From the NCBI RefSeq assembly GCF_002160915.1, contig NZ_NFLM01000010.1, positions 1-64,000 on the forward strand: 64,000 nucleotides of DNA. The letters are read 5' to 3'. The DNA is from Faecalibacterium sp. An121. Its GTDB lineage: Bacteria > Bacillota > Clostridia > Oscillospirales > Ruminococcaceae. Positions 1-64,000 of this stretch are shown here, piece by piece (the stretch's first letter is position 1; every line of letters begins with the position of its first letter). Made by a program: the position numbers and the translations under genes. A model generated the notes under the pieces. The model was given only the letters and a program-made list of their open reading frames with translations, was not told where the DNA came from and ran no database searches.

Positions 1-1
1 C

Positions 2-115
2 CCCTATTTTGAGGTCTCCCCCACCCACAGAGCCAAGACCTGGCTGCTGGACCCCCGCGCTCCCAAAATCGAGCCGCCGGCCGTGGTCCGCCGCCTGCGA
101 GAGGAGGGGATCTGA
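2..115 (+). CDS. Oligopeptide ABC transporter ATP-binding protein, OppD type (3' end only)
   Basis: Only the last 37 codons and the TGA stop are in the window; the gene begins to the left. The visible residues (THRAKTWLLDPRAP, then a Glu-Pro-Pro stretch) match the C-terminal tail that follows the peptide-transporter-specific domain in OppD/DppD ATPases. The stop is 3 bases before the ATG of the next ATPase gene, so the two are translationally coupled, as in opp/dpp operons where the D and F ATPases form a heterodimer. The family call rests on a short tail plus this context. Confidence 0.6.
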   Translation, partial: PYFEVSPTHRAKTWLLDPRAPKIEPPAVVRRLREEGI

Positions 116-118
116 GCC

Positions 119-1054
119 ATGGCACAGCCAGAGATCCTGCTCCAGGTCAAGGACCTGGAGGTCACCTACGGCTCCGGGCGCAAAAAGTACAAGGCCGTGT
201 CCCACGCCAACTTTGAGATCTACAAGGGCGAGACCTTTGGCCTGGTGGGCGAGAGCGGCTCGGGCAAGACCACCATCGGCCGGGCCATCATGCGCATCCT
301 GCCCACATCGGGCGGCCAGATCCTCTACAAGGGCCAGCAGATCAACGGGCACATCCGTAAGGAGCTGGACCGCCAGGTCATCAAGGAGATCCAGATGATC
401 TTCCAGGACCCCCAATCCTCCCTCAACGAGCGGGCCAAAGTCAGCTACATCGTGGGGGAAGGGCTGATGAACGTCCGCCCCGACCTCACCGCCGCCCAGC
501 GGGAGGAAAAGGTGCGCCAGGTGCTGATGGAGGTGGGCCTGCTGCCCGAATTTGCCTCCCGGTTCCCCCATGAGTTCTCGGGCGGGCAGCGCCAGCGCAT
601 CGGCATCGCCCGGGCCCTGATCGTGGAACCCGAATTCATCATTGCCGACGAGCCCATTTCGGCGCTGGATATGTCCATCCGGGCCCAGGTGCTCAACCTG
701 CTGCGGCATTTGCAGCAGCAGCGGGGCATCACCTACCTGTTCATCGCCCACGATCTGTCGGTGATGCGCTATATCTCGGACCGCATCGCCGTCATCCACA
801 AGGGGGATATCGTGGAATTGGCCGCCGCCGAAGAACTGGTGGCCCATCCCCTGCACCCCTATACCCGCAGCCTTCTGTCCGCCATCCCCATGCCCAGCCC
901 CCGGCTGGAGCGCCAAAAGAAGCTGGAGGTCTACGACCCCTCCATCCATCACTACGACGCCGATCCGCCCTCCTGGCAGCAGCTGCGGCCCAACCACTGG
1001 GTGCTGTGCAACGCCGGCGAAGCGGAGCGCTGGCTGGCGGCCCGTCCCCTGTGA
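119..1054 (+). CDS. oppF: Oligopeptide ABC transporter ATP-binding protein, OppF type
   Basis: A 311-residue ATPase that would power import of di- or oligopeptides with its OppD partner just upstream. Walker [10 protein letters not shown] lies at residues 44-52. A Q-loop (IFQDPQSSL), the ABC signature FSGGQRQR and a Walker B ending in ADEP follow, then the switch His in IAHDLS. The C-terminal [12 protein letters not shown] segment is characteristic of the Opp/Dpp ATPase family. The final 40 residues, after [10 protein letters not shown], are typical of OppF. The operon ends in a strong terminator 39 bases downstream. The substrate cannot be told from the ATPase alone. Confidence 0.9.
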
Positions 1055-1092
1055 CATCGCTTCACAGCCGGACGCCTCTTTCCGTCTGCCTG

Positions 1093-1130
1093 TCCCGGAC
1101 ACCCATCTGCCGTGTGTCCGGGATTTTTTT
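1093..1130 (+). terminator. Rho-independent terminator of the opp operon
   Basis: A perfect 10-bp stem, TCCCGGACAC (1093-1102) with GTGTCCGGGA (1114-1123), is followed directly by seven T residues. Confidence 0.9.
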
Positions 1131-1243
1131 GCCTTCGGATGATTTGTGTAAAATCAAAGTGAATACAAGGCAGCGTTCACTATTTCGTCAAATATTTCTG
1201 CTATACTGGCCCCTGTATGCAGCCAGGGGACAGCCGGTTTGTA

Positions 1244-1273
1244 TTGACTTTCCCCGCCTGCACACCGTATAAT
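1244..1273 (+). promoter_or_regulatory. Sigma-A-type promoter of the AMP-forming ligase gene
   Basis: TTGACT (1244-1249) and TATAAT (1268-1273) are 18 bp apart. The 301-bp gap between the opp operon and the ligase otherwise holds only the opp terminator and this promoter. Confidence 0.75.
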
Positions 1274-1355
1274 GTGAACGATGCGCCCTCTGGCGGCCTT
1301 TTGCCCGCCGCCCTGCGCAAACCCCGCAAAATAAAACGGAAGAAAGAGGAACTTT

Positions 1356-3086
1356 ATGCCTGTCACCCAAGAGCCGGTCTATGCGTCCAAGGCAATGCCC
1401 TGGCTTGCCTCCTACGACCCCAAATACCGGGATATGCCCGCACCCAACTGCTCGGCCTTTGACTACATCTGCCGCCAGAACAAGGGCCATCTGGCCGAGT
1501 GCGCCCTTATGTACTACAACAATCACATCACCTACGCCACCCTGTTCGTCAATGTCAAAAAGACCGCTGCCGCCCTGCGGGCTGCCGGGGTGGCCAAGGG
1601 CGACATCCTGACCGCCGTCAGCGTCATGACCCCCGAGCTGATCTACCTGTTCTATGCCTGCGACATGGTGGGCGCCACCCTCAATCTGGTGGACCCCCGT
1701 TACAGCCCCGAAGGCATCAACGAATACATCCGGGAGGTGGATTCCCGGATGCTGATCTGCATGAACCTGTTCTACGACAAGTGCCACCAGGCCGTCCGCC
1801 GCACCCGCGTGGAAAAGGTGCTGGTGTTCTCCCCGGCCGAGTCCCTCAAGGGCGCCATGAAGCTGGCCTACACCGCCGCCAACCCCGACCGCAACCGCTA
1901 CGCCTCCAACGTCATCACCTGGAAGCAGTTCATGGCGGCGGGCCAGGGGGCCAGCACAGCCAGCGAGCCCTACGACCCCGACCATACCGCCGTCATCGTG
2001 CACACCGGCGGCACCACCGGCAGCCCCAAGGGCGTACAGCTGGGGGACGCAGCCTTCAACGCCCTGGCCCAGCAGTTCGCCGCCTATGAGGTGGTGTTCC
2101 AGCGCCAGCAGAAGCTGCTGAACATCATGCCTCCCTTCATTGCCTACGGTTATGCCTGCGGCATCCATCTGCCCCTGTCTCTGGGCATCACAGTGGTCAT
2201 CGTCCCCAACCTCGACCCCGCCGAGCTGGGCAAGCTGGTGCTCAAATATAAGCCCGCCCATATGTTCGGCGTGCCCGCCCACTACCAGGTGCTGGCCGCC
2301 GACCCCCACATGAAAAAGAAAGACCTGTCCTTCGTGCTCAATTTCTGCTGCGGCGGGGACGCCATCTCCCTGGGCGCCGAAAAGACGGTCAACGACTTTT
2401 TGTCCAGCCACGGGGCCCGCTACGCCCTGGCCAAGGGCTATGGCATGACCGAGGTCTGCTCGGCTGCCACCGCCGCCGCCGGTACCCGCAACAAGCCCGG
2501 CAGCGTGGGCCTGCCTTTGCCCGGCACCATGGTCTCCATCTTTGAGCCGGGCACCGAGACCGAATTGCCCATCGGGCAGCGGGGCGAGATCTGCATCTCG
2601 GGCCCCAGCATGATGCAGGGCTATTACGACAAGCCCGACGAGACCGCCATCATCATGCGCCGCCATGCCGACGGCCGGGTGTGGATCCACAGCGGCGACA
2701 TCGGCTACATGGACCAGGACGGCTACGTCTTTTTGGACAGCCGCATCAAGCGGATGATCATCCGCCACGACGGCTTCAAGATCTTCCCCTCCATGATCGA
2801 AAACGTCATCAGCACCCACCCCGCCGTCTCGGGCTGCTCGGTGGTGGGCTGCACCGACAAGGACCATGTGCAGGGCCGCCTGCCCCTGGCCTATGTGGTG
2901 CTCAATCCCAACTGCCAGAAGAAAAAGCGTCAGATCGTCCGGGAGCTGCGGGCCATGTGCGCCGACGAGCTGCCCGAGTACGTCCTGCCGGTGGGCTACA
3001 AGTTCATCGACAAGCTCCCCCTGACCCCCGTGGGCAAGGTGGACTACATCGAGCTGGAAAACCAGGTCACGCCCCAGGACTACTAA
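1356..3086 (+). CDS. AMP-forming acyl-CoA synthetase / ligase (ANL superfamily)
   Basis: A 576-residue class I adenylate-forming enzyme that should activate a carboxylic acid as acyl-AMP and probably transfer it to CoA. The phosphate loop TGGTTGSPKG is at about residues 215-224, the GYGMTEV motif supplies the A5 region, and the hinge motif is HSGDIGYMDQDGY followed by DSRIKRMI. A C-terminal Lys (TPVGKVDY) sits where ANL enzymes carry the catalytic Lys. An AGAGGA site precedes the ATG. It is a single-gene unit between its own promoter and terminator, so the acid substrate is not indicated by context. Confidence 0.85.
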   Translation: MPVTQEPVYASKAMPWLASYDPKYRDMPAPNCSAFDYICRQNKGHLAECALMYYNNHITYATLFVNVKKTAAALRAAGVAKGDILTAVSVMTPELIYLFYACDMVGATLNLVDPRYSPEGINEYIREVDSRMLICMNLFYDKCHQAVRRTRVEKVLVFSPAESLKGAMKLAYTAANPDRNRYASNVITWKQFMAAGQGASTASEPYDPDHTAVIVHTGGTTGSPKGVQLGDAAFNALAQQFAAYEVVFQRQQKLLNIMPPFIAYGYACGIHLPLSLGITVVIVPNLDPAELGKLVLKYKPAHMFGVPAHYQVLAADPHMKKKDLSFVLNFCCGGDAISLGAEKTVNDFLSSHGARYALAKGYGMTEVCSAATAAAGTRNKPGSVGLPLPGTMVSIFEPGTETELPIGQRGEICISGPSMMQGYYDKPDETAIIMRRHADGRVWIHSGDIGYMDQDGYVFLDSRIKRMIIRHDGFKIFPSMIENVISTHPAVSGCSVVGCTDKDHVQGRLPLAYVVLNPNCQKKKRQIVRELRAMCADELPEYVLPVGYKFIDKLPLTPVGKVDYIELENQVTPQDY

Positions 3087-3109
3087 AGCCCCTTTTCCCC
3101 TGCATCCGC

Positions 3110-3148
3110 AAGCCGCTTTCTTTTGTAAAGAAAGCGGCTTGTTTTTTT
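3110..3148 (+). terminator. Rho-independent terminator after the AMP ligase
   Basis: An 11-bp perfect stem, AAGCCGCTTTC (3110-3120) with GAAAGCGGCTT (3130-3140), is followed by G and seven T residues. Confidence 0.92.
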
Positions 3149-3178
3149 GTCCAAATTCTGGAAAATGCCCCCAAAGGG

Positions 3179-3207
3179 TTGACATTTGCCCCTGGGGCTT
3201 TTATGAT
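3179..3207 (+). promoter_or_regulatory. Promoter of the secreted SGNH hydrolase
   Basis: TTGACA (3179-3184), a 17-bp spacer and TATGAT (3202-3207). Confidence 0.75.
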
Positions 3208-3305
3208 TGATAAATGTAACCATCCAAAAATACGTCATTTGTCCATATTTTGTCCGCATTTCAGCGGGTGTCCCGCACGGGCCGATGGACAAGAAGGAGT
3301 CTGTC

Positions 3306-4397
3306 ATGAAAAAACGCATTCTCAGCTTTTTGCTGGCGGCAGCACTGGTGGTGTCCTGCACGCCTTTGGGCGCTTTCGCGGAAGATCCCGCGGACAGTGG
3401 GGTCATCGGCGGCGCCGACGGCCCCACCGCAATCTATGTGACCGAACAGGTGCCTGCGGACGGCCAGACCGCCCCCCAGGACCCTGCCCAGGACCAGGTC
3501 ATGCTGATCCCCGAGACCCCCGCCGAGGACGCGGCTGAAGGCCCCCAGGACCAGCACTCCTTCACCTATGTAGCCCTCGGGGACAGCATCGCGGCCGGCG
3601 TGGGCCTGAGCGATTTCTCCTACACCCCCGCCGAGATCTTCTACGACATCAGCCCCAACTTTACCGGCTACCCCGAGAGCTGCTATGTATCCTATGTAGC
3701 CCAGGGCCTTGGGCTGGACCGGCAGCACGCCCTTGACCTGGGCCTGCCCGCCCTGATGACCAAAGACCTGCTGGAGATGGTGCGGGACGGCCAGATGTCC
3801 GAGTTCAACCAGCCCGCCGGCACCTATTATGTCTATCCCTCTTTCCCCGATTACATCCGCGAGGCCGACGTCATCAGCATCCAGATCGGCATGAACGACG
3901 CCATGGTGCCCTTTGTGGTGTCCATCGGCGAGGCCACCAACTGGAAGTCGGAGCAGCTGGCCAACACCATCGTGTCGGGCGGCTACCGGGACATGGACTT
4001 TAAGACTTTCGTCAGCATGGCCGAGCAGCTGTTCGGGATGCGGCTGACTTTCAAGGAGACCAGCGACCTGTTCTACGCCCTCACCACCGGCGCCTCCAAG
4101 GTGTGCAACCAGGCCTACGAGAACGTGGAGACCTACCTGCCCCAGATCATCGAGGCCATCCGGGCCATCAACCCCGACGCCCAGATCCTCCTGCTGGGCT
4201 GCTACAACCCTGTCCCCCTGCTGTGGACCTGGAGCCATTTCTTCAACCGCTACAACCGCTTTGTCCGCCAGCTGGCCGAGGACACCGGCTGCACCTATGT
4301 GGGCATCCCCCGCACCCGCACCGCCAACGACGGCCACCCCACCACCGCAGGCCACAAGTACATCGCGAATCAGATCATCGACGCCATCGACCGCTGA
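3306..4397 (+). CDS. Secreted SGNH/GDSL-type esterase or lipase
   Basis: The start at 3306 is chosen over the upstream in-frame ATG because AAGGAG lies 7 bases before it and the protein then opens with a classical signal peptide (MKKR, hydrophobic core, cleavage near AFA-E at residues 23-26). The mature protein has the block I motif ALGDSIAAG with nucleophile Ser94, a block III GMND motif, and a C-terminal DGHPTTAGH motif with the Asp and His of the triad. It would hydrolyse an ester outside the cell; lipid and polysaccharide acetyl esters are both possible. Residues 32-45 read GVIGGADGPTAIYV, a motif otherwise familiar from decarboxylase beta subunits (see findings). The gene stands alone. 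Confidence 0.85.
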   Translation: MKKRILSFLLAAALVVSCTPLGAFAEDPADSGVIGGADGPTAIYVTEQVPADGQTAPQDPAQDQVMLIPETPAEDAAEGPQDQHSFTYVALGDSIAAGVGLSDFSYTPAEIFYDISPNFTGYPESCYVSYVAQGLGLDRQHALDLGLPALMTKDLLEMVRDGQMSEFNQPAGTYYVYPSFPDYIREADVISIQIGMNDAMVPFVVSIGEATNWKSEQLANTIVSGGYRDMDFKTFVSMAEQLFGMRLTFKETSDLFYALTTGASKVCNQAYENVETYLPQIIEAIRAINPDAQILLLGCYNPVPLLWTWSHFFNRYNRFVRQLAEDTGCTYVGIPRTRTANDGHPTTAGHKYIANQIIDAIDR

Positions 4398-4428
4398 GCG
4401 GCCCCGTTTTGGCTGCACGATCCTTGTT

Positions 4429-4468
4429 CCCCGCCCGTGTGCACGCGCTGCCCGGACGGGGCTTTTTT
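4429..4468 (+). terminator. Probable terminator after the SGNH hydrolase
   Basis: CCCCGCCCG (4429-4437) pairs with CGGACGGGG (4453-4461) with one mismatch, followed by C and six T residues. Confidence 0.7.
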
Positions 4469-4550
4469 GGCTGCGGTCCGCGCTGGAACGCATCTTTTTT
4501 CGGTGCGGCGGGTCGGCGAAAAAAATCCCGCACTTTTTTCCGGTTTTTTC

Positions 4551-4579
4551 TTGACAGACCGGCCCGATTATGCTATTAT
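4551..4579 (+). promoter_or_regulatory. Promoter of the tRNA-Arg/tRNA-His unit
   Basis: A perfect TTGACA (4551-4556) with a 17-bp spacer to TATTAT (4574-4579), about 60 bp before the first tRNA. Confidence 0.85.
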
Positions 4580-4641
4580 ATCTCTCGCAGCCTGTGCCGA
4601 ACGGCTGTCCCAACAATATCACCCCAATGGGATCAGGACGT

Positions 4642-4715
<74 letters not shown>

Positions 4716-4722
4716 TTGCTGT

Positions 4723-4800
4723 GGTGCCCATAGCGTAGTCGGTTAACGCGCCAGATTGTGGATCTGGAGATCGAGGGTTCGAGTCCCTCTGGGCACCCCA
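4723..4800 (+). tRNA. tRNA-His (anticodon GTG), CCA encoded
   Basis: The acceptor GTGCCCA (4724-4730) pairs with TGGGCAC (4790-4796). The extra G at 4723 faces C at 4797, the G-1:C73 pair that marks histidine tRNAs. The anticodon loop TTGTGGA between CCAGA and TCTGG gives GTG. CCA is encoded at 4798-4800. It lies 7 bases after tRNA-Arg on the same transcript. Confidence 0.95.
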
Positions 4801-4803
4801 CCA

Positions 4804-4836
4804 AGCCTCTCTTGCCTACGCAAGGGAGGCTTTTTT
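4804..4836 (+). terminator. Terminator of the tRNA unit
   Basis: AGCCTCTCTTGC (4804-4815) pairs with GCAAGGGAGGCT (4820-4831) with one G-T pair and a 4-nt loop, followed by a T run. Confidence 0.92.
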
Positions 4837-4880
4837 GCGTGACGGAAAGGTCATGTTCGCTTCTCTGCGTCATCTTGTGC

Positions 4881-4910
4881 TTGACACAGGCGGTCCGGAT
4901 GTGGTAAGAT
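4881..4910 (+). promoter_or_regulatory. Promoter upstream of the DUF3793 gene
   Basis: TTGACA (4881-4886), an 18-bp spacer and TAAGAT (4905-4910). The expected start point falls on the operator-like sequence at 4917-4932. Confidence 0.75.
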
Positions 4911-4916
4911 ACACTC

Positions 4917-4932
4917 GTTAGTAATAGCTAAC
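4917..4932 (+). promoter_or_regulatory. Putative metalloregulator operator, copy 1
   Basis: GTTAGTAATAGCTAAC is a 16-bp imperfect palindrome (GTTAG and CTAAC arms) placed on the transcription start. Near-identical sequences recur at 5804-5819 (GTTAGTAAGAGTAAAC) and 5753-5768 (GTTAGTTTTTACAAAC) before feoA. The link to the DtxR/MntR-type regulator encoded at 9004-9393 is inferred from repetition, placement and gene neighbourhood. Confidence 0.6.
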
Positions 4933-4979
4933 CTTTAAGGCAGACTTTCCTGCCTTCTTTTTAGCCCACAAGGTTAGCT
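4926..4979 (+). promoter_or_regulatory. Leader hairpin with an internal attenuator-like stem
   Basis: A perfect 10-bp inverted repeat, AGCTAACCTT (4926-4935) with AAGGTTAGCT (4970-4979), encloses a second stem, AAGGCAG (4937-4943) with CTGCCTT (4950-4956), which is followed by C and five T residues as in a terminator. The transcript from 4917 would run straight into it, so early termination before the DUF3793 gene is plausible. No known riboswitch class is recognised. Confidence 0.5.
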
Positions 4980-5061
4980 TTGACTTACCATTTTGTATAC
5001 CCGGCCCATTACCAGGCATACTGGATAGGGACCCATTCTGACTTGTGCGAGGTATGACCTT

Positions 5062-5646
5062 ATGGAGAGAAACTTCGAGACCGTGATGATCGAGCAGTGC
5101 TCCCCCGTTCTGGCGGGGCTGAAGGCCGCCAACCTGTTCCGCCATGAATGCCGGGACCGGCAGGCCCTCTATGCCACCGTTGCCGGCTGGAACGCCCAGC
5201 TGAGCGGCCGGGGCATCCGCCTGCTGGTTTTGAAGGAATGCCCCATCCGGCATTGGTTCCTGATCTACCTGTACCGGCCCGCCCGGCTGGAAGCGGTACT
5301 GGGACGGCCCGAGGTGCGCCAGTTTTTGCAGCAGGAAGGCTACGCCCTGCCCTTGCAGGCGGCCGGCGATGCCTGCCAGCCGCTGCTGGCCCAGCTGGCG
5401 GGACGGCTGGCCTGCGACGGCGATTTCCCCCACGAGATCGGGGTCTTTCTGGGCTACCCGCTGGAGGATGTGGTGGGCTTTATCCGCAACCGCGGCCAGA
5501 ACTTCACCTGCTGCGGCTGCTGGAAAGCCTACGGCGACCCCGACGCAGCCCGCCGCCTGTTTGCCCAACTGAACAAGTGCACTGCCGTCTATCTGCGGCT
5601 GTTCCACAGCGGCACCCCCATCCTGCGTCTGGCCGTGGCGGCCTGA
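5062..5646 (+). CDS. DUF3793 family protein, iron-locus associated
   Basis: A 194-residue soluble protein with no signal peptide or membrane helix. The family's conserved core is present: FPHEIGVFLGYPLEDVVGFI, then NRGQNF and a Cys-rich CCGCWKAYGD segment, ending in an LNKC motif. From recall of the family, DUF3793 genes are common in clostridia, often beside feo or other iron genes, and their function is unknown. The nearby feo operon and the shared operator-like sequence at the promoter fit an iron-related role. GAGGT lies about 8 bases before the ATG. The four Cys near residues 151-173 could bind metal; this is inference. Confidence 0.8.
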   Translation: MERNFETVMIEQCSPVLAGLKAANLFRHECRDRQALYATVAGWNAQLSGRGIRLLVLKECPIRHWFLIYLYRPARLEAVLGRPEVRQFLQQEGYALPLQAAGDACQPLLAQLAGRLACDGDFPHEIGVFLGYPLEDVVGFIRNRGQNFTCCGCWKAYGDPDAARRLFAQLNKCTAVYLRLFHSGTPILRLAVAA

Positions 5647-5752
5647 GCTTTGCGTTTGGGCGAAGCCAAGTTCCATCCCCGCCTTTGCTTTGGTGCATCC
5701 GTTTCAGGCGCCAAAAGCGCCAAAAAGCCGGTTCCGGCCAGGGAGGAAAATT

Positions 5753-5768
5753 GTTAGTTTTTACAAAC
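5753..5768 (+). promoter_or_regulatory. Putative metalloregulator operator, copy 3
   Basis: GTTAGTTTTTACAAAC matches copy 1 at 11 of 16 positions, including the GTTAGT and AAC ends. It lies about 25 bp upstream of the -35 element of the feo promoter. Confidence 0.4.
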
Positions 5769-5791
5769 TTACCAAATTTTGGTCAAAGCGA

Positions 5792-5820
5792 TTGACTTTC
5801 GAAGTTAGTAAGAGTAAACT
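5792..5820 (+). promoter_or_regulatory. Promoter of the feo operon
   Basis: TTGACT (5792-5797), a 17-bp spacer and TAAACT (5815-5820). The spacer and the -10 element are covered by operator-like copy 2. Confidence 0.7.
5804..5819 (+). promoter_or_regulatory. Putative metalloregulator operator, copy 2
   Basis: GTTAGTAAGAGTAAAC matches copy 1 in GTTAGTAA, the following AG and the terminal AAC. It sits between the -35 and -10 boxes, so a bound repressor would block RNA polymerase directly. Confidence 0.6.
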
Positions 5821-5900
5821 ACCTACTGTGAAGTTTGTATGAACGAACCGCGCCGTCCCCTGCCTGCGGCGGCGCGCCGATGAAAGGAAGCTGTATCGAT

Positions 5901-6113
5901 ATGATGCCTCTGACAATGGCAAGGCCGGGACAGACCGTCACCATCCGGCGGATCACCGGCCGGGACGAAGTGCGCCAGCATCTGGCCGAACTCGGCTTTG
6001 TGGTGGACAGCAATGTAACGGTGGTCCAGTCGATCGGCGGCAGCCTGATCCTGCAGGTCAAAGACGGCCGCATCGCCCTGGACGGCGGCATGGCCAACCG
6101 GATCCTGTTCTGA
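5901..6113 (+). CDS. feoA: FeoA domain protein, first copy
   Basis: A 70-residue SH3-like FeoA protein, thought to bind FeoB and modulate ferrous iron import. It shows the family pattern of an N-terminal PGQTVTIRRI strand, the helix with LAELGFVVDSNV, and a C-terminal GGRIAL-like turn (here DGRIALDGGMANRI). Position 5901 is taken as the start because AAAGGAAG precedes it by about 10 bases; a second ATG follows at once. It is the first gene of feoA-feoA-feoB. Confidence 0.85.
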   Translation: MMPLTMARPGQTVTIRRITGRDEVRQHLAELGFVVDSNVTVVQSIGGSLILQVKDGRIALDGGMANRILF

Positions 6114-6199
6114 CCCGCCCCTGTTTTGGTAAAACGGCCGGGGCCCCTTGCCCTGACGGTTTTGTATATTGCGATTTGATGCAGTAGGAGGAACAAACT

Positions 6200-6421
6200 A
6201 TGAAAACGCTGAAAGACGCGAAGGTCGGCGAGACCGTCACCGTCGCCCGCCTGAACGGCGCCGGCCCGGTCAAACGCCGCATCATGGATATGGGCATCAC
6301 CAAGGGCGTCCAGATCTATGTGCGCAAGGTCGCGCCGCTGGGCGATCCCATGGAGCTGAACGTACGCGGCTATGAGCTGAGCGTGCGCAAGGCCGACGCG
6401 GAAATGGTGGAGGTCAACTGA
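6200..6421 (+). CDS. feoA: FeoA domain protein, second copy
   Basis: A 73-residue FeoA domain with KVGETVTVARLNG, RRIMDMGITKGV and a C-terminal GYELSVRKADAEMVEV strand. This copy matches canonical FeoA more closely than the first. A perfect AGGAGG site precedes the ATG. The 86 bases separating it from the first feoA show no terminator, so both are probably on one mRNA. Tandem FeoA genes before feoB are common in clostridia and may have distinct roles; the sequence does not show which binds FeoB. Confidence 0.92.
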   Translation: MKTLKDAKVGETVTVARLNGAGPVKRRIMDMGITKGVQIYVRKVAPLGDPMELNVRGYELSVRKADAEMVEVN

Positions 6422-6454
6422 TCGCGCATTGCGCACAGAAAGGAGAAGCTGTAC

Positions 6455-8638
6455 ATGGCAGAAATCAAGATCGCACTGGCAGGCAACCCGAACTGCGGCA
6501 AGACCACCCTGTTCAACAGCCTGACCGGCGCCAACCAATACGTGGGCAACTGGCCCGGCGTCACGGTGGAAAAGAAGGACGGCAAGCTGAAGGACAGCAA
6601 GGATGTGGTCATCCAGGACCTGCCCGGCATCTACTCGCTGTCCCCCTATACCCTGGAGGAAGTGGTCTCCCGCAACTACCTGGTCAGCGAAAAGCCCGAC
6701 GCCATCCTGAACATCGTGGACGGCACCAACATCGAGCGGAACCTTTACCTGACCTCCCAGCTGATCGAGCTGGGCATCCCGGTGGTGGTGGCCGTCAACA
6801 TGATGGACCTGGTGCGCAAGAACGGTGACAAGATCGACCTGGGCCGGCTGGGCGCCGCCATGGGCTGCAAGGCCGTGGAGATGAGCGCCCTGAAGGGCGA
6901 GGGCTGCAAGGCCGCCGCCGATGCCGCCGTGGCCGCCGCCCGCAGCGGCAAGCCCGCCGATCTGCCCAAGGTCTTTACCGGCAGCGTGGAAAAGGCCATC
7001 GAGACCATCGAGAGCCTGGTGCAGGGCAAGGTGGAAAGCCGCTTTGTCCGCTGGTACGCCGTCAAGCTGTTTGAGCGGGACGAAAAGGTGATGGCCGAGC
7101 TGCACCTGGACAGCGCCACCGCCGCTCAGGTGGAGCAGGCTGTGGCCGCCGTGGAGCAGGAGCTGGACGACGACGCCGAGAGCATCGTCACCAACCAACG
7201 CTATACCTTCATCCACACCGTCATCCAGAAGGCCTATACCCGCAAGGCCCGCAAGGACAACCTGACCGTTTCGGACCGCATCGACCGCATCGTCACCAAC
7301 CGGATGGCGGCCCTGCCCATCTTTGCGGTGGTGATGCTGGTCATCTATACCATCGCCATGGGCGGCACCCCCATTTCCTTCGGCACCATGGGCACCGACT
7401 GGGTCAACGACGTACTGTTCACCGAGATCGTGCCCCCCGCCGTGGAGGGCTTCCTCCTGTCCATCGGCTGCGCCGACTGGCTGGTGGGCCTGATCAACGA
7501 CGGCATTGTGGCCGGCGTGGGCGCAGCCCTGGGCTTTGTGCCCCAGATCCTGGTGCTGAGCTTCCTGCTGGCCATCCTGGAGGATATCGGCTACATGGCC
7601 CGTATCGCCTTTGTGATGGACCGCATCTTCCGCCGCTTCGGCCTGTCGGGCAAGAGCTTCATCCCCCTGCTGGTGGCCTCGGGGTGCGGTGTTCCCGGCG
7701 TCATGGCCAGCCGCACCATTGAGCAGGACCGGGACCGCAAATTGACCATCATGACCACCTGCTTCATCCCCTGCAGCGCCAAAATGCCCATCATCGGCCT
7801 GCTGGCCGGCGCCATCTTCGGGGGCAGCAGTCTGGTGGCCACCAGCGCCTATTTCATCGGCATCGCCGCCGTGGTGGTCAGCGGCATCATCCTGAAAAAG
7901 ACCAGGGCCTTTGCCGGTGACCCGGCGCCCTTCGTCATGGAGCTGCCCGCCTACCATGTGCCCGCCTGGGGCAACGTGCTGCGCGCCACCTGGGAGCGCG
8001 GCTGGTCCTACATCAAGCGGGCCGGTACCGTTATCCTGGCCTCCACCGTGGTGCTGTGGTTCCTGCAGGGCTTCGGCTTCACCGACGGCGGCTTCGGGAT
8101 GGTGGAGGACACCAATACGTCCCTGCTGGCCGCCATCGCCGGCGTGGCCGCTCCCATCTTTGCGCCTCTGGGCTTTGGCACCTGGCGCGCCACCACCGCA
8201 GCCGTCACCGGCCTGATCGCCAAGGAGAACGTGGTGGCCACCCTGGGCGTGCTGTACGGCCTGGCCGAAGTGTCCGAGGAGGGCGAGGAGATCTGGGCCA
8301 ACATCGCCGCCGATTACACCGCCCTGTCCGCTTACAGCTTTATGATCTTCAACCTGCTGTGCGCCCCCTGCTTTGCCGCCATGGGCGCCATCAAGCGCGA
8401 GATGAACAACCCCCGCTGGACCGCCTTTGCCATCGGCTATATGTGCGTGTTCGCCTATGTGGTCTCCCTCATCGTCTACCAGCTGGGCGGACTGATTACC
8501 GGCGAGGTCGCCTTCAATCCCTTCACCGTCGTGGCGGTGGTGCTGCTGGCCGTCCTGCTGTACCTGCTGCTGCGCAAGAACCCCTACGAGTCCAAAGACG
8601 GCGTGCGCCTGAACCGCAAGGCCGCCGCCAACGCCTGA
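6455..8638 (+). CDS. feoB: Ferrous iron transport protein B
   Basis: A 727-residue inner-membrane ferrous iron transporter. The N-terminal G domain has G1 GNPNCGKTT at residues 10-18, G3 DLPG and G4 NMMD, followed by the helical GDI-like domain. The membrane domain begins near residue 285 and carries the conserved GCGVPGVMASRT segment, with a second Gate-type repeat near the C-terminus (LCAPCFAAMGAIKRE). Length and domain order are those of standard FeoB. AAAGGAG precedes the ATG 34 bases after feoA. The upstream promoter and operator suggest induction when iron is scarce. Confidence 0.97.
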   Translation: MAEIKIALAGNPNCGKTTLFNSLTGANQYVGNWPGVTVEKKDGKLKDSKDVVIQDLPGIYSLSPYTLEEVVSRNYLVSEKPDAILNIVDGTNIERNLYLTSQLIELGIPVVVAVNMMDLVRKNGDKIDLGRLGAAMGCKAVEMSALKGEGCKAAADAAVAAARSGKPADLPKVFTGSVEKAIETIESLVQGKVESRFVRWYAVKLFERDEKVMAELHLDSATAAQVEQAVAAVEQELDDDAESIVTNQRYTFIHTVIQKAYTRKARKDNLTVSDRIDRIVTNRMAALPIFAVVMLVIYTIAMGGTPISFGTMGTDWVNDVLFTEIVPPAVEGFLLSIGCADWLVGLINDGIVAGVGAALGFVPQILVLSFLLAILEDIGYMARIAFVMDRIFRRFGLSGKSFIPLLVASGCGVPGVMASRTIEQDRDRKLTIMTTCFIPCSAKMPIIGLLAGAIFGGSSLVATSAYFIGIAAVVVSGIILKKTRAFAGDPAPFVMELPAYHVPAWGNVLRATWERGWSYIKRAGTVILASTVVLWFLQGFGFTDGGFGMVEDTNTSLLAAIAGVAAPIFAPLGFGTWRATTAAVTGLIAKENVVATLGVLYGLAEVSEEGEEIWANIAADYTALSAYSFMIFNLLCAPCFAAMGAIKREMNNPRWTAFAIGYMCVFAYVVSLIVYQLGGLITGEVAFNPFTVVAVVLLAVLLYLLLRKNPYESKDGVRLNRKAAANA

Positions 8639-8732
8639 TTTTTCCCATCCGGGATCTGTGCCGGAGCGCGCCGGTTCAAAACGCCGGCGTGCTCTCCGGA
8701 TCCCCCTGCACCCTGCAAGGAGGTTTGCCGTT

Positions 8733-8915
8733 ATGCTGGAGTTTCTAGCCGCCAATCTGTCCACCATCGTGGTGGGTTCCATCGTGTTCGCACTGGTGGG
8801 GCTGTCGGTGCGCGCCACCGTCCGCGACCTGCGGTCGGGCAAGTGCAGCGGCTGCAGCGGATGCAGTCACTGCGGCTCCGGCGGCAGCTGCCATGGCTGC
8901 GGCGGCTGCCACTGA
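8733..8915 (+). CDS. FeoB-associated Cys-rich membrane protein
   Basis: A 60-residue protein with one N-terminal membrane helix (about residues 7-29) and a cytoplasmic tail of closely spaced Cys, Gly and His (CSGCSGCSHCGSG then CHGCGGCH). This is the layout of the FeoB-associated Cys-rich family, proposed to act like FeoC or to handle metal or redox at FeoB. Position 8733 is the start: AAGGAGG lies 10 bases upstream and the upstream in-frame ATG would add a non-hydrophobic leader. It follows feoB by 94 bases. Confidence 0.88.
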   Translation: MLEFLAANLSTIVVGSIVFALVGLSVRATVRDLRSGKCSGCSGCSHCGSGGSCHGCGGCH

Positions 8916-9003
8916 GCAGATCCGCAAGCGGGCGTGTGCCGCCTTTTCCGGGGGCCGCGCCCGCTTTTTGGCTTCCATTGTGCCGAAAGGAGCTGTTCTT
9001 TTT

Positions 9004-9393
9004 ATGGAGCTTTCCGCCGCCCACCTGCGCTATCTGCTGGCCATCTACCAGACCGCCCACACCCAGCGAGACGTCAGTTCCCGCACCATTGCCGAGCGGC
9101 TGGGGGTCACACGGCCCTCGGTGGCCCGGGCCCTGGGCCAGCTGATGGACCGCGGGATGATCGTCAAGGCCCACTATGGCAAGATCTATCTGACCGACCG
9201 GGGCATCTTTGTGGCCCGGCGGGTGCAGCAGCAGCTGGACTGCGTGCTGGAGCACTTCCCTCCCCTGGCCCTGGAACTGACTGCGGACGAAAAGCACCGG
9301 GCCGCCCTGGCCCTGGCTGCCGCCCTGCCCGAACGTCTCTTTACCGGTGAATACGAGCGCCTGTTCGGCCCCGACGACGCCCTCACCGGCTGA
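9004..9393 (+). CDS. DtxR/MntR-type metal-dependent transcriptional regulator
   Basis: A 129-residue protein with the winged helix of the iron/manganese-dependent regulators: AHLRYLLAIYQ, then RTIAERLGVTRPSVARALGQLMDRGMI and a wing ending in LTDRG. The C-terminal dimer and metal domain is shortened and lacks the usual run of His, Cys and Glu ligands, though ELTADEKHRAAL covers part of the expected region. AAAGGAG lies before the ATG. Its place at the end of the feo operon and the repeated operator-like sequence suggest it is the local iron regulator. Fe versus Mn specificity is not visible. Confidence 0.8.
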   Translation: MELSAAHLRYLLAIYQTAHTQRDVSSRTIAERLGVTRPSVARALGQLMDRGMIVKAHYGKIYLTDRGIFVARRVQQQLDCVLEHFPPLALELTADEKHRAALALAAALPERLFTGEYERLFGPDDALTG

Positions 9394-9401
9394 ACCAGCA
9401 A

Positions 9402-9440
9402 AAAACGGCCCTGCCTCCCAAGCGGAAGCAGGGCCGTTTT
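9402..9440. terminator. Bidirectional terminator between the feo operon and the PAP2 gene
   Basis: A 13-bp perfect stem, AAAACGGCCCTGC (9402-9414) with GCAGGGCCGTTTT (9428-9440). The A and T runs on the two sides let it work in both directions, which suits the converging genes. Confidence 0.92.
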
Positions 9441-9463
9441 GCGTTTGGATCTTCCGGGCGGCC

Positions 9464-9991
9464 TCACAGGCACAGGCATCCCACGGCAAAGCCAAGGGCT
9501 GCGCCGGCCAGCACGTCTCCTGCCGTATGCACCCCTGCCACCACGCGCTCGGCGCAGATGGCCGCATCCACCGCCGCCAAAACCGCGGCCCAGAGGGGAC
9601 ACACCGGCAGCCAGGCCATGGCGATCACCGCGCCGCTGACGGCGTGCCGGGAGGGAAAGGACCGCCCCCGGGTCTTTTTGGGCACCAGAGCCTCAAAGCC
9701 GGGCTGCTGGTAGGGCCGGGGGCAGTCCAAAACCCGGCGCAGCCAGCCGCAGCCCAGGAAAGCTGCCGCCGGCACCAGGACTGCGCGGGCCAGCTGCTGC
9801 ATATCCTGATCCGTGGCGGCCCATCGCGCCCCCAGCACGGCCAGCAGCACCCCGTAGGAGGCCGCCGTCACCCAGGGCAGGCCCCGGTCCAGGGCCCGCA
9901 GGACACGCAGCGCCGCAGGGCGCGCCTCAAACCAGGCCCGTATCTTTTGGTACTGGGCCGGGGACATCCCCAGCCGGCTGCTTTGCATCAT
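9464..9991 (-). CDS. PAP2 superfamily membrane phosphatase
   Basis: A 175-residue integral membrane protein with the three phosphatase motifs of the PAP2 family: RRVLDCPRP (C1), the PSRHA segment (C2), and RVVAGVHTAGD (C3) with the catalytic His and Asp. The C3 Ser/Ala before Arg is a Glu here. Such enzymes dephosphorylate lipid phosphates, including undecaprenyl pyrophosphate; which substrate applies cannot be told. It follows the DUF1643 gene by 12 bases and ends at a bidirectional terminator. Confidence 0.85.
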   Translation of the reverse strand: MMQSSRLGMSPAQYQKIRAWFEARPAALRVLRALDRGLPWVTAASYGVLLAVLGARWAATDQDMQQLARAVLVPAAAFLGCGWLRRVLDCPRPYQQPGFEALVPKKTRGRSFPSRHAVSGAVIAMAWLPVCPLWAAVLAAVDAAICAERVVAGVHTAGDVLAGAALGFAVGCLCL

Positions 9992-10003
9992 CCTGCCGCC
10001 CCC

Positions 10004-10567
10004 TCAAAAGCAGCTGTCCAGATACCCCTCCACATCGAAGGGCTCGGGCACCGCGTCCTTGCGCAGATAGAGCGGGTGGTGGGGGTGGCCCTTTTTGCTC
10101 CGTTTGCCGATGGTGACCCAGGGGATATCTTTTTCCCGGGTCAGCGCCACCATCTCCCGCATCAGGCCCGGCAGATAGGCCCGCTTTTCGATCAGGGTGC
10201 CCCAGGCTGCCCACATGGTGGGCTGCGTTTGGGCCAGCACTGCCGCCAGCCACCGCAGGTTCTCATCGCACAGGGCCCGGTCGGGCACAAGGTCCATATC
10301 GTTGGGATCGGTGGCCCGCTGGGGGTAGACATTGAACATGATCCAGCTGTCGAAGCCGTTGGAGGCCGCCAGCCGCTCCACGCTCTTGACGGTGGGGTCC
10401 AGCGCGCCGGGCTGTGCGGTGCTGGGGTTGATGCCGATGCACACCAGCGGCCTGTGTCCCGGCCGCCCCAGCACATACCGGTAGGGCATATAGACATGGG
10501 GCTCATAATACCACAGGCCCCCGGCGTATTCCCCCGCCTGGAGCGCGGGGAGGGTTTTTGTTTCCAT
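10004..10567 (-). CDS. DUF1643 family protein
   Basis: A 187-residue soluble protein recognised by the DUF1643 core: YRYVLGR, then LVCIGINPSTA, the DPTVKSVERLA helix and a FNVYPQRAT segment. The family has no established function, although the glycosylase-like GINPSTA motif has prompted suggestions of a link to nucleic-acid metabolism. It is the first gene of a two-gene unit with the PAP2 phosphatase and has its own promoter at 10597-10625. No catalytic role is assigned here. Confidence 0.8.
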   Translation of the reverse strand: METKTLPALQAGEYAGGLWYYEPHVYMPYRYVLGRPGHRPLVCIGINPSTAQPGALDPTVKSVERLAASNGFDSWIMFNVYPQRATDPNDMDLVPDRALCDENLRWLAAVLAQTQPTMWAAWGTLIEKRAYLPGLMREMVALTREKDIPWVTIGKRSKKGHPHHPLYLRKDAVPEPFDVEGYLDSCF

Positions 10568-10596
10568 CTTGATCCTGTTCCCTTCGTTTTTCTTTT

Positions 10597-10625
10597 ATGG
10601 TACCTGAAAACCGGGCCGGTTGCAA
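10597..10625 (-). promoter_or_regulatory. Promoter of the DUF1643-PAP2 unit
   Basis: Read on the minus strand: TTGCAA (10625-10620), a 17-bp spacer and TACCAT (10602-10597). Confidence 0.55.
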
Positions 10626-10722
10626 GCGCCGGGCGCAAAAAAGGCCCTGCGCGTCTGCCCGGGGCGCCGGGGCTGCCGGCCGTCCCCCGCTGATGTATCC
10701 CAGCACTGTCTGCCCGACGGTA

Positions 10723-10751
10723 GAGACAAAACACAAAATCTGTGGTATACT
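10723..10751 (+). promoter_or_regulatory. Promoter of the BMP-domain gene
   Basis: GAGACA (10723-10728), a 17-bp spacer and TATACT (10746-10751). The bases before the -10 (TGG) make it an extended -10 promoter. Confidence 0.55.
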
Positions 10752-10828
10752 GTAGGATAAGGCGGGCCGCCCCCGCCTTTGTGTGTGTGAGATCCGGCTT
10801 TTTTGCAAAGAAAGGAGCCTTTTACATT

Positions 10829-12805
10829 ATGTCGATGGAAGAATATAAAGCAGCCCTCAAGGCAGGTCAGAAAGACTACCGCGCCCATGTGGCCCGGGGC
10901 CAGAACCCTTACCTGCCGGTGTTGGACGACATCCTTGTCAACGTGGACATTGTGGCCACCGAGCCTCTGGGCCTGGTGAATATGCCCAGCGAGAGCATCG
11001 TGGGCACCAAGACCAGCGGCCGCCACACCGCTTTTGCCCCCAACTTCATGCCCTTGCTGGACGTGGACACCGAGTTTGCCACCAAGTGGTCCAACCTCTG
11101 TGAGGCCCATCTGGAAGAGGGCATCCGCAACCCGGTCACCGCCTATGAGTTTTTGAACCAGTTCTATATCGAGGAGGGCAACAAGCGGGTGTCGGTGCTC
11201 AAGCACTTCGACTCGGCCAGCATCCCCGGCACCGTCGTCCGGCTCATCCCCGCCCGCAACAACAGCCTGGAGAACCGCATCTATTACGAGTTTCTGGATT
11301 TTTACAAGCTGAGCCGGGTGAACATCGTCCAGTTTTCGCGGCCGGGCAGCTACGCCAAGCTGCAAAAGCTGGTATGCAAGGCGTCGGGGGAGGAGTGGAC
11401 CGATGACGACCGGCTGAACTTCAATGCCCTGCACACCAAGTTCCGCAAGCAGTTCCGGGCTCTGGGAGGCGCACAGCTGCCCCTGACGGTGGGCGACGCG
11501 CTGCTGGTGTACCTGTCGGTCTACCGCTACTCGGACGCCTGCGACGCCACCCCCGCCCAGATCAAGGAAAACCTGGCCCGCATCTGGGACGAGATCACCG
11601 TCCTGACCAAAGACCAGGCGGTGGAAGTGGTGCTGGAGCCCCACCCCGACACCGCCTCGCCCCTCACCAGCCTGACCAGCCTGACCAAGGGCAAGCTAAA
11701 TCTGTTCAACCCCCGCCCCAGCGAGCTGCGCGTGGTCTTTCTGCACGAGTACAACAAGGCCACCAGCGCCTGGGTGCGCGCCCATGAAAAGGGCCGGGAC
11801 GCCCTGGCCAACACCTTCACCGACCGGGTGATCCTGTCCTCCCGGGAGAACGTGGACCCCCAGGTGGACGCCGAGCAGGTGCTGGAGGAGGTGGCCCACG
11901 ACGGCGCCGACGTGGTATTCACCACCAGCGTCCGGATGCACACCGCCTGCCTCAAGGTGGCGGCCCAGCACCCCAAGACCAAGTTCCTGAACTGCTCGCT
12001 CAACGCCCCGCACCCCCTGGTGCGCACCTATTACCCCCGCACCTATGAGGCCACCTATATCCTGGGGATGCTGGCGGGCATCCTCTCCCCCACCGACACG
12101 GTGGGCTATGTGGCCGCCAACCCCGTCTATGGCACCCCCGCCGCCATCAATGCCTATGCCCAGGGCCTGCGCTCGGTGCGGCCCTCCGGCCGGGTGGCGC
12201 TGCGCTGGGCCTGCCTGCCCGACCCGGCCCATCCCCTGGACTTTTCGGACCGCCCCGACGTGACTCTCTTTTACGCGCGGGACAGCCGTGAAGCTCCCGA
12301 TTCCCACCGGGATTACGGCCTGTGCCAGCGGCTGCCCGACGGAGTCATCCGGCCCCTGGGCCTGCCCGACTGGCGCTGGGACGTGTTCTATGTGGAGATC
12401 ATCCGCTCCATCCTCAACGGCAGCTGGGACAACGCCGACACCGGCAAGGCCATCAACTACTGGTGGGGCATGAAGAGCGGCGCCGTCAGCATCCGTTACA
12501 GCGACGGGCTGCCCGGCGGCTCCCTGCAGCTGCTGGGCCTGATGGAGACCCAGCTGCACAGCGGCCTGCTGACCATCTTCCCCACCAAGGTCTATGCACA
12601 GGACCATCAGATGCACTCGCCCCAGAAGGTGGTCTACACCCCCAAGGAGCTGATGCTGATGGATTGGCTGGACGCCTGCGTGGAGGGCGAGCTGCCCGGC
12701 TACGACCAGCTGGACGTCAAGACCCGCGCCCTGGCCGACATCTGCGGCCTGGACGTCATCAAGGGCCAGCCCGAAGCGCTGGCCGCCCCCAAGGCAAAGC
12801 AGTGA
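10829..12805 (+). CDS. Cytosolic BMP-family ligand-binding protein with an N-terminal ParB-like region
   Basis: A 658-residue protein. From about residue 297 it has the BMP/PBP1 fold of nucleoside-binding lipoproteins (LRVVFLHEYNKATSAWVRAHEKGRD, a VVFTTSVRMH turn, then YILGMLAGILS and VGYVAANPVYG). It has no signal peptide or lipobox, so it should stay in the cytoplasm, and no BMP-type permease or ATPase is nearby. Residues about 96-141 (FYIEEGNKRVSVLKHF then IPGTVVRL) resemble the ParB N-terminal fold. Position 10829 is preferred because AAAGGAGCC lies about 11 bases upstream. The likely role is an intracellular sensor or binding protein, not a transporter subunit. Confidence 0.7.
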   Translation: MSMEEYKAALKAGQKDYRAHVARGQNPYLPVLDDILVNVDIVATEPLGLVNMPSESIVGTKTSGRHTAFAPNFMPLLDVDTEFATKWSNLCEAHLEEGIRNPVTAYEFLNQFYIEEGNKRVSVLKHFDSASIPGTVVRLIPARNNSLENRIYYEFLDFYKLSRVNIVQFSRPGSYAKLQKLVCKASGEEWTDDDRLNFNALHTKFRKQFRALGGAQLPLTVGDALLVYLSVYRYSDACDATPAQIKENLARIWDEITVLTKDQAVEVVLEPHPDTASPLTSLTSLTKGKLNLFNPRPSELRVVFLHEYNKATSAWVRAHEKGRDALANTFTDRVILSSRENVDPQVDAEQVLEEVAHDGADVVFTTSVRMHTACLKVAAQHPKTKFLNCSLNAPHPLVRTYYPRTYEATYILGMLAGILSPTDTVGYVAANPVYGTPAAINAYAQGLRSVRPSGRVALRWACLPDPAHPLDFSDRPDVTLFYARDSREAPDSHRDYGLCQRLPDGVIRPLGLPDWRWDVFYVEIIRSILNGSWDNADTGKAINYWWGMKSGAVSIRYSDGLPGGSLQLLGLMETQLHSGLLTIFPTKVYAQDHQMHSPQKVVYTPKELMLMDWLDACVEGELPGYDQLDVKTRALADICGLDVIKGQPEALAAPKAKQ

Positions 12806-12877
12806 CCCCCGCTGCGGCAAAACGGCAAATGGTAAAAAGGTAAAAGGAAATTCAAACAGAACGGAGCATGAGGGAAC

Positions 12878-13540
12878 GTGAAGATACTCGCAATTTCGGA
12901 TGTAGCCTCAAAGGCGCTGTGGTCATCCCAATGCCGGGAGCGGCTGGATGGCGTAGACCTGATCTTGTCCTGCGGGGACCTGCCCCGCGCCTACCTGGAA
13001 TATCTGACCAACTTCACCGCCGCGCCCATCCTCTACGTCCACGGCAACCACGACAACGATTACGCCCAGCATGAGCCGGGCGGCTGCATCTGCGTGGACG
13101 ACGGGGTCTACAACTGGAAGGGCCTGCGGATCATGGGCCTGGGCGGCTCGATCCGCTACAACCGCGAGAGCCCCTACCAGTACACCGAGCGCGCCATGCG
13201 CCGGCGCATCGCACGGCTGCGGCCCAAGGTGCGCCGGATGGGGGGCATCGACGTGCTGCTGACCCACGCCCCCGCCCGGGGCCTGAACGACGGCGACGAT
13301 CTGCCCCACCAGGGTTTCGCCTGCTTCAACAACCTGCTGGATGAGCTGAAGCCCAGGTGGTTCGTCCATGGGCACATCCATTTGTTCTACAACTACAAGC
13401 TTCCCCGGGTGTGCCAGCGGGGCGAGACCACCGTCATCAACGCCACCGAGCGCTATCTCTTTGAGGTGCCCGACCCCGAGCCTCTGGATACACGGAAAGT
13501 GTTCTTCTTCCGCTCCGTTATTGCGTCCATCTCCAAATAA
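12878..13540 (+). CDS. Calcineurin-like metallophosphoesterase
   Basis: A 220-residue enzyme with the dinuclear metal motifs of the family in order: KILAISD, LILSCGDLP, VHGNHDND, LLTHAP and the C-terminal VHGHIH. It starts at a GTG at 12878; the next sensible start would delete the first metal motif, so this one is required. It begins 72 bases after the BMP-domain gene with no terminator between them, suggesting co-transcription. The substrate could be a phosphodiester, a cyclic nucleotide or a protein phosphate; nothing in the sequence decides. Confidence 0.85.
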   Translation: MKILAISDVASKALWSSQCRERLDGVDLILSCGDLPRAYLEYLTNFTAAPILYVHGNHDNDYAQHEPGGCICVDDGVYNWKGLRIMGLGGSIRYNRESPYQYTERAMRRRIARLRPKVRRMGGIDVLLTHAPARGLNDGDDLPHQGFACFNNLLDELKPRWFVHGHIHLFYNYKLPRVCQRGETTVINATERYLFEVPDPEPLDTRKVFFFRSVIASISK

Positions 13541-13555
13541 CGACCCGCTTTGGGA

Positions 13556-13583
13556 CCCCCGCGGCTTTGGCTGCGGGGGTTTT
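13556..13583 (+). terminator. Terminator after the phosphoesterase gene
   Basis: CCCCCGCGGC (near 13556-13565) pairs with GCTGCGGGGG (near 13570-13579) with one G-T pair, followed by T residues. Confidence 0.85.
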
Positions 13584-13591
13584 CGTGTACC

Positions 13592-13639
13592 GAAAAACAG
13601 GCCCCGCCCGGACGCATCGCATCCGGACAGGGCCTGTTT
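13592..13639 (-). terminator. Terminator of the D-2-hydroxyacid dehydrogenase gene
   Basis: AAACAGGCCC (13595-13604) pairs with GGGCCTGTTT (13630-13639); on the minus strand the stem is followed by a T run. Confidence 0.85.
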
Positions 13640-13649
13640 GGATGAGGTT

Positions 13650-14639
13650 TTACGCCAGGCTGACGTCGTGGCGGGTCGGCTCTCCCCTGGCAAAGGCGGC
13701 GGCGCTCTCAAAAACGCCCCGCACCATGCTCTCCACATCCTCGTCGGTGTAGAAAGCGGTGTGGCAGGTCAGGAGCACGTTGGGGAAACTGCGCAGCAAA
13801 GCCAGCTCGGTGTTGGGGATGGGGTCTCCCGAGCGGTCGTAGTAGTACAGGCCGTTCTCGTTTTCCAGCACATCCAGGGCGGCGGCCCCCACCTTGCCCT
13901 GCTCCAAAGCAGCGATGAGGGCGTCGCTGTCGATCAGGCTGCCCCGGGCGGTGTTGACGATCACCACCCCGTCCTTCATCCTGGCCAGGGCGTTGGCGTC
14001 GATCAGGTGATGGTTGCCGGCGTTGGCGTTGGTGTGGAGGGTGATGACGTCGCACTGGGCAAACAGGGTGTCCAGGTCCACATACTCGGCGTATCTGCCC
14101 CCCTCCTCGCTGGGGTAGAGGTCATAGGCCAGCAGCCGGCACCCGAAGCCGGACAGGTGCTGCAGCACCGTGCGGCCAATGTGCCCGGTGCCGATGACGC
14201 CCACCGTGCAGCCCGACAGATCCCGGCCGATCTTGCCTTTCAGGCCGTAGTCCTGCACCTCTCCCCGCTTGAGGATGTGCCCCACCCGCCGCAGGCTCAT
14301 CAGCATCAGCATGATGGCAAAGTTGGCCACGCCCCGGGGCGGGTAGTCCACGTTGGATACCTTCATCCCCAGCTGGCGGGCCATCTCCCGGTCCACGTGC
14401 TCGTAGCCGATCGAGCGGCAGCAGATGTACTTGACCCCCAGCTGGTGGAACCGCTCCACCATGGCCGCGCCCATGTCGCAGGGGGTCATGGATACGGCGT
14501 CGCAGCCTGCGGCCAGGGCGGCGTTCTCATAGGTAGGATAATCCTCGCAGCCGTCAAATGCGATGCCGGTCTCGGCGCTGAGCTTTTGGGCGCAGGCCAG
14601 CTCGTCAAAAGGGCGGAGGGCATAAAAGAAGATCTTCAT
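13650..14639 (-). CDS. D-2-hydroxyacid dehydrogenase, D-lactate dehydrogenase-like
   Basis: A 329-residue NAD-dependent reductase that interconverts a 2-keto acid and a D-2-hydroxy acid, most likely pyruvate and D-lactate. The nucleotide-binding motif GVIGTGHIGRTV is present, with an acidic residue ending the next strand (LLAYDLY), which favours NAD. The catalytic Arg (NTARGSLID), Glu (VLENENG) and His (LTCHTAFYT) are all visible. The CRSIGYEHVD segment and YYDRSGDPI loop resemble the LdhA/VanH group. It is a single gene, divergent from pepT. Other D-hydroxyacids remain possible substrates. Confidence 0.85.
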   Translation of the reverse strand: MKIFFYALRPFDELACAQKLSAETGIAFDGCEDYPTYENAALAAGCDAVSMTPCDMGAAMVERFHQLGVKYICCRSIGYEHVDREMARQLGMKVSNVDYPPRGVANFAIMLMLMSLRRVGHILKRGEVQDYGLKGKIGRDLSGCTVGVIGTGHIGRTVLQHLSGFGCRLLAYDLYPSEEGGRYAEYVDLDTLFAQCDVITLHTNANAGNHHLIDANALARMKDGVVIVNTARGSLIDSDALIAALEQGKVGAAALDVLENENGLYYYDRSGDPIPNTELALLRSFPNVLLTCHTAFYTDEDVESMVRGVFESAAAFARGEPTRHDVSLA

Positions 14640-14736
14640 GGTGATCCACCTTCCTCATTGCAATGTTTGGGATACGGCTGCCTTTATGATAGCACGTTTT
14701 GGCCCCGGCGCGGCAGGCTTTTGGGGTGAATCTTTC

Positions 14737-14751
14737 TCACCTGCAAGGTGA
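14737..14751. promoter_or_regulatory. Inverted repeat in the ldh-pepT divergent region
   Basis: TCACCT-GCA-AGGTGA is a perfect 6-bp-arm inverted repeat about 30-45 bp upstream of the pepT promoter. It is a candidate operator; no regulator is assigned. Confidence 0.35.
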
Positions 14752-14774
14752 ATTCAGACGATATCCGCCGGCTC

Positions 14775-14803
14775 TTGTAAATGGAGGCAAAATAGAGTAT
14801 CCT
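14775..14803 (+). promoter_or_regulatory. Probable promoter of pepT
   Basis: TTGTAA (14775-14780), a 17-bp spacer and TATCCT (14798-14803). Confidence 0.5.
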
Positions 14804-14843
14804 AAAAGGCAGAGAATTTCACCCCCAGGAAAGGAGCCTTGTC

Positions 14844-16067
14844 ATGCGCGCTTACGAACGCCTGCTGCAATACGCGAAAGTTTACACCACCTCCGACCCC
14901 GAGTCGGGCACCCATCCTTCCACCGGCCGTCAGTTCGATCTGGCCCGGCTGCTGGTGGAGGAGATGAAGGGCATGGGGATCGAGGACGCCGCCGTGGACG
15001 AGCACTGCTACGTCTATGGCACCATCCCCGCCACCCCCGGCTGTGAAGGCCGGCCGGCTCTGGGCCTCATCGCCCATATGGACACCGCCCCCGACGCCGG
15101 CGGCGAGAACGTCCGCCCCATCCTCCATCAGAACTACGACGGCAAGGACGTCACCCTGCCCGGCACCGGCGCCGTCATGAAGGTGGAAGCTTTCCCCTTC
15201 CTGGCCTCCATGAAGGGCGAGACCCTCATCACCACCGACGGCACCACCCTGTTGGGCGCGGATGACAAGGCCGGCATCGCCGAGATCCTCACCGCCGCCG
15301 AGGCCGTCATCACCCAGGGCCTGCCCCACGGCAAACTGTGCATCGCCTTCACCCCCGACGAGGAGATCGGCGAGGGGGCCAGCCTGTTCGATCTGGAGCG
15401 GTTCGGGGCCGACTTTGCCTACACGGTGGACGGCGGCGATGTGGGCGGCATCGAGTACGAGAACTTCAACGCCGCTTCGGCCACCGTCACCGTCCGGGGC
15501 CTGTCGGTGCACACCGGCAGCGCCAAGGACACCATGATCAACGCCTCCAATGTGGCCATGGAATTCCATCTGGCCCTGCCCATGATGGCCCGCCCCGAGA
15601 CCACCGAGGGCCGCCAGGGCTTCTACCACCTGTGCCAGATGTACGGGGACGTGAACCAGGCCAAGCTCGGCTATATCCTGCGGGATCACGACGCCGCCCG
15701 TCTGGAATACAAAAAGGATGAGCTGCTCCAGATCGCCGCATGGCTGAACGGCCGCTACGGCCCCGGCACCGTCACGGTGGAGCTCAAGGACGGCTACCGC
15801 AATATGCTGGAAAAGATCAAGCCCCATTTCCATCTGGTGGAGACGGCCCGCACCGCCATCCACATGGCCGGGCTGGAGCCGGAGGAGATCCCTGTGCGGG
15901 GCGGCACCGACGGAGCCGTCCTGAGCTGGAAGGGCCTGCCCTGCCCCAACCTGGGCACCGGCGGCTTCAACTTCCATGGCGTGCTGGAGTGCACCACCGT
16001 CGAGCGGATGGACAAGGCCACCGAAGTGGTGCTGAACATCATCGGCCTGTACGCTCAGGAACGCTGA
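14844..16067 (+). CDS. pepT: Peptidase T (tripeptide aminopeptidase)
   Basis: A 407-residue M20B zinc peptidase that removes N-terminal residues from tripeptides in the cytoplasm. The zinc and catalytic motifs are IAHMDTAPD, TTDGTTLLGADDKAG, FTPDEEIGEGA and VDGGDVG, and the C-terminal HTGSAKDTMINA belongs to the dimerisation lid. The final metal His lies in GTGGFNFHG. Length matches the family. AAAGGAG precedes the ATG. It may process peptides brought in by the transporter at the left edge, though the two are not linked. Confidence 0.95.
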   Translation: MRAYERLLQYAKVYTTSDPESGTHPSTGRQFDLARLLVEEMKGMGIEDAAVDEHCYVYGTIPATPGCEGRPALGLIAHMDTAPDAGGENVRPILHQNYDGKDVTLPGTGAVMKVEAFPFLASMKGETLITTDGTTLLGADDKAGIAEILTAAEAVITQGLPHGKLCIAFTPDEEIGEGASLFDLERFGADFAYTVDGGDVGGIEYENFNAASATVTVRGLSVHTGSAKDTMINASNVAMEFHLALPMMARPETTEGRQGFYHLCQMYGDVNQAKLGYILRDHDAARLEYKKDELLQIAAWLNGRYGPGTVTVELKDGYRNMLEKIKPHFHLVETARTAIHMAGLEPEEIPVRGGTDGAVLSWKGLPCPNLGTGGFNFHGVLECTTVERMDKATEVVLNIIGLYAQER

Positions 16068-16127
16068 GCTCTTTGCGGCCCGCCCTGTGAAAAATCATAC
16101 TTTGTCTCTTTTCCCGCCCTCAACCGG

Positions 16128-16156
16128 TTTCAAAACTTGTCAGAATATGGTATACT
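16128..16156 (+). promoter_or_regulatory. Extended -10 promoter of the gntR-pyrBI operon
   Basis: TATACT (16151-16156) preceded by TGG, with only a weak -35 (TTTCAA, 16128-16133) at 17 bp. Confidence 0.5.
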
Positions 16157-16237
16157 GTCCTCAAACGTTTTAGGTGCGGGGCCTGCCGGGGTCCGGCGCC
16201 GTCCGCCGCCCTGCGGCGGGAAAAGGGAGGCATTGCG

Positions 16238-16993
16238 ATGAAAGAACCTACCCCTGACACTTCGGGGCGCCTGGGCGGCACCATCATCAGCGACCGGGTG
16301 GTCGCCCAGCTGCTGGAAGAACTGCGCACCGGCCGGTACGCCGGCGCCGACCGGCTGCCTGCCGAGCTGGACCTGGCCGCCCAGATGGGGGTGAGCCGGA
16401 CCGTCATCCGGGACGCCCTCAATACCATGGAGCGCTCGGGCTATGTAGAGCGGGTGCGGGGCATCGGCACGGTGGTCAACCGGGCTGTGCTGTCCCTGCG
16501 CAGCCGCCTGGACCAGAAACTGGAATACTATCCCCTGATCCGCTCCTTTGGCAGCTATCCCCATGCAGACGGCATCCAGGTGCAGCCCCAGCGCGCCAGC
16601 GAGGAAGTGGCCCGCAGCCTGGGGCTGGAGCCGGGCGCCGAGGTGATCTGCATCCGCAAGCGGGTGCTGGCCGATTCCACCCCGGTGATCTACTCGGTCA
16701 ACTATCTGCCCCGGGCGCTGCTGGGCGGCCTGGATTACACCCGGCTGGATCTGAGCGGCTCCATTTTTGAGGTGCTGGACCACATCTGCGGCCAGCAGGT
16801 CTCCTCCACGGTGGCCCACATCAAGGCCAGCTGCGGGGATGAGACCATCCGCTCGGCCATGCGCCTAGCCCCCGGGGAGGCCATGCTGCTGCTGGACGAG
16901 GTGTGTTATACCCGGCTGTGCAGGCCCGTGCTGCGGGCGCTGAGCTACTACACCAACTTTTTTGATTTTTCCATCCTGCGCAAGCTACTGTAA
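16238..16993 (+). CDS. GntR family regulator with UTRA ligand domain, pyrBI-linked
   Basis: A 251-residue regulator. The N-terminal winged helix reads [20 protein letters not shown] then [26 protein letters not shown]. The C-terminal part (after about residue 105) has the UTRA fold of the HutC subgroup: [26 protein letters not shown] and the final [11 protein letters not shown] strand. UTRA domains bind small effectors. The gene is 14 bases before pyrB in the same direction, so it probably senses a pyrimidine-pathway metabolite and controls this operon; that link is inferred from position only. Confidence 0.85.
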
Positions 16994-17007
16994 GGAGGCA
17001 ACTGCCC

Positions 17008-17949
17008 ATGCGCCATCTGATCGACCCGCTTGACTTTACCCGGGAGGAGACCGACGCCCTGCTGGACCTGGCCTGCCGCATCCGCGAGGACCCTGCGGCC
17101 TACCAGGACGTGGCCGCCCGCAAAAAGCTGGCCACCCTGTTTTACGAGCCTTCCACCCGCACCCGGCTGTCCTTTGAGGCCGCCATGCTCAATCTGGGCG
17201 GGCGCGTGCTGGGCTTCCCCAGTGAGAACGTATCCAGCGCCACCAAGGGCGAGAGCGTGGCTGACACCATCCGGGTGGTGTCCTGCTATGCGGATATCGC
17301 GGCCATGCGCCATCCCAAAGAGGGCGCGCCTTTGCGGGCCAGCCGCTACTCCCGCATCCCGGTGATCAATGCCGGCGACGGCGGCCACCAGCACCCCACC
17401 CAGACCCTGACCGACCTGATGACCATTCGCAGCCGCAAGGGGACCCTGAGCGGGCTGACCATCGGCCTGTGCGGCGATCTGAAGTTTGGCCGGACCGTCC
17501 ACTCCCTCATCAAGACCATGGTGCGGTACGAAGGGGTACGCTTTGTGCTGATCAGCCCCCAGGAGCTGCGGGTGCCCGACTACATCATCACCGATGTGCT
17601 GGAGGGCAGCGATATCCCCTATGCCGAGACCCGCAGCCTGGAGGAATCCATGCCCGGGCTGGACATCCTGTATATGACCCGGGTGCAGAAAGAGCGCTTT
17701 TTCAACGAGGAGGATTACATCCGGCTGAAAAACAGCTACATCCTCACCAAGGAGAAGATGGCCCTGGCCAAGCCCGACATGGCCGTGCTGCATCCCCTGC
17801 CCCGTGTGAACGAGATCGCCCTGGATGTGGACGATGACCCCCGGGCCGCCTACTTTGAGCAGGTGCAGAACGGCGTCTACGTCCGCATGGCCCTCATCAT
17901 GACGCTGCTGGGCCTGCCCGACCCCAAAGCCCAAAAGGAGGGTGTATGA
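17008..17949 (+). CDS. pyrB: Aspartate carbamoyltransferase catalytic subunit
   Basis: A 313-residue enzyme for the committed step of pyrimidine synthesis: carbamoyl phosphate plus aspartate to carbamoyl aspartate. The carbamoyl-phosphate loop STRT is at residues 49-52 within [13 protein letters not shown], followed by the KGES loop, the MRHPKEGAP segment, HPTQTLTDL, and a C-terminal [10 protein letters not shown]. All are diagnostic of ATCases over ornithine transcarbamylases. AAGGAGG lies before the ATG. Its stop overlaps the pyrI start in an ATGA, so the two subunits are translationally coupled. Confidence 0.97.
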
Positions 17950-18383
17950 ATATGCTGAACATCGACGAGATCCAGAACGGCATCGTCATCGACCACATCA
18001 AGGCAGGCACCGCCGTGGGCCTGATGGACCTGCTGGGCATCAAGGGGAACCGCACTGCCAGCGTGGCGCTGATCCAGAACGCCCGCAGCCACAAGGCTCC
18101 TTCGGGCCGCAAGGACATCATCAAGGTGGAGGGGGACGCTTCCTGGCTCAACCTGGACGTGCTGGCCTACCTCGACCCCAACATCACCGTCACCACCATC
18201 CAGGACGGCAAGGCCGTCAAAAAGGAAAAGCCCCATCCGCCCCGCCGGCTGGTGAACATCGTCTGCTGCCGCAACCCCCGCTGCATCTCCACCATCGAGG
18301 AGGAGTGCGACCAGATCTTTGAGCTGGGCGCCGGCGGCAAGTACCGCTGCATCTACTGTGAGCAGGAATTGCAGGTAAAATAA
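17946..18383 (+). CDS. pyrI: Aspartate carbamoyltransferase regulatory chain
   Basis: A 145-residue regulatory subunit that gives the PyrB-PyrI holoenzyme nucleotide feedback control. The N-terminal allosteric domain shows [14 protein letters not shown] and the [15 protein letters not shown] stretch. The C-terminal zinc domain has C108-x4-C113 and C135-x2-C138; an extra Cys sits at 121. The ATG at 17946 overlaps the pyrB TGA; a second in-frame ATG two codons on is also possible. A PyrI partner means this ATCase is allosteric rather than the unregulated trimer of Bacillus. Confidence 0.96.
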
Positions 18384-18390
18384 TCCAGAC

Positions 18391-18431
18391 AAAACCCCCG
18401 CTGTCCCGCAACGGACCGTGGGGGTCTGTTT
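18391..18431. terminator. Terminator between pyrI and the lysR gene
   Basis: ACCCCC (18394-18399) pairs with GGGGGT (18420-18425), with an inner GTCC/GGAC stem. The T run is better on the minus strand (TTTTGTCT) than on the plus strand. Confidence 0.7.
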
Positions 18432-18435
18432 GTTG

Positions 18436-19326
18436 TCATCCTTTCCCGCAGATCAGCTCCCGCATGGCCTTCATGGCGGTGGAGCGGGGACGGGCGGTGT
18501 CCTCCACCAGTGTGATGGCCCGCTCGGGGACAGGCTGGTCCAGCGGGATGCAGAACAGCTCGCCCCGGGCGATGCGGGGCGCCACCAGCTGCTCGGGGTA
18601 AAAGCCCACCCCCAGCCCATGCTCCACCACCGGCAGGATCTGGTCCATGGTCGCCACCTCGATATCCACCCGGAAGGACAGCCCGTTGGAGGTGAAGAAC
18701 TGCTGGTAAAAATCGTAGGTGCTGCTGTCCTGGCCGATGCACGCCAGGGGATACCGGGCCAGCTGGCTCAGACTGCACCGCCGGGTGGCCAGGTCGCTGA
18801 ATGCCGGCCCGCACACCGCCACCTCCCGGAAGCGCACCAGCTCGGTCTGGCGCAGGCCGCGGGCGGTCAGCAGGGGGGCGGTGATCACCGCAAAATCGCT
18901 CTGGCCCTGCTTCAGCCGCTCGATGGCCTGGGGGGTGGTCTCATTGGTGATCCGCAGATGCACCCCGGGGTAGCGGGTGCGGAACACCGACAGCTTGTCC
19001 AGCAGGATCATATGCAGGGCCGCCTCGCTGGCACTGATGGACAAAGAGCCGCTCTCCAGGCTGCCGTCCTGGCGCAGCTCCTCCTCCCCCAGACGGATCT
19101 CCTCCATGGCCGCCGCCACCCGCCGGTACAGCCGCTGGCCCTCGGGCGTCAGGGTGATGCCCTTGTTGGAGCGGTGGAACAGCTTGCAGCCCAGCTCCTG
19201 CTCCAGGTTCTTCATGCAGCGGGTGATGTTGGGCTGATTGTTCTTCAGCACCTCCGCTGCCCGGGTAAAACTGCGGCATTGGGCTACCGCATAGAAGATC
19301 CGGTAATAATCATAGTTGATGGTCAT
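18436..19326 (-). CDS. LysR family transcriptional regulator
   Basis: A 296-residue LysR-type regulator. The N-terminal winged helix reads YYRIFYAVAQCRSFTRAAEVL then NNQPNITRCMKNLEQELGCKLF, and the PBP2-like effector domain follows from about residue 90. It is transcribed away from the ATP synthase operon, whose promoter lies about 80 bp from its start. LysR proteins often act on the divergent neighbour, so control of atp is possible but unproven. The effector is unknown. Confidence 0.88.
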   Translation of the reverse strand: MTINYDYYRIFYAVAQCRSFTRAAEVLKNNQPNITRCMKNLEQELGCKLFHRSNKGITLTPEGQRLYRRVAAAMEEIRLGEEELRQDGSLESGSLSISASEAALHMILLDKLSVFRTRYPGVHLRITNETTPQAIERLKQGQSDFAVITAPLLTARGLRQTELVRFREVAVCGPAFSDLATRRCSLSQLARYPLACIGQDSSTYDFYQQFFTSNGLSFRVDIEVATMDQILPVVEHGLGVGFYPEQLVAPRIARGELFCIPLDQPVPERAITLVEDTARPRSTAMKAMRELICGKG

Positions 19327-19404
19327 AGAAACTTTTCCTTTATCTCAGGATTTATGCGCGCTTTGCCATACAAAAAATATATTGCTAGCATATTAACAAG
19401 ATAT

Positions 19405-19433
19405 TTTACAATTCCGACTGTCAATAGTATAAT
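19405..19433 (+). promoter_or_regulatory. Promoter of the ATP synthase operon
   Basis: TTTACA (19405-19410), a 17-bp spacer and a perfect TATAAT (19428-19433). An 8-bp palindrome TGCTAGCA lies just upstream near 19383-19390 and could be a regulator site. Confidence 0.8.
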
Positions 19434-19492
19434 ACGCTCGACCCAAAATTGCAATTTGACCATACAGTGTAGAAAGGAGTCTTTCCAAAACC

Positions 19493-20332
19493 ATGAAGCA
19501 GAATAAGCGGAAACTTATCCTGTGGCTCGTCCTGATCGTGGTGCTGGCGGCTGCATGTGTCCTGACCGGCGGGTCCGGCGGGGAAACCGAGACCGTGCAG
19601 GAAGTCATGCGGGACGCGGTGCTCCATGAGAGCGGCCAGGTGAGCCTGTTTGGGATAAGGAATGTAAACCCGGGCCTGATCTCGGCCTATGTGGTGACGG
19701 CCCTGCTGCTGGTGCTGGCCGCCTGCCTGCGCATCTTTGCGGTGCCCCGCTTCCAGAATGTACCGGGCAGGCTGCAAATGCTGATCGAGCTGTGGGTGGG
19801 TACCTTCAGCGGGATGGCGCAGTCCAACAGCCCGCACCACAACAAGGTGCTGGGCCCCTATATCTTTGGCGCGGGCACCTATATCTTTGTCAGCACCCTG
19901 TTCGAGATGTTCGGCCTGCAGGCCGTCACCACGGCGGGCCGCTCCATCGCCCTGCCCGCTCCCCTGTCGGATATCAACGGCGCCATCGCCATGGGCGTGC
20001 TGTCCTATCTGTTCATCCTGTCGGGCGGCGTGTCGGCTGTGGGCCTGCGCGGCGTGGGCCGCACGCTCAAGGAGTTCTCCCTGCCCATCTCCATGAGCTT
20101 CCGTCTGTTCGGCGCTCTGCTGTCCGGCCTGCTGGTGACCGAACTGGTCTACTATTATATCACCCTCAGCTTTGTGCTGCCGGTGATCGTAGGCGTCATG
20201 TTCACCCTGCTGCACGCACTGATCCAGAGCTACGTGCTGACCATGCTGGTGGCCCTGTACTACGGCGAGGTGTCCGAGCCCGTCCATCCCAAGCAAGAAA
20301 AGAAGAAAGACAAGAAGGCAGTTGCGGCTTGA
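19493..20332 (+). CDS. atpB: F-type ATP synthase subunit a
   Basis: A 279-residue membrane subunit that forms the ion half-channels against the c-ring. The essential Arg is in SMSFRLFGALLSG, where most families have Asn in place of this Ala after Gly. A late helix carries YVLTMLVALYYGE. The N-terminus is a hydrophobic anchor followed by an extracytoplasmic stretch. AAAGGAG precedes the ATG. No atpI or atpZ gene precedes it. It opens an operon ordered a, c, b, alpha, gamma, beta, epsilon. Confidence 0.93.
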   Translation: MKQNKRKLILWLVLIVVLAAACVLTGGSGGETETVQEVMRDAVLHESGQVSLFGIRNVNPGLISAYVVTALLLVLAACLRIFAVPRFQNVPGRLQMLIELWVGTFSGMAQSNSPHHNKVLGPYIFGAGTYIFVSTLFEMFGLQAVTTAGRSIALPAPLSDINGAIAMGVLSYLFILSGGVSAVGLRGVGRTLKEFSLPISMSFRLFGALLSGLLVTELVYYYITLSFVLPVIVGVMFTLLHALIQSYVLTMLVALYYGEVSEPVHPKQEKKKDKKAVAA

Positions 20333-20366
20333 GGTTTTGCCGCTGATCTAGGAGGTAAATACGATC

Positions 20367-20744
20367 ATGAAGACCCTGAACATCAAAAAAGTCCTTTCCG
20401 TCCTGTTGGTCATGCTGGCCATGGTGGTGACCATGGCCGCCCCCGCTTTTGCTGACGAGCCCGCTTCCGCCGAGCCCGCCGCCACCCAGTCCGCCCAGGC
20501 CGAGACCGAGGCCGGCGATTCCACCACCGGCAAGGCCATCGCTTCGGCTGTGGCCGTGGGCCTGGCCGCCGCCGGCGGCGCCATCGGCATGGGCCTGCTG
20601 GGCGCCAAGGCCACCGAGAGCATCGCACGCCAGCCCGAGGCCGACGGCAAGATCCGCACCACCATGATGCTGACCCTGGTCTTTATCGAGACCGCCATCA
20701 TCTATGCCCTGCTGGTGGACATCCTGATCATCTTCGTTCTGTAA
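20367..20744 (+). CDS. atpE: F-type ATP synthase subunit c with N-terminal signal peptide
   Basis: A 125-residue c subunit, against the usual 70-90. Residues 1-29 look like a cleavable signal peptide (KK, hydrophobic core, AFA-D site) and residues 30-53 form an Ala/Glu-rich linker. The c hairpin follows: helix 1 AIASAVAVGLAAAGGAIGMG, the polar loop ESIARQPEADGKI, and helix 2 with the ion-binding Glu108 in FIETAIIYAL. The Gln of helix 1 that typifies Na+-binding c subunits is replaced by Met, so H+ coupling is favoured, although Thr follows the Glu. AGGAGG precedes the ATG. Confidence 0.93.
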   Translation: MKTLNIKKVLSVLLVMLAMVVTMAAPAFADEPASAEPAATQSAQAETEAGDSTTGKAIASAVAVGLAAAGGAIGMGLLGAKATESIARQPEADGKIRTTMMLTLVFIETAIIYALLVDILIIFVL

Positions 20745-20760
20745 GGCGGGAGGTGTCATT

Positions 20761-21270
20761 ATGAGTGGTCTCCCTCTTAACATCGATATCCAGCAGATCC
20801 TTCTGCATATGCTCAACTTTGTCATCCTGGCAGGCGGGCTGTATTTCATCCTGTATGCCCCGGTGAAGAAGTTCATGGACCAGCGCGAAGCCCACTACGC
20901 CGAGATGGACCAGGCTGCCGCCGACAAGCTGGCCGAGGCCGAAAAGCTGGCCGCCAGCCACCAGGCCCAGCTGGACAAGGTGGAGGACGAGCTGCGGGAG
21001 CGCCGCGCCGAAAGCCAGAAGATCGCCCAGGCCGCCGCCCAGCAGCAGCTGGACCGCGCCCAGCAGCAGGCCGACCAGATCATCGCCGGCGCCCGCAAGA
21101 GCGCCGAGAGCATCCGCGCCAAGGCCGTGGCCGACAGCCAGAAAGAGCTGAAGGAGCTGGCCATGGCCGCCGCCGAAAAGCTGGCGCTGGGCTCCAGCCG
21201 GGACGCCTTTGACGAATTTTTGAACCTGGCAGAGGAAGGGAAACGCAATGAGCAACATGAAAAAGCCTGA
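20761..21270 (+). CDS. atpF: F-type ATP synthase subunit b
   Basis: A 169-residue peripheral stalk subunit. One N-terminal membrane helix (about residues 14-33, [20 protein letters not shown]) leads into a long charged coiled coil rich in Ala, Gln and Glu. It ends in [19 protein letters not shown], the region that normally meets the delta subunit. No separate delta gene follows; the end of this gene overlaps by 23 bases the start of an alpha subunit that carries a delta-like domain. Confidence 0.93.
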
Positions 21271-23011
21271 TGAAGCCACTGCCGCCCTCCTTTACAGCGC
21301 CGACGCGCCCAGCGAGGAGCAGCGCCAGCGGTTTGCGGACTTTCTGGCCCGCACCTACCCCGACCGCACCCTGACGCTGGAGTGGAAGCGGGATATGCGC
21401 CTGAAGGGCGGTTTCCGCCTGGAGGTGGGCTCCGATATCTACGACTGGAGCCTCAAGGGCCGCATGGCCCAGCTGCGCAGCCGCATCGATGCGCTGGACG
21501 AGCGGCAGGAGGACATCCTGCCCCTGATGCGCCAGACCATCGAGGACTGGCGGCCCAACGTCAAACCCGAGGAGATCGGCACCGTGCTGACGGTGGGCGA
21601 TGAGATCGCCACCATCAGCGGCCTGGAGGACGCCGTCTACGGCGAAGTGCTGCTGTTTGCCAACGGCATCCGGGGCATGGTACAGGAACTGCGCCCCCAC
21701 GAGCTGTGCTGCGTGCTGTTCGGCGACAGCAGCGACATCGAGGCCGGCGACCCCGTCATCCGCACCGGCAAGGTGGCCGGCGTCCCGGTGGGCGAAGGCT
21801 TCCTGGGCCGGGTGGTGGATGCCCTGGGCAGCCCCATCGACGGCGGCGACCCCATCCAGGCCGATGCCTTCTACCCCGTGGAGCGGCCCGCTCCCGGCAT
21901 CATCGACCGCCAGCCGGTCAACCAGCCCATGGAGACCGGCCTGCTGGCCATCGACGCTTTGTTCCCCATCGGCCGGGGCCAGCGTGAGCTGATCATCGGC
22001 GACCGCCAGACCGGCAAGACTGCCGTGGCCCTGGACACCATCCTGAACCAGAAGGGCAAAAACGTCGTCTGCATCTATGTGGCCATCGGTCAGAAGGCAA
22101 GCTCGGTGGCCCTGCTGGCCGAGAACCTGCGCAAGCGGGGCGCCATGGACTACTGCATCATCGTCAGCGCCTCGGCCAGCGACTCGGCTTCCCTGCAATA
22201 TATCGCCCCCTACGCGGGGTGCAGCCTGGGCGAATACTTCATGCACCAGGGCCGGGACGTGCTGATCGTCTACGACGATCTGTCCAAGCACGCCATCGCT
22301 TACCGCGCCCTGTCCCTGCTGCTGGAGCGCAGCCCCGGCCGTGAAGCCTATCCCGGCGACGTGTTCTATCTGCACAGCCGCCTGCTGGAGCGGTCGGCCC
22401 ACCTGTCCGACGAGAAGGGCGGTGGCAGCATGACCGCCCTGCCCATCATCGAGACCCAGGCCGGCGACGTGTCGGCCTATATCCCCACCAACGTCATCTC
22501 CATCACCGACGGCCAGCTGTTTTTGGAGAGCAGCCTGTTCTTTGCCGGCCAGCGTCCCGCGGTCAACGTGGGCCTGTCGGTGTCCCGTGTGGGCGGCGAC
22601 GCCCAGACCAAGGCCATGAAAAAGGCCGCCGGCGCCATGCGCCTGGACCTGGCCCAGTACCGCGAGATGGAAGTGTTCACCCAGTTCTCCAGCGATCTGG
22701 ACGAGACCACCAAGCGCCAGCTGACCTACGGCCAGGGCCTGATGCGCCTGCTGCGCCAAAAGCAGTACCATCCCCTGACCCAGCACGAGCAGGTCATCAC
22801 CCTGGTGGCGGCCCTGGCCCATGTGCTCCAGGACATCCCCGCCGAGCAGATCAACGCCTGCCAGCAGGAGATGCTGGCCTGGTTCGGCCAGCAGGACCCC
22901 GCCCTGTGCCAGCGGATCGACTCCACCGGCCTGCTGAGCGACGACGACCGCCAGCAGATCATCGACCTGGCCCGCACCTTTGTGGCCGGTTATCAGAAGA
23001 AGGGGCAGTAA
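21248..23011 (+). CDS. atpA: ATP synthase alpha subunit with fused delta C-terminal domain
   Basis: A 587-residue protein, about 80 longer than a normal alpha. Residues ~10-82 match the C-terminal domain of the delta/OSCP subunit: [15 protein letters not shown], then [19 protein letters not shown] and [14 protein letters not shown], the counterpart of the vDpsLiGGf...viDgSvrGrLerL pattern. A standard alpha follows from about residue 93, with Walker A GDRQTGKT at 251-258 (169-176 in E. coli alpha). AGGAAGG precedes the ATG, the reading frame is unbroken and the start overlaps atpF. No stand-alone atpH is present in the operon. Confidence 0.92.
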
Positions 23012-23014
23012 GCC

Positions 23015-25766
<2,752 letters not shown>

Positions 25767-25776
25767 CTGCTTTTCT

Positions 25777-25809
25777 TCCCCCGTCCTTTGCAAGGGACGG
25801 GGGATTTTT
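25777..25809 (+). terminator. Terminator of the ATP synthase operon
   Basis: TCCCCCGTCC (25777-25786) pairs with GGACGGGGGA (25795-25804), the inner CTT/AAG bases extend the stem, and five T residues follow. Confidence 0.93.
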
Positions 25810-25892
25810 GCTTTTGCTGCAATCTTTTGCCTGCAAGGACCGTATTCAAGATAGAGAGTTCCCTTGTCGATGATCCAAGAGAGGTGATCCGC

Positions 25893-27434
25893 ATGAGATT
25901 TGCAAGGTTTTTCGTTCCGGCAGCCTGTCTGGCGCTGGCAGGGGCCATGCTGACGGGGTGCGCTCCCACCGTCCAGCCCGGCCCTTCTTCCAGCGGCGGC
26001 AGCAGCAGCCAGACCTCCGATCCCGCCCCTGCGGCAGACAGCCGCCTGGACGATGGGGTGCTGCGCTTTCTGGGCGCCTTTGAAAATTATGGAGGCGGCA
26101 CCTTGCTGCAGGGCGATCGGGTGATCTACCGCGCCACCCCCGCCGAGTCCATCAGCCTCTTGTACGATGTGGACACCGGCGCCCAGGCCGGCTGGCTGCT
26201 GGCCACCAACGATCCCGACGGCACCCGGCGCACCGATGTCTATGACACGGAGGGAAATCTGCTGTGGTCCGGCCCGGGGAACTACGCCGCCTCCATCTCC
26301 CGGCAGCTGCTGGCCCTCTCCCCCGGCACCCTCTACGACGGCAGCGGCATCGGTTCGGACAGCGGCTCCGGCCCCAAGCTGATCCGCCTGTCGGACGGCG
26401 CCGAGCTGCCCCTGCCCGCGGGAACGGTCAGCTGCTATATGGTATACGGTGGCTATACCGTCGTCAATGTACCCGGCAGTGCCCAGGAAGCGGACGGCTA
26501 CACCCCCACCAACGCCATCCTGCTGGGGCCCGACGGTTCCCAGCTGCAGGTGTTTGAGAACTGCTCGGTCTATGAGCCCGGCTACGAAGGGTCGGACGGG
26601 TGGCTCTGCGTCCACCCCTTTGGCCAGAGCAGCATCCACCTCTACCGCCCCGCAGACGGCGCGGTGATCGAGGGCTACCGGAGCTTCTGCGGGGACGGCT
26701 ATGTCTGCTGCGAGGCGGGGGATGGCCGCTACTACGTCCGCTCGGTGGATGACCCCACCCCTCTGGCCGACTATGGCTCCTCCTGCCTGCTCTATCAGCC
26801 CGGGGGCCTCACCCTGCTGGGCTACGACGAGACATCCAACGCGCCTTTGCTGGTCATGCCGGACGGCGTCACCCACCCTTTGCAGGATTTCGGGTCCTAT
26901 GTCATCGAGGAGGACGGGATGGGCTTTCTGCTGGCCGACGGGACCCTGCTGCTCTACGGCCCCGACGGCAGCCAAACGTCCTTTGCGGTGAAGGCCCAGC
27001 CGGGCTCCACCCTGACCCTGGCCTCGCTGGACAGCGGCTATGCCCTGCTGCTGGGCCATGACAGCGACTACAACCTGGTGGAAATGCAGATCTGGAACGA
27101 GGACGGCCTGCAGGCGGGTTCCTATGCCCCCAGCGGGCTGGGATATGAGTATTCCTCTGTCTATTACCTGGCCACCGGCCCCGACGGCCCCCTTTACGCC
27201 GCGCTGCGGCAGGGCATCGGCGGCAGCTGGCTGTACGACGTCCTCGACCACACCGGCCAGCCGGTCCTGAAAGGCCTGGCCAGCGTGGTCAGCGGCAGTG
27301 TCGCAAGTCTGCCCGAGGGCTGCTTTATGGCCCGGCGCGGCTTTGAGCAGGGCTTTATGGACGCCGAGGGCCAGTGGCTCTATCACGAAAGCATCTTTGA
27401 CGCCGTAGGGGACGAAGACCCTGCCGCCTGGTGA
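25893..27434 (+). CDS. Lipoprotein of unknown function, probable beta-propeller
   Basis: A 513-residue exported lipoprotein with lipobox LTGC at residues 20-23 and a Ser/Gly/Pro linker after it. I do not recognise a family. The body is made of repeated strand pairs with ADG, DEDG, GPDG and DTEGN turns (for example DTEGNLLWSG, DPDGTRRTD and DGSQLQVF), the texture of a WD/PQQ-like propeller. Position 25893 is chosen for the GAGAGGTG site and because it opens directly into the signal peptide. The PstS-like lipoprotein 19 bases downstream suggests shared expression. Confidence 0.65.
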   Translation: MRFARFFVPAACLALAGAMLTGCAPTVQPGPSSSGGSSSQTSDPAPAADSRLDDGVLRFLGAFENYGGGTLLQGDRVIYRATPAESISLLYDVDTGAQAGWLLATNDPDGTRRTDVYDTEGNLLWSGPGNYAASISRQLLALSPGTLYDGSGIGSDSGSGPKLIRLSDGAELPLPAGTVSCYMVYGGYTVVNVPGSAQEADGYTPTNAILLGPDGSQLQVFENCSVYEPGYEGSDGWLCVHPFGQSSIHLYRPADGAVIEGYRSFCGDGYVCCEAGDGRYYVRSVDDPTPLADYGSSCLLYQPGGLTLLGYDETSNAPLLVMPDGVTHPLQDFGSYVIEEDGMGFLLADGTLLLYGPDGSQTSFAVKAQPGSTLTLASLDSGYALLLGHDSDYNLVEMQIWNEDGLQAGSYAPSGLGYEYSSVYYLATGPDGPLYAALRQGIGGSWLYDVLDHTGQPVLKGLASVVSGSVASLPEGCFMARRGFEQGFMDAEGQWLYHESIFDAVGDEDPAAW

Positions 27435-27453
27435 ACACAAGGAGGTATATGCC

Positions 27454-28431
27454 ATGACCGATCGACCCATCCTTTCCCGACGCAGTTTTCTGGCCGCCCT
27501 GGGCCTGACCGGGGCCGCCGCCCTGCTGGCAGGGTGCGGGGGCAGCCCCGTTTCTTCTTCCAGCGAGGCACCCGCCTCCAGCGAAGCGCTCGCCTCCAGT
27601 GCGGCTTCCAGCCAGGTGGAGCCCGAACCCTTTTTGACACCGGATGAGTTCCCCGGGCTGGACGGCAGCACCGCCTGCATCCCCCTGATGGCCCAGATGA
27701 TGGCCGACACCACCGGCATCGACCTGGCCGAGGCCCAAAGCGCCGTCACAGTCAGCACCACCGCCTATGCCTGGGAGAACCTGGCCGTCTACGACTCCAT
27801 CTATGTGCAGATGCTGCTGGTCTACGAGGCGCCCGACTATGTCAAAGATGAGATGGAACAGGCCGGCATCCCCCTGGAACAAAAGGCCGTGGGCCGGGAC
27901 GCCCTGGTCTTTATCGTCAACCAGGATAACCCTGTCCAGGGCCTGACGCTGGACCAGCTGCGGGACATCTACGCGGGCCGCGTCACCAACTGGAAGGAGC
28001 TGGGCGGGGCGGACAGCCCCATCGTCGCTTTCCAGCGGGGCGAGGACAGCGGCAGCCAGACCCTGTTCAAAAAGCTGCTGATCGGGGACGGCGAACGGAT
28101 GGAAGCCCCCACCGAGCTGGCCCCCGCCGCCATGGGCGAACTGGTGGACCGGGTGGCCGAGTACAACAACAGCGCCAGCGCCATCGGCTTTTCGGTCTAC
28201 TATTACATCGACCAGATGTACAGCCAGCCGGGGCTGCGGCTGCTGGCCGTGGAAGGGGTGGAGCCCTCGGCCCAGACCATCGCCGACCAGAGCTACCCTC
28301 TGTGCAACGACTTTTATGCGGTCATCCGCGCTTCGGCAGCTGCCGACAGCCCCGAACGCCAGCTGTATGACTGGCTGTCCACCCCGGCGGGGGCGGCCTG
28401 CATCCGGAAAGCCGGCTATGTACCGGCCTGA
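27454..28431 (+). CDS. PstS-like phosphate-type substrate-binding lipoprotein
   Basis: A 325-residue periplasmic-binding-fold lipoprotein. The N-terminus SRRSFLAALGLTGAAALLAGC combines a twin-arginine-like motif with a lipobox, so Tat export is possible. The PBP domain shows DGSTACIPLMAQMM, VFIVNQDNPVQGLTLDQL, YAGRVTNWKELGG and FQRGEDSGSQTLF, as in phosphate-binding PstS proteins. There are no pstCAB genes next to it, so it may serve a distant transporter or act as a sensor. AAGGAGG precedes the ATG. Confidence 0.75.
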   Translation: MTDRPILSRRSFLAALGLTGAAALLAGCGGSPVSSSSEAPASSEALASSAASSQVEPEPFLTPDEFPGLDGSTACIPLMAQMMADTTGIDLAEAQSAVTVSTTAYAWENLAVYDSIYVQMLLVYEAPDYVKDEMEQAGIPLEQKAVGRDALVFIVNQDNPVQGLTLDQLRDIYAGRVTNWKELGGADSPIVAFQRGEDSGSQTLFKKLLIGDGERMEAPTELAPAAMGELVDRVAEYNNSASAIGFSVYYYIDQMYSQPGLRLLAVEGVEPSAQTIADQSYPLCNDFYAVIRASAAADSPERQLYDWLSTPAGAACIRKAGYVPA

Positions 28432-28510
28432 AGCGGCAAGGCACATCCGCCCTTTTGACCCGAGCCCAGAGGGCTTTGGAAACACGCCCAAGAAATCCTG
28501 CCGGTTTGCC

Positions 28511-28540
28511 TTGACAATACCCGCCTGTCTATGTTATTCT
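28511..28540 (+). promoter_or_regulatory. Promoter of fhs
   Basis: TTGACA (28511-28516), an 18-bp spacer and TATTCT (28535-28540). Transcription should begin just before the riboswitch. Confidence 0.75.
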
Positions 28541-28547
28541 TAGCAGG

Positions 28548-28687
28548 CAAGGAAACCCTGCCGCGCTGACGGAAGATGAGGGGCCGCGGCCCTTCTTTGT
28601 GGAGCGCAACCACATGCGGGCAGGGCAGATCAAAGCCGACCGTCTGGGCAGCCTTGCGCGGCATGAGCCGCGCAGCGCTGCCTTTTT
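28548..28687 (+). ncRNA. ZTP (pfl) riboswitch with terminator, controlling fhs
   Basis: The 3' core AGCCGACCGTCTGGGCA (28634-28650) is the hallmark of the ZTP/pfl class. The expected pseudoknot forms between GACGG (28568-28572) and CCGTC (28640-28644), and a GTGG...CCAC hairpin lies between them. A terminator, GGCAGC (28647-28652) with GCTGCC (28677-28682) and five T residues, shares the GGGCA of the aptamer. Ligand binding would therefore sequester that sequence and let transcription continue. ZTP/ZMP accumulates when 10-formyl-THF is short, and fhs makes that cofactor, so the gene assignment fits the class. Confidence 0.9.
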
Positions 28688-28713
28688 GTTTTGCCAGCAA
28701 AGGAGAATGCAAG

Positions 28714-30375
28714 ATGAAGTCCGACATCGAGATCGCCCAGGAGGCCGTTCTGCGCCCCATCACCCAGATCGCCGCTCAGCTTGGCCTGGAGGAGGACAAC
28801 GTCATCCCCTACGGCCGCTACAAGGCCAAGATCGACCATCACCTGGCCGAAAAGCCCGGCAAGCAGGGCAAGCTGATCCTGGTCACCGCCATCAGCCCCA
28901 CCCCCGCCGGCGAGGGCAAGACCACCACCAGCGTGGGCCTGGCCGACGCCCTGTGCGCCCTGGGCAAAAAGACCATGCTCTGCCTGCGGGAGCCTTCGCT
29001 GGGTCCCGTGTTTGGCATCAAGGGCGGCGCCGCCGGGGGCGGCTATGCCCAGGTGGTGCCCATGGAGGACATCAACCTCCACTTCACCGGGGACATCCAC
29101 GCCATCGGCACCGCCAACAACCTGCTGGCCGCCATGATCGACAACAGCATCCAGCAGGGCAACCCCCTGCACATCGATCCCCGGCGCATCACCTGGAAGC
29201 GCTGCATGGACATGAACGACCGCCAGCTGCGGTTCATCGTGGACGGCCTGGGGGGCAAGGCCAACGGCACCCCCCGGGAGGACGGCTTTGACATCACGGT
29301 GGCCAGCGAAGTGATGGCTATTTTCTGCCTGGCCTCCAGCCTGCACGACCTGAAAGAGCGCCTGAGCCGGATCGTCTGCGCCTACACCTACGACGGCCAG
29401 CCGGTCACCGCGGGGCAGATCGGCGCAGCGGGGGCCATGGCCGCCCTGCTGAAGGACGCCATCGACCCCAACCTGGTGCAGACGCTGGAGCACAACCCCG
29501 CCATCATCCACGGCGGGCCCTTCGCCAACATCGCCCATGGCTGCAACAGCGTCATGGCCACCCGGCTCAGCCTGGCCCTGGCCGACTATGTGGTCACCGA
29601 GGCGGGTTTTGGCGCCGACCTGGGCGCCGAAAAGTTTCTGGATATCAAGTGCCGGGCTGCGGGCATCGCTCCCTCGGCCTGCGTGCTGGTGGCCACCGTC
29701 CGGGCCCTCAAGAGCCACGGCGGCGTAGCCAAGGCCCAGCTGAACCAGCCCGACCCCGACGCCGTCCGGGCCGGCCTGGCCAATCTGGGCCGCCACATCG
29801 AGAACATGAAGGACAATTTCGGCCTGCCTGTGGTGGTGGCGGTCAACGCCTTCCCCACCGACACCGCCGAGGAGCAGGCCATCGTGGCGGATTACTGCGC
29901 CGGCCTGGGCGTCAAATGCGTCCTGAGCGAAGTCTTTGCCAAGGGCGGCGAGGGCGGCAAGGCCCTGGCCCAGGCGGTGCTGGACAGCATGGAGGACCGT
30001 CCCATCCACTTCACCTATCCCCTGGAGGCTTCCCTGCGGGATAAGATCGGCGCGGTGGCCTCCAAGATCTACCGTGCCGACGGGGTGGACTACACCCCCG
30101 CCGCCGCCAAGACCCTGGATGAGCTGACCGCCATGGGCTATGGCAGCTTGCCCGTCTGCATCGCCAAGACCCAGTACAGCTTCAGCGACAACGCCAACCT
30201 CAAGGCCGCTCCCACCGGCTTCCGCCTGAACGTCCGAGAGGTGCGCCTGGCCGCCGGCGCGGGTTTTGTGGTGGTGATCTGCGGCAGCATCATGACCATG
30301 CCCGGTCTGCCCAAAGTCCCCGCCGCCGTCAACATCGACGTCACCGACGACGGCAGGATCACCGGCCTGTTCTGA
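28714..30375 (+). CDS. fhs: Formate-tetrahydrofolate ligase
   Basis: A 553-residue enzyme that makes 10-formyl-THF from formate, THF and ATP, supplying PurN and the AICAR transformylase of the purine operon at 45-57 kb. The ATP loop is [35 protein letters not shown] (interrupted here as EPSLGPVFG plus [10 protein letters not shown]) and FTGDIHAI are FTHFS signatures. Position 28714 is chosen because AAAGGAG precedes it; an open frame extending upstream runs through the riboswitch and is not translated. The length is standard. Confidence 0.96.
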
Positions 30376-30397
30376 GTTTTTCCTCCTTCTTTACCAT

Positions 30398-30430
30398 AAA
30401 AAGGCCCCCGTCCCAAAGGACGAGGGCCTT
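30398..30430 (-). terminator. Terminator pointing leftward, after a possible mini-ORF
   Basis: AAGGCCCCCGTCC (30401-30413) pairs with GGACGAGGGCCTT (30418-30430) with one mismatch. The T run lies on the minus-strand side (TTTTTATGG), not on the plus-strand side, so it terminates leftward transcription rather than fhs. Confidence 0.7.
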
Positions 30431-30438
30431 GCTGTAAG

Positions 30439-30486
30439 TTAGACGTAGTTTTCCAGCGGATTCCCTCCGGCAGGGGAATTTCGCAC
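30439..30486 (-). CDS. Candidate 15-residue mini-ORF on the minus strand
   Basis: On the minus strand AAAAGGAGGAAATT is followed at once by GTG and 14 sense codons (MRNSPAGGNPLENYV), then TAA. A U-tailed terminator begins 8 bases after the stop. A weak promoter candidate (TTCAAA, 17 bp, TATACA) lies upstream on the same strand. The unusually good Shine-Dalgarno and the terminator oriented for this strand are the only support. An untranslated small RNA or chance is also possible. Confidence 0.3.
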   Translation of the reverse strand: MRNSPAGGNPLENYV

Positions 30487-30506
30487 AATTTCCTCCTTTT
30501 CTCCTC

Positions 30507-30535
30507 TTGACACCGGACCCATTGTGATGTATATT
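30507..30535 (+). promoter_or_regulatory. Promoter P1 of the hemolysin III-like gene
   Basis: TTGACA (30507-30512), a 17-bp spacer and TATATT (30530-30535). Confidence 0.75.
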
Positions 30536-30538
30536 ACC

Positions 30539-30567
30539 TTGTATCAAGTTTTTGAAAAACCTATAAA
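30539..30567 (+). promoter_or_regulatory. Possible promoter P2 of the hemolysin III-like gene
   Basis: TTGTAT (30539-30544), a 17-bp spacer and TATAAA (30562-30567), nested just downstream of P1. Confidence 0.5.
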
Positions 30568-30629
30568 ACGCTTACAACAACCTTTCCTGTCCGGCAAATC
30601 CGGGAGAGAACCGAAAGGATGATTCCATT

Positions 30630-31316
30630 ATGAGTACTTCTGCCGCTTGTCCCCGCCGCCGCCACCTCCTCTATATCAAGGACCCGGCCAGCGCCATCAC
30701 CCACTTTATTGCAGCCATCGGCTTTGGGGGCGCCAGTGTGCCCCTGCTCATCAAAGCCTGCCAGACCGGCCGGCCCCTGGCGGTGTTCGCCATGGCGGTC
30801 TATGCCGCCAGCCTCATCGCGTTGTATGCGGCCAGCACCGCCTATCACACCGTGGCGCCCGGCAGCGCCCACGAGCCGCTGCTGAAAAAGATCGACCACA
30901 TGATGATCTTTGTGCTGATCGCAGGCAGCTACACCCCGGTCTGCCTGCTGGCTCTGCCCACCTTTGTGGGCGGGCTGCTGCTGGCCGTCATCTGGGGCTG
31001 CACCATTTTGGGGGTGTGCTTCATGTTCCTGCTGGTGCACTGCCCCAAGTGGATCTCCTCGGTGCTGTATATCGCCATGGGCTGGGCCTGCATCTTTGCA
31101 CTGCCCCAGCTGCTCAGCTGCCTGTCCCCTGCCTGCTTTGGATGGCTGCTGGCCGGCGGCCTGCTCTACACGGCGGGTGGCGTCATCTATGCCTGCAAGC
31201 ACCCCGGCTTTGAGCGGCGCCACCCCAACTTCGGGATGCACGAGATCTTCCACCTGTTCGTGATGGCGGGCAGCTTGTGCCACTATATCGTCATGTACGT
31301 CTATATGCTGGGCTGA
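30630..31316 (+). CDS. Hemolysin III family (PAQR-type) membrane protein
   Basis: A 228-residue protein with seven predicted membrane helices. The family motifs are visible: DPASAITHFIAAIG near the N-terminus, the SxxYHT motif (ASTAYHTV), KIDHMMIFVLIAGSYTP, and a C-terminal MHEIFHLFVMAGSLCHY with the metal-binding His pair. Members (YqfA, hemolysin III) are membrane proteins linked to membrane fluidity; haemolysis is a historical label. GAAAGGATG lies before the ATG. It is a single gene with its own promoters and terminator. Confidence 0.9.
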   Translation: MSTSAACPRRRHLLYIKDPASAITHFIAAIGFGGASVPLLIKACQTGRPLAVFAMAVYAASLIALYAASTAYHTVAPGSAHEPLLKKIDHMMIFVLIAGSYTPVCLLALPTFVGGLLLAVIWGCTILGVCFMFLLVHCPKWISSVLYIAMGWACIFALPQLLSCLSPACFGWLLAGGLLYTAGGVIYACKHPGFERRHPNFGMHEIFHLFVMAGSLCHYIVMYVYMLG

Positions 31317-31328
31317 ACGCCCACTTCT

Positions 31329-31355
31329 GCCGCTGCGGCCTCCACAGGCTGCGGC
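31329..31355 (+). terminator. Terminator after the hemolysin III-like gene
   Basis: GCCGCTGCGGCC pairs with GGCTGCGGCGGC through a TCCACA loop with two G-T pairs, followed by five T residues. Confidence 0.85.
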
Positions 31356-31378
31356 GGCTTTTTGTTTGGTATCCGCTC

Positions 31379-31407
31379 TTGTATCCCAGCCCGGACCATG
31401 GTATTAT
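31379..31407 (+). promoter_or_regulatory. Promoter of the PsiE-like gene
   Basis: TTGTAT (31379-31384), a 17-bp spacer and TATTAT (31402-31407), with TGG before the -10. Confidence 0.65.
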
Positions 31408-31474
31408 TAAAATGTACATACAGCGCACCCGCTTTTGTGTCCAGCCCATTTTTCCACAGAAAGGATGTTGCACC

Positions 31475-31990
31475 ATGAAGGAAAATGTTTCCCGCCCGGC
31501 GCGCAGCCGCCTGCGTCGCACCGAAGAACGTCTGAAATACATCCTGCGAGAACAGATCGCCGAGCTTGCCAGCCTGCTGGAGGTGGTCATCTCGGTGCTG
31601 GTGCTGCTGGGCCTGCTCATCAGCGCGGTGCCGGTGGCCCGGGAGATGCTGTCCCTGTGGAGCAGCGGCAGCACCGACGCCTTCCAGACCTTCCTGGGAC
31701 ACGCCTTCAACCTGGTCATCGGCATCGAGTTCATCAAGATGCTGTCCAAGCACAGCCCCGGCAGCGCCCTGGAGGTGCTGCTGTACGCCATCGCCCGCAA
31801 TATGATCCTGGGCCATGGCTCCACTATGGACAACCTGCTGGGCGTATTCTCCATCGGGCTGATCTTTGTGATCCGGAAATTTCTGTTCGTGCCCTCCTTT
31901 GGCTCCAGCCGGCCGGGCAGTGAGGTGATCCGCCCTTCCGTTCCCGCCGCACCGGACACCAAGGCCCCGGATGACGCCCCTGTCCCCTGA
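31475..31990 (+). CDS. PsiE-like membrane protein
   Basis: A 171-residue membrane protein with an Arg-rich N-terminus, a helix around residues 32-54 (LASLLEVVISVLVLLGLLIS) and further helices near residues 75-90 and 118-135. The middle section FNLVIGIEFIKMLSKHSPGSALEVLLYAIAR, given here only in outline (GIEFIKML then LEVLLYAIAR), resembles the phosphate-starvation-inducible PsiE family. The Pro-rich tail is not conserved. Position 31475 has AAAGGATG upstream and starts before the first charged helix. Function is unknown. Confidence 0.65.
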   Translation: MKENVSRPARSRLRRTEERLKYILREQIAELASLLEVVISVLVLLGLLISAVPVAREMLSLWSSGSTDAFQTFLGHAFNLVIGIEFIKMLSKHSPGSALEVLLYAIARNMILGHGSTMDNLLGVFSIGLIFVIRKFLFVPSFGSSRPGSEVIRPSVPAAPDTKAPDDAPVP

Positions 31991-32013
31991 CCATCCCGGC
32001 GCCGTTTCAACGC

Positions 32014-32055
32014 AAAACACCTGCCGATGCTTTTCCACATCGGCAGGTGTTTTTG
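32014..32055. terminator. Bidirectional terminator between the PsiE-like gene and tRNA-Met
   Basis: AAAACACCTGCCGATG (32014-32029) pairs perfectly with CATCGGCAGGTGTTTT (32038-32053). A and T runs on both sides suit the converging transcripts. Confidence 0.93.
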
Positions 32056-32100
32056 ACACAAAAAGAAATATGACCGGCTGGATACAACCGGTCATATTGG

Positions 32101-32177
<77 letters not shown>

Positions 32178-32236
32178 CTATCTTTGATCTGCACCCTTCG
32201 GCTTTGTTTGGAAGCCGTATCGCTTGGTGCTCCATT

Positions 32237-32265
32237 ATAATAGCACAGGGCAGGGGAAATGTCAA
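32237..32265 (-). promoter_or_regulatory. Promoter of tRNA-fMet
   Basis: Minus strand: TTGACA (32265-32260), a 17-bp spacer and TATTAT (32242-32237). Confidence 0.85.
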
Positions 32266-32304
32266 TAGATTTCGGAGAAATTTTTTGGCAGAGTCGCCAG
32301 AAGG

Positions 32305-33357
32305 TCATCTGCGGCGGCGGCGCACGATCACCACCACAGCCACGACAGCCGCCACCAGCAGCACCACAGGCCACAGGCCCGCCAGCAGCACCAGGACTGC
32401 GGACGCCCCATGGATGAAGTTCTGCCAGCCCTCGGCAAAGGCTGTGCCCAGCCGCTCCAGGAAGGAACCGCCGGTGGGGGTGTATGTCTCCACCTCCTGC
32501 AGGGTGACGGTGACGGTGCAGCTGGCAATCTGGTCGTCGTACCAGTCCAGCTGGCCCTGCCAGCTCTCCAGCTGATACTCCACGTCGGACAGCTGGGCTT
32601 CGATGTCCAGCAGATCGGACAGGGTGGCGGCGCTGGCCTGCAGCTCCCGCAGGCGGTCCCGCTGGCCTTCCAGGTTGGCGATCCGGCCGGCCACGTCGGT
32701 GTACTGGGCCGTGACATCGTCAGCCCGCTGGTACTTGTTCACCAGGCTGCCGGTCTGGCCCGCCGCCTCCAGAAAGCTCTCGTAGTTGGCTTCGGGCACC
32801 CGCAGCGTCATGGACAGGGTGCGGGCTTCGCCGGTGTAGTTGGATTCGCTGCTGCTCTCCATCCAGCCGCCGGCGTCGGCCAGGGCCTGCTCCAGACTGG
32901 CGCGGGCCCCTTCGTAGTCTTTGGTCTCCAGGGTCAGGTCTGCGGTGTAGATGATCTTGTCCCCGGCCAGGGCGCTCTCGGTGCCGGCGGCACTGCGGGC
33001 CGCAAGGTCACCGTTGGCCATGTCCAGGCCATAAGTAGCCATCTGGGGCGCGCTGGCCAGGGCCGTACTGGACGCCGCGCCGCCAGACCGGAGGCTCATG
33101 GTATCGATGCCGCTGCCTGCGGGGCCAAGGGCCTGCAGGCCCACCACGGCCACTGCCGCACAGGCCGCGATCCCGGCGGCCCACCGCTTCCAATGGGGAA
33201 AGCGGACCGCCCTGCCTTTGGTCTTTGTGTCTTGGGATACGGGGGTATGGGAAGTGCTCTGGGGCTGGGGTTTGGGCTGCATGGCAAGCAGACGGGCTTT
33301 CAGCTCATCCGAAGCGTGCAGCTGGTCTACCTCCATTTTGTATTCAAACCATTTCAT
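32305..33357 (-). CDS. DUF4349 membrane protein, probable anti-sigma partner
   Basis: A 350-residue protein. A short cytoplasmic N-terminus (DELKARLLAM region) precedes one membrane helix near residue 60. An extracytoplasmic DUF4349 domain (KIIYTADLTLETKDYEGA, SMTLRVPEANYESFL, RADDVTAQYTDVAGRI) then leads through a coiled coil to a second helix (LVLLAGLWPVVLLVAA) and an RRRRR tail. Its start overlaps the end of the ECF sigma gene by 14 bases. The layout, with a small cytoplasmic segment, suggests a membrane anti-sigma factor; this is inference from context. Confidence 0.75.
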   Translation of the reverse strand: MKWFEYKMEVDQLHASDELKARLLAMQPKPQPQSTSHTPVSQDTKTKGRAVRFPHWKRWAAGIAACAAVAVVGLQALGPAGSGIDTMSLRSGGAASSTALASAPQMATYGLDMANGDLAARSAAGTESALAGDKIIYTADLTLETKDYEGARASLEQALADAGGWMESSSESNYTGEARTLSMTLRVPEANYESFLEAAGQTGSLVNKYQRADDVTAQYTDVAGRIANLEGQRDRLRELQASAATLSDLLDIEAQLSDVEYQLESWQGQLDWYDDQIASCTVTVTLQEVETYTPTGGSFLERLGTAFAEGWQNFIHGASAVLVLLAGLWPVVLLVAAVVAVVVIVRRRRR

Positions 33358-33832
33358 CCTCGATCTCCTCCTCCAGCATGGTATGTAGAAGGGCCCGCGC
33401 CCGATGCAGCCAGCTCAGCACCGTGTTGGTGGGCGCGCCCAGCATCCGTCCGATCTCCGCCGCCGTGTACCCTTCGTAATAGTGCAGATAAATGGCGTTG
33501 CGGTATTGTTCGGGCAGGGCGCGCACCGCTTCCAGCACACTGCCGTCGGCGGCCGCGGGGGCCGGCATGGTCTCATCCAGGGGCACATCCTTCTGGCTGG
33601 ACGCCCGGGTCAGGTCGTGGCAGCGGTTGATGGCCACTCGCAGCAGCCACGCCTTGAGATGCTCCTCACTGGAAAAACTGCCGCGATATCTCAGCAGCTT
33701 TTCAAAGACGTCCTGGACCACGTCCTCGGCATCGGCGCTGCTGCTGCAATGATGCACCGCAGCGCGATACACCGTATCGCTGTATTTCTCCACCGCAAGG
33801 CGGAATACTTCTTCCTGACTGATACGCCACAT
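33344..33832 (-). CDS. ECF-type RNA polymerase sigma factor
   Basis: A 162-residue sigma-70 family protein. Region 2 covers YSDTVYRAAVHHCSSSADAEDVV then QDVFEKLLRY and region 4 covers RALPEQYRNAIYLHYYEGYTAAEI, ending in a recognition helix with TNTVLSWLHRARALL. The frame is open for 66 codons further upstream, but AAAGGAG lies only 6 bases before the ATG at 33832 and the protein then begins at sigma region 2. It is translationally coupled to the DUF4349 gene. The stress it senses is unknown. Confidence 0.88.
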   Translation of the reverse strand: MWRISQEEVFRLAVEKYSDTVYRAAVHHCSSSADAEDVVQDVFEKLLRYRGSFSSEEHLKAWLLRVAINRCHDLTRASSQKDVPLDETMPAPAAADGSVLEAVRALPEQYRNAIYLHYYEGYTAAEIGRMLGAPTNTVLSWLHRARALLHTMLEEEIEDEMV

Positions 33833-34157
33833 AGTTGCTCCTTTGCCGGCATTGCAGGCCCTTTCACCTGAGATACGTTTCGCCATTGGCAAAAATTGCA
33901 TCCGGGCTGCCGGTCTTTTTATCTTAATCATCCCTGGGATGTATCCGAAAACTTCCCAACGCTGGTCCATTCTGCCAAAAGCGCCATCTGCTGCGCTGCA
34001 TGCGGCACTTTTGGGCGAATATCTCGGCATATTTGACTTCTCAGGTACACCCTAACGATCGTCTTTTCCTTTGATGCAGTCCTATTGTACCATGCCCGGC
34101 GCCAAAACAAAAGCCCTATTCCGGCCCGGGCGGCTGAAAAGAACTGGAAGTCCGCAC
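33833..34157 (-). promoter_or_regulatory. Long 5' leader and likely promoter of the sigma-DUF4349 operon
   Basis: The best minus-strand promoter here is an extended -10 TGG-TACAAT (34089-34084), which gives a leader of about 245 nt. A hairpin, AAAAGTGCC with GGCGCTTTT (about 33978-34014), lies inside it without a following T run. No riboswitch class is recognised. Nothing else coding is seen in this 368-bp gap apart from the terminator at 34158-34186. Confidence 0.35.
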
Positions 34158-34186
34158 AAAAAAACCCGGCAGCAGAGCCTGCCGGG
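34158..34186 (-). terminator. Terminator of the oxidoreductase gene
   Basis: CCCGGCAG (34165-34172) pairs with CTGCCGGG (34179-34186); seven T residues follow on the minus strand. Confidence 0.9.
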
Positions 34187-34200
34187 CGCGGATGGGCGGT

Positions 34201-35343
34201 TTAAAACTGCCGCCGCCAGTTTTCTTCAAAAGCGCGCTCAAAGGCGCTCTCCTCTGCGCTGCCGGGCGCCGGGATCTCCACCGTCTGCCCCGTCCAGGAG
34301 GACAGGTAGATGGCGTTGGACAGCAGCAGGCTCTTGCGGCCCTCCTCCCAGGGGGCCAGCAGATCCTCAGGGCGGCCGGCCGCCACTGCCCGCGCAAAAT
34401 CCGCCAGCACCACCCGGTAGGCCTCGGGCTCTTTCTCCATGGGCCGGTCTTCCCAGTGGGCGGCGGGCTTCTCAAAGCCGGTGCCCGGAGCGGTGCGGTA
34501 TTCCATCTCGGGCTTGTCCAGCCGGGCAATCCTGACCCCGTCGGGCTGGCAGAGGATCAGGCCGTCATCCAGGGCGATCTCCAGCCGGTTGACCCCCGGG
34601 GCTTCCCCGGTGGATGCCACAAAGACGCCGGTGGCCCCGCCCGGCCACTCCAGATAGGCGGTGGCCTCATCCTCCACCGGGATGGGATGGTACTTGCCGT
34701 TGTGGCAGAACGCACGGGTGCGGGCGGGCATACCGCAGATCCACTGGAGCATATCCAGGTTGTGGGGGCACTGGTTGAGCAGAGTGCCGCCCCCATCCTT
34801 TTCCCAGCTGCCGCGCCAGCCGCTGCCTGCGTAGTAGGCGTTGGAGCGGTACCAGTCGGTCACCGTCCAGCTGACCCGCTTGAGCTTGCCCAGCTCACCG
34901 CTGCGCACCAGCTGGCGGATCATCCGGTAGGTGGGGAACGTGCGCTGCTGGAACACATACCCGCACACCAGCCCTGCGGGGCGGGCCTGCTCCATCCGGC
35001 GGGCCGCCGCGCTGGCGATCCCGGCGGGTTTGTCGCAGAGCACGGCCAGCTGCCGCTGCATGGCGTCCACTGCCTGCTGCTCGTGCAGGCGGTGCGGGGT
35101 CGCGATGATCACCGCGTCCAGGGCCAGCTCTCCCCGGTCCACCGCCGCAAACAGGGCGTCCGCGGTCGGATAGACCGGCAGTCCCACCGGCAGCACCAGC
35201 CCCCGGGCGGCCAGCATCTCGGGCCGCACCCGGGTGACAGCCGCCAGTTCCATACCGGGCACCTGCCCTGCCGCCAGCAGAGCCGCATACTGGCTGCCCA
35301 TATTCCCCATGCCGATGACAGCCGTACGGATCGATCCTTTCAT
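34201..35343 (-). CDS. Gfo/Idh/MocA family oxidoreductase
   Basis: A 380-residue NAD(P)-dependent dehydrogenase of the glucose-fructose oxidoreductase type. The Rossmann motif AVIGMGNMGSQYAALL is N-terminal. CDKPAG follows, the equivalent of the family's EKP, where the Lys is catalytic. NQCPHNLDMLQWICG carries the His/Asp region of the alpha/beta domain. Substrates of this family are mostly sugars or inositols; none is indicated. It begins 16 bases after the S41 lipoprotein gene and is followed by a terminator, so the two form an operon. Confidence 0.85.
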   Translation of the reverse strand: MKGSIRTAVIGMGNMGSQYAALLAAGQVPGMELAAVTRVRPEMLAARGLVLPVGLPVYPTADALFAAVDRGELALDAVIIATPHRLHEQQAVDAMQRQLAVLCDKPAGIASAAARRMEQARPAGLVCGYVFQQRTFPTYRMIRQLVRSGELGKLKRVSWTVTDWYRSNAYYAGSGWRGSWEKDGGGTLLNQCPHNLDMLQWICGMPARTRAFCHNGKYHPIPVEDEATAYLEWPGGATGVFVASTGEAPGVNRLEIALDDGLILCQPDGVRIARLDKPEMEYRTAPGTGFEKPAAHWEDRPMEKEPEAYRVVLADFARAVAAGRPEDLLAPWEEGRKSLLLSNAIYLSSWTGQTVEIPAPGSAEESAFERAFEENWRRQF

Positions 35344-35359
35344 AGCAAACGCCTCCTTC

Positions 35360-36766
35360 TTATGCGGCCGGGCTGGATGCTTCGCCTTCGGCCTGCACTG
35401 CGCCCAGGTTTTCCATCAGCTTGACGGCCAGCTCCTCCGCCTCCCCGGCAGGGACCCAGAGGTCGGGCTGATAGCCGCGCAATTCCTCGTAATAATCCCA
35501 GTCCTGGGGCACTACAAACAATCCGTGCCCCATCGTCACAACGCACCCGCTGTTGGGCAGTTGGACATGATAGGCGGCCGACGCCACCTGCGCTCCCCAG
35601 GTATTTTCTCCGATGAAAAGGACATTTTCCACATTGTGCGCCATATCCACAAACGTCTCTGCCGCCGACGCAATATTTTTGCTGGTCAGGACGATCAGTA
35701 CACGGTCGTTTTCGATCCAGCCGTCCTCGGCCCCGCTCCCACCGGAAAAGACATTCATCAAATATTGGTTCCTGTACATGGGACGTTCTGTATCCGTATA
35801 GGTATACTGACGCAGCCATGTGTTCCCTACGCTATCCGAGCCGCCCAGATTGGCCCGCAGATCCACGATCCCTACCGGATATCTCGCAACCATGATGGCG
35901 CCCACTGCGATCTCGTCCATAGCGCCATTGTAACTGGAATCGATCGTAAATACCGGGATCTCTCCGTCCTTGTGGTATTCGGTAATGGTATCCCCTTCGA
36001 TCTGCTCCTTGTACCGCTCGAACGGCTCGGCGGTCAGGGTCTGGGCGCTGCCGTCGGTATAGTGGATGGTCAAGGTCACATCACCGGCCTGGAGCCCGTC
36101 CTCTTCGAGCAGGATAGGATAGTAGACGATCTCCCCTTCCGGTGAGATGGAACGTTTGAACAGCTCGTCCAGATCCTCGTACCCATCCACCGACGCCACC
36201 CGCTTGCCATCCTCACGGATGTAGCCGTCCTCCATCCGGTAAAAAGCCGACTCGCGGAAAAAGAAAGGGACTTTCCACGGGTTTGGTCTCTGGCCGTTGA
36301 CCGCAAAATGCCCATCCTCAAAAAAGCGCAGCCCTTCCAGCAGAAGGTCTTGCACTTCGGCGGCGGTCCAGCTCTCCTTTTCCTCCAGCCGGGCCTGCAG
36401 TTCCGCCTTATGCCGGCCGAATGTCTCGTCCCCGCCGAAAAAATCGTAAGGGCCGTACAGAGTACGGAACGCGTCGAACAGGTATTCCATATCCTCCGTG
36501 GCCTGGGCGGCGGTCACCACGGTGTCCGGGTCAAAGGCCGTCTGCTCGCCGCCGGTAAAGTAGTCCACCGTTTCCTCATCCGGCGCCGGACGTATCATAT
36601 ATTGGCTCGCATCCACCTGCGGCTTGGTCACCGCCTGATGGGATGCATTGGTCTCGGCCAGCAGCTCGTCCAGGGTGGGCTGGGGCGGCAGATCCGGGGC
36701 CGAAGCGCAGCCCGCCAGCAGGCAGGCCGCCAGGACCAGGGCACAGCTCTTTATGAATCCGTTCAC
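35360..36766 (-). CDS. S41 family peptidase-like lipoprotein
   Basis: A 468-residue lipoprotein (lipobox LAGC at residues 17-20). The start is a GTG at 36766: AGGAGG lies 8 bases upstream and it opens directly into the signal peptide, whereas the upstream open frame does not. The C-terminal S41 domain shows GIVDLRANLGGSDS, the nucleophile region TSKNIASAAETF and GENTWGAQV. Unlike CtpA it has no obvious PDZ domain. It lies in one unit with the oxidoreductase; the substrate is unknown. Confidence 0.78.
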   Translation of the reverse strand: MNGFIKSCALVLAACLLAGCASAPDLPPQPTLDELLAETNASHQAVTKPQVDASQYMIRPAPDEETVDYFTGGEQTAFDPDTVVTAAQATEDMEYLFDAFRTLYGPYDFFGGDETFGRHKAELQARLEEKESWTAAEVQDLLLEGLRFFEDGHFAVNGQRPNPWKVPFFFRESAFYRMEDGYIREDGKRVASVDGYEDLDELFKRSISPEGEIVYYPILLEEDGLQAGDVTLTIHYTDGSAQTLTAEPFERYKEQIEGDTITEYHKDGEIPVFTIDSSYNGAMDEIAVGAIMVARYPVGIVDLRANLGGSDSVGNTWLRQYTYTDTERPMYRNQYLMNVFSGGSGAEDGWIENDRVLIVLTSKNIASAAETFVDMAHNVENVLFIGENTWGAQVASAAYHVQLPNSGCVVTMGHGLFVVPQDWDYYEELRGYQPDLWVPAGEAEELAVKLMENLGAVQAEGEASSPAA

Positions 36767-36906
36767 ATTGCATTCCTCCTTTTTGACGTAGGTGCCGGCA
36801 AGAAACCGTACGATCCCAGTATAGCACGGCGGCTGGCCCACTGGCAAGCGAGATACAGTGAACAGGCGGTTTTGCCTTCAAACCGGCAAGGCTTTCCTGT
36901 TATAGG

Positions 36907-36940
36907 AAAAGGCCCCGCAACTTGATCGTTGCGAGGCCTT
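36907..36940 (-). terminator. Terminator of tRNA-Thr
   Basis: AAGGCCCCGCAAC (36909-36921) pairs with GTTGCGAGGCCTT (36928-36940) with one mismatch; T residues follow on the minus strand. Confidence 0.88.
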
Positions 36941-36943
36941 CTC

Positions 36944-37018
36944 TGGAGCTAGTGACAGGAGTTGAACCTGCAACCCACTGATTACAAATCAGTTGCGCTG
37001 CCATTGCGCCACACTAGC
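36944..37018 (-). tRNA. tRNA-Thr (anticodon TGT), CCA encoded
   Basis: The acceptor GCTAGTG (37018-37012) pairs with CACTAGC (36954-36948), with discriminator T and CCA at 36946-36944. The anticodon arm ACTGA-TTTGTAA-TCAGT gives anticodon TGT. Confidence 0.95.
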
Positions 37019-37036
37019 AGAAGCTATTACCCAGAT

Positions 37037-37065
37037 AGTATACCACTTCGGCGGCGTTTTGGCAA
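37037..37065 (-). promoter_or_regulatory. Promoter of tRNA-Thr
   Basis: Minus strand: TTGCCA (37065-37060), a 17-bp spacer and TATACT (37042-37037). It lies at the very end of rsmA, so the tRNA is expressed separately. Confidence 0.75.
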
Positions 37066-37072
37066 GAAGAAT

Positions 37073-37930
37073 TTATCGGCCTGCCCGCAGGGCGGCGTCC
37101 ACGGCTGCAAAATCCTCCAGCGTCAGCTGTTCGGGGCGCACCCGCGGGTCCAGCCCGGCATCCTGGAGCGCCTGGGCCACCTCCTGGCGGGACAGGCCCA
37201 GCCCTGCCGCAATGGCATTGGCGGCGGTCTTGCGGCGCTGGCCAAAGGCGGCCCGCACCAGGGCAAAGTAAGCGCCCTCATCCGGCACCTGCACCGCAGG
37301 GGTGGGGCGGATATCCAGCCGGACCACCGCGCTGGTGACCTTGGGCGCCGGGTAAAAGCTGCCCGCCTGCACCGTGAACATCACCCGGGGCTGGGCAAAA
37401 TACCGCACAGCGCAGCTGACGGCGCCGCTGGCCCGGGTGCCGGGCTGGGCGGCCAGGCGCTCGGCGGCTTCCTTCTGCACCATGACGGTGATGTTTTCCA
37501 CCGGCAGTTTTTCCTCCAGCAGCTTCATGATGATGGGACTGGTGATGTAGTAGGGCAGGTTGGCGCACACCACCACCGGCATCCCCTCAAATTCCCGGGC
37601 CATCAAAGCGCGCAGGTCCGTCTTGAGGACGTCCTGCAGCACCACCTGCACGTTGTCCAGGCCGGCCAGGGTCTCCTGCAATACCGGGGGCAGGCGTTTG
37701 TCCACCTCCACCGCCACCACCTTGCCCGCCCGGCTGGCGATCTCCCTGGTCAAAACGCCGATGCCGGGGCCGATCTCCAGCACCCCGTAGCGGCGGTCGA
37801 TGCCTGCGGCGTCCACGATCTTGGGGGGGACCCCCGGGTTGACGATGAAGTTCTGTCCAAAGCCCTTGGAGAGGGCAAAGTCGTATTTTTCGCACAGGGT
37901 GCGGATGGTGCCAAGGTCGGTCAGCTCCAT
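37073..37930 (-). CDS. rsmA: 16S rRNA (A1518/A1519-N6) dimethyltransferase
   Basis: A 285-residue SAM-dependent enzyme that dimethylates two adjacent adenines near the 3' end of 16S rRNA. The N-terminal FALSKGFGQNFIVNP (the KxLGQNFL equivalent), the SAM motif LEIGPGIGVLTREIA and the catalytic NLPYYITSPII are all present, with the usual small helical C-terminal domain. The ATG at 37930 is preferred to an upstream TTG because AAAGGAT lies at good spacing. A terminator separates it from ctpA upstream. Confidence 0.96.
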   Translation of the reverse strand: MELTDLGTIRTLCEKYDFALSKGFGQNFIVNPGVPPKIVDAAGIDRRYGVLEIGPGIGVLTREIASRAGKVVAVEVDKRLPPVLQETLAGLDNVQVVLQDVLKTDLRALMAREFEGMPVVVCANLPYYITSPIIMKLLEEKLPVENITVMVQKEAAERLAAQPGTRASGAVSCAVRYFAQPRVMFTVQAGSFYPAPKVTSAVVRLDIRPTPAVQVPDEGAYFALVRAAFGQRRKTAANAIAAGLGLSRQEVAQALQDAGLDPRVRPEQLTLEDFAAVDAALRAGR

Positions 37931-37953
37931 ATACAAATCCTTTCTGTTGGCTG

Positions 37954-37984
37954 CAAAAAGACCTCCGGCAGGGCCGGGGGTCTT
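37954..37984 (-). terminator. Terminator after ctpA
   Basis: AAGACCTCCGGC (37958-37969) pairs with GCCGGGGGTCTT (37973-37984) with one mismatch; five T residues follow on the minus strand. Confidence 0.85.
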
Positions 37985-38013
37985 GGGGTGTCACATACGG
38001 ACTCGGGACCGGG

Positions 38014-39387
38014 TCAGCCGGCCTCGCTGGAAGCAGCTTCGCTGCTGGCGGCTTCACTGGAGGCAGCTTCGCTGGAGGCGGCTTCACTGCTGGCAGTTTC
38101 ACTGGAAGCGGTCTCGCTGCTGGCAGCCTCACTGCCGGCGGCCCCACTGGAGGCGGCATTCACGCCGCCCACGGTGGCGCTGCCGCTCATGGTCTGAGCC
38201 GTATTTACTGCGCGGAGGATCTGCGGATCGGTTTCCAAAGTGTAATCGTAGTAAGCGGCCTGCTCGTCGCTGGTCAGGTCACGCTCCACGTCCACCGTCA
38301 GACCCACGCTGTCAAAAGTCTCGCCGCTGGAGGGGATCAGCTGGGCCACCGTGACCACCACGGCGCTGCCGTCGCTCAGGCGCTGGGGGCTGCTCTGGAT
38401 GGTGCCCTTGCCAAAGGTAGTCGTGCCCACCAGCCGGGCGCCGCTCATATCCCGCAGGCAGCTGGCAAACAGTTCGGCCGCGCTGGCGGTATTGCCGTTG
38501 ACCAGGCAGACCATGGGCAGATCCACCACACTGTCCCCGCTGCTGCTGCCCAGGGCTTCCCGGGTGCCGTCCCGGCTTTCCGCCCAGGCCATCACCCCTT
38601 CGGGGCACACCAGGTCGATGCAGTTCAAAGCCACGTCCAGCAGACCGCCGGCGTTGTCGCGCAGATCGAACAGCAGGCTGGCTGCGCCTGCGTTGCGCAG
38701 GGTGCGGATGGCGTAATCCAGCTCGCTGAGAGTGGTGGCGTCAAACTGGCGGATCTTGATATAGCCTACGTCCCCCGCCGTCAGCTGGTAGTCGATGGTG
38801 GTGGTGATGTAGCTGGAACGGGTCAGATCCACCGTCTGCTCCGCCGACTCGCTGTTGAGCCAGACCAGGTTGACGGTGGTGCCTGCCTCGCCCCGCAGCC
38901 GGGCCTGGATGGCGTCGGCGCTGCTCATGGTGCGCACGTCGGCGCCGTCGATGGTGGTGATGTAGTTGCCCTTCTCCACCCCGGCCTCCTGGGCAGGGCT
39001 GCCGTCATAGACCTTCAGCACCTTGGCATAGCCGGTCTGGTCCTGGGCCACCTCGACGCCAATGCCCATCAGGACGCCGTTCTGGATATCCAGCAGCTCG
39101 GCATAGGCCTCGGCGGTATAGTAGCGGGCATACCGGTCCCCGGTGCCCAGCAGGTAGCCCGACGAAATGGTGTCGTACAGCCGGGTCTCGTCGATGGTGT
39201 AGTAGTCGTTGCTGCGGACATAGCGGTCCAGCTCGGAGATCTTGTTGTACATGCTCTCCTTTTCCTTGACGCTGCTGACGGTGCTGTCAAACAGCCGCAT
39301 GGCCAGCAGCATGGTGACCGAGAATGTCACGGTCATCGCCAGGATCACAATGGTCAGCATCATCCCGACCGATATCTTTTTGTTCAT
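38014..39387 (-). CDS. C-terminal processing peptidase (S41, CtpA type) with Ser/Ala/Glu repeat tail
   Basis: A 457-residue membrane-anchored protease. An N-terminal helix (VGMMLTIVILAMTVTFSVTM) is followed by a PDZ domain (VYDGSPAQEAGV region and TTIDGADVRTMSS) and the S41 catalytic core: DLRDNAGGLLDVA, the nucleophile Ser in NGNTASAAELF, and the Lys in TTFGKGTIQ. The last ~45 residues are near-perfect ASSEA/ASSET repeats. A perfect AGGAGG precedes the ATG. It is the last gene of the ftsEX operon, where such proteases are thought to tune or degrade murein hydrolase regulators. Confidence 0.92.
   Translation of the reverse strand: MNKKISVGMMLTIVILAMTVTFSVTMLLAMRLFDSTVSSVKEKESMYNKISELDRYVRSNDYYTIDETRLYDTISSGYLLGTGDRYARYYTAEAYAELLDIQNGVLMGIGVEVAQDQTGYAKVLKVYDGSPAQEAGVEKGNYITTIDGADVRTMSSADAIQARLRGEAGTTVNLVWLNSESAEQTVDLTRSSYITTTIDYQLTAGDVGYIKIRQFDATTLSELDYAIRTLRNAGAASLLFDLRDNAGGLLDVALNCIDLVCPEGVMAWAESRDGTREALGSSSGDSVVDLPMVCLVNGNTASAAELFASCLRDMSGARLVGTTTFGKGTIQSSPQRLSDGSAVVVTVAQLIPSSGETFDSVGLTVDVERDLTSDEQAAYYDYTLETDPQILRAVNTAQTMSGSATVGGVNAASSGAAGSEAASSETASSETASSEAASSEAASSEAASSEAASSEAG
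38017..38140 (-). repeat. 15-bp tandem repeats in the ctpA tail
   Basis: About seven to eight degenerate copies of a 15-bp unit encode the five-residue repeat ASSEA or ASSET. Length changes by whole units would keep the frame, so the tail could vary between strains. It is a coding repeat, not a CRISPR array. Confidence 0.85.
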
Positions 39388-39399
39388 CGGTGCCTCCTA

Positions 39400-39507
39400 T
39401 CAGCCCAGCAGCATCAGCAGGGTGCTGCCCAGCAGGGACAAAGCCAGCAGGACTGCCAGCACGATGCAGGCTGCGCGCTGAAAACGCTTGTGCTTATCGG
39501 TTCTCAT
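39400..39507 (-). CDS. 35-residue single-helix membrane protein in the ftsEX operon
   Basis: A small ORF between the M23 peptidase and ctpA. The peptide starts MRTDKHKRFQRAAC and continues as one hydrophobic helix (IVLAVLLALSLLGSTLLMLL) ending at Gly. Its stop is followed immediately by the AGGAGG of ctpA, and its ATG has GAGGCGGAAAG upstream. The basic N-terminus predicts an N-in orientation. No family is recognised. Its tight packing between two envelope genes suggests it is real and acts with them. Confidence 0.65.
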   Translation of the reverse strand: MRTDKHKRFQRAACIVLAVLLALSLLGSTLLMLLG

Positions 39508-39544
39508 GGATTCTTTCCGCCTCTCTCTATTTGCTGTTCAAAAT

Positions 39545-40810
39545 TCAGATGGGGACATAGCTGCGGGGGTTGACGCGGCCGGCGTTGGTCTTGCCCTGCC
39601 ACACCTCCAGGTGGAGGTGGTTGCCGGTGGAGTTGCCGGTGGAGCCCACATACCCGATCACATCGCCCTGGTTGACATAGGTGCCCTGTTTTGCGGCGAT
39701 GCGGCTCATATGGCCGTACAGGGTGGAGTAGGCCTTGCCGTCCCCCATGGTACCGTGGTAGATCACCACATAGTTTCCGTAGCCGCCGGTGCTCCAGCCG
39801 GCCACCGATACATAGCCGCTGGCGGCCGCATAGATGGGCGTGCCGCCCGGCGCCGCAAAGTCGATGCCGCCGTGCAGCTTGTACACCCCGGTGACGGGGT
39901 TGGTGCGGTAGCCGTACTCCGAGGAGATGCGGCTGTAACTGCGCAGCGGGCAGATAAAGCCGGTGAAGCTCAGTTCGCTCTGCTTGGACGCTGCCGCGGA
40001 GATGATGGCCTGGATCTGTCCCTGGACGGCCTCGTAGTCCATCTCATCCGACTCGATGGCCTCCTGGGCGGCCTTTTGGGCGGCCTCCGCCTCCTCCTGG
40101 GTCAGCTGCGCCTGGGAGATGCTGGCGGTCAGCTCGCTCTGCTTGGCCTTCATCTGGTAGTTTTTGGCGTCCAGATTGGCCTTCTGGGTCTCCAGGGAAG
40201 CCTTTTCGCTGGCCAGCTGCTGGTAATCGTTTTCCAGTTCCTGTTTGGCGGCTTCCAGCTCGTCCAGCATCTGGGTCTCCTTGACCGAGATATCCTGCAT
40301 CATCTCATTGAAGGTGAGCAACTGGTACAGGTCGGTGACCGCCGACAGCATCGCCACGCTGCCGCCTTCCCGCAGTTCCTGCATAGCGCCCATAAAGGTC
40401 TTGAAGTCGTCCCACTGGTTTTCGATGTCCAGTTCTTTCTGGTCGATCTCGGCCTGCTTGGCCGTGATCTGCTGCTGCTTCTGACCGATGGCGTTCTGCA
40501 CCTGGGCGATCTCCCCGGCCAGCACAGAGATCTGGCTCTGGATCACCTGGACCTGCTGGCGCAGATCCTCCTCCAGCGCAGCGGCGGCGTTCTCCCGTTT
40601 TTTGGCGTCGGCCAGCTCCTGCCGGTGCTGGGCCATGCTGGACTGGATCTCCTCCAGCTGCTTTTGCAGGTCAGAGACACTGGCCGCCGACACCGCCGGC
40701 GGTACGCTGCCGATGGCGGCCATCAGGCACAGCGATGCGGTCAGCAGGCTGACCGTCCGACGCAGCCGCGCGCCCAGCCGGGACTTCTTGGCGTGTTTTG
40801 CCCTCTTCAC
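39545..40810 (-). CDS. Murein hydrolase of the EnvC/PcsB type (coiled coil plus M23)
   Basis: A 421-residue exported protein. The GTG at 40810 is chosen over an upstream TTG because GGGGG precedes it by 7 bases and the protein then opens with a basic signal peptide (cleavage near VSA-A). A long coiled coil follows (LQKQLEEIQSSMAQHRQEL onward), then an M23 domain with YKLHGGIDFAAPGG and HLHLEVW, giving the zinc His/Asp/His set, so it may be an active endopeptidase. It lies directly after ftsX, the arrangement in which FtsEX gates a coiled-coil hydrolase during division. Confidence 0.92.
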   Translation of the reverse strand: MKRAKHAKKSRLGARLRRTVSLLTASLCLMAAIGSVPPAVSAASVSDLQKQLEEIQSSMAQHRQELADAKKRENAAAALEEDLRQQVQVIQSQISVLAGEIAQVQNAIGQKQQQITAKQAEIDQKELDIENQWDDFKTFMGAMQELREGGSVAMLSAVTDLYQLLTFNEMMQDISVKETQMLDELEAAKQELENDYQQLASEKASLETQKANLDAKNYQMKAKQSELTASISQAQLTQEEAEAAQKAAQEAIESDEMDYEAVQGQIQAIISAAASKQSELSFTGFICPLRSYSRISSEYGYRTNPVTGVYKLHGGIDFAAPGGTPIYAAASGYVSVAGWSTGGYGNYVVIYHGTMGDGKAYSTLYGHMSRIAAKQGTYVNQGDVIGYVGSTGNSTGNHLHLEVWQGKTNAGRVNPRSYVPI

Positions 40811-40841
40811 CGAAAGACCCCCTTTGTTCAAGCGTTTTGGA

Positions 40842-41747
40842 TCACACGTTCAGATGCTTGCGGATGGAGAACAGGCTGCCCAGGCCGCCCACCAGGCCGC
40901 CGCCCAGCAGGCTGCTGCTGAGCACGGTGGACCACACGGCGTCCAGAGGCACCAGCGAGGTACCCACCAGCACATCCCATACGCCGCTCAGCCCGTCGGC
41001 CGCCCCTACCAGGTAGGCATACAGGGCCAGGACACCGCCCGAGGAGATGGCGCCCGCGATCAGGCCCATCGCCAGACCCTCCACCAGGAAAGGCAGGGTC
41101 ACCAGCCAGTTGGTGGCGCCCACATACTTCATGATCTCGATCTCGCGGCGGCGGGCAAAGACGCTCAGGCGTATGGTGCTGCCCACCGTGATGACGCTGA
41201 CCACCATCAGAACCAGCACAAAGGCGCGGCCCATCCGGGTGACGCCCTGCTGGATCTCCACAAAGATGCTGCCCATCTCCACCGGGGCCGTCACCTTGAC
41301 CACCCCGGGGATCTTTTCCATCTGGCTGCTGATGCTGCTCAGCTGCCCCAGGTCCGAAACGGTGACCCGGTAGTTCGCTTTAAAGGGATTGTCGTTTTCA
41401 AATTCGTCCCACAGGGAGGCATACTCCTCCATGTAGCTCTCATAGGTGTCCAGCACATCCTGCTTGGACATATAGCTGACGTTGCTCACCCCGTTGATGG
41501 CAGAGATCTGCTGGCCCACCGCCTGGGCGGTGGCGTCGTCGCAGGCGGGGTCCAGAAAGACCACCGTCTCGTTCTGCCGGCCCAGATAGCCGATCATGCT
41601 GTCCACATTGACCTCTACCAGACTGGCCAGGGTATTCAGGCTCATACAGACCGCCAGGGACGCCACGCACGCAATGGTCATGGCCCAGTGGGTGCCCAGG
41701 TTGCGCAGGCCGCGCCCGGTCAGGAAACCAAAGGTCGAAAGTTTCAT
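40842..41747 (-). CDS. ftsX: Cell division ABC transporter permease-like protein FtsX
   Basis: A 301-residue membrane protein of the FtsX type: a basic N-terminus (GFLTGRGLRNLGTHWAMT), one helix, an extracytoplasmic domain of about 130 residues (after TLASLVEVNVDSMI) that would contact the hydrolase, then three helices near residues 170-290. Its ATG overlaps the ftsE stop (ATGA). With FtsE it transmits ATP hydrolysis across the membrane to switch on the downstream M23 protein. Confidence 0.94.
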   Translation of the reverse strand: MKLSTFGFLTGRGLRNLGTHWAMTIACVASLAVCMSLNTLASLVEVNVDSMIGYLGRQNETVVFLDPACDDATAQAVGQQISAINGVSNVSYMSKQDVLDTYESYMEEYASLWDEFENDNPFKANYRVTVSDLGQLSSISSQMEKIPGVVKVTAPVEMGSIFVEIQQGVTRMGRAFVLVLMVVSVITVGSTIRLSVFARRREIEIMKYVGATNWLVTLPFLVEGLAMGLIAGAISSGGVLALYAYLVGAADGLSGVWDVLVGTSLVPLDAVWSTVLSSSLLGGGLVGGLGSLFSIRKHLNV

Positions 41748-42451
41748 ACCAGCACCCCCTCTTGGACGGCGGGCACATCCGAAACGATCCTGCCATGATT
41801 CAGCGTGACCACCCGCTGATGGAACCGGTGCACCAGCTCATGCTCGTGGGTGACCACCAGCACCGTGATGTTGCCCTCGCGGCTGACCCGCTCCAGCAGC
41901 TCCATCATCTCCAGGCTCAGCTCGGGGTCGATGTTGCCGGTGGGCTCGTCCGCAATGACCAGCTTGGGTGCGTGTACCAGTGCCCGGGCCACCGCCACCC
42001 GCTGCTGCTCGCCGCCCGACAGGTAATCGGGGTAGCTGTTGGCCTTGTCCTCCAGGTGGACCAGCTCCAGCATATAGGGCACCCGCTGTTCGATCTCCTT
42101 TTTGGAGATGTTGGTCACGTGCATGGCAAAGGCCACGTTCTCATACACCGTCATGCTGGGGATCAGCCGGAAGTCCTGAAAGATGATCCCCATCTGGCGG
42201 CGGATAAAGGGGATCTTGTGCCGGCGCAAAGCCGCCACGTCGTTGCCGTTGACAAAGACCTTGCCCTCGGTGGGGACGATCTCCCGCAAGATCAGCTTGA
42301 GCAGGGTGGATTTGCCCGCGCCCGAGTGCCCCAGCAGAAAGACGAACTCACCGGGGTCCGCCTGGAAGTCGATGTCCTCCAGAGCCAGCCGGCCGCCCTT
42401 TTTATATTCCATGGATACGTGTTCAAATTTTACCATCGGTACATCTGGCAT
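41744..42451 (-). CDS. ftsE: Cell division ATP-binding protein FtsE
   Basis: A 235-residue ABC ATPase. Walker A GHSGAGKSTLLKLI, a Q-loop (IFQDFRLI), the signature YLSGGEQQRVAVARAL and Walker B IADEPTGNID are all canonical for FtsE, as is the VFVNGNDV region. The gene begins the operon ftsE-ftsX-M23-small protein-ctpA. Its 122-bp upstream gap holds the terminator of the preceding regulator gene; no clear promoter was found there. Confidence 0.95.
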   Translation of the reverse strand: MPDVPMVKFEHVSMEYKKGGRLALEDIDFQADPGEFVFLLGHSGAGKSTLLKLILREIVPTEGKVFVNGNDVAALRRHKIPFIRRQMGIIFQDFRLIPSMTVYENVAFAMHVTNISKKEIEQRVPYMLELVHLEDKANSYPDYLSGGEQQRVAVARALVHAPKLVIADEPTGNIDPELSLEMMELLERVSREGNITVLVVTHEHELVHRFHQRVVTLNHGRIVSDVPAVQEGVLV

Positions 42452-42502
42452 GTCTGTACGTCTCCGTTATGTATAAATTTCCGCGTTTTATGCCCGCAGG
42501 CA

Positions 42503-42540
42503 AAGGAAAGACCGGCCGCGCGGTGGCACGCTGGCCGGTC
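42503..42540 (-). terminator. Terminator of the PucR-type regulator gene
   Basis: GACCGGCC (42510-42517) pairs with GGCCGGTC (42533-42540); the minus-strand tail is only CTTTCC, so efficiency may be modest. Confidence 0.6.
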
Positions 42541-42573
42541 CGCACCGACGCGCGGAGCGCCGGGGTGCTTGCA

Positions 42574-43659
42574 TCAATATTTGGCGGGGTTGTTGGACAG
42601 GTACTTTTTGACCATCAGCGCCACCTTGAACACGATGGCGTCGTCGAATTCCCGCAGGTCCAGCCCGGTGAGCTTTTTGATCTTCTCCAGCCGGTAGACC
42701 AGGGTATTGCGGTGCACGAACAGGCCGCGGCTGGTCTCGGACACATTCAGATTGTTTTCAAAAAAGCGCTGGATGGTGAACAGGGTCTCCTGGTCCAGGC
42801 TCTCGATGCTGCCCTGCTTGAACACCTCTTTCAGGAACATCTCGCAGACGGTGGTGGGCAGCTGATAGATCAGGCGGGCGATGCCAAGGTTGTCGTAGCG
42901 GATGATCTGCTTTTCAGTGTCGAACACCTTGCTGACCTCCATGGCGATCTGGGCTTCCTTGAAGCTGGTGGCCAGGTCCTTGACATTGGAGATGGGGGTG
43001 CCGATGCCCACCACTGCCTTGATATAGTGTTCCCCGGACAGGGTGTCCACGATGCTGGCGGCCAGCTTTTCCATATCCACGCGGTCGATGCCCTTGCGGA
43101 TCTCCTTGACCAGCACGGTGTCGGTCTCGCTGATGTTGAACACGAAGTCCTTCTGCTTATCCGGGAACAGGCTGCTGACCACGTCATAAGCCGAGATGTC
43201 CCCGCCCGACACCACCCGGACGATGAACACCACCCGGGACACATCGGTGGCAAAGTGCAGCTCCCGGGCCTTGGCATAGATGTCCCCGGGCAGGATGTTG
43301 TCCAGCACTACATTCTTGATGAAGTTGGCTTTGTCGAACTTTTCGTCGTGATACTGCTTGATGCTCTGCAAGCTGATCGCCAGCACCGCCGCAAACTGGC
43401 TCGCCACCTCGTCCGCGCCCTCCACAAAGACGGCGTAGTCATTGTGCTTTGCGCTGGAGAACTGCTGGTAGCTGTAGCCGCCCCGGGCAAAGCTGTCCTT
43501 GCCAGACATACGCTCGGCCACAAAGTCCTCCTGCACTTCGCCGATCAGATTCAGCTCCGAGCAGGCGATCACGGCGCCAGTCTCATCCACCACACCTACC
43601 ACACGGTCGATCGCGTCCTTCATCTGGTAGATCACGCTCTGAAATACTCTGTTGGCCAT
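42574..43659 (-). CDS. PucR/CdaR-type transcriptional regulator
   Basis: A 361-residue regulator. The C-terminal HTH of the PucR/CdaR group is clear: FFENNLNVSETSRGLFVHRN followed by TLVYRLEKIKKLTGLDLREF. The N-terminal part (VIYQMKDAIDRVVGVVDETGAVIAC) resembles a CdaR/sugar-diacid-type sensor domain, and a GGDEF-like middle region (VSRVVFIVRVV to VVGIGTP) links them. Position 43659 is chosen for the AAAGGGG site. It may regulate a distant carbohydrate or nitrogen pathway; nothing adjacent reveals the ligand. Confidence 0.8.
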   Translation of the reverse strand: MANRVFQSVIYQMKDAIDRVVGVVDETGAVIACSELNLIGEVQEDFVAERMSGKDSFARGGYSYQQFSSAKHNDYAVFVEGADEVASQFAAVLAISLQSIKQYHDEKFDKANFIKNVVLDNILPGDIYAKARELHFATDVSRVVFIVRVVSGGDISAYDVVSSLFPDKQKDFVFNISETDTVLVKEIRKGIDRVDMEKLAASIVDTLSGEHYIKAVVGIGTPISNVKDLATSFKEAQIAMEVSKVFDTEKQIIRYDNLGIARLIYQLPTTVCEMFLKEVFKQGSIESLDQETLFTIQRFFENNLNVSETSRGLFVHRNTLVYRLEKIKKLTGLDLREFDDAIVFKVALMVKKYLSNNPAKY

Positions 43660-43923
43660 AAACGCATACCCCTTTTCCTCGATTGTGCCGGCGGTGGAAG
43701 ATCGGATTGGCATATTTCCACAATTTCGCCGCACTACAATCTATATTTTACACAAAAGAATTTACTTTTGCAACATATTTCACCAAAAAAGATTGCATTC
43801 TCTTGGTGAAATTATCTCCCAGGGCATTTTTTCGGCCAAAAACCACTTGAAACCGTGGTTCTGACCTCTATTTTAGCGGTAAAATGTGATGCTTGTTTGA
43901 AAGTCTGGTGAAAGCCGGCCCCC

Positions 43924-44628
43924 TCACCGGCCCGCGATGGCGGCCACTTCGGCCTCGGTCAGCTCCCGCCACTGGCCGGGGGCCAGGTCCTGGTCCAGCC
44001 AGACGCTGCCGATGGCCTCCCGGTGCAGCTGGTCCACCCCGGCCCCATACACCCCGAACATCCGCTTGATCTGGTGGTAGACGCCCTGGTGCAGCACCAC
44101 CCGCACCGTCCTGCCGTCCGCCGTCAGGGGGGAAACTTCGGCCGGGGCCAGCTGCACCCTGTCGGCCAGCACCACTCCCCGGGCAAAGCCCTCCGCCATC
44201 TCCCGGGTCAGGGGGGTGTCGATGGTCACCCGGTAGGTCTTGGGCACATGGTGCCTGGGGGCCAGGATATCATGGGCAAAAGCCCCGTCGTCGGTGATGA
44301 GGACAAAGCCGGTGCTGGTCTTGTCCAGCCGGCCCGCCGGGAACAGCTCGCGTCTCGGATAGGCGCTGTGCACCAGATCCACCACGGTGGTGTCCCGCTT
44401 GTCAGCCGAGGCGCTGACCACCCCTGCGGGCTTGTTCAGCATGATGTACACGAACGCCTGCCGGGGCCGGCTCTTGCCGTCCAGCGCAATGGAGTCCATC
44501 TCGCTGACCTGCTGTTCGGGCCTGCGGCAGACCGCGCCGTTGACGCTCACCCGCCCTTTGCGGATCAGCTCCCGGCTCTCGCTGCGGGTGCACTGGGCCG
44601 CCTCTGCAAGGTATTTATCCAGTCGCAT
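43924..44628 (-). CDS. Ribosomal small-subunit pseudouridine synthase (RsuA family)
   Basis: A 234-residue enzyme. An N-terminal S4 RNA-binding domain (RLDKYLAEAAQCTRSESRELI) is followed by the synthase domain with the catalytic Asp in AGRLDKTSTGFVL, then KTYRVTID and a C-terminal QIKRMFGVYG. This is the RsuA/RluE/RluB/RluF group; the short, single-domain form best fits RsuA, which modifies U516 of 16S rRNA. A weak hairpin follows the stop codon. Confidence 0.9.
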   Translation of the reverse strand: MRLDKYLAEAAQCTRSESRELIRKGRVSVNGAVCRRPEQQVSEMDSIALDGKSRPRQAFVYIMLNKPAGVVSASADKRDTTVVDLVHSAYPRRELFPAGRLDKTSTGFVLITDDGAFAHDILAPRHHVPKTYRVTIDTPLTREMAEGFARGVVLADRVQLAPAEVSPLTADGRTVRVVLHQGVYHQIKRMFGVYGAGVDQLHREAIGSVWLDQDLAPGQWRELTEAEVAAIAGR

Positions 44629-44685
44629 AGAAACCCCTCTCTTTCATTTTTTGTATAGTATAGCATATTTTGCCGCCTTTGGGAA

Positions 44686-44895
44686 TCAATTCATTGTATC
44701 CTTTAACCCCAGGATATAGTCCGAACTGACCCCATAATACCGGCACAGGGCGATCAGATGCCGGATGGGCAGCTCATTGGCCCCGCGCTCATAGCGGGCA
44801 TACATGGTCTGCGAGGTGCCCAGCACCTGGGCAATCTCCTGCTGGGTCTTGTCCCGGTCCTCCCGCAAGTCCCGGATCCGCTTGACATACTCCAT
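44686..44895 (-). CDS. XRE family helix-turn-helix repressor
   Basis: A 69-residue Cro/CI-type DNA-binding protein consisting only of the HTH: RIRDLREDRDKTQQEIAQVL, then GTSQTMYARYERGANELP as turn and recognition helix, ending in VSSDYILGL. AGGGGAGG precedes the ATG. It is divergent from a 28-residue peptide gene and separated from it by two copies of a 16-bp operator-like sequence, so it is the obvious candidate to bind them and repress itself and its neighbour. Confidence 0.92.
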   Translation of the reverse strand: MEYVKRIRDLREDRDKTQQEIAQVLGTSQTMYARYERGANELPIRHLIALCRYYGVSSDYILGLKDTMN

Positions 44896-44934
44896 ACCCT
44901 GCCTCCCCTTTTCAGATTAGACAAAGTATAGGTC

Positions 44935-44950
44935 AGTAAAGATCTTTACT
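44935..44950. promoter_or_regulatory. Operator-like palindrome O1
   Basis: AGTAAAGATCTTTACT is a perfect 16-bp palindrome just upstream of the -10 (TATACT, minus strand 44930-44925) of the XRE gene. It matches O2 at 13 of 16 positions. Confidence 0.7.
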
Positions 44951-44951
44951 A

Positions 44952-44980
44952 TTGACTTTAGTAAATATTTGTACTAAAAT
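44952..44980 (+). promoter_or_regulatory. Promoter of the 28-residue peptide gene
   Basis: TTGACT (44952-44957), a 17-bp spacer and TAAAAT (44975-44980). Operator O2 fills the spacer. Confidence 0.8.
44960..44975. promoter_or_regulatory. Operator-like sequence O2
   Basis: AGTAAATATTTGTACT lies between the -35 and -10 boxes of the peptide promoter. It is embedded in a larger TTTAGTA/TACTAAA inverted repeat (44957-44978). O1 and O2 are 25 bp centre to centre. Confidence 0.7.
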
Positions 44981-45032
44981 AAGTCTTGTCCATCCTCTTT
45001 CGCCTTTTTCAGCCTTTTGGGGAGGTGCTGCC

Positions 45033-45119
45033 ATGATCCCTGTCCTACTGGAAGCGCTGCGCATTTACTGGGTCTTTTATCTCTACTGCGCCCATTGGCT
45101 TCTGACACAGGTGTTTTAA
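45033..45119 (+). CDS. 28-residue hydrophobic peptide, XRE-controlled
   Basis: A tiny ORF starting MIPVLLEALRIYWVF and continuing with LYCAHWLLTQVF: almost wholly hydrophobic and aromatic, with one Arg and one Glu, so it should insert in the membrane. GGGGAGGTG lies 6-14 bases before the ATG, a strong promoter precedes it, and a U-tailed terminator follows 14 bases after the stop. No homologue is recognised. Possible roles are a small toxin, a membrane regulator or a partner of a larger membrane protein. Confidence 0.65.
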   Translation: MIPVLLEALRIYWVFYLYCAHWLLTQVF

Positions 45120-45132
45120 CTGCATACAGCGC

Positions 45133-45180
45133 AAAAGCCCCCGGGCCGGCCATTCCGTCATGCCGTCCCGGGGGCTTTTT
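45133..45180. terminator. Bidirectional terminator between the small peptide gene and purB
   Basis: AAAAGCCCCCGGG (45133-45145) pairs with CCCGGGGGCTTTT (45167-45179); A and T runs lie on the two sides. Confidence 0.93.
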
Positions 45181-45204
45181 GGTCGATCTGTTTTTATGCA
45201 GGGC

Positions 45205-46650
45205 TCAGACGCTCAGGTCCGCGTGCTGGGCCAGGGCGTCAGGGTTTGCGTCAAAGATGGGCTGGAGCACCTCTGCGAGGAACTCCTCCACCTGCTGGGG
45301 GGCGCGGCCCACAAAATTCTCGGGCACCAGACCCGCCTGGATCTCCTCCCTGGTCAGACCAAAGGCGGGATCGGCGGCGATGCGGTCCACCATATCGTTG
45401 GGCAGACCCTCCTCCTTGACCTGCTTGCCGGCGGCGATGGCGTGCTGGCGCAGCCGCTCGTGCAGCTCCTGGCGGTTGCCGCCCTTTTCCACGGCCTGCA
45501 TCATGATGTTCTCGCTGGCCATGAAGGGCAGCTCTGCCATCAGGCGGCTGCGGATCACCTTGGGATAGACCACCAGCCCGTCGGTGACATTGAGCATGAT
45601 GTTCAGGATCGCGTCGGCGGCCAGGAAGCCCTCCGCCATGGCGATGCGCTTGTTGGCGCTGTCGTCGAGGGTGCGCTCGAACCACTGGGTGCCTGCGGTG
45701 AAGCTGGGGTTGAGCACATCCGCCATCAGATAGCGGGCCAGGGCGCAGATCCGCTCGCACCGCATGGGGTTGCGCTTGTAAGGCATGGCGGAAGAACCGA
45801 TCTGGTTCTTCTCAAAGGGCTCCTCCATCTCCTTGAAGTTGGCCAGCAGGCGCAGGTCGGTGGCAAACTTCATGCAGCTCTGGGCGATGCCGGCCAGGGC
45901 GTTGAGGATGAAGGCATCCACCTTGCGGCTGTAGGTCTGGCCCGACACCGGGATGACGGCCTTGGGGTCAAAGCCCATCTCCTGCGCGATGGAGGCATCC
46001 ACGGCGCGGATCTTCGCCGCATCCCCCTTGAACAGCTCCATAAAGCTGGCCTGGGTGCCGGTGGTGCCCTTGACCCCGCGCAGCTGCAGCACGGCCAGGC
46101 GGTGGTCGATCTCGCCCAGGTCCATCACCAGCTCGTTGGCCCACAGGGTAGCGCGCTTGCCCACGGTGGTGGGCTGGGCGGGCTGGCCGTGGGTGTAAGC
46201 CATGCAGGGCATATCCTTGTAGGTCCGGGCAAAGCGGGCCAGCTTGGCCAGCACGCCGATCAGTTTTTTGCGCACCAGCTCCAGGCCCTGGCGCATGACG
46301 ATGATGTCGGTGTTGTCGCCCACATAGCAGCTGGTGGCGCCCAGGTGGATGATGCCCGCCGCATGGGGGCACTGCTGGCCGTAGGCGTAGACGTGGCTCA
46401 TCACATCGTGGCGCACCTGTTTTTCACGGGCGGCGGCCACATCGTAATTGATGTCGTCCACATGGGCCTCCAGTTCGGCCACCATCTCGGGGGTGATGTT
46501 GTCCAGCCCCTGGTCCATCTCGGCCCGGGCCAGGGCCACCCACAGGCGGCGCCAGGTGCGGAACTTGTTGTCGTCCGAGAAGATGTACTGCATCTCGTCC
46601 GAGGCGTACCGGGTGGAAAAGGGGCTGATATAGCGGTCATGCTGGGACAT
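45205..46650 (-). CDS. purB: Adenylosuccinate lyase
   Basis: A 481-residue member of the fumarase/aspartase superfamily acting at two purine steps: SAICAR to AICAR and adenylosuccinate to AMP. The signature GSSAMPYKRNPMRCERI carries the catalytic Ser loop; HLGATSCYVGDNTD, the THGQPAQPTT segment with a catalytic His, and KRIAMAEGF are also present. It is the last gene of the purine operon, 27 bases after purL. The operon ends at a bidirectional terminator. Confidence 0.97.
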   Translation of the reverse strand: MSQHDRYISPFSTRYASDEMQYIFSDDNKFRTWRRLWVALARAEMDQGLDNITPEMVAELEAHVDDINYDVAAAREKQVRHDVMSHVYAYGQQCPHAAGIIHLGATSCYVGDNTDIIVMRQGLELVRKKLIGVLAKLARFARTYKDMPCMAYTHGQPAQPTTVGKRATLWANELVMDLGEIDHRLAVLQLRGVKGTTGTQASFMELFKGDAAKIRAVDASIAQEMGFDPKAVIPVSGQTYSRKVDAFILNALAGIAQSCMKFATDLRLLANFKEMEEPFEKNQIGSSAMPYKRNPMRCERICALARYLMADVLNPSFTAGTQWFERTLDDSANKRIAMAEGFLAADAILNIMLNVTDGLVVYPKVIRSRLMAELPFMASENIMMQAVEKGGNRQELHERLRQHAIAAGKQVKEEGLPNDMVDRIAADPAFGLTREEIQAGLVPENFVGRAPQQVEEFLAEVLQPIFDANPDALAQHADLSV

Positions 46651-46677
46651 TGGTGTTTCTCCTTTCAGCGCGGGGCA

Positions 46678-49600
46678 TCAGATGCGGAAATAATCCACGC
46701 CGCCCTCGAAAATAGGCTGGAATTTGTCGCCCGACACATTCTCGTACAGGCGGTCGCCCCGGCGCTCCGAGTGGCCCATCTTGCCCAGGATGCGGCCGTC
46801 GGGGCTGGTGATGCCCTCGATGGCCAGCATCGAGCCGTTGGGATTGTAGCGCAGGTCCATGGTGGGCCGGCCGTCGGCGTCGATGTACTGCGTAGCCACC
46901 TGGCCGTTGGCCACCAGCTGGTCCAGCACGGCCTTGGGGGCCACAAAGCGGCCCTCGCCGTGGCTGATGGGCACCAGGTGCTCCTCGCCCAGGACGCAGC
47001 GGCTGAGCCAGGGGCTGCCGGTGGAAGCCACACGGGTGCGCACCAGCATGCTCTGGTGGCGGCCGATGGTGTTGAAGGTCAGGGTGGGATCGTCGGGGCC
47101 GATGGGCTGGATGTCCCCGTAGGGCACCAGGCCCAGCTTGATCAGAGCCTGGAAGCCGTTGCAGATGCCCAGCATCAGGCCGTCCCGCTGGAACAGCAGC
47201 CGGCGCACCGCCTCGGTGACGGCGGGCGAACGGAAGAAGGACGCGATGAACTTGGCGCTGCCGTCCGGCTCGTCGCCGCCCGAGAAGCCGCCGGGCAGCA
47301 TGACGATCTGGGACTGGTCGATGGCCTTGACCAGGGCCTCGCAGCTGGCGGTGACGTCGGCCGGGGTCAGGTTGCGGATCACCAGGATCTCCGGCTCGGC
47401 CCCCGCAGCGCGGAAAGCCTTGGCGGTGTCATACTCGCAGTTGGTGCCGGGGAACACCGGGATGATGACTTTGGGTTTTGCCACACCCACCTTGGGGGCT
47501 GCGGGCGCGCGGACGCTGCCCGAGATGGCCTCCACCGTGGGGCCTGCCTTGCGGTAGGGGTAGACCGGCTCCAGCTTGGACTCCCAGATCTCCTGCAGGG
47601 CGGCGCTGTCCAGCGTCTCGCCGCAGGCGGTGAACTGGTACTCCCGGGTGGTGACGCCCAGCAGCTTGCCGGCGGGCGCGCCGGTGGCGATCTCCAGCAC
47701 CAGAGAGCCGTAAGCGGGCTCGAACATCTCCTCGGGAGACATATCCGCGATCATCCGGAAGCCCACATGGTTGCCCAGGCCCATCTTGAACAGGGCCTCT
47801 GCGATGCCGCCGTAACCCACCGACGAGGCGGACAGGACGATGCCCTCCTCCATCATCTGGCTGGCGATGTAGTAGTTGGATTTGAGGGACTCAAAGTTGG
47901 GGGTGACGCCGTCCTCTTTGTAGAAGGGACGGAGCAGCACCACCGAGCTGTGGCCCTTCTTGAACTCGGTGGACACCACCCGGTGGGTCTTGCCGATGGC
48001 GGTGGCAAAGGACACCAGGGTGGGCGGCACGTCCAGTTCCTCAAAGGAGCCGGACATACTGTCCTTGCCGCCGATGGCGCCAATGCCAAGGCCCATCTGG
48101 GCATCCAGAGCGCCCAGCAGGGCGGCCAGGGGCTTGCCCCAGCGCTCGGGCTTGTCGCCCAGACGCTCAAAGTATTCCTGGAAGGTCAGGTAGGCGTCCT
48201 GGTAGTGGAAGCCCGCCGCCACCAGCTTGGTGACGCTCTCCACCACCGCCAGCATGGCCCCCTTGTAGGGATTGGCGCTGGTCAGATAGGGGTTGTAGCC
48301 CCAGGCCATGCCCGAGCAGGTGGTGCTCTCGCCATCCACCGGCAGCTTGGCCGCCATGGCCATCTGGGGGGTCAGCTGGTGGCTGCCGCCAAAGGGCATC
48401 AGGACGGTGGCCGCCCCGATGGTGGAGTCGAACCGCTCGCTCAGGCCCTTCTTGCTGCAGATGTTCAGGTCGCCCACCATGCTCTCCATCTGCTGGCCAA
48501 AGGTACTGCCGGCCCACTGGGGCTGCCAGACCGTGCCCTTCTGGATGTGGACGTTCTGGTGCTTTTCCGCGCCGTTGGAGTTGAGGAAGTCGCGGCTGAT
48601 ATCCACGATGGTGGCGCCGTTCCACACCATCTTCAGACGCTTTTCCTCGGTGACGGTGGCCACAGGGGTGGCCTCCAGGTTCTCCTCGGCGGCCAGGGCG
48701 ATGAAGCGGTCCACGTCCTGGGGCGCCAGGGCCACGGCCATCCGCTCCTGGCTCTCGCTGATGGCCAGCTCGGTGCCGTCCAGGCCCTCATACTTCTTGG
48801 TGACCTTGTTCAGGTCGATGTAGAGGCCGTCGGCCAGTTCGCCGATAGCCACCGACACGCCGCCCGCGCCAAAGTCGTTGCAGCGCTTGATCATCCGGCA
48901 GGCGTCCTCCCGGCGGAACAGCCGCTGCAGCTTGCGCTCGATGGGGGCGTTGCCCTTCTGGACCTCGGCGCCGCAGCTCTCCAGGCTCTCGTGGTTGTGC
49001 GCCTTGGAGGAACCGGTGGCGCCGCCGATGCCGTCGCGGCCGGTGCGGCCGCCCAGCAGCACGATCACATCCCCGGGGGCGGGACACTCGCGCCGCACAT
49101 GGCTGGCGGGGGTGGCGCCCACCACCGCGCCGATCTCCATCCGCTTGGCCACATAGCCGGGGTGGTAGATCTCATCCACCTGGCCGGTGGCCAGGCCGAT
49201 CTGGTTGCCATAGGAGGAATAGCCCGCCGCCGCGGTGGTGACCAGCTTGCGCTGGGGCAGCTTGCCGGGCAGGGTCTGGCTGACCGGCACCAGGGGGTCG
49301 CCCGCGCCGGTGACCCGCATGGCCTGGTAGACATAGCTGCGGCCGGACAGGGGGTCCCGGATGGCGCCGCCGATGCAGGTGGCCGCACCGCCGAAGGGTT
49401 CGATCTCGGTGGGGTGGTTATGGGTCTCGTTCTTGAACAGGAACAGCCAATCCTGATCCTCGCCGTCCACATCGCATTTGATCTTGACAGTGCAGGCGTT
49501 GATCTCGTCGCTCTCGTCCACGTTCTTGAGGATGCCCTGCTGCTTGAGGGCCTTGGCTCCGATGGTGGCCACGTCCATCAGGCAGCGGGGCTTTGCATCC

Positions 49601-50370
49601 CGGCCGGTCTGCTGACGCAGGGCCATGTAGCGGTCGAAGGCTTCCTGCACCATGGCGTCATCGATCCGGACATCGTCCAGGATGGTGCCAAAGGTGGTAT
49701 GGCGGCAGTGGTCCGACCAATAGGTGTCGATCATCTTGATCTCGGTGATGGTGGGGTCCCGCTGCTCGCTGCGGAAGTAATCCTGGCAGAACTTGATATC
49801 CCCGAAGTCCATAGCCAGGCCGTTGTCCCGGATAAAGTCCTTCAGCCCCGCTTCGTCCAGCTGGCCGAAGCCGGTCAGGGTAGCCACCGCCTGGGGCACC
49901 GCATAGGTCATCTGCAGTGTTTCACGGGTCTCCAGGGATGCCTCACGGGCCTCCACCGGGTTGATGACATACTTCTTGATCTCCTCCACCTGGGCGCCGG
50001 TCAGATCGCCGTCCAGCAGATAGACCCGGGCCGAGCGGACCAGAGGCCGCTCTCCCTGGCTGATCAGCTGGATGCACTCTGCGGCGGAGTCGGCGCGCTG
50101 GTCGAACTGGCCGGGCAGGTATTCCACCGCAAAGGCCGTGCCCGGATGGGCCGGCAGCTCGGTGCAGACGCTGTCCACCGGCGGCTCGCTGAACACCGTG
50201 TCCACGCACTGGCGGAACAGCTGCTCCGAAATGCCTTCCACGTCATAGCGGTTGAGCAGCCGCAGCCCCGTCAGGCTGCCGATGCCCAGCAGGCTGGTCA
50301 GCTCGTTCTGCAGCTGGCGGGCCTCGCCGTCGAAGCCCGGCTTCTTTTCCACATAGATCCTGTATACCAT
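46678..50370 (-). CDS. purL: Phosphoribosylformylglycinamidine synthase, long single-chain form
   Basis: A 1230-residue enzyme that converts FGAR, glutamine and ATP to FGAM. Two AIRS-type halves (THNHPTEIEPFGG near residue 300; GGKDSMSGSFEEL near 770) precede a C-terminal class I glutaminase with PGGFSGGDE, the nucleophile Cys in LGICNGFQAL and the His/Glu of ISHGEGRF. This merges what Bacillus splits into PurS, PurL and PurQ. The N-terminal PurS-like part is present (VYRIYVEKKPGFDGEA). It lies between purD and purB. Confidence 0.97.
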   Translation of the reverse strand: MVYRIYVEKKPGFDGEARQLQNELTSLLGIGSLTGLRLLNRYDVEGISEQLFRQCVDTVFSEPPVDSVCTELPAHPGTAFAVEYLPGQFDQRADSAAECIQLISQGERPLVRSARVYLLDGDLTGAQVEEIKKYVINPVEAREASLETRETLQMTYAVPQAVATLTGFGQLDEAGLKDFIRDNGLAMDFGDIKFCQDYFRSEQRDPTITEIKMIDTYWSDHCRHTTFGTILDDVRIDDAMVQEAFDRYMALRQQTGRDAKPRCLMDVATIGAKALKQQGILKNVDESDEINACTVKIKCDVDGEDQDWLFLFKNETHNHPTEIEPFGGAATCIGGAIRDPLSGRSYVYQAMRVTGAGDPLVPVSQTLPGKLPQRKLVTTAAAGYSSYGNQIGLATGQVDEIYHPGYVAKRMEIGAVVGATPASHVRRECPAPGDVIVLLGGRTGRDGIGGATGSSKAHNHESLESCGAEVQKGNAPIERKLQRLFRREDACRMIKRCNDFGAGGVSVAIGELADGLYIDLNKVTKKYEGLDGTELAISESQERMAVALAPQDVDRFIALAAEENLEATPVATVTEEKRLKMVWNGATIVDISRDFLNSNGAEKHQNVHIQKGTVWQPQWAGSTFGQQMESMVGDLNICSKKGLSERFDSTIGAATVLMPFGGSHQLTPQMAMAAKLPVDGESTTCSGMAWGYNPYLTSANPYKGAMLAVVESVTKLVAAGFHYQDAYLTFQEYFERLGDKPERWGKPLAALLGALDAQMGLGIGAIGGKDSMSGSFEELDVPPTLVSFATAIGKTHRVVSTEFKKGHSSVVLLRPFYKEDGVTPNFESLKSNYYIASQMMEEGIVLSASSVGYGGIAEALFKMGLGNHVGFRMIADMSPEEMFEPAYGSLVLEIATGAPAGKLLGVTTREYQFTACGETLDSAALQEIWESKLEPVYPYRKAGPTVEAISGSVRAPAAPKVGVAKPKVIIPVFPGTNCEYDTAKAFRAAGAEPEILVIRNLTPADVTASCEALVKAIDQSQIVMLPGGFSGGDEPDGSAKFIASFFRSPAVTEAVRRLLFQRDGLMLGICNGFQALIKLGLVPYGDIQPIGPDDPTLTFNTIGRHQSMLVRTRVASTGSPWLSRCVLGEEHLVPISHGEGRFVAPKAVLDQLVANGQVATQYIDADGRPTMDLRYNPNGSMLAIEGITSPDGRILGKMGHSERRGDRLYENVSGDKFQPIFEGGVDYFRI

Positions 50371-50440
50371 AGGCTCATCTCCTCATTTCGATCTGGTAGG
50401 ATCAGGCTTTCTTTTCATTTACCCTTGCGCTCGGGAGCGC

Positions 50441-51736
50441 TCATTCCTGCACGTTCAGCGCCTGCAAAGCCCGCCGGCCGATATCGCTGCGGCGGTGCAT
50501 CTTGTCGAACCGGATCCGGTCCGCCGCCTGGTAGGCCCGCTCCAATGCCGCAGGCAGGCTGCCGGCGACGGCCGTGACGCCCAGTACCCGCCCTCCTGCG
50601 GTGACCAGCCTGCCGTCCTGGACGGCGGTGCCGGCGTGGTATACGGTGACATCCTCCGCGCCGGGCAGCTGGCCCTCGGTCAGGCCGGTGATCTCTTTGC
50701 CCTTCTCATAGCGGACGGGGTAGCCGCCCGACGCCAAAATGACGCAGGCCGCCGCGCCGTCCCGGAACCTGACCTCGGTGTCCTCCAGGGTGCCGCCGGT
50801 GCAGGCGGTCATGACGGTCAGCAGGTCGCTGTCCAGCAGGGGCAGGACCACCTGGGCCTCGGGGTCCCCGAAGCGGCAGTTGTATTCGATCACCTTGGGG
50901 CCGTCGGGGGTGATCATCAGGCCAAAGTACAGGCAGCCCTTGAAGGGGCAGCCCTCGGCCTGCATGGCCCGGATGGTGGGCAGGAAGATCTCCTCCATGC
51001 AGCGCCGGGCCACATCGGGGGTATAGTAGGGGTTGGGGGCCACCGTACCCATGCCGCCGGTGTTCAGGCCGGTATCCCCGTCGTTGGCGCGCTTGTGGTC
51101 CATGGAGGACACCATGGGCTTGACCACCTTGCCGTCGGTGAAGCTGAGGACGCTGACCTCGGGCCCGGTGAGGAACTCCTCCACCACCACATGGTTGCCC
51201 GAAGCGCCGAACTTCTTGTCCAGCATGATCTCCTTGATCCCTTCCTCGGCCTGCCGGACATCCTCACAGATCAGCACGCCCTTGCCCAGGGCCAGGCCGT
51301 CTGCCTTGATGACCACGGGCCAGCGGTCCCGGGTGCGGATAAAGTCCAGCGCCGCAGCCGGGTCGTCAAAGGTCTCATAACCGGCAGTGGGGATGCCGTA
51401 TTTCTTCATCAGGTCCTTGGCAAAGACCTTGGACGCCTCGATCCGGGCGGCTGCCCGGTCGGGGCCGAACGCAGGGATGCCCACTTCCGCCAGGGCGTCC
51501 ACCATCCCCAGCGCCAGGGGGTCATCCTGGGCCACCACCACATAGTCGAAGGCTTCCTGCTTTGCAAAAGCCACCATGGCCTCCACGTCGGTGGCCTTGA
51601 TGTCCTTGCATTTGGCGTCGTAGCCGATGCCGCCGTTGCCGGGCGCGCACCAGATCTCCCCGCAGGCGGGGCTCTTTTTCAGGGCCCGGATGATGGCGTG
51701 TTCGCGGCCGCCGCCGCCCACAACCAGAATCTTCAT
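50441..51736 (-). CDS. purD: Phosphoribosylamine-glycine ligase
   Basis: A 431-residue ATP-grasp enzyme for the second purine step: phosphoribosylamine plus glycine to GAR. The N-terminal MKILVVGGGGREHAIIRAL, the ATP-binding VVIKADGLALGKGV and the NCRFGDPEAQVVLP metal site are all standard. The gene starts at ATG 51736, 21 bases after the AICAR transformylase stop. It is followed by 70 bases and then purL. Confidence 0.97.
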   Translation of the reverse strand: MKILVVGGGGREHAIIRALKKSPACGEIWCAPGNGGIGYDAKCKDIKATDVEAMVAFAKQEAFDYVVVAQDDPLALGMVDALAEVGIPAFGPDRAAARIEASKVFAKDLMKKYGIPTAGYETFDDPAAALDFIRTRDRWPVVIKADGLALGKGVLICEDVRQAEEGIKEIMLDKKFGASGNHVVVEEFLTGPEVSVLSFTDGKVVKPMVSSMDHKRANDGDTGLNTGGMGTVAPNPYYTPDVARRCMEEIFLPTIRAMQAEGCPFKGCLYFGLMITPDGPKVIEYNCRFGDPEAQVVLPLLDSDLLTVMTACTGGTLEDTEVRFRDGAAACVILASGGYPVRYEKGKEITGLTEGQLPGAEDVTVYHAGTAVQDGRLVTAGGRVLGVTAVAGSLPAALERAYQAADRIRFDKMHRRSDIGRRALQALNVQE

Positions 51737-51757
51737 TGCAGTTTCCCCTTTCCCGGA

Positions 51758-52939
51758 TCAGTGATGGAACAGCCGCACACCGCAGAACGCCATGGCGATG
51801 CCGTACTTGTTGCAGGTGTCGATCACCTGCTGGTCACGGATGGAGCCGCCGGGCTGCACGATGGCGGTGACGCCGCTGCGGCGGGCCCGCTCGATGTTGT
51901 CCCCAAAGGGGAAGAAAGCGTCCGAACCCAGGCACACCCCGGTGACATGGCTGAGGTACTCTTTCTTCTCCTCGGCGGTCAGGGGTTCGGGCTGGCGGGT
52001 AAAGGTCTCGGCCCACACGTCATCCCCGATCACATCCTCGGGGGTGTCCCCGATGTAGACGTCGATGGCGTTGTCGCGGTTGGGCTTGGAGACGTCCTCC
52101 CGGAAGGGCAGGTCGAGCACCTTGTCCATATGGCGCAGCTGCCAGTTGTCCGCCTTCTGGCCCGCCAGACGGGTGCAGTGGATGCGGCTCTGCTGGCCGG
52201 CGCCCACGCCGATGGTCTGGCCGCCCGAGACATAGCACACGCTGTTGGACTGGGTGTATTTGAGGGTGATCAGGCTGATGATCAGATCCCGCTTCTGCTC
52301 CTCGGTCACCGTCTTGTTCTCGGTGACGAAGTTGTTCAGCATGGTGTCGGCGTTGATCTCCAGCTCGTTGCGGCCCTGCTCAAAGGTGATGCCGTAGACC
52401 TGCTTGTGCTCGATGGGGTTGGGACGGTAGGCGGGGTCGATGGCCACCACGTTGTAGCTGCCTTTCTTCTTGCCGGCCAGGATGGCCAGGGCCTCCGGCT
52501 CATAGCCGGGGGCGATGATGCCGTCCGACACCTCGTGCTGGATCAGGCGGGCGGTGGGCACGTCGCACACGTCGCTGAGGGCGATCCAGTCCCCAAAGGA
52601 GGACATCCGGTCGGCGCCCCGGGCCCGGGCATAGGCGCAGGCCAGGGCAGACAGCTCCATGGCGGGGTCCACATGATACATCCGGCGCTCCACATCGGTC
52701 AGGGGCAGGCCGATGGCTGCGCCCGCCGGGGAAACGTGCTTGAACGAGGCAGCCGCCGGCATGCCCAGGGCCTTCTTCAGCTCGAACACCAGCTGGATCG
52801 AGTTGAGGGCATCCAAAAAGTTGATATAGCCCGGACGGCCGTTCAGCACGGTGACGGGCAGGTCCTCGCCGTTCTCCATATAGATACGGCTGGGCTTCTG
52901 GTTGGGGTTGCAGCCGTATTTCAGGGCAAGTTCATTCAT
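51758..52939 (-). CDS. purH: Stand-alone AICAR transformylase (PurH C-terminal domain only)
   Basis: A 393-residue enzyme that formylates AICAR with 10-formyl-THF to FAICAR. It has the transformylase motifs LKYGCNPNQKPSRI, SFKHVSPAGAAIG, the substrate-binding TQSNSVCYVSGGQTIGVGAG and SDAFFPFGDNIERA. The MGS-like IMP cyclohydrolase domain of the usual bifunctional PurH is absent. Position 52939 is chosen for its GGGAGGAAAA site. The missing cyclization step is supplied by the PurO-type protein immediately upstream. Confidence 0.92.
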   Translation of the reverse strand: MNELALKYGCNPNQKPSRIYMENGEDLPVTVLNGRPGYINFLDALNSIQLVFELKKALGMPAAASFKHVSPAGAAIGLPLTDVERRMYHVDPAMELSALACAYARARGADRMSSFGDWIALSDVCDVPTARLIQHEVSDGIIAPGYEPEALAILAGKKKGSYNVVAIDPAYRPNPIEHKQVYGITFEQGRNELEINADTMLNNFVTENKTVTEEQKRDLIISLITLKYTQSNSVCYVSGGQTIGVGAGQQSRIHCTRLAGQKADNWQLRHMDKVLDLPFREDVSKPNRDNAIDVYIGDTPEDVIGDDVWAETFTRQPEPLTAEEKKEYLSHVTGVCLGSDAFFPFGDNIERARRSGVTAIVQPGGSIRDQQVIDTCNKYGIAMAFCGVRLFHH

Positions 52940-52988
52940 GGCGTTTTCCTCCCAAATCTTCATTCCAACCAGGGGCATGGCCCCTGGG

Positions 52989-53762
52989 TCATCCTTCCAT
53001 CTCCTCGGGCAGCAGGGGCGGCTCCTCGGGGTCGTCCAGCGAACTGTCCACGGCGTCGTACTTGTTGTAGATCATGTCCCCGCTCTCGCCGCTCTCCAGG
53101 TCGATCACGCGGGCGAACAGGCTGACTTTGTTGTCCTCGTTCAGGCTGCTCCACAGGCCCCGGGCGAAATCCCCCACCGTGCGGGGGCAGGCAAAGCGCA
53201 GAGGCTCCCCTTCAAAGCTGGGGATGGGGTCGCCGTTGCACTTGTAGGTGCTGATGAATTGCCCCTCCCCTGCCACCGGCTGGGGATAATCGAAGAAATA
53301 GCGCTGGACGCTGTCCCCGTTGCCGTCGGCCGACTTGAGGATGCTCATCTGGTAGCTGCCGTCCGCGTACACCACCGCCGAGATGCGGGGGGTCCAGTTG
53401 GGGCCGTCCGGCTCAAAGGTGCGGGTGCGCAGGGCGTCCGCAAAGCTCAGCCCGCGGCACATCCCGTCGTAGATGGTATCGGTCTGGTCGCCGTTGGTGA
53501 CGATGTGGGTGGTGCCCAAAGTCAGCACGGGGTTGTAGATGATGAGGCTGGGGTCCTCCAGCTTGGCCGGGTCGGCGGCCATCGTGCAGATGCCGCCCCG
53601 CTCGGGCAGGGGGTCAAAGACCCGGTTGCGGCTGTTGGCGCTGCGCCCCATGATGAAGTAGCCGATGAACATCTGGCGCCCGTCGGGGGCCTTGGCCACC
53701 GCAATGCCCCGGCCGGGATACTCGTTGCCGGCCAGGTAAGCGTTCAGGTCGATCTTTTCCAT
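52989..53762 (-). CDS. PurO-type IMP cyclohydrolase
   Basis: A 257-residue protein of the IMP_cyclohyd (PurO) family known mainly from archaea: LAGNEYPGRGIAV, FIGYFIMGRSANSRNRVF and the DPSLIIYNPV stretch fit it. It would close FAICAR to IMP, the last step of the pathway. Archaeal PurO is shorter (about 200 residues); the extra length here is mostly C-terminal, ending in an acidic Pro/Glu tail. AGGAGG precedes the ATG. Its position between purN and the transformylase supports the role. Confidence 0.85.
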   Translation of the reverse strand: MEKIDLNAYLAGNEYPGRGIAVAKAPDGRQMFIGYFIMGRSANSRNRVFDPLPERGGICTMAADPAKLEDPSLIIYNPVLTLGTTHIVTNGDQTDTIYDGMCRGLSFADALRTRTFEPDGPNWTPRISAVVYADGSYQMSILKSADGNGDSVQRYFFDYPQPVAGEGQFISTYKCNGDPIPSFEGEPLRFACPRTVGDFARGLWSSLNEDNKVSLFARVIDLESGESGDMIYNKYDAVDSSLDDPEEPPLLPEEMEG

Positions 53763-53781
53763 AGCAGTTTTCCTCCTGTCA

Positions 53782-54378
53782 TCAGACGATCTCGCCGCTG
53801 CACACCATGGCCACGGCTTTGGGCAGCAGCTTCCACTCAGCCTGCTCCATCACCCGCTTCTGCAGCGTCTCGGGGGTGTCGCCGGGCAGGATATCCACGG
53901 CCTTTTGCAGCAGGATGGGCCCGCCGTCGCACTCCTCGTTGACAAAGTGGACGGTGGCGCCGGTCACCTTGCAGCCCCGGGCCAAGGCGGCCTGATGGGG
54001 CCGCAGCCCATACATTCCCGGCCCGCAGAAGGCAGGGATGAGCGCCGGGTGAACGTTCAGGATACGGCGGGGATAGGCCTGCACCACCCTGGGACCCAGC
54101 ACCGACAAAAAGCCGGCCAGCACCACCAGGTCGATGCCGTGGCCCCGGAGCACCTCCAGCAGGGCCTCGTCGAACGAGTCCGGGGAAGCGTAGTCCCTGC
54201 GGCTGACTACGCAGCTTTCCACCCCGGCCTTGGCCGCCCGCTCCAGGGCATAGACCCCCGGCTTGGAGGCCACTACCAGGGTGATCTTGCCATGGGGGTT
54301 CTCCCCCCGGGCCTCGCTGTCCAGCAAAGCCTGCAAGTTGGTCCCGCCGCCCGAGACCAGCACCGCGATCTTCAGCAC
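53782..54378 (-). CDS. purN: Phosphoribosylglycinamide formyltransferase
   Basis: A 198-residue enzyme that formylates GAR using 10-formyl-THF. The N-terminal IAVLVSGGGTNLQALL, the catalytic NVHPALIPAF (Asn and His) and the GATVHFVNEECDGGPIL motif (Asp) are present. It overlaps purM by 7 bases. Both this step and the AICAR transformylase use the formyl donor made by Fhs. Confidence 0.96.
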   Translation of the reverse strand: MLKIAVLVSGGGTNLQALLDSEARGENPHGKITLVVASKPGVYALERAAKAGVESCVVSRRDYASPDSFDEALLEVLRGHGIDLVVLAGFLSVLGPRVVQAYPRRILNVHPALIPAFCGPGMYGLRPHQAALARGCKVTGATVHFVNEECDGGPILLQKAVDILPGDTPETLQKRVMEQAEWKLLPKAVAMVCSGEIV

Positions 54379-55418
54379 AGTTCGACCCCCTCGCCCTCTG
54401 CGATGACGCCCAGACGGTAAGCGCCCGGCTCACCGTTGGCGTGCAGGATCTCCAGAGCCTTGTCCGCCTGTGCGGCGGGAACGGTCAGCACCATGCCCAC
54501 GCCCATGTTGAAGGTATTGAACATATCCCGCTCGGGGATGTTCCCCGCTTTCTGCAGCAGGCCGAACAGGGCCGGGGTGCGCACGTCGCTCCTGGCGATG
54601 CGGGCGCAGCAGCCCTTCTTCAGGCTGCGGGGGATATTCTCATAGAAGCCGCCGCCTGTGATGTGGGAGATGCCTCTCACCTGCACCTGCTCCAGCAGGG
54701 CCAGCACCGGCTTGACATAGATCTTTGTGGGGGCCAGCAGGGCCTCGCCCAGGGTGCGGCCCTCCAGTTCGGCGGGCTTTTCCTGCAGCACCTCGGGGTG
54801 GCCCTCCAGGTCGAACACCTTGCGCACCAGGGAGAAGCCGTTGGAGTGCACGCCCGAGGAGGGCAGCGCCAGGATCACATCCCCCGGCTGCATGGTATTG
54901 TTGTCCAGAATCTTGCTCTTATCCACCACGCCCACGGTGAAGCCCGCCAGGTCGTACTCGTCCTCGGGATAAAAGCCGGGCATCTCGGCCGTCTCGCCGC
55001 CCACCAGGGCAGCGCCCGCCTGGACGCAGCCCTCGGCCACGCCCTTGACCAGGTCGGCGATCTTTTCGGGCACGTTCTTGCCGCAGGCGATGTAGTCCAG
55101 AAAAACCAGGGGCTTGGCGCCGGCGCAGATGACGTCGTTGACGCACATGGCCACGCAGTCGATGCCCACCGTGTCGTGCTTGTCCAGCAGCATGGCGATG
55201 CGCAGCTTGGTGCCCACGCCGTCGGTGCCCGAGATCAGCACCGGGTGGTCGATGCCGGTGCAGTCCAGCTCGAACAGGCCGCCAAAGCCGCCCAGGCCGC
55301 CGATGCAGTGCTGGTTCATGGTGCGGCTGACATACTGCTTCATCAGCTCCACCGAGCGGTAGCCCGCGGTGATGTCCACACCGGCTGCCTTATAGCTTTC
55401 CGAATAGCTCTTTTCCAT
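54372..55418 (-). CDS. purM: Phosphoribosylformylglycinamidine cyclo-ligase
   Basis: A 348-residue AIR synthetase that cyclises FGAM to AIR. Family motifs include DGVGTKLRIA, the VNDVICAGAKPLVFLDYIA (Asn-Asp) segment, GETAEMPGFY and HITGGGFYENIPR. The length is standard. It starts 3 bases after purF and overlaps purN. Confidence 0.97.
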   Translation of the reverse strand: MEKSYSESYKAAGVDITAGYRSVELMKQYVSRTMNQHCIGGLGGFGGLFELDCTGIDHPVLISGTDGVGTKLRIAMLLDKHDTVGIDCVAMCVNDVICAGAKPLVFLDYIACGKNVPEKIADLVKGVAEGCVQAGAALVGGETAEMPGFYPEDEYDLAGFTVGVVDKSKILDNNTMQPGDVILALPSSGVHSNGFSLVRKVFDLEGHPEVLQEKPAELEGRTLGEALLAPTKIYVKPVLALLEQVQVRGISHITGGGFYENIPRSLKKGCCARIARSDVRTPALFGLLQKAGNIPERDMFNTFNMGVGMVLTVPAAQADKALEILHANGEPGAYRLGVIAEGEGVELC

Positions 55419-55421
55419 GGT

Positions 55422-56894
55422 TCATTCTCCTAACTTTTTCTCCCCCTTGGGCCGCTGGCGCAGGGGACGGTCGTGGATGTCGGTGGAGAGCACCACCTCG
55501 GGCTTGACGGCGTACCGGCCGGTGAAGCAGGCGGTGCAGAAGCCGCAGCCCGCCTTGGGCGCCAGCTGCACCACATGTTCCTCCGACAGATACCCCAACG
55601 TGTCGGCGCCGATGATCTCGTTGATCTGTTCCACCGTGCGGCCGGTGGCCACCAGCAGTTTCTGGTCGGGGATATCGGTGCCGAAATAGCAGGGATACTT
55701 GAAAGGCGGGGCGGACACCCGGAAATGGACCTCTTTGGCCCCGGCGTCCCGCAGCAGCTTGATGATGCGGGCCGAGGTGGTGCCCCGGACGATGGAATCA
55801 TCGATCAGCACCACGCGCTTGTCACGGACGGTGCTGGCAATGGCGTTCAGCTTGATGCGCACGCTGTTTTCGCGCTGTTTCTGGCTGCCCTGGATGAAGG
55901 TGCGGCCGATATACTTGTTTTTGACAAAGCCGATGCCGTAGGGGATGCCGCTGGCCTCGGCATAGCCGATGGCCGCATCCAGGCCCGAGTCGGGCACACC
56001 GATCACCACATCCGCTTCCACCGGGTGCTCCTGGGCCAGGAAGCGGCCCGCCTGCATCCGCGCCTCGTGCACCGAGCAGCCCTCGATGATGCTGTCGGGC
56101 CGGGCAAAGTAGATATACTCAAACACACACATCTGGCTGGGCTTGCTGTTGCAGCGGTCCCGGATGCTGCGCAGGCCCCGGGCGTCGGCCACGACGATCT
56201 CGCCCGGCTCCACGTCCCGCAGCAGGGTGGCCCCCACCGCATCCAGAGCGCAGCTCTCGCTGGCAAACACATAGCCGCCCCCCGGCAGGGTGCCGATGCA
56301 CAGAGGCCGGTAGCCCCGGGGGTCCCGCACGGCGATCAGCTTGGTGGAGGACATGATGACCAGGCTGTAAGCCCCCTCCAGGGAATCCATGGTGGCGGCC
56401 ACCGCCTGCTCGATGCTGCCGTGCTTGAGGCGGTTGCGGGTGAGCAGATAGCAGATCACCTCGGTGTCCGAGGACCCATGGAAGATGGCGCCGTCGTTCT
56501 CCAGGGCGTTGCGCAGCTGCACCGCGTTGGTCAGGTTGCCGTTGTGGCACAGGGCCATGGTGCCCCGGCCGTGGCGGACGATCATGGGCTGGGCATTGGC
56601 CCGCACCCGGCTGCCGGCGGTGGCGTAGCGCACATGGCCGGTGGCCATATGGGCCTCGGGCTTGCGGAGGCTGGCCATCACCTGGGAGGTGAACACCTCG
56701 TTGACCAGGCCCAGGTCCCGGTGGCCGGTGATGACGCCGTCCTCGTTGACGGCCATGCCGCAGCTCTCCTGGCCCCGGTGCTGCAGCGCATACAGCGCCG
56801 CGTACACCGCCACCGCCACGTCCTCGGTGCCGGCCTTATCGTAAATTCCAAAAACGCCGCATTCCTCATGGAGCGGATAGGCAAAATCAGACAT
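55422..56894 (-). CDS. purF: Amidophosphoribosyltransferase
   Basis: A 490-residue enzyme for the committed purine step: PRPP plus glutamine to phosphoribosylamine. The nucleophile Cys12 (HEECGVFGIY) implies removal of an 11-residue propeptide, as in Bacillus PurF. GHVRYATAGS and the PRPP loop VVLIDDSIVRGTTS are present. Four Cys near the C-terminus (AGCGFCTACFTG and others) fit the [4Fe-4S]-containing Bacillus type. It is the second gene of the purine operon. Confidence 0.97.
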   Translation of the reverse strand: MSDFAYPLHEECGVFGIYDKAGTEDVAVAVYAALYALQHRGQESCGMAVNEDGVITGHRDLGLVNEVFTSQVMASLRKPEAHMATGHVRYATAGSRVRANAQPMIVRHGRGTMALCHNGNLTNAVQLRNALENDGAIFHGSSDTEVICYLLTRNRLKHGSIEQAVAATMDSLEGAYSLVIMSSTKLIAVRDPRGYRPLCIGTLPGGGYVFASESCALDAVGATLLRDVEPGEIVVADARGLRSIRDRCNSKPSQMCVFEYIYFARPDSIIEGCSVHEARMQAGRFLAQEHPVEADVVIGVPDSGLDAAIGYAEASGIPYGIGFVKNKYIGRTFIQGSQKQRENSVRIKLNAIASTVRDKRVVLIDDSIVRGTTSARIIKLLRDAGAKEVHFRVSAPPFKYPCYFGTDIPDQKLLVATGRTVEQINEIIGADTLGYLSEEHVVQLAPKAGCGFCTACFTGRYAVKPEVVLSTDIHDRPLRQRPKGEKKLGE

Positions 56895-56929
56895 TCTATC
56901 TCCTTCGTTGTGCTGTGTAGCTTTTCCTT

Positions 56930-57430
56930 TTACAGAGCGGCGATCTCCTGCTGGAGCCTGGCTTCCTTGGCGGCGATCTCATCGCCCATCTTGACCCGCT
57001 CAGCCTCCAGCCGCGCGGCCAGCTGCTCGTCGGACAGAGCCAGGATCTGGGCGGCCAGCCAGGCGGCGTTCTTGGCGCCGTTCAAAGCCACGGTGGCCAC
57101 CGGGATGCCGCTGGGCATCTGGACGGTGGCAAGCAGAGCGTCCAGGCCGTCCATGGTGCCCCCCTTCATGGGGATGCCGATCACCGGCAGGGTGGTATTG
57201 GCCGCAAAGGCCCCGGCCAGGTGGGCCGCCATGCCGGCGGCGCACAGGATCACACCAAAGCCCGCCTCTTTGGCCCCCTTGGCAAAGGCGGCAGCCTGGG
57301 CCGGGGTGCGGTGGGCCGAAAGGATATGGGCTTCAAAGGGGATGCCCAGATCCTTCAGCTGGGCGCAGGCCCCCTTGACCACCGGCCAGTCACTGTCCGA
57401 ACCCATGATAACGGCAACTTTACGAATCAT
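56930..57430 (-). CDS. purE: N5-carboxyaminoimidazole ribonucleotide mutase, PurE class
   Basis: A 166-residue PurE. The N-terminal VAVIMGSDSDWPVVKGA, then FEAHILSAHRTPAQAAAFAK with the catalytic His, and the AGMAAHLAGAFAANTTLPVIG stretch (in part) are canonical. No purK lies nearby, so it could be either the class I mutase or the class II AIR carboxylase; residues visible here do not decide. It is the first enzyme gene of the operon, after a ~300-nt leader. Confidence 0.96.
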   Translation of the reverse strand: MIRKVAVIMGSDSDWPVVKGACAQLKDLGIPFEAHILSAHRTPAQAAAFAKGAKEAGFGVILCAAGMAAHLAGAFAANTTLPVIGIPMKGGTMDGLDALLATVQMPSGIPVATVALNGAKNAAWLAAQILALSDEQLAARLEAERVKMGDEIAAKEARLQQEIAAL

Positions 57431-57486
57431 ACTCTTTTGTCCTCCATCCTAAATCCTGTGAAAAGCGGGCCGAAGCCCCGGCAAAA

Positions 57487-57520
57487 CAAAAAAGGCTGTG
57501 ATGCGGCTACACCACGGCCT
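57487..57520 (-). terminator. Terminator in the purine operon leader
   Basis: GGCTGTGATG (57494-57503) pairs with CACCACGGCC (57510-57519) with one mismatch and one wobble; six T residues follow on the minus strand. It lies about 57 bases before the purE ATG, between a candidate promoter and purE. Confidence 0.7.
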
Positions 57521-57651
57521 TATTCTGCAAACATGACGGTACGGCAAAGCCCGGCGGAAGCAAACGACAGCCGCCAGCCGAAACCATTGAGACAAACCAG
57601 CCGTCCATTCGGCAGCTGCGTCCCAGCCAAGCTCTTGTTGTCAAAGCCCAT
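57520..57651 (-). CDS. Candidate 43-residue leader ORF upstream of purE
   Basis: GGAGG lies 10 bases before an ATG opening MGFDNKSLAGTQLPNGR; the ORF ends in TAA that abuts the leader terminator. No homologue is recognised and no strong hydrophobic or charged pattern is seen. It could be a leader peptide that couples translation to attenuation, a separate small gene, or chance. The upstream promoter candidate would place it on the same transcript as purE. Confidence 0.35.
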   Translation of the reverse strand: MGFDNKSLAGTQLPNGRLVCLNGFGWRLSFASAGLCRTVMFAE

Positions 57652-57731
57652 GCTCCGTCCGCCTCCGGGCGCCCTGGGGCGCCTGCCTTCTTCTTTTCCC
57701 GCAGGGCGCACAGCGCCCCGCTCACGTTTAC

Positions 57732-57759
57732 AGTGTACGGCAAAAAACCGGCTTTGCAA
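57732..57759 (-). promoter_or_regulatory. Candidate promoter of the purine operon
   Basis: Minus strand: TTGCAA (57759-57754), a 16-bp spacer and TACACT (57737-57732). It leaves about 300 nt of leader before purE, with GC-rich inverted repeats, the small ORF and the terminator. Apart from these, nothing coding is seen between purE (57430) and ybaK (57929). Confidence 0.5.
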
Positions 57760-57928
57760 AGAGATTTTACACAAATTCTCCCTTGTGTTTTACCTGCCCA
57801 AAGCCCGCCGGGAAAGTTTTGTGCAATTTTCCCCACATATCCCCGTGGTAGTACGACTTTCCCCGCCTTCCGGCCTTTTGCGCCGCGCGCCGCGTTTTTT
57901 CCACAAACTGCCGTCAATAAAGCCGGCC

Positions 57929-58414
57929 TCACTGGCGGGTCAGGGGGGCGGTGCCGGCTTTGGCCGCCCGGATCAGGTCGGCCGGCGCGCAGCATACCTG
58001 CAGCCCGATCCGCCCCGCCGAGACGTAGATCTTCTCCTGCTGCAAAGCGCTCTGGTCAAATACGGTGGGATACTGCTTTTTCATCCCCACCGGGCTGCAC
58101 CCGCCCCGTACATAGCCCGTCACCTTGTTGATGTCGGCCACATGGATCATGGCTACGCTCTTTTCCCCCACACTGCGGGCGGCGGCTTTCAGATCCAGCT
58201 CGGCTTCCACCGGGATGACGAACACAAAATAGCCGCGGCTGGCCCCCTGGGTCACCAGGGTCTTGAACACGCAGGCCGGGTCCAGCCCCAGGCTGCGGGC
58301 CACGGTGGCCCCGTCCACCGCCACCCCCTCCTCATGGGGGTATTCCCGGGCGGTGTAGGCCACCTTCTCCTTTTCCAGCATCCGCATGGCGTTGGTCTTG
58401 GCTTCTTTTGCCAT
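57929..58414 (-). CDS. ybaK: YbaK-type aminoacyl-tRNA deacylase
   Basis: A 161-residue protein of the YbaK/EbsC family, which hydrolyses Cys-tRNA(Pro) and related mischarged tRNAs. The family motifs are visible: ACVFKTLVTQG with the key Lys, VIPVEAELDLKAAARSVGEKS in part, and the GYVRGGCSPVGMKKQYPT loop. ATG 58414 is chosen because it opens at the conserved N-terminus (KTNAMRMLEKEKV) with a GGGAGA site upstream. It is a single gene. Confidence 0.92.
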   Translation of the reverse strand: MAKEAKTNAMRMLEKEKVAYTAREYPHEEGVAVDGATVARSLGLDPACVFKTLVTQGASRGYFVFVIPVEAELDLKAAARSVGEKSVAMIHVADINKVTGYVRGGCSPVGMKKQYPTVFDQSALQQEKIYVSAGRIGLQVCCAPADLIRAAKAGTAPLTRQ

Positions 58415-58512
58415 CCTGATCTCTCCCTCTCTCCTATATATATTTATAATACCACAAATTCCGCCCAAAGAACACCCGCAGGGGCCCTGCGGCAAAAATT
58501 TTTCTTTGCCCC

Positions 58513-58541
58513 TTGACTTCACGCTCCTGAAGTGTTATAGT
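58513..58541 (+). promoter_or_regulatory. Promoter of the DAHP synthase gene
   Basis: TTGACT (58513-58518), a 17-bp spacer and TATAGT (58536-58541). Confidence 0.75.
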
Positions 58542-58619
58542 AGTCCCACCGATTCATTACACTGAAGCAAAGCAGAGGCGCCGCCGGACGCCGCTCCGGG
58601 GCGGAAAGGGAGAGCCGCT

Positions 58620-59633
58620 ATGATCATCATTCTCAAACAGGACGCACCCGAAGCGCAGGTGCGCGAATTCTGCCACGAACTCATGGGCATGGGCTTTGAG
58701 ATCAACGATTCCAAAGGCCGGGACACCCATATCCTGGGCCTGATCGGGGACACCAAAGCCATTGCCGAAAGCTGGGTGCTGGCCAACCCCGTCGTGGAGA
58801 CGGTGCGCCGGGTATCCGAGCCCTACAAAAAGGCCAACCGCAAATTCCACCCCGACGACACGGTGGTGGACGTGCAGGGGGTCAAGATCGGCGGGGGACA
58901 TTTTGCGATGATCGCCGGGCCGTGCAGCATCGAGAGCGAGGAGCAGATCACCTACTGTGCCCAGCGGGTCAAAGCCGCCGGGGCCAGCCTGCTGCGGGGT
59001 GGCGCCTTCAAGCCCCGCACCTCCCCCTACTCGTTCCAGGGGATGCGCAGCGAAGGGCTGGACCTGCTCAAGCTGGCCCGCCGGGCCACCGGCAGCCCCA
59101 TCGTCACCGAGATCATGAATACCGAACACCTGCCCCTGTTTGAAAACGTGGACCTGATCCAGATCGGCGCCCGCAATATGCAGAACTTTGAGCTGCTGAA
59201 AGCGGTGGGCCGTCAGAAAAAGCCGGTGCTGCTCAAGCGGGGGCTGGCCAACACCCTGGAGGAGCTGGTGATGAGCGCCGAATACATCATGGCGGAGGGC
59301 AATGAGAATGTGATCCTCTGCGAGCGCGGCATCCGGACTTTTGAGACCAGTATGCGCAACACCCTGGACCTGGCCGCTGTGGTGATGCTGCACAAGATGA
59401 CCCATCTGCCGGTGGTCGTGGACCCCAGCCATGCCTGCGGCCAGGCCTGGATGGTGCCCCAGCTGGCCAAGGCCGCCGTCGCGGCGGGGGCCGACGGCCT
59501 GATGATCGAGGTGCACAACGACCCCGCCAAAGCCAAGTGCGACGGCGCCCAGAGCCTGACCCCCGACCAGTTTGACGAGCTGACGGACTTTTTGAAGCGT
59601 GAAGTGGAATTTTTCGGCAAAATGTGGAATTGA
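58620..59633 (+). CDS. aroF: 3-deoxy-7-phosphoheptulonate synthase, type I-beta
   Basis: A 337-residue enzyme for the first shikimate step: PEP plus erythrose 4-phosphate to DAHP. An N-terminal ferredoxin-like domain (about residues 1-70, MIIILKQDAPEAQVREF) is followed by the barrel with FAMIAGPCSIESEEQ, RGGAFKPRTSPYSFQG, IQIGARNMQNFELL, the LKRGLANTLEE motif and DPSHACGQ. This is the I-beta form seen in Bacillus and Thermotoga, where the N-terminal domain mediates feedback by an aromatic product. GGGAGA precedes the ATG. No other aro gene is adjacent. Confidence 0.95.
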   Translation: MIIILKQDAPEAQVREFCHELMGMGFEINDSKGRDTHILGLIGDTKAIAESWVLANPVVETVRRVSEPYKKANRKFHPDDTVVDVQGVKIGGGHFAMIAGPCSIESEEQITYCAQRVKAAGASLLRGGAFKPRTSPYSFQGMRSEGLDLLKLARRATGSPIVTEIMNTEHLPLFENVDLIQIGARNMQNFELLKAVGRQKKPVLLKRGLANTLEELVMSAEYIMAEGNENVILCERGIRTFETSMRNTLDLAAVVMLHKMTHLPVVVDPSHACGQAWMVPQLAKAAVAAGADGLMIEVHNDPAKAKCDGAQSLTPDQFDELTDFLKREVEFFGKMWN

Positions 59634-59642
59634 TCCTCCCTG

Positions 59643-59666
59643 CCCCGGCCCCGCCGGGGCTTTTTT
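59643..59666 (+). terminator. Terminator after the DAHP synthase gene
   Basis: CCCCGGC (59643-59649) pairs with GCCGGGG (59653-59659) through a 3-nt loop, followed by C and six T residues. Confidence 0.92.
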
Positions 59667-59701
59667 GTGGCTGCGCTGTTTTCTTTCCGGACGGTTTGTG
59701 G

Positions 59702-59707
59702 TATACT
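59702..59707 (+). promoter_or_regulatory. Extended -10 of the DUF3783-apbE unit
   Basis: TATACT preceded by TGTGG gives an extended -10; the -35 region (TTTTCT) is weak. Confidence 0.5.
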
Positions 59708-59745
59708 CTGAACGATTTACACACACCATGAAAGAGGTATATCCC

Positions 59746-60150
59746 ATGAAAGCTCATATTGCCCGCAACCAGAACGCCGGCGTGCCCATGGTCCTGGCCT
59801 GGAACCTTGCTCCCGGCGACCGGGGCATCCTGGACGGGATGGCGGACGCCTTCGGGATGAAGGTGCAGCTGGTGCCGCCCGCCAGCGCAGGCCAGACCGT
59901 GGCCCAGCTGCTGGGTGAAGTGCCCCTGGCCGCAGCCCGCACCCTCAGCCTGGCCCCCGGCGCCTACCCGCCCGCCATCGTTCTGGCCAACTTCCGCCCC
60001 AGGGATGCCGCCACCCTGCTGGACCTGCTGGACAACGCCAAGGCCCAGATCCCCCTGCGGGCGCTGGTCACCCCCGCCAACCGCCAGTGGGTCTTTGCCG
60101 ACCTGCTGGGGCAGCTGGCCGCAGAGAAAGGCCAGGTGAGCCGGGGATGA
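59746..60150 (+). CDS. DUF3783 family protein
   Basis: A 134-residue soluble alpha/beta protein. Its second half, after an IVLANFRPRDAATLLDLLDNA segment and then IPLRALVTPANRQWVFADLL, matches DUF3783, a clostridial family of unknown role. ATG 59746 is chosen for the AGAGG site; an in-frame ATG at 59728 lacks one. Its stop overlaps the apbE start in ATGA, so the two are made together. Confidence 0.75.
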   Translation: MKAHIARNQNAGVPMVLAWNLAPGDRGILDGMADAFGMKVQLVPPASAGQTVAQLLGEVPLAAARTLSLAPGAYPPAIVLANFRPRDAATLLDLLDNAKAQIPLRALVTPANRQWVFADLLGQLAAEKGQVSRG

Positions 60151-61247
60151 GACGAACCAAACGACTGCTGGCCGCCCTGGCCTGCCTGGGGCTGTGCCTG
60201 GGCCTGCTGGCCGGCTGCTCCAGCCAGCCCAAAACCACCGTCAGCGACAACGCCCAGCGCTTTACCGCCTACTATTTCGATGTCTTTGACACCATGACCC
60301 AGGTGATCGCCTACTGCGATTCCCAGGCCGAGTTCGACGAGCAGATGGACGCCCTCCATCAGGACCTGGTCGCCTACCACCAGCTCTACGACATCTACAA
60401 CGACTACGACGGCATCAACAACATCAAGACCATCAACGACAACGCGGGGGTGGCCCCGGTCAAGGTGGACCAGCGGATCATCGATATGCTGGATGAAGCC
60501 ATCCGGCTGTACGACACCACCGGCGGCAAGCTGAACATCGCCATGGGCAGCGTGCTGGCCATCTGGCACGATTACCGGGAGGCCGCCGAAGCCGACCCCT
60601 CCGACGAGGACAACGCCCTGCCCACCCAGGCCGAGCTGGAGGCCGCCGCCCAGCACTGCGACATCAACGACATCATCATCGACCACCAAGCCGGCACCGT
60701 CTATCTGGCCGACCCCGAGATGCGGCTGGACGTGGGCAGCGTGGGCAAAGGCTATGCGGTGGAGCAGGTCTGCCGGGCGGCCCAGGCCCGGGGCCTGATC
60801 AGCGCGTCGGTGAGCGTGGGCGGCAACCTGCGCTCCATCGGCTCCAAGCCCAAGGGCCAGCCCTGGGAAAGCGGCATCGCCAGCCCCTGGAGCGACCAGC
60901 TGATCTACAACAGCCAGACTTCCCTGATCGCGGTGGTGGACTCGGATGACCGGGCGGTGGTGACCAGCGGCGACTACCAGCGCTACTATACGGTGGACGG
61001 GGTGCGCTACCACCACATCATCGACCCCGACACCCTCTGGCCCGCCGACTATTTCACCGCCGTCACCATCCTCTGCTCCGACTCGGGCCTGGCCGACTGC
61101 CTGTCCACCGGCGTCTTTTGTATGCCCCTGGAAGAAGGCATGGCCCTGATCGAGAGCCTGGACGGGGTGGAGGCCCTCTGGTGCACCAAGGACGGCCAGG
61201 TGGTCACCTCCAGCGGCTTTGCCCAGTACCAGATCGAAACGGAATAA
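60147..61247 (+). CDS. apbE: FAD:protein FMN transferase (ApbE), lipoprotein
   Basis: A 366-residue exported lipoprotein (lipobox LAGC at residues 21-24). ApbE proteins use FAD to attach FMN to Thr/Ser of redox proteins such as RnfG/RnfD or NqrB/C. The motifs FDTMTQVIAY, TGGKLNIAMG, DVGSVGKGYAVEQV and the SVGGNLRSIG stretch are present, with HHIIDPDTLWPA near the C-terminus. The start overlaps the DUF3783 stop. No Rnf or Nqr gene is in the window, so its target is elsewhere. Confidence 0.93.
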   Translation: MRRTKRLLAALACLGLCLGLLAGCSSQPKTTVSDNAQRFTAYYFDVFDTMTQVIAYCDSQAEFDEQMDALHQDLVAYHQLYDIYNDYDGINNIKTINDNAGVAPVKVDQRIIDMLDEAIRLYDTTGGKLNIAMGSVLAIWHDYREAAEADPSDEDNALPTQAELEAAAQHCDINDIIIDHQAGTVYLADPEMRLDVGSVGKGYAVEQVCRAAQARGLISASVSVGGNLRSIGSKPKGQPWESGIASPWSDQLIYNSQTSLIAVVDSDDRAVVTSGDYQRYYTVDGVRYHHIIDPDTLWPADYFTAVTILCSDSGLADCLSTGVFCMPLEEGMALIESLDGVEALWCTKDGQVVTSSGFAQYQIETE

Positions 61248-61264
61248 CGATACCCGGTATCCCG

Positions 61265-61306
61265 CAGCCCCCGGCTTTCTCCGTGCGAGAGAGCGGGGGC
61301 TGTTTT
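61265..61306 (+). terminator. Terminator after apbE
   Basis: CAGCCCCCG (61265-61273) pairs with CGGGGGCTG (61294-61302), with an inner GCTTTCTC/GAGAGAGC stem, followed by T residues. Confidence 0.9.
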
Positions 61307-61401
61307 CGGTTTTTATCCCCTTTTGGCCCCATCTTAACAAAACCCAAACAATCCTGTGGTATGGTAGGGGCAAAACCACGCCAGCCAGGAGGGCTTTTGC
61401 C

Positions 61402-62073
61402 ATGATCCATATCCTTGTTGTAGACGATGACCCCAAGCTGACCCAGGCGGTCTGCACCTATCTGAACAACAGCGGCTACCAGGCCAAGGGCTGCCTGAGC
61501 GCCCAGGCCGCCTACGACGCCATGTACAGCCAGATGTATGACCTGATCATCTCCGACATCATGATGCCGGGCACCGACGGCTTCCACTTTGCCAAAACGG
61601 TGCGCACCCTGAACAAGACCATCCCCATCCTGTTCATCTCGGCCCGGGACGATCTGTCCTCCAAGCAGAAGGGGTTCGACATCGGCATCGACGACTATAT
61701 GGTCAAGCCGGTGGACCTGAGCGAGCTGCTGATGCGGGTGCGCGCGCTGCTGCGGCGGGCCCGCATCGAGGCCAGCCGCCGGCTGACGGTGGGCAGCCTG
61801 GTGCTGGACGCCGACGCCCTGACCGCCGCCGTAGACGGCCGGGAGATCCCCGTGACCACCCGGGAGTTCAACATTCTTTACAAGCTGCTCAGTTACCCCA
61901 ACCACGCCTTTTCCCGCTCCCAGCTGATGGACGAGTTCTGGGGCGTGGAGAGCGACACCGGCCTGCGGGCTGTGGATGTCTACATCGTCAAGCTGCGGGA
62001 CAAATTTGCCTGCTGCGGCAGCTTTGAGATCAAGACGGTGCGGGGCCTGGGCTATAAGGCGGTGATCCTATGA
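61402..62073 (+). CDS. OmpR/PhoB-type response regulator
   Basis: A 223-residue two-component regulator. The receiver domain has the acidic triad at the start (VVDDD), phospho-acceptor Asp52, a conserved Ser at 80 and Lys102 (MVKP). The C-terminal winged helix shows TTREFNILYKLLSYPNHAFSR in part and AVDVYIVKLRDKF with a TVRGLGYK end. CAGGAGGGC precedes the ATG. The stop overlaps the start of the histidine kinase. Its targets probably include this operon. Confidence 0.95.
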   Translation: MIHILVVDDDPKLTQAVCTYLNNSGYQAKGCLSAQAAYDAMYSQMYDLIISDIMMPGTDGFHFAKTVRTLNKTIPILFISARDDLSSKQKGFDIGIDDYMVKPVDLSELLMRVRALLRRARIEASRRLTVGSLVLDADALTAAVDGREIPVTTREFNILYKLLSYPNHAFSRSQLMDEFWGVESDTGLRAVDVYIVKLRDKFACCGSFEIKTVRGLGYKAVIL

Positions 62074-63149
62074 AACGCAGCCGGATGGATTCCCTTTTCC
62101 CCTTGTCCCTGTTCTTCCTCTACCTTGTGGTCCTGCTTTTGATGTCGGGGGTCCACACCGGACTGATCATCCTCGCCAACGAGGAGGGCTGGAGCGACCT
62201 TGTCCAGATCAGCCTGCCCTTCCTCTACTGGGCGGCGGTGGCAGCCGGCCTGACCTTTTTCACCCGCAAAAAGATGATCCAGACCTACGACCGCCCCATG
62301 AAGGAGCTGGCCCGGGCCGCCGGTCAGGTGGCGCAGGGAGATTTCTCGGTCTATATCCCTCCCATCCACACCGCCGACCGGTACGATTACCTGGACCGTA
62401 TGATCCTGGATTTCAACCAGATGGTGGCCGAACTGGGCAGCCTGGAGACCATGCGCACCGATTTCATCGCCAACGTCTCCCACGAATTCAAGACGCCTCT
62501 GGCCGCCATCCAGAACTACGCCCAGCTGCTGGAGCAGCCCGGCCTCTCCCCCAAAGAGCAGCGCGCCTGCACGGCGGCCATCCTCGGCAGCACCCGGCGG
62601 CTGTCGGCGCTGGTCACCAACATCCTCAAGCTGAACAAGCTGGAAAGCCAGCAGCTGAAGCCCCAGCCGGTCCCCTATGACCTGTGCCGCCAGCTGAGCG
62701 ACTGCGCCCTGGCCTTTGAACCGGTCTGGGAGGAAAAGCAGATCGAGTTCGACGCCAGTCTGGAGGACCGCACGGTCATCCAGGCCGACGCCAGCCTGCT
62801 GGAACTGGTGTGGAACAACCTCTTGTCCAACGCATTCAAGTTCACCCCGCCGGGCGGCCGGGTGACCCTGACCCAGTCCTGCCGGGACGGCTGGGCTGTC
62901 GTGACGGTGGCCGACACCGGCTGCGGCATTTCCCCTCAGGCGCAAAAACACATTTTTGACAAATTCTACCAGGCGGACCCATCCCATGCCTCCGCGGGCA
63001 ACGGCCTTGGGCTGGCGCTGGTCCGCCGGGTGCTGGAACGGACCGGCGGCCGGATCACCGTGGACAGCGCCGAGGGGCGCGGCTCGGCCTTCACGGTGCA
63101 GCTGCCTCTGGGTACATCTGCTATGCAAAGCGAGGACACAGCCTTATGA
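62070..63149 (+). CDS. Sensor histidine kinase
   Basis: A 359-residue membrane kinase. Two N-terminal helices (about residues 10-28 and 46-65) flank a short extracytoplasmic loop, too small for a large sensor domain, so it may sense within the membrane or through a partner. HAMP (DRPMKELARAAGQVAQGD), the phospho-acceptor His138 (ANVSHEFKTPLA), and the ATPase boxes WNNLLSNAFKFTP, VADTGCGIS and GNGLGLALVRRV follow. It is the cognate of the regulator upstream; ATGA overlaps join it to both neighbours. Confidence 0.95.
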   Translation: MKRSRMDSLFPLSLFFLYLVVLLLMSGVHTGLIILANEEGWSDLVQISLPFLYWAAVAAGLTFFTRKKMIQTYDRPMKELARAAGQVAQGDFSVYIPPIHTADRYDYLDRMILDFNQMVAELGSLETMRTDFIANVSHEFKTPLAAIQNYAQLLEQPGLSPKEQRACTAAILGSTRRLSALVTNILKLNKLESQQLKPQPVPYDLCRQLSDCALAFEPVWEEKQIEFDASLEDRTVIQADASLLELVWNNLLSNAFKFTPPGGRVTLTQSCRDGWAVVTVADTGCGISPQAQKHIFDKFYQADPSHASAGNGLGLALVRRVLERTGGRITVDSAEGRGSAFTVQLPLGTSAMQSEDTAL

Positions 63150-63700
63150 ATCAAACTTCTTACACCGGCTATGAGTACCGCGAGATCACCGTTCCCGAAT
63201 CCCATGCCTCCCTGTGCATGGACAGCTACCCCTGTTTTGGCTGGCAGCCCGACCCCAACAAGCCCACGCCGGCGATGGCCAGCAGCTTTTCTGCCAAAGG
63301 CCGCCAGCGGCAGCCCTGGGTCACCCTGGCGTTCCGGCGGGAGCGCGCCATTGCCAACCGCCCCGAACTGACCCGCCTGCAGCGCCATTTTGACAGCTGC
63401 ATCGGGGAACTGGCCTCGCTGGAAAAAGCCCGCCGCAGCCGGCCCGCCGCAGCCGCCTGGGGCCTGGCCCTGGCAGGCACCGCCTTTATGGCGGGTTCCA
63501 CCTTTGCCGCCGTGGCGCAGCCGCCCATCGTCTGGCTGTGCATCCTGCTGGCCATCCCCGGCTTTGCAGGCTGGATCGGGCCCTATTTCCTCTACCAGGC
63601 CGTCCTGCGCCGGGAGAGCGCCCGCATCGCCCCCCTGATGGAGCAGAAATACGACGAGATCCACGAAGTATGCGAAAAGGGCAGCCGCCTGCTGTACTGA
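63146..63700 (+). CDS. Unknown two-helix membrane protein, two-component operon
   Basis: A 184-residue protein coupled to the kinase by an ATGA overlap. The N-terminal half is soluble and polar (YTGYEYREITVPESHASLCM then GWQPDPN), with a Lys/Arg-rich middle. Two membrane helices lie near residues 102-121 and 125-147, followed by a charged C-terminal helix. I know no named family. Its linkage suggests it is a partner or target of the two-component system. Confidence 0.6.
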   Translation: MNQTSYTGYEYREITVPESHASLCMDSYPCFGWQPDPNKPTPAMASSFSAKGRQRQPWVTLAFRRERAIANRPELTRLQRHFDSCIGELASLEKARRSRPAAAAWGLALAGTAFMAGSTFAAVAQPPIVWLCILLAIPGFAGWIGPYFLYQAVLRRESARIAPLMEQKYDEIHEVCEKGSRLLY

Positions 63701-63705
63701 CTGTG

Positions 63706-63733
63706 ACGCCGCAGAAAAACTGCGGCGTTTTTA
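63706..63733 (+). terminator. Terminator of the two-component operon
   Basis: ACGCCGCAG (63706-63714) pairs with CTGCGGCGT (63720-63728), followed by a T run. Confidence 0.93.
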
Positions 63734-63825
63734 TATTTTTCTAACACGGCCCAAGCAAAACCCAAATCTCCCCCTTGTATCCTCGCATCGAACTGTTAAC
63801 CGCTCCCGGCCGCAACCCCGCGGCC

Positions 63826-63854
63826 TTGCAGACACCGGCAAAACCTGCTATAAT
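63826..63854 (+). promoter_or_regulatory. Promoter of the terminal hydrolase gene
   Basis: TTGCAG (63826-63831), a 17-bp spacer and a perfect TATAAT (63849-63854). Confidence 0.75.
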
Positions 63855-63882
63855 CAGGCAAAACGTGCGGGAGGGCAGCGCT

Positions 63883-64000
63883 ATGCAGGAAAAGATCCAT
63901 CACACCACCCAGGGCTCCATCCATTACTGGACCGATGCCTGTGCGCCGGGCCCCATGACCCTGGTACTGTTGCCCGGTCTGACCGCCGACCACCGGCTGT
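63883..64000 (+). CDS. Alpha/beta hydrolase (5' end only)
   Basis: Only the first 39 codons are present; the gene leaves the window. The visible protein starts MQEKIHHTTQGSIHYWTDAC and continues MTLVLLPGLTADHRL, the first strands and oxyanion-region turn of an alpha/beta hydrolase of the peptidase-S33/esterase kind. GGGAGGG lies before the ATG. The catalytic residues lie outside the window. Confidence 0.6.
   Translation, partial: MQEKIHHTTQGSIHYWTDACAPGPMTLVLLPGLTADHRL

Follow-up and report, generated by a model that had tools for sequence, protein, structure and literature searches.

To our knowledge, one peripheral stalk and one a-subunit are treated as constants of F-type ATP synthases. 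The closest described system is an engineered one, in which residues 2-104 of Bacillus PS3 delta were deleted and the remainder was fused to alpha (Ueno et al., Nat Commun 2025; PMC12229609). The authors argue that the delta N-terminal domain, located on the threefold axis, restricts the stalks to one. According to their report, stalks of the engineered enzyme occur at all three sites, with 0, 1, 2 and 3 stalks in 15, 51, 26 and 8% of cryo-EM particles and a mean of 1.26 stalks per molecule, for which the authors blame loss during grid preparation, while gels gave a at 2.2 times and b at 1.8 times the normal ratio, or about two b2/a units on average (PMC12229609). H+/ATP was 5.8, compared to 3.0 for the normal enzyme, and proton-pump activity was reduced (PMC12229609). 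The Discussion of that paper names a natural deltaDeltaN-alpha operon in Acidaminococcus fermentans, in addition to UniProt entries G4Q3K6 and A0A1I2C5T3, and describes a multi-stalk enzyme in A. fermentans as “highly likely” and awaiting verification; in the words of the same source, FoF1 with multiple a-subunits has not yet been identified and natural candidates await verification. The architecture is already in print, designed and noted in nature in 2025, with the natural cases taking up a few lines on Acidaminococcus. In the searchable open-access literature (subscription journals and preprints being outside the scope), this was the only paper found to mention a delta-alpha fusion in nature.

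Delta is also attached to another subunit in the Actinobacterial b-delta fusion described from Mycobacterium and Gordonia (PMC5709465), and N-ATPases are reported with the operon order beta-epsilon-X-X-a-c-b-alpha-gamma (PMC11738941). Here, we describe a natural delta-alpha fusion in Faecalibacterium sp. An121, encoded in a stretch of 64,000 nucleotides (the window; contig NZ_NFLM01000010.1 of assembly GCF_002160915.1), together with its relatives across Clostridia.

Results

The ATP synthase operon and its fused gene

The window carries an F-type ATP synthase operon on the + strand (19493-25766) with the order a-c-b-(deltaCTD-alpha)-gamma-beta-epsilon, as assigned from open reading frames, Pfam and TIGR models (Table 1). 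As in a bacterial F-type ATP synthase, one operon holds alpha, beta, gamma, epsilon, a, b and c; the encoded a, b and c are of the ordinary kind, parts for complete stalks, and atpE has an extension at its N-terminus that reads as a signal peptide and linker. The essential arginine of subunit a was looked for with a loose pattern, which 89 of 111 a-frames matched; no conclusion here draws on it. The stand-alone delta of a bacterial F-type ATP synthase is missing, and a fused domain takes its place. As the b gene and the fused gene share 23 bases, a delta gene cannot fit between b and alpha, and Pfam found no OSCP part in the window’s b up to E 1.

Table 1. Features of the ATP synthase operon in the window.
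Feature	Position	Strand	Support
atpB, subunit a, 279 aa	19493..20332	+	Pfam ATP-synt_A E 1.7e-17
atpE, subunit c, 125 aa	20367..20744	+	Pfam ATP-synt_C 58-121 E 1.3e-15
atpF, subunit b, 169 aa	20761..21270	+	Pfam ATP-synt_B E 1.6e-13
Fused deltaCTD-alpha gene, 587 aa, ATG start	21248..23011	+	ORF, Pfam, TIGR00962, 9jc1 alignment
Delta/OSCP C-terminal domain, residues 11-79	21278..21484	+	PF00213 profile 103-171 of 172; 9jc1 fold match
Linker and alpha N-terminal helix	21485..21571	+	AlphaFold model; aligned to 9jc1 linker/alpha N-terminus
Alpha subunit proper, residues 86-582	21503..22993	+	TIGR00962 724 bits, cut-off 484
atpG, gamma	23015..23929	+	Pfam ATP-synt E 1.1e-86
atpD, beta	23926..25338	+	ORF; second, weaker match of atpA model in own genome
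atpC, epsilon	25335..25766	+	Pfam ATP-synt_DE_N E 4.5e-19, ATP-synt_DE E 8.3e-11

Searched as a whole, the fused protein matches OSCP with an E-value of 2.2e-8, which becomes 7e-10 when only residues 1-91 are used. C-terminal to the match, the Pfam domains ATP-synt_ab_N, ATP-synt_ab and ATP-synt_ab_C make up a complete alpha, and a helix is predicted by AlphaFold at residues 90-100. The gene encodes a true fusion, in which the stalk-docking half of delta is joined to alpha. A first-pass annotation of this DNA had already read the extra N-terminus of alpha as the delta C-terminal domain and had noted an operon without a delta gene between b and alpha; the OSCP match and the fold match to 9jc1 described below agree with the former, and the 23-base overlap bears out the latter.

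Match to the engineered enzyme

Among the 60 PDB chains listed, the alignment extended through the delta part in one, that of 9jc1, the PS3 deltaCTD-alpha. Residues 12-580 of the window protein align with 9jc1_I, interrupted by a gap of 3 residues in the linker and by two single-residue gaps close to the C-terminus. An AlphaFold model of residues 1-180 was built from 87 sequences, with 16 of the 103 available sequences left out of the alignment (near-copies, L105, L120 with an X, and the divergent L152 and L153), and reached a pLDDT of 83 and a pTM of 0.58. Its top three PDB matches were chains I, K and J of 9jc1 (TM 0.68-0.71), so the delta-like N-terminus also held up in the structural comparison. 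A model of the whole alpha from six sequences (pLDDT 48.5) was set aside. Taken together, the alignment and the predicted fold identify the window enzyme as a natural counterpart of the engineered deltaDeltaN-alpha FoF1.

Search of the genome for another delta, alpha or rotary ATPase

The genome is a draft of 2.71 Mb in 62 contigs, 99.32% complete. The fused gene was its single OSCP match up to E<=10, which leaves the genome-wide check for a stand-alone OSCP gene, proposed along with the annotation, without a hit at that threshold. At E<=1e-5, the atpA model matched the fused alpha and the adjoining beta only, so no second alpha or other rotary ATPase was found; as archaeal control genomes match in the same search, an A/V-type enzyme would have been detected. 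With three alphas per F1, each of them fused, there are therefore three delta C-terminal domains per F1, and the annotation’s count of three delta-like domains stands with the fused alpha as the only alpha of the genome.

A profile of six delta N-terminal domains yielded a best E-value of only 0.109, over 49 positions, in this genome. In ten other genomes showing only fused forms, its best match (E 0.008) covered 32 positions of a 97-residue frame in genome G591 and is taken as chance. The same profile recovered the domain in 8 of 8 genomes holding one, in full-length fusions or canonical deltas, the weakest true match having an E-value of 2.3e-4. Given a blank search here and a positive one in each of these controls, the alpha-binding (N-terminal) half of delta appears to be really lost from the window’s genome, where no other OSCP gene was found, as the annotation had proposed.

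Distribution in Clostridia

A contig scan picked out 177 loci that encode a relative of the fused N-terminus, of which 80 were kept. In all 80, the fused N-terminus and alpha share a reading frame, as found by pattern in 78 and by reading the sequence in L105 and L117; L057, L060 and L072 run off a contig end within alpha. The b stop codon lies beyond the first possible start of the fused open reading frame in 77 of the 79 loci with a recognised b (exceptions L077 and L078). L105, whose frame is 797 residues long, was considered as a triple fusion of the kind described below and ruled out, c and most of b being missing between a and the fused gene; this gap is probably an assembly deletion.

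By title, the closest relatives are Faecalibacterium (sp. An122, gallinarum and Candidatus gallistercoris), followed by Lawsonibacter, Oscillibacter, Flintibacter, Anaeromassilibacillus, Mogibacterium and others. The same operon is present in Faecalibacterium gallinarum JCM 17207, Flintibacter muris DSM 110149 and Anaeromassilibacillus senegalensis. In the window’s own genus, 25 of 31 genomes match the C-terminal domain in a frame longer than a delta would be (>=311 residues, two cut), with a canonical delta also present in 19 of these and not in the other six, the window’s included; the remaining six genomes have a canonical delta only (five) or a delta in two pieces (one). These genus counts are a reading of the match list, the fused genes read as sequence being those of the window and of genome G171. 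A family sample contained at least 18 genomes with a fusion out of 197 (at least 7 full-length delta-alpha, at least 9 C-terminal-domain-only and at least 2 triple), and in a class sample at least 35 of 391 genomes had an unbroken frame as long as a fusion (583-691 residues), a count that leaves out five rows with an internal stop and one cut frame. All 20 loci fetched from the class sample proved to be fusions, 17 without and 3 with the delta N-terminal domain. The survey of relatives suggested by the annotation has thus found the fusion in about 100 other Clostridia loci.

Triple fusions of b', deltaCTD and alpha

A second architecture was found in the family survey at locus L043 (genome G120), where a frame of 750 residues runs from a membrane helix through a b-like stalk and a delta C-terminal domain (residues 158-234, aligned to OSCP 97-171) to alpha; a separate b gene lies upstream (Pfam ATP-synt_B E 7.3e-8). 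Pfam did not recognise b within the fused chain, and the putative b' identity of its N-terminus is read from the membrane helix and from the charged stretch that follows this helix. A congener, G196, has the same chain at 67% identity up to the contig end. Across the taxonomic order, a search of 394 genomes added 17 with triple-fusion frames of 736-784 residues (one shortened to 521 by the end of its contig), and the gene order a-c-b-(b'-deltaCTD-alpha)-gamma-beta was found in all 15 of those fetched as well as at L043. A strongly hydrophobic N-terminal stretch is present in 16 of 16 triple fusions (Kyte-Doolittle 2.0-2.8), and epsilon was recognised in only 4 of the 16 loci.

At E<=1e-100, 13 of the 19 triple-fusion genomes yielded no alpha besides the triple fusion (completeness 62-100%); of the others, G733 is cut by a contig edge, four have a second alpha and G196 has no match. 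Where it is the sole alpha, there would therefore be three membrane anchors per F1, unless the chain is cut. No mention of a b'-delta-alpha triple fusion was found in the searchable open-access literature, subscription journals and preprints again being outside the scope.

Evolutionary history

Trees were built on the alpha core with the fused part excluded; they are unrooted and have several long branches. A tree of 140 rows left out cut alphas (five short rows, and loci with a match ending before residue 400) as well as identical rows. A tree of 77 rows kept every full-length fusion (10) and every triple fusion (16), while 65 of the 99 C-terminal-domain fusions and 13 of the 30 canonical alphas were omitted. 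Canonical alphas cluster together (SH-aLRT 89 with 140 rows, 97/85 with 77 rows), and the window’s alpha belongs to a large group of fusions that lack the N-terminal domain. Near the base of this group, full-length and shortened forms of family f31 are mixed, with weak resolution. In addition, the shortened L041 is sister to the full-length L037 (100/99, 77-row tree), and four shortened fusions, L150-L153, adjoin the canonical group. In view of these three placements, the simplest reading is that the whole delta was fused to alpha and that its N-terminal half was then lost more than once. The triple fusions form one clade (100/100, 77-row tree), separate from the window’s.

Selection and translation start

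In 28 pairs among eight Faecalibacterium-type genes, dN/dS was 0.10-0.54 for the delta part and 0.02-0.16 for the nucleotide-binding domain, so the delta part is constrained, less so than the catalytic core. A conserved domain does not imply the simultaneous use of all three copies. Values for the linker segment (about 26 codons with alignment gaps, low synonymous divergence in some Faecalibacterium pairs, dN/dS 0.36-3.42) were not used. Among fused loci, the C-terminal (docking) part of b showed no special conservation, with a mean entropy of 1.9-2.1 bits compared to 1.9-2.4 bits for its middle part, and the membrane part of b had a mean entropy of 0.7-1.0 bits.

Translation initiation was examined across 103 loci, in which L046 and L063 are one locus counted twice, as they also are in the ion-type counts. 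The chosen upstream start has an SD-like match of at least 4 in 81 of 103 loci, a figure obtained with no shuffle control. Start codons at the junction with an SD-like match of at least 4 occur in 48 of 103 loci, compared to 49.8 +/- 4.0 in synonymous shuffles (reached in 144 of 200), and those with a match of at least 5 in 33 of 103 loci, compared to 29.5 +/- 3.4 (reached by 37 of 200). There is no excess, and internal initiation as a general device across fused loci finds no support in these counts. In the window itself, AGGAGG at 21507-21512 is followed after 14 bases by an in-frame ATG at 21527, whose SD-like score is 4 while that of the gene’s own overlapping start is 1; the methionine of this ATG is common to some relatives, and many have isoleucine. 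The annotation’s check for a start inside the gene thus brought no evidence of one across the 103 loci and leaves a slight chance of one at the window’s ATG 21527, which outscores the gene’s own start.

Ion type of the c subunit

In Na+-type c subunits, helix 1 carries Q or E and helix 2 carries E-S/T-T, and c was classed as Na+-type by the presence of both. The full motif of Mulkidjanian 2008 is applied in a similar way in PMC11738941. The window’s c has M at the helix-1 position and E-T-A in helix 2 and is not of the Na+ type. No Na+-type c was found in C-terminal-domain-fusion loci (c in 94 of 106 loci, 95 rows with one probably spurious frame) or among the 9 found in 10 full-length-fusion loci, and the single triple-fusion c classed has Q in helix 1 followed by E-A-L in helix 2, failing the Na+ rule. 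Canonical loci yielded a c in 30 of 34 cases, 28 of the 30 being Na+-type and all coming from one family. In each of two genomes that hold both operons (G171, L051 and L039; G141, L031 and L045), the canonical c reads as Na+-type and the fused c does not. As the canonical loci belong to a single family and the fusions are akin, this contrast amounts to a few events rather than a hundred. It fits with the fused enzyme being the cell’s proton enzyme.

Discussion

The architecture of the window’s enzyme suggests a mechanism by which more than one stalk might be accommodated. In an alpha3 beta3 F1 with the fused alpha, three delta C-terminal domains would be present, each at the rim of F1, and with the N-terminal domain gone, the threefold axis would be unblocked and the three sites would be equivalent. 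Each C-terminal domain could then dock one b2 stalk, with every stalk bringing its own a-subunit, and b2/a units would occupy one, two or three sites. Each extra a-subunit would add one more proton per c step, so H+/ATP would rise in proportion, at some cost in speed, as in the lower proton-pump activity of the engineered enzyme. We know of no stalk count for any natural enzyme of this kind.

Several other readings of the gene were weighed. That the fusion is degenerate or produced by assembly, and has no function, is practically excluded by the identical architecture in the 80 loci kept of 177 (three cut within alpha by contig ends), the further 20 of 20 fetched across the class, the purifying selection on the delta part and the standing of the fused enzyme as the genome’s only rotary ATPase. 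There is a very slight chance that a stand-alone delta, or its N-terminal domain, was overlooked and that an otherwise ordinary enzyme carries a spare domain: the genome is a 62-contig draft at 99.32% completeness, and strongly diverged N-terminal domains may evade profiles, given a weakest true match of E 2.3e-4, yet there was no second OSCP at E<=10 and the N-terminal profile reached only E 0.109 here and 0.008 in the ten other genomes while it was positive in 8 of 8 controls. A mixture of alphas, in which internal initiation or proteolysis yields unfused alpha and F1 has one fused and two short copies with a single stalk, would draw on the AGGAGG 5' of the in-frame ATG 21527, its score of 4 vs 1 and the methionine in some relatives. 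We consider this very improbable in view of the 14-base spacing, the change from methionine to isoleucine in many relatives, junction starts no commoner than in synonymous shuffles over 103 loci, and an upstream start with a match of at least 4 in 81 of these 103 (counted with no shuffle control).

The alternative that weighs most is a single stalk with two idle domains, where one b2/a unit is bound because a or b is limiting or because stalks interfere with each other. One-stalk particles were the commonest class of the engineered enzyme (51% by cryo-EM, PMC12229609), two redundant b-binding sites would be tolerable if the fusion mainly sets the delta-alpha ratio, and b shows no special conservation at its docking end. 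Against this, stalks of the engineered enzyme were seen at all three sites, with SDS-PAGE and H+/ATP giving about two on average (PMC12229609), the apparently repeated loss of the N-terminal domain (L041/L037 at 100/99; f31, weakly resolved) fits a free threefold axis, and the triple-fusion clade ties every alpha to the membrane. A single stalk is possible and, in our assessment, rather unlikely. By analogy, the engineered PS3 counterpart favours an altered stalk number over idle copies. The window’s enzyme is probably a natural F1Fo of the H+ type that has more than one stalk, a reading that draws on the alignment and fold match to 9jc1, its position as the sole rotary ATPase, the dN/dS of 0.10-0.54 in the delta part and the existence of the triple-fusion clade. 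Counted against more than one stalk are the engineered enzyme’s mean of 1.26 stalks, with half of the particles carrying one (PMC12229609), and the fact that the triple fusions belong to a different clade from the window’s enzyme.

On a broader scale, we lean towards the view that ATP synthases with several stalks make up a large natural class in Clostridia, in which the window’s enzyme would carry up to three b2/a units per c ring with a high H+/ATP, and in which the sister b'-deltaCTD-alpha chain (about 740-780 residues) would make three anchored stalks unavoidable where it is the sole alpha. If this is true, H+/ATP in these bacteria would depend on how many a-subunits the enzyme has and not on the c ring alone, which would suit life at a low proton-motive force. 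What is new here is the spread in Clostridia, a large clade with named strains, and full-length and apparently repeatedly shortened relatives, in addition to a second and more extreme design, b'-deltaCTD-alpha, in which each alpha would have its own membrane anchor. With a near-complete genome that has a candidate multi-stalk enzyme as its only rotary ATPase, and with named strains, the question reaches native enzymes. The full-length and triple fusions offer a natural series on how the N-terminal domain of delta fixes the stalk number.

Compared to the PS3 fusion (9jc1), the window’s enzyme has the same deltaCTD at the alpha N-terminus, the same absence of the delta N-terminal domain, ordinary a, b and c, and a linker within 3 residues in length; the PS3 fusion, however, is man-made, has the epsilon C-terminal domain removed and has had its stalks counted. 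The Acidaminococcus fermentans fusion, by the paper’s description (PMC12229609), shares the domain loss, the fusion and the multi-stalk prediction, and differs in organism. N-ATPases likewise do without a stand-alone delta and have the delta C-terminal domain on another subunit, which there is b, and the N-ATPase b model TIGR03321 matches the window’s delta domain weakly at positions 176-245. Unlike them, the window has the order a-c-b-alpha-gamma-beta-epsilon and an unfused b with no OSCP match in Pfam. Assignment of the window’s alpha to the N-ATPase type was rejected, as TIGR03324 scored 628 bits, below its cut-off of 750.5, and TIGR00962 scored 724 bits, above its cut-off of 484. In the Actinobacterial b-delta fusion, as reported (PMC5709465), delta is also covalently attached to a stator subunit; there it is carried on b, whereas the window has half of delta on alpha, in three copies. 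The triple fusions, with b'-deltaCTD-alpha next to a separate b, recall the b-delta and delta-alpha plans together.

Variant architectures of the fused alpha gene

Two different fusion lineages seem to exist within the window's own genus. The first, which resembles that of the window, has frames of about 590-615, and the second, divergent lineage has frames of 603 that reside beside a canonical operon (one with a stand-alone delta); L039, the second operon of genome G171, is the sole member of this divergent lineage that was read as sequence.

The triple fusions, in which a b-like stalk part (b') precedes the delta C-terminal domain and alpha, form a single clade with frames of 736-784 aa and a membrane helix at the N-terminus, and a separate b gene adjoins them. 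No alpha besides the triple fusion was found in 13 of the 19 genomes checked. In the fusions that retain the whole delta, three delta N-terminal domains would contest the single place on the threefold axis.

Additional loci, from two very small genomes (0.7-0.8 Mb), carry a mini-gene between delta and alpha. It encodes an apparent alpha N-terminal helix, judged by eye, and after it a second delta C-terminal domain, matched in the L049 copy by the Pfam delta-subunit model (OSCP positions 96-172, E 9.1e-15). The arrangement is as though a tandem duplication had copied the end of delta together with the start of alpha. The metagenome-assembled contig of L105 lacks c and most of b in the interval from a to the fused alpha; an assembly deletion is the probable cause.

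Features of the window and of the fetched ATP synthase loci
Feature	Location	Strand	Remark
c gene with N-terminal extension	window 20367-20744		also c genes of most fused loci
ORF divergent from ATP synthase operon, directly before its start	window 18436-19326	-	LysR-type reading by eye
b'-deltaCTD-alpha triple fusion	L043:3897-6149		further ones L160-L174 and G196 (L155)
Mini-gene between delta and alpha	L048:5424-5735; L049:5179-5520
Fusions with whole delta kept	L032-L038, L145, L148, L149		frames 671-691
c and most of b absent	L105:3431-4600

Putative flanking regulator and c subunit extension

The divergent ORF reads, by eye, as a LysR-type regulator. Within the operon, the c extension of the window's clade reads as a signal peptide and linker. 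With c gene starts picked by a simple rule, the stretch ahead of the RQP loop has a median length of 83 residues among 95 c genes from loci with the C-terminal domain fusion (at least 65 residues in 81 of them), compared to 42 in canonical c genes (n=33). The c subunits of full-length fusions (median 34) and triple fusions (median 37) lack the extension.
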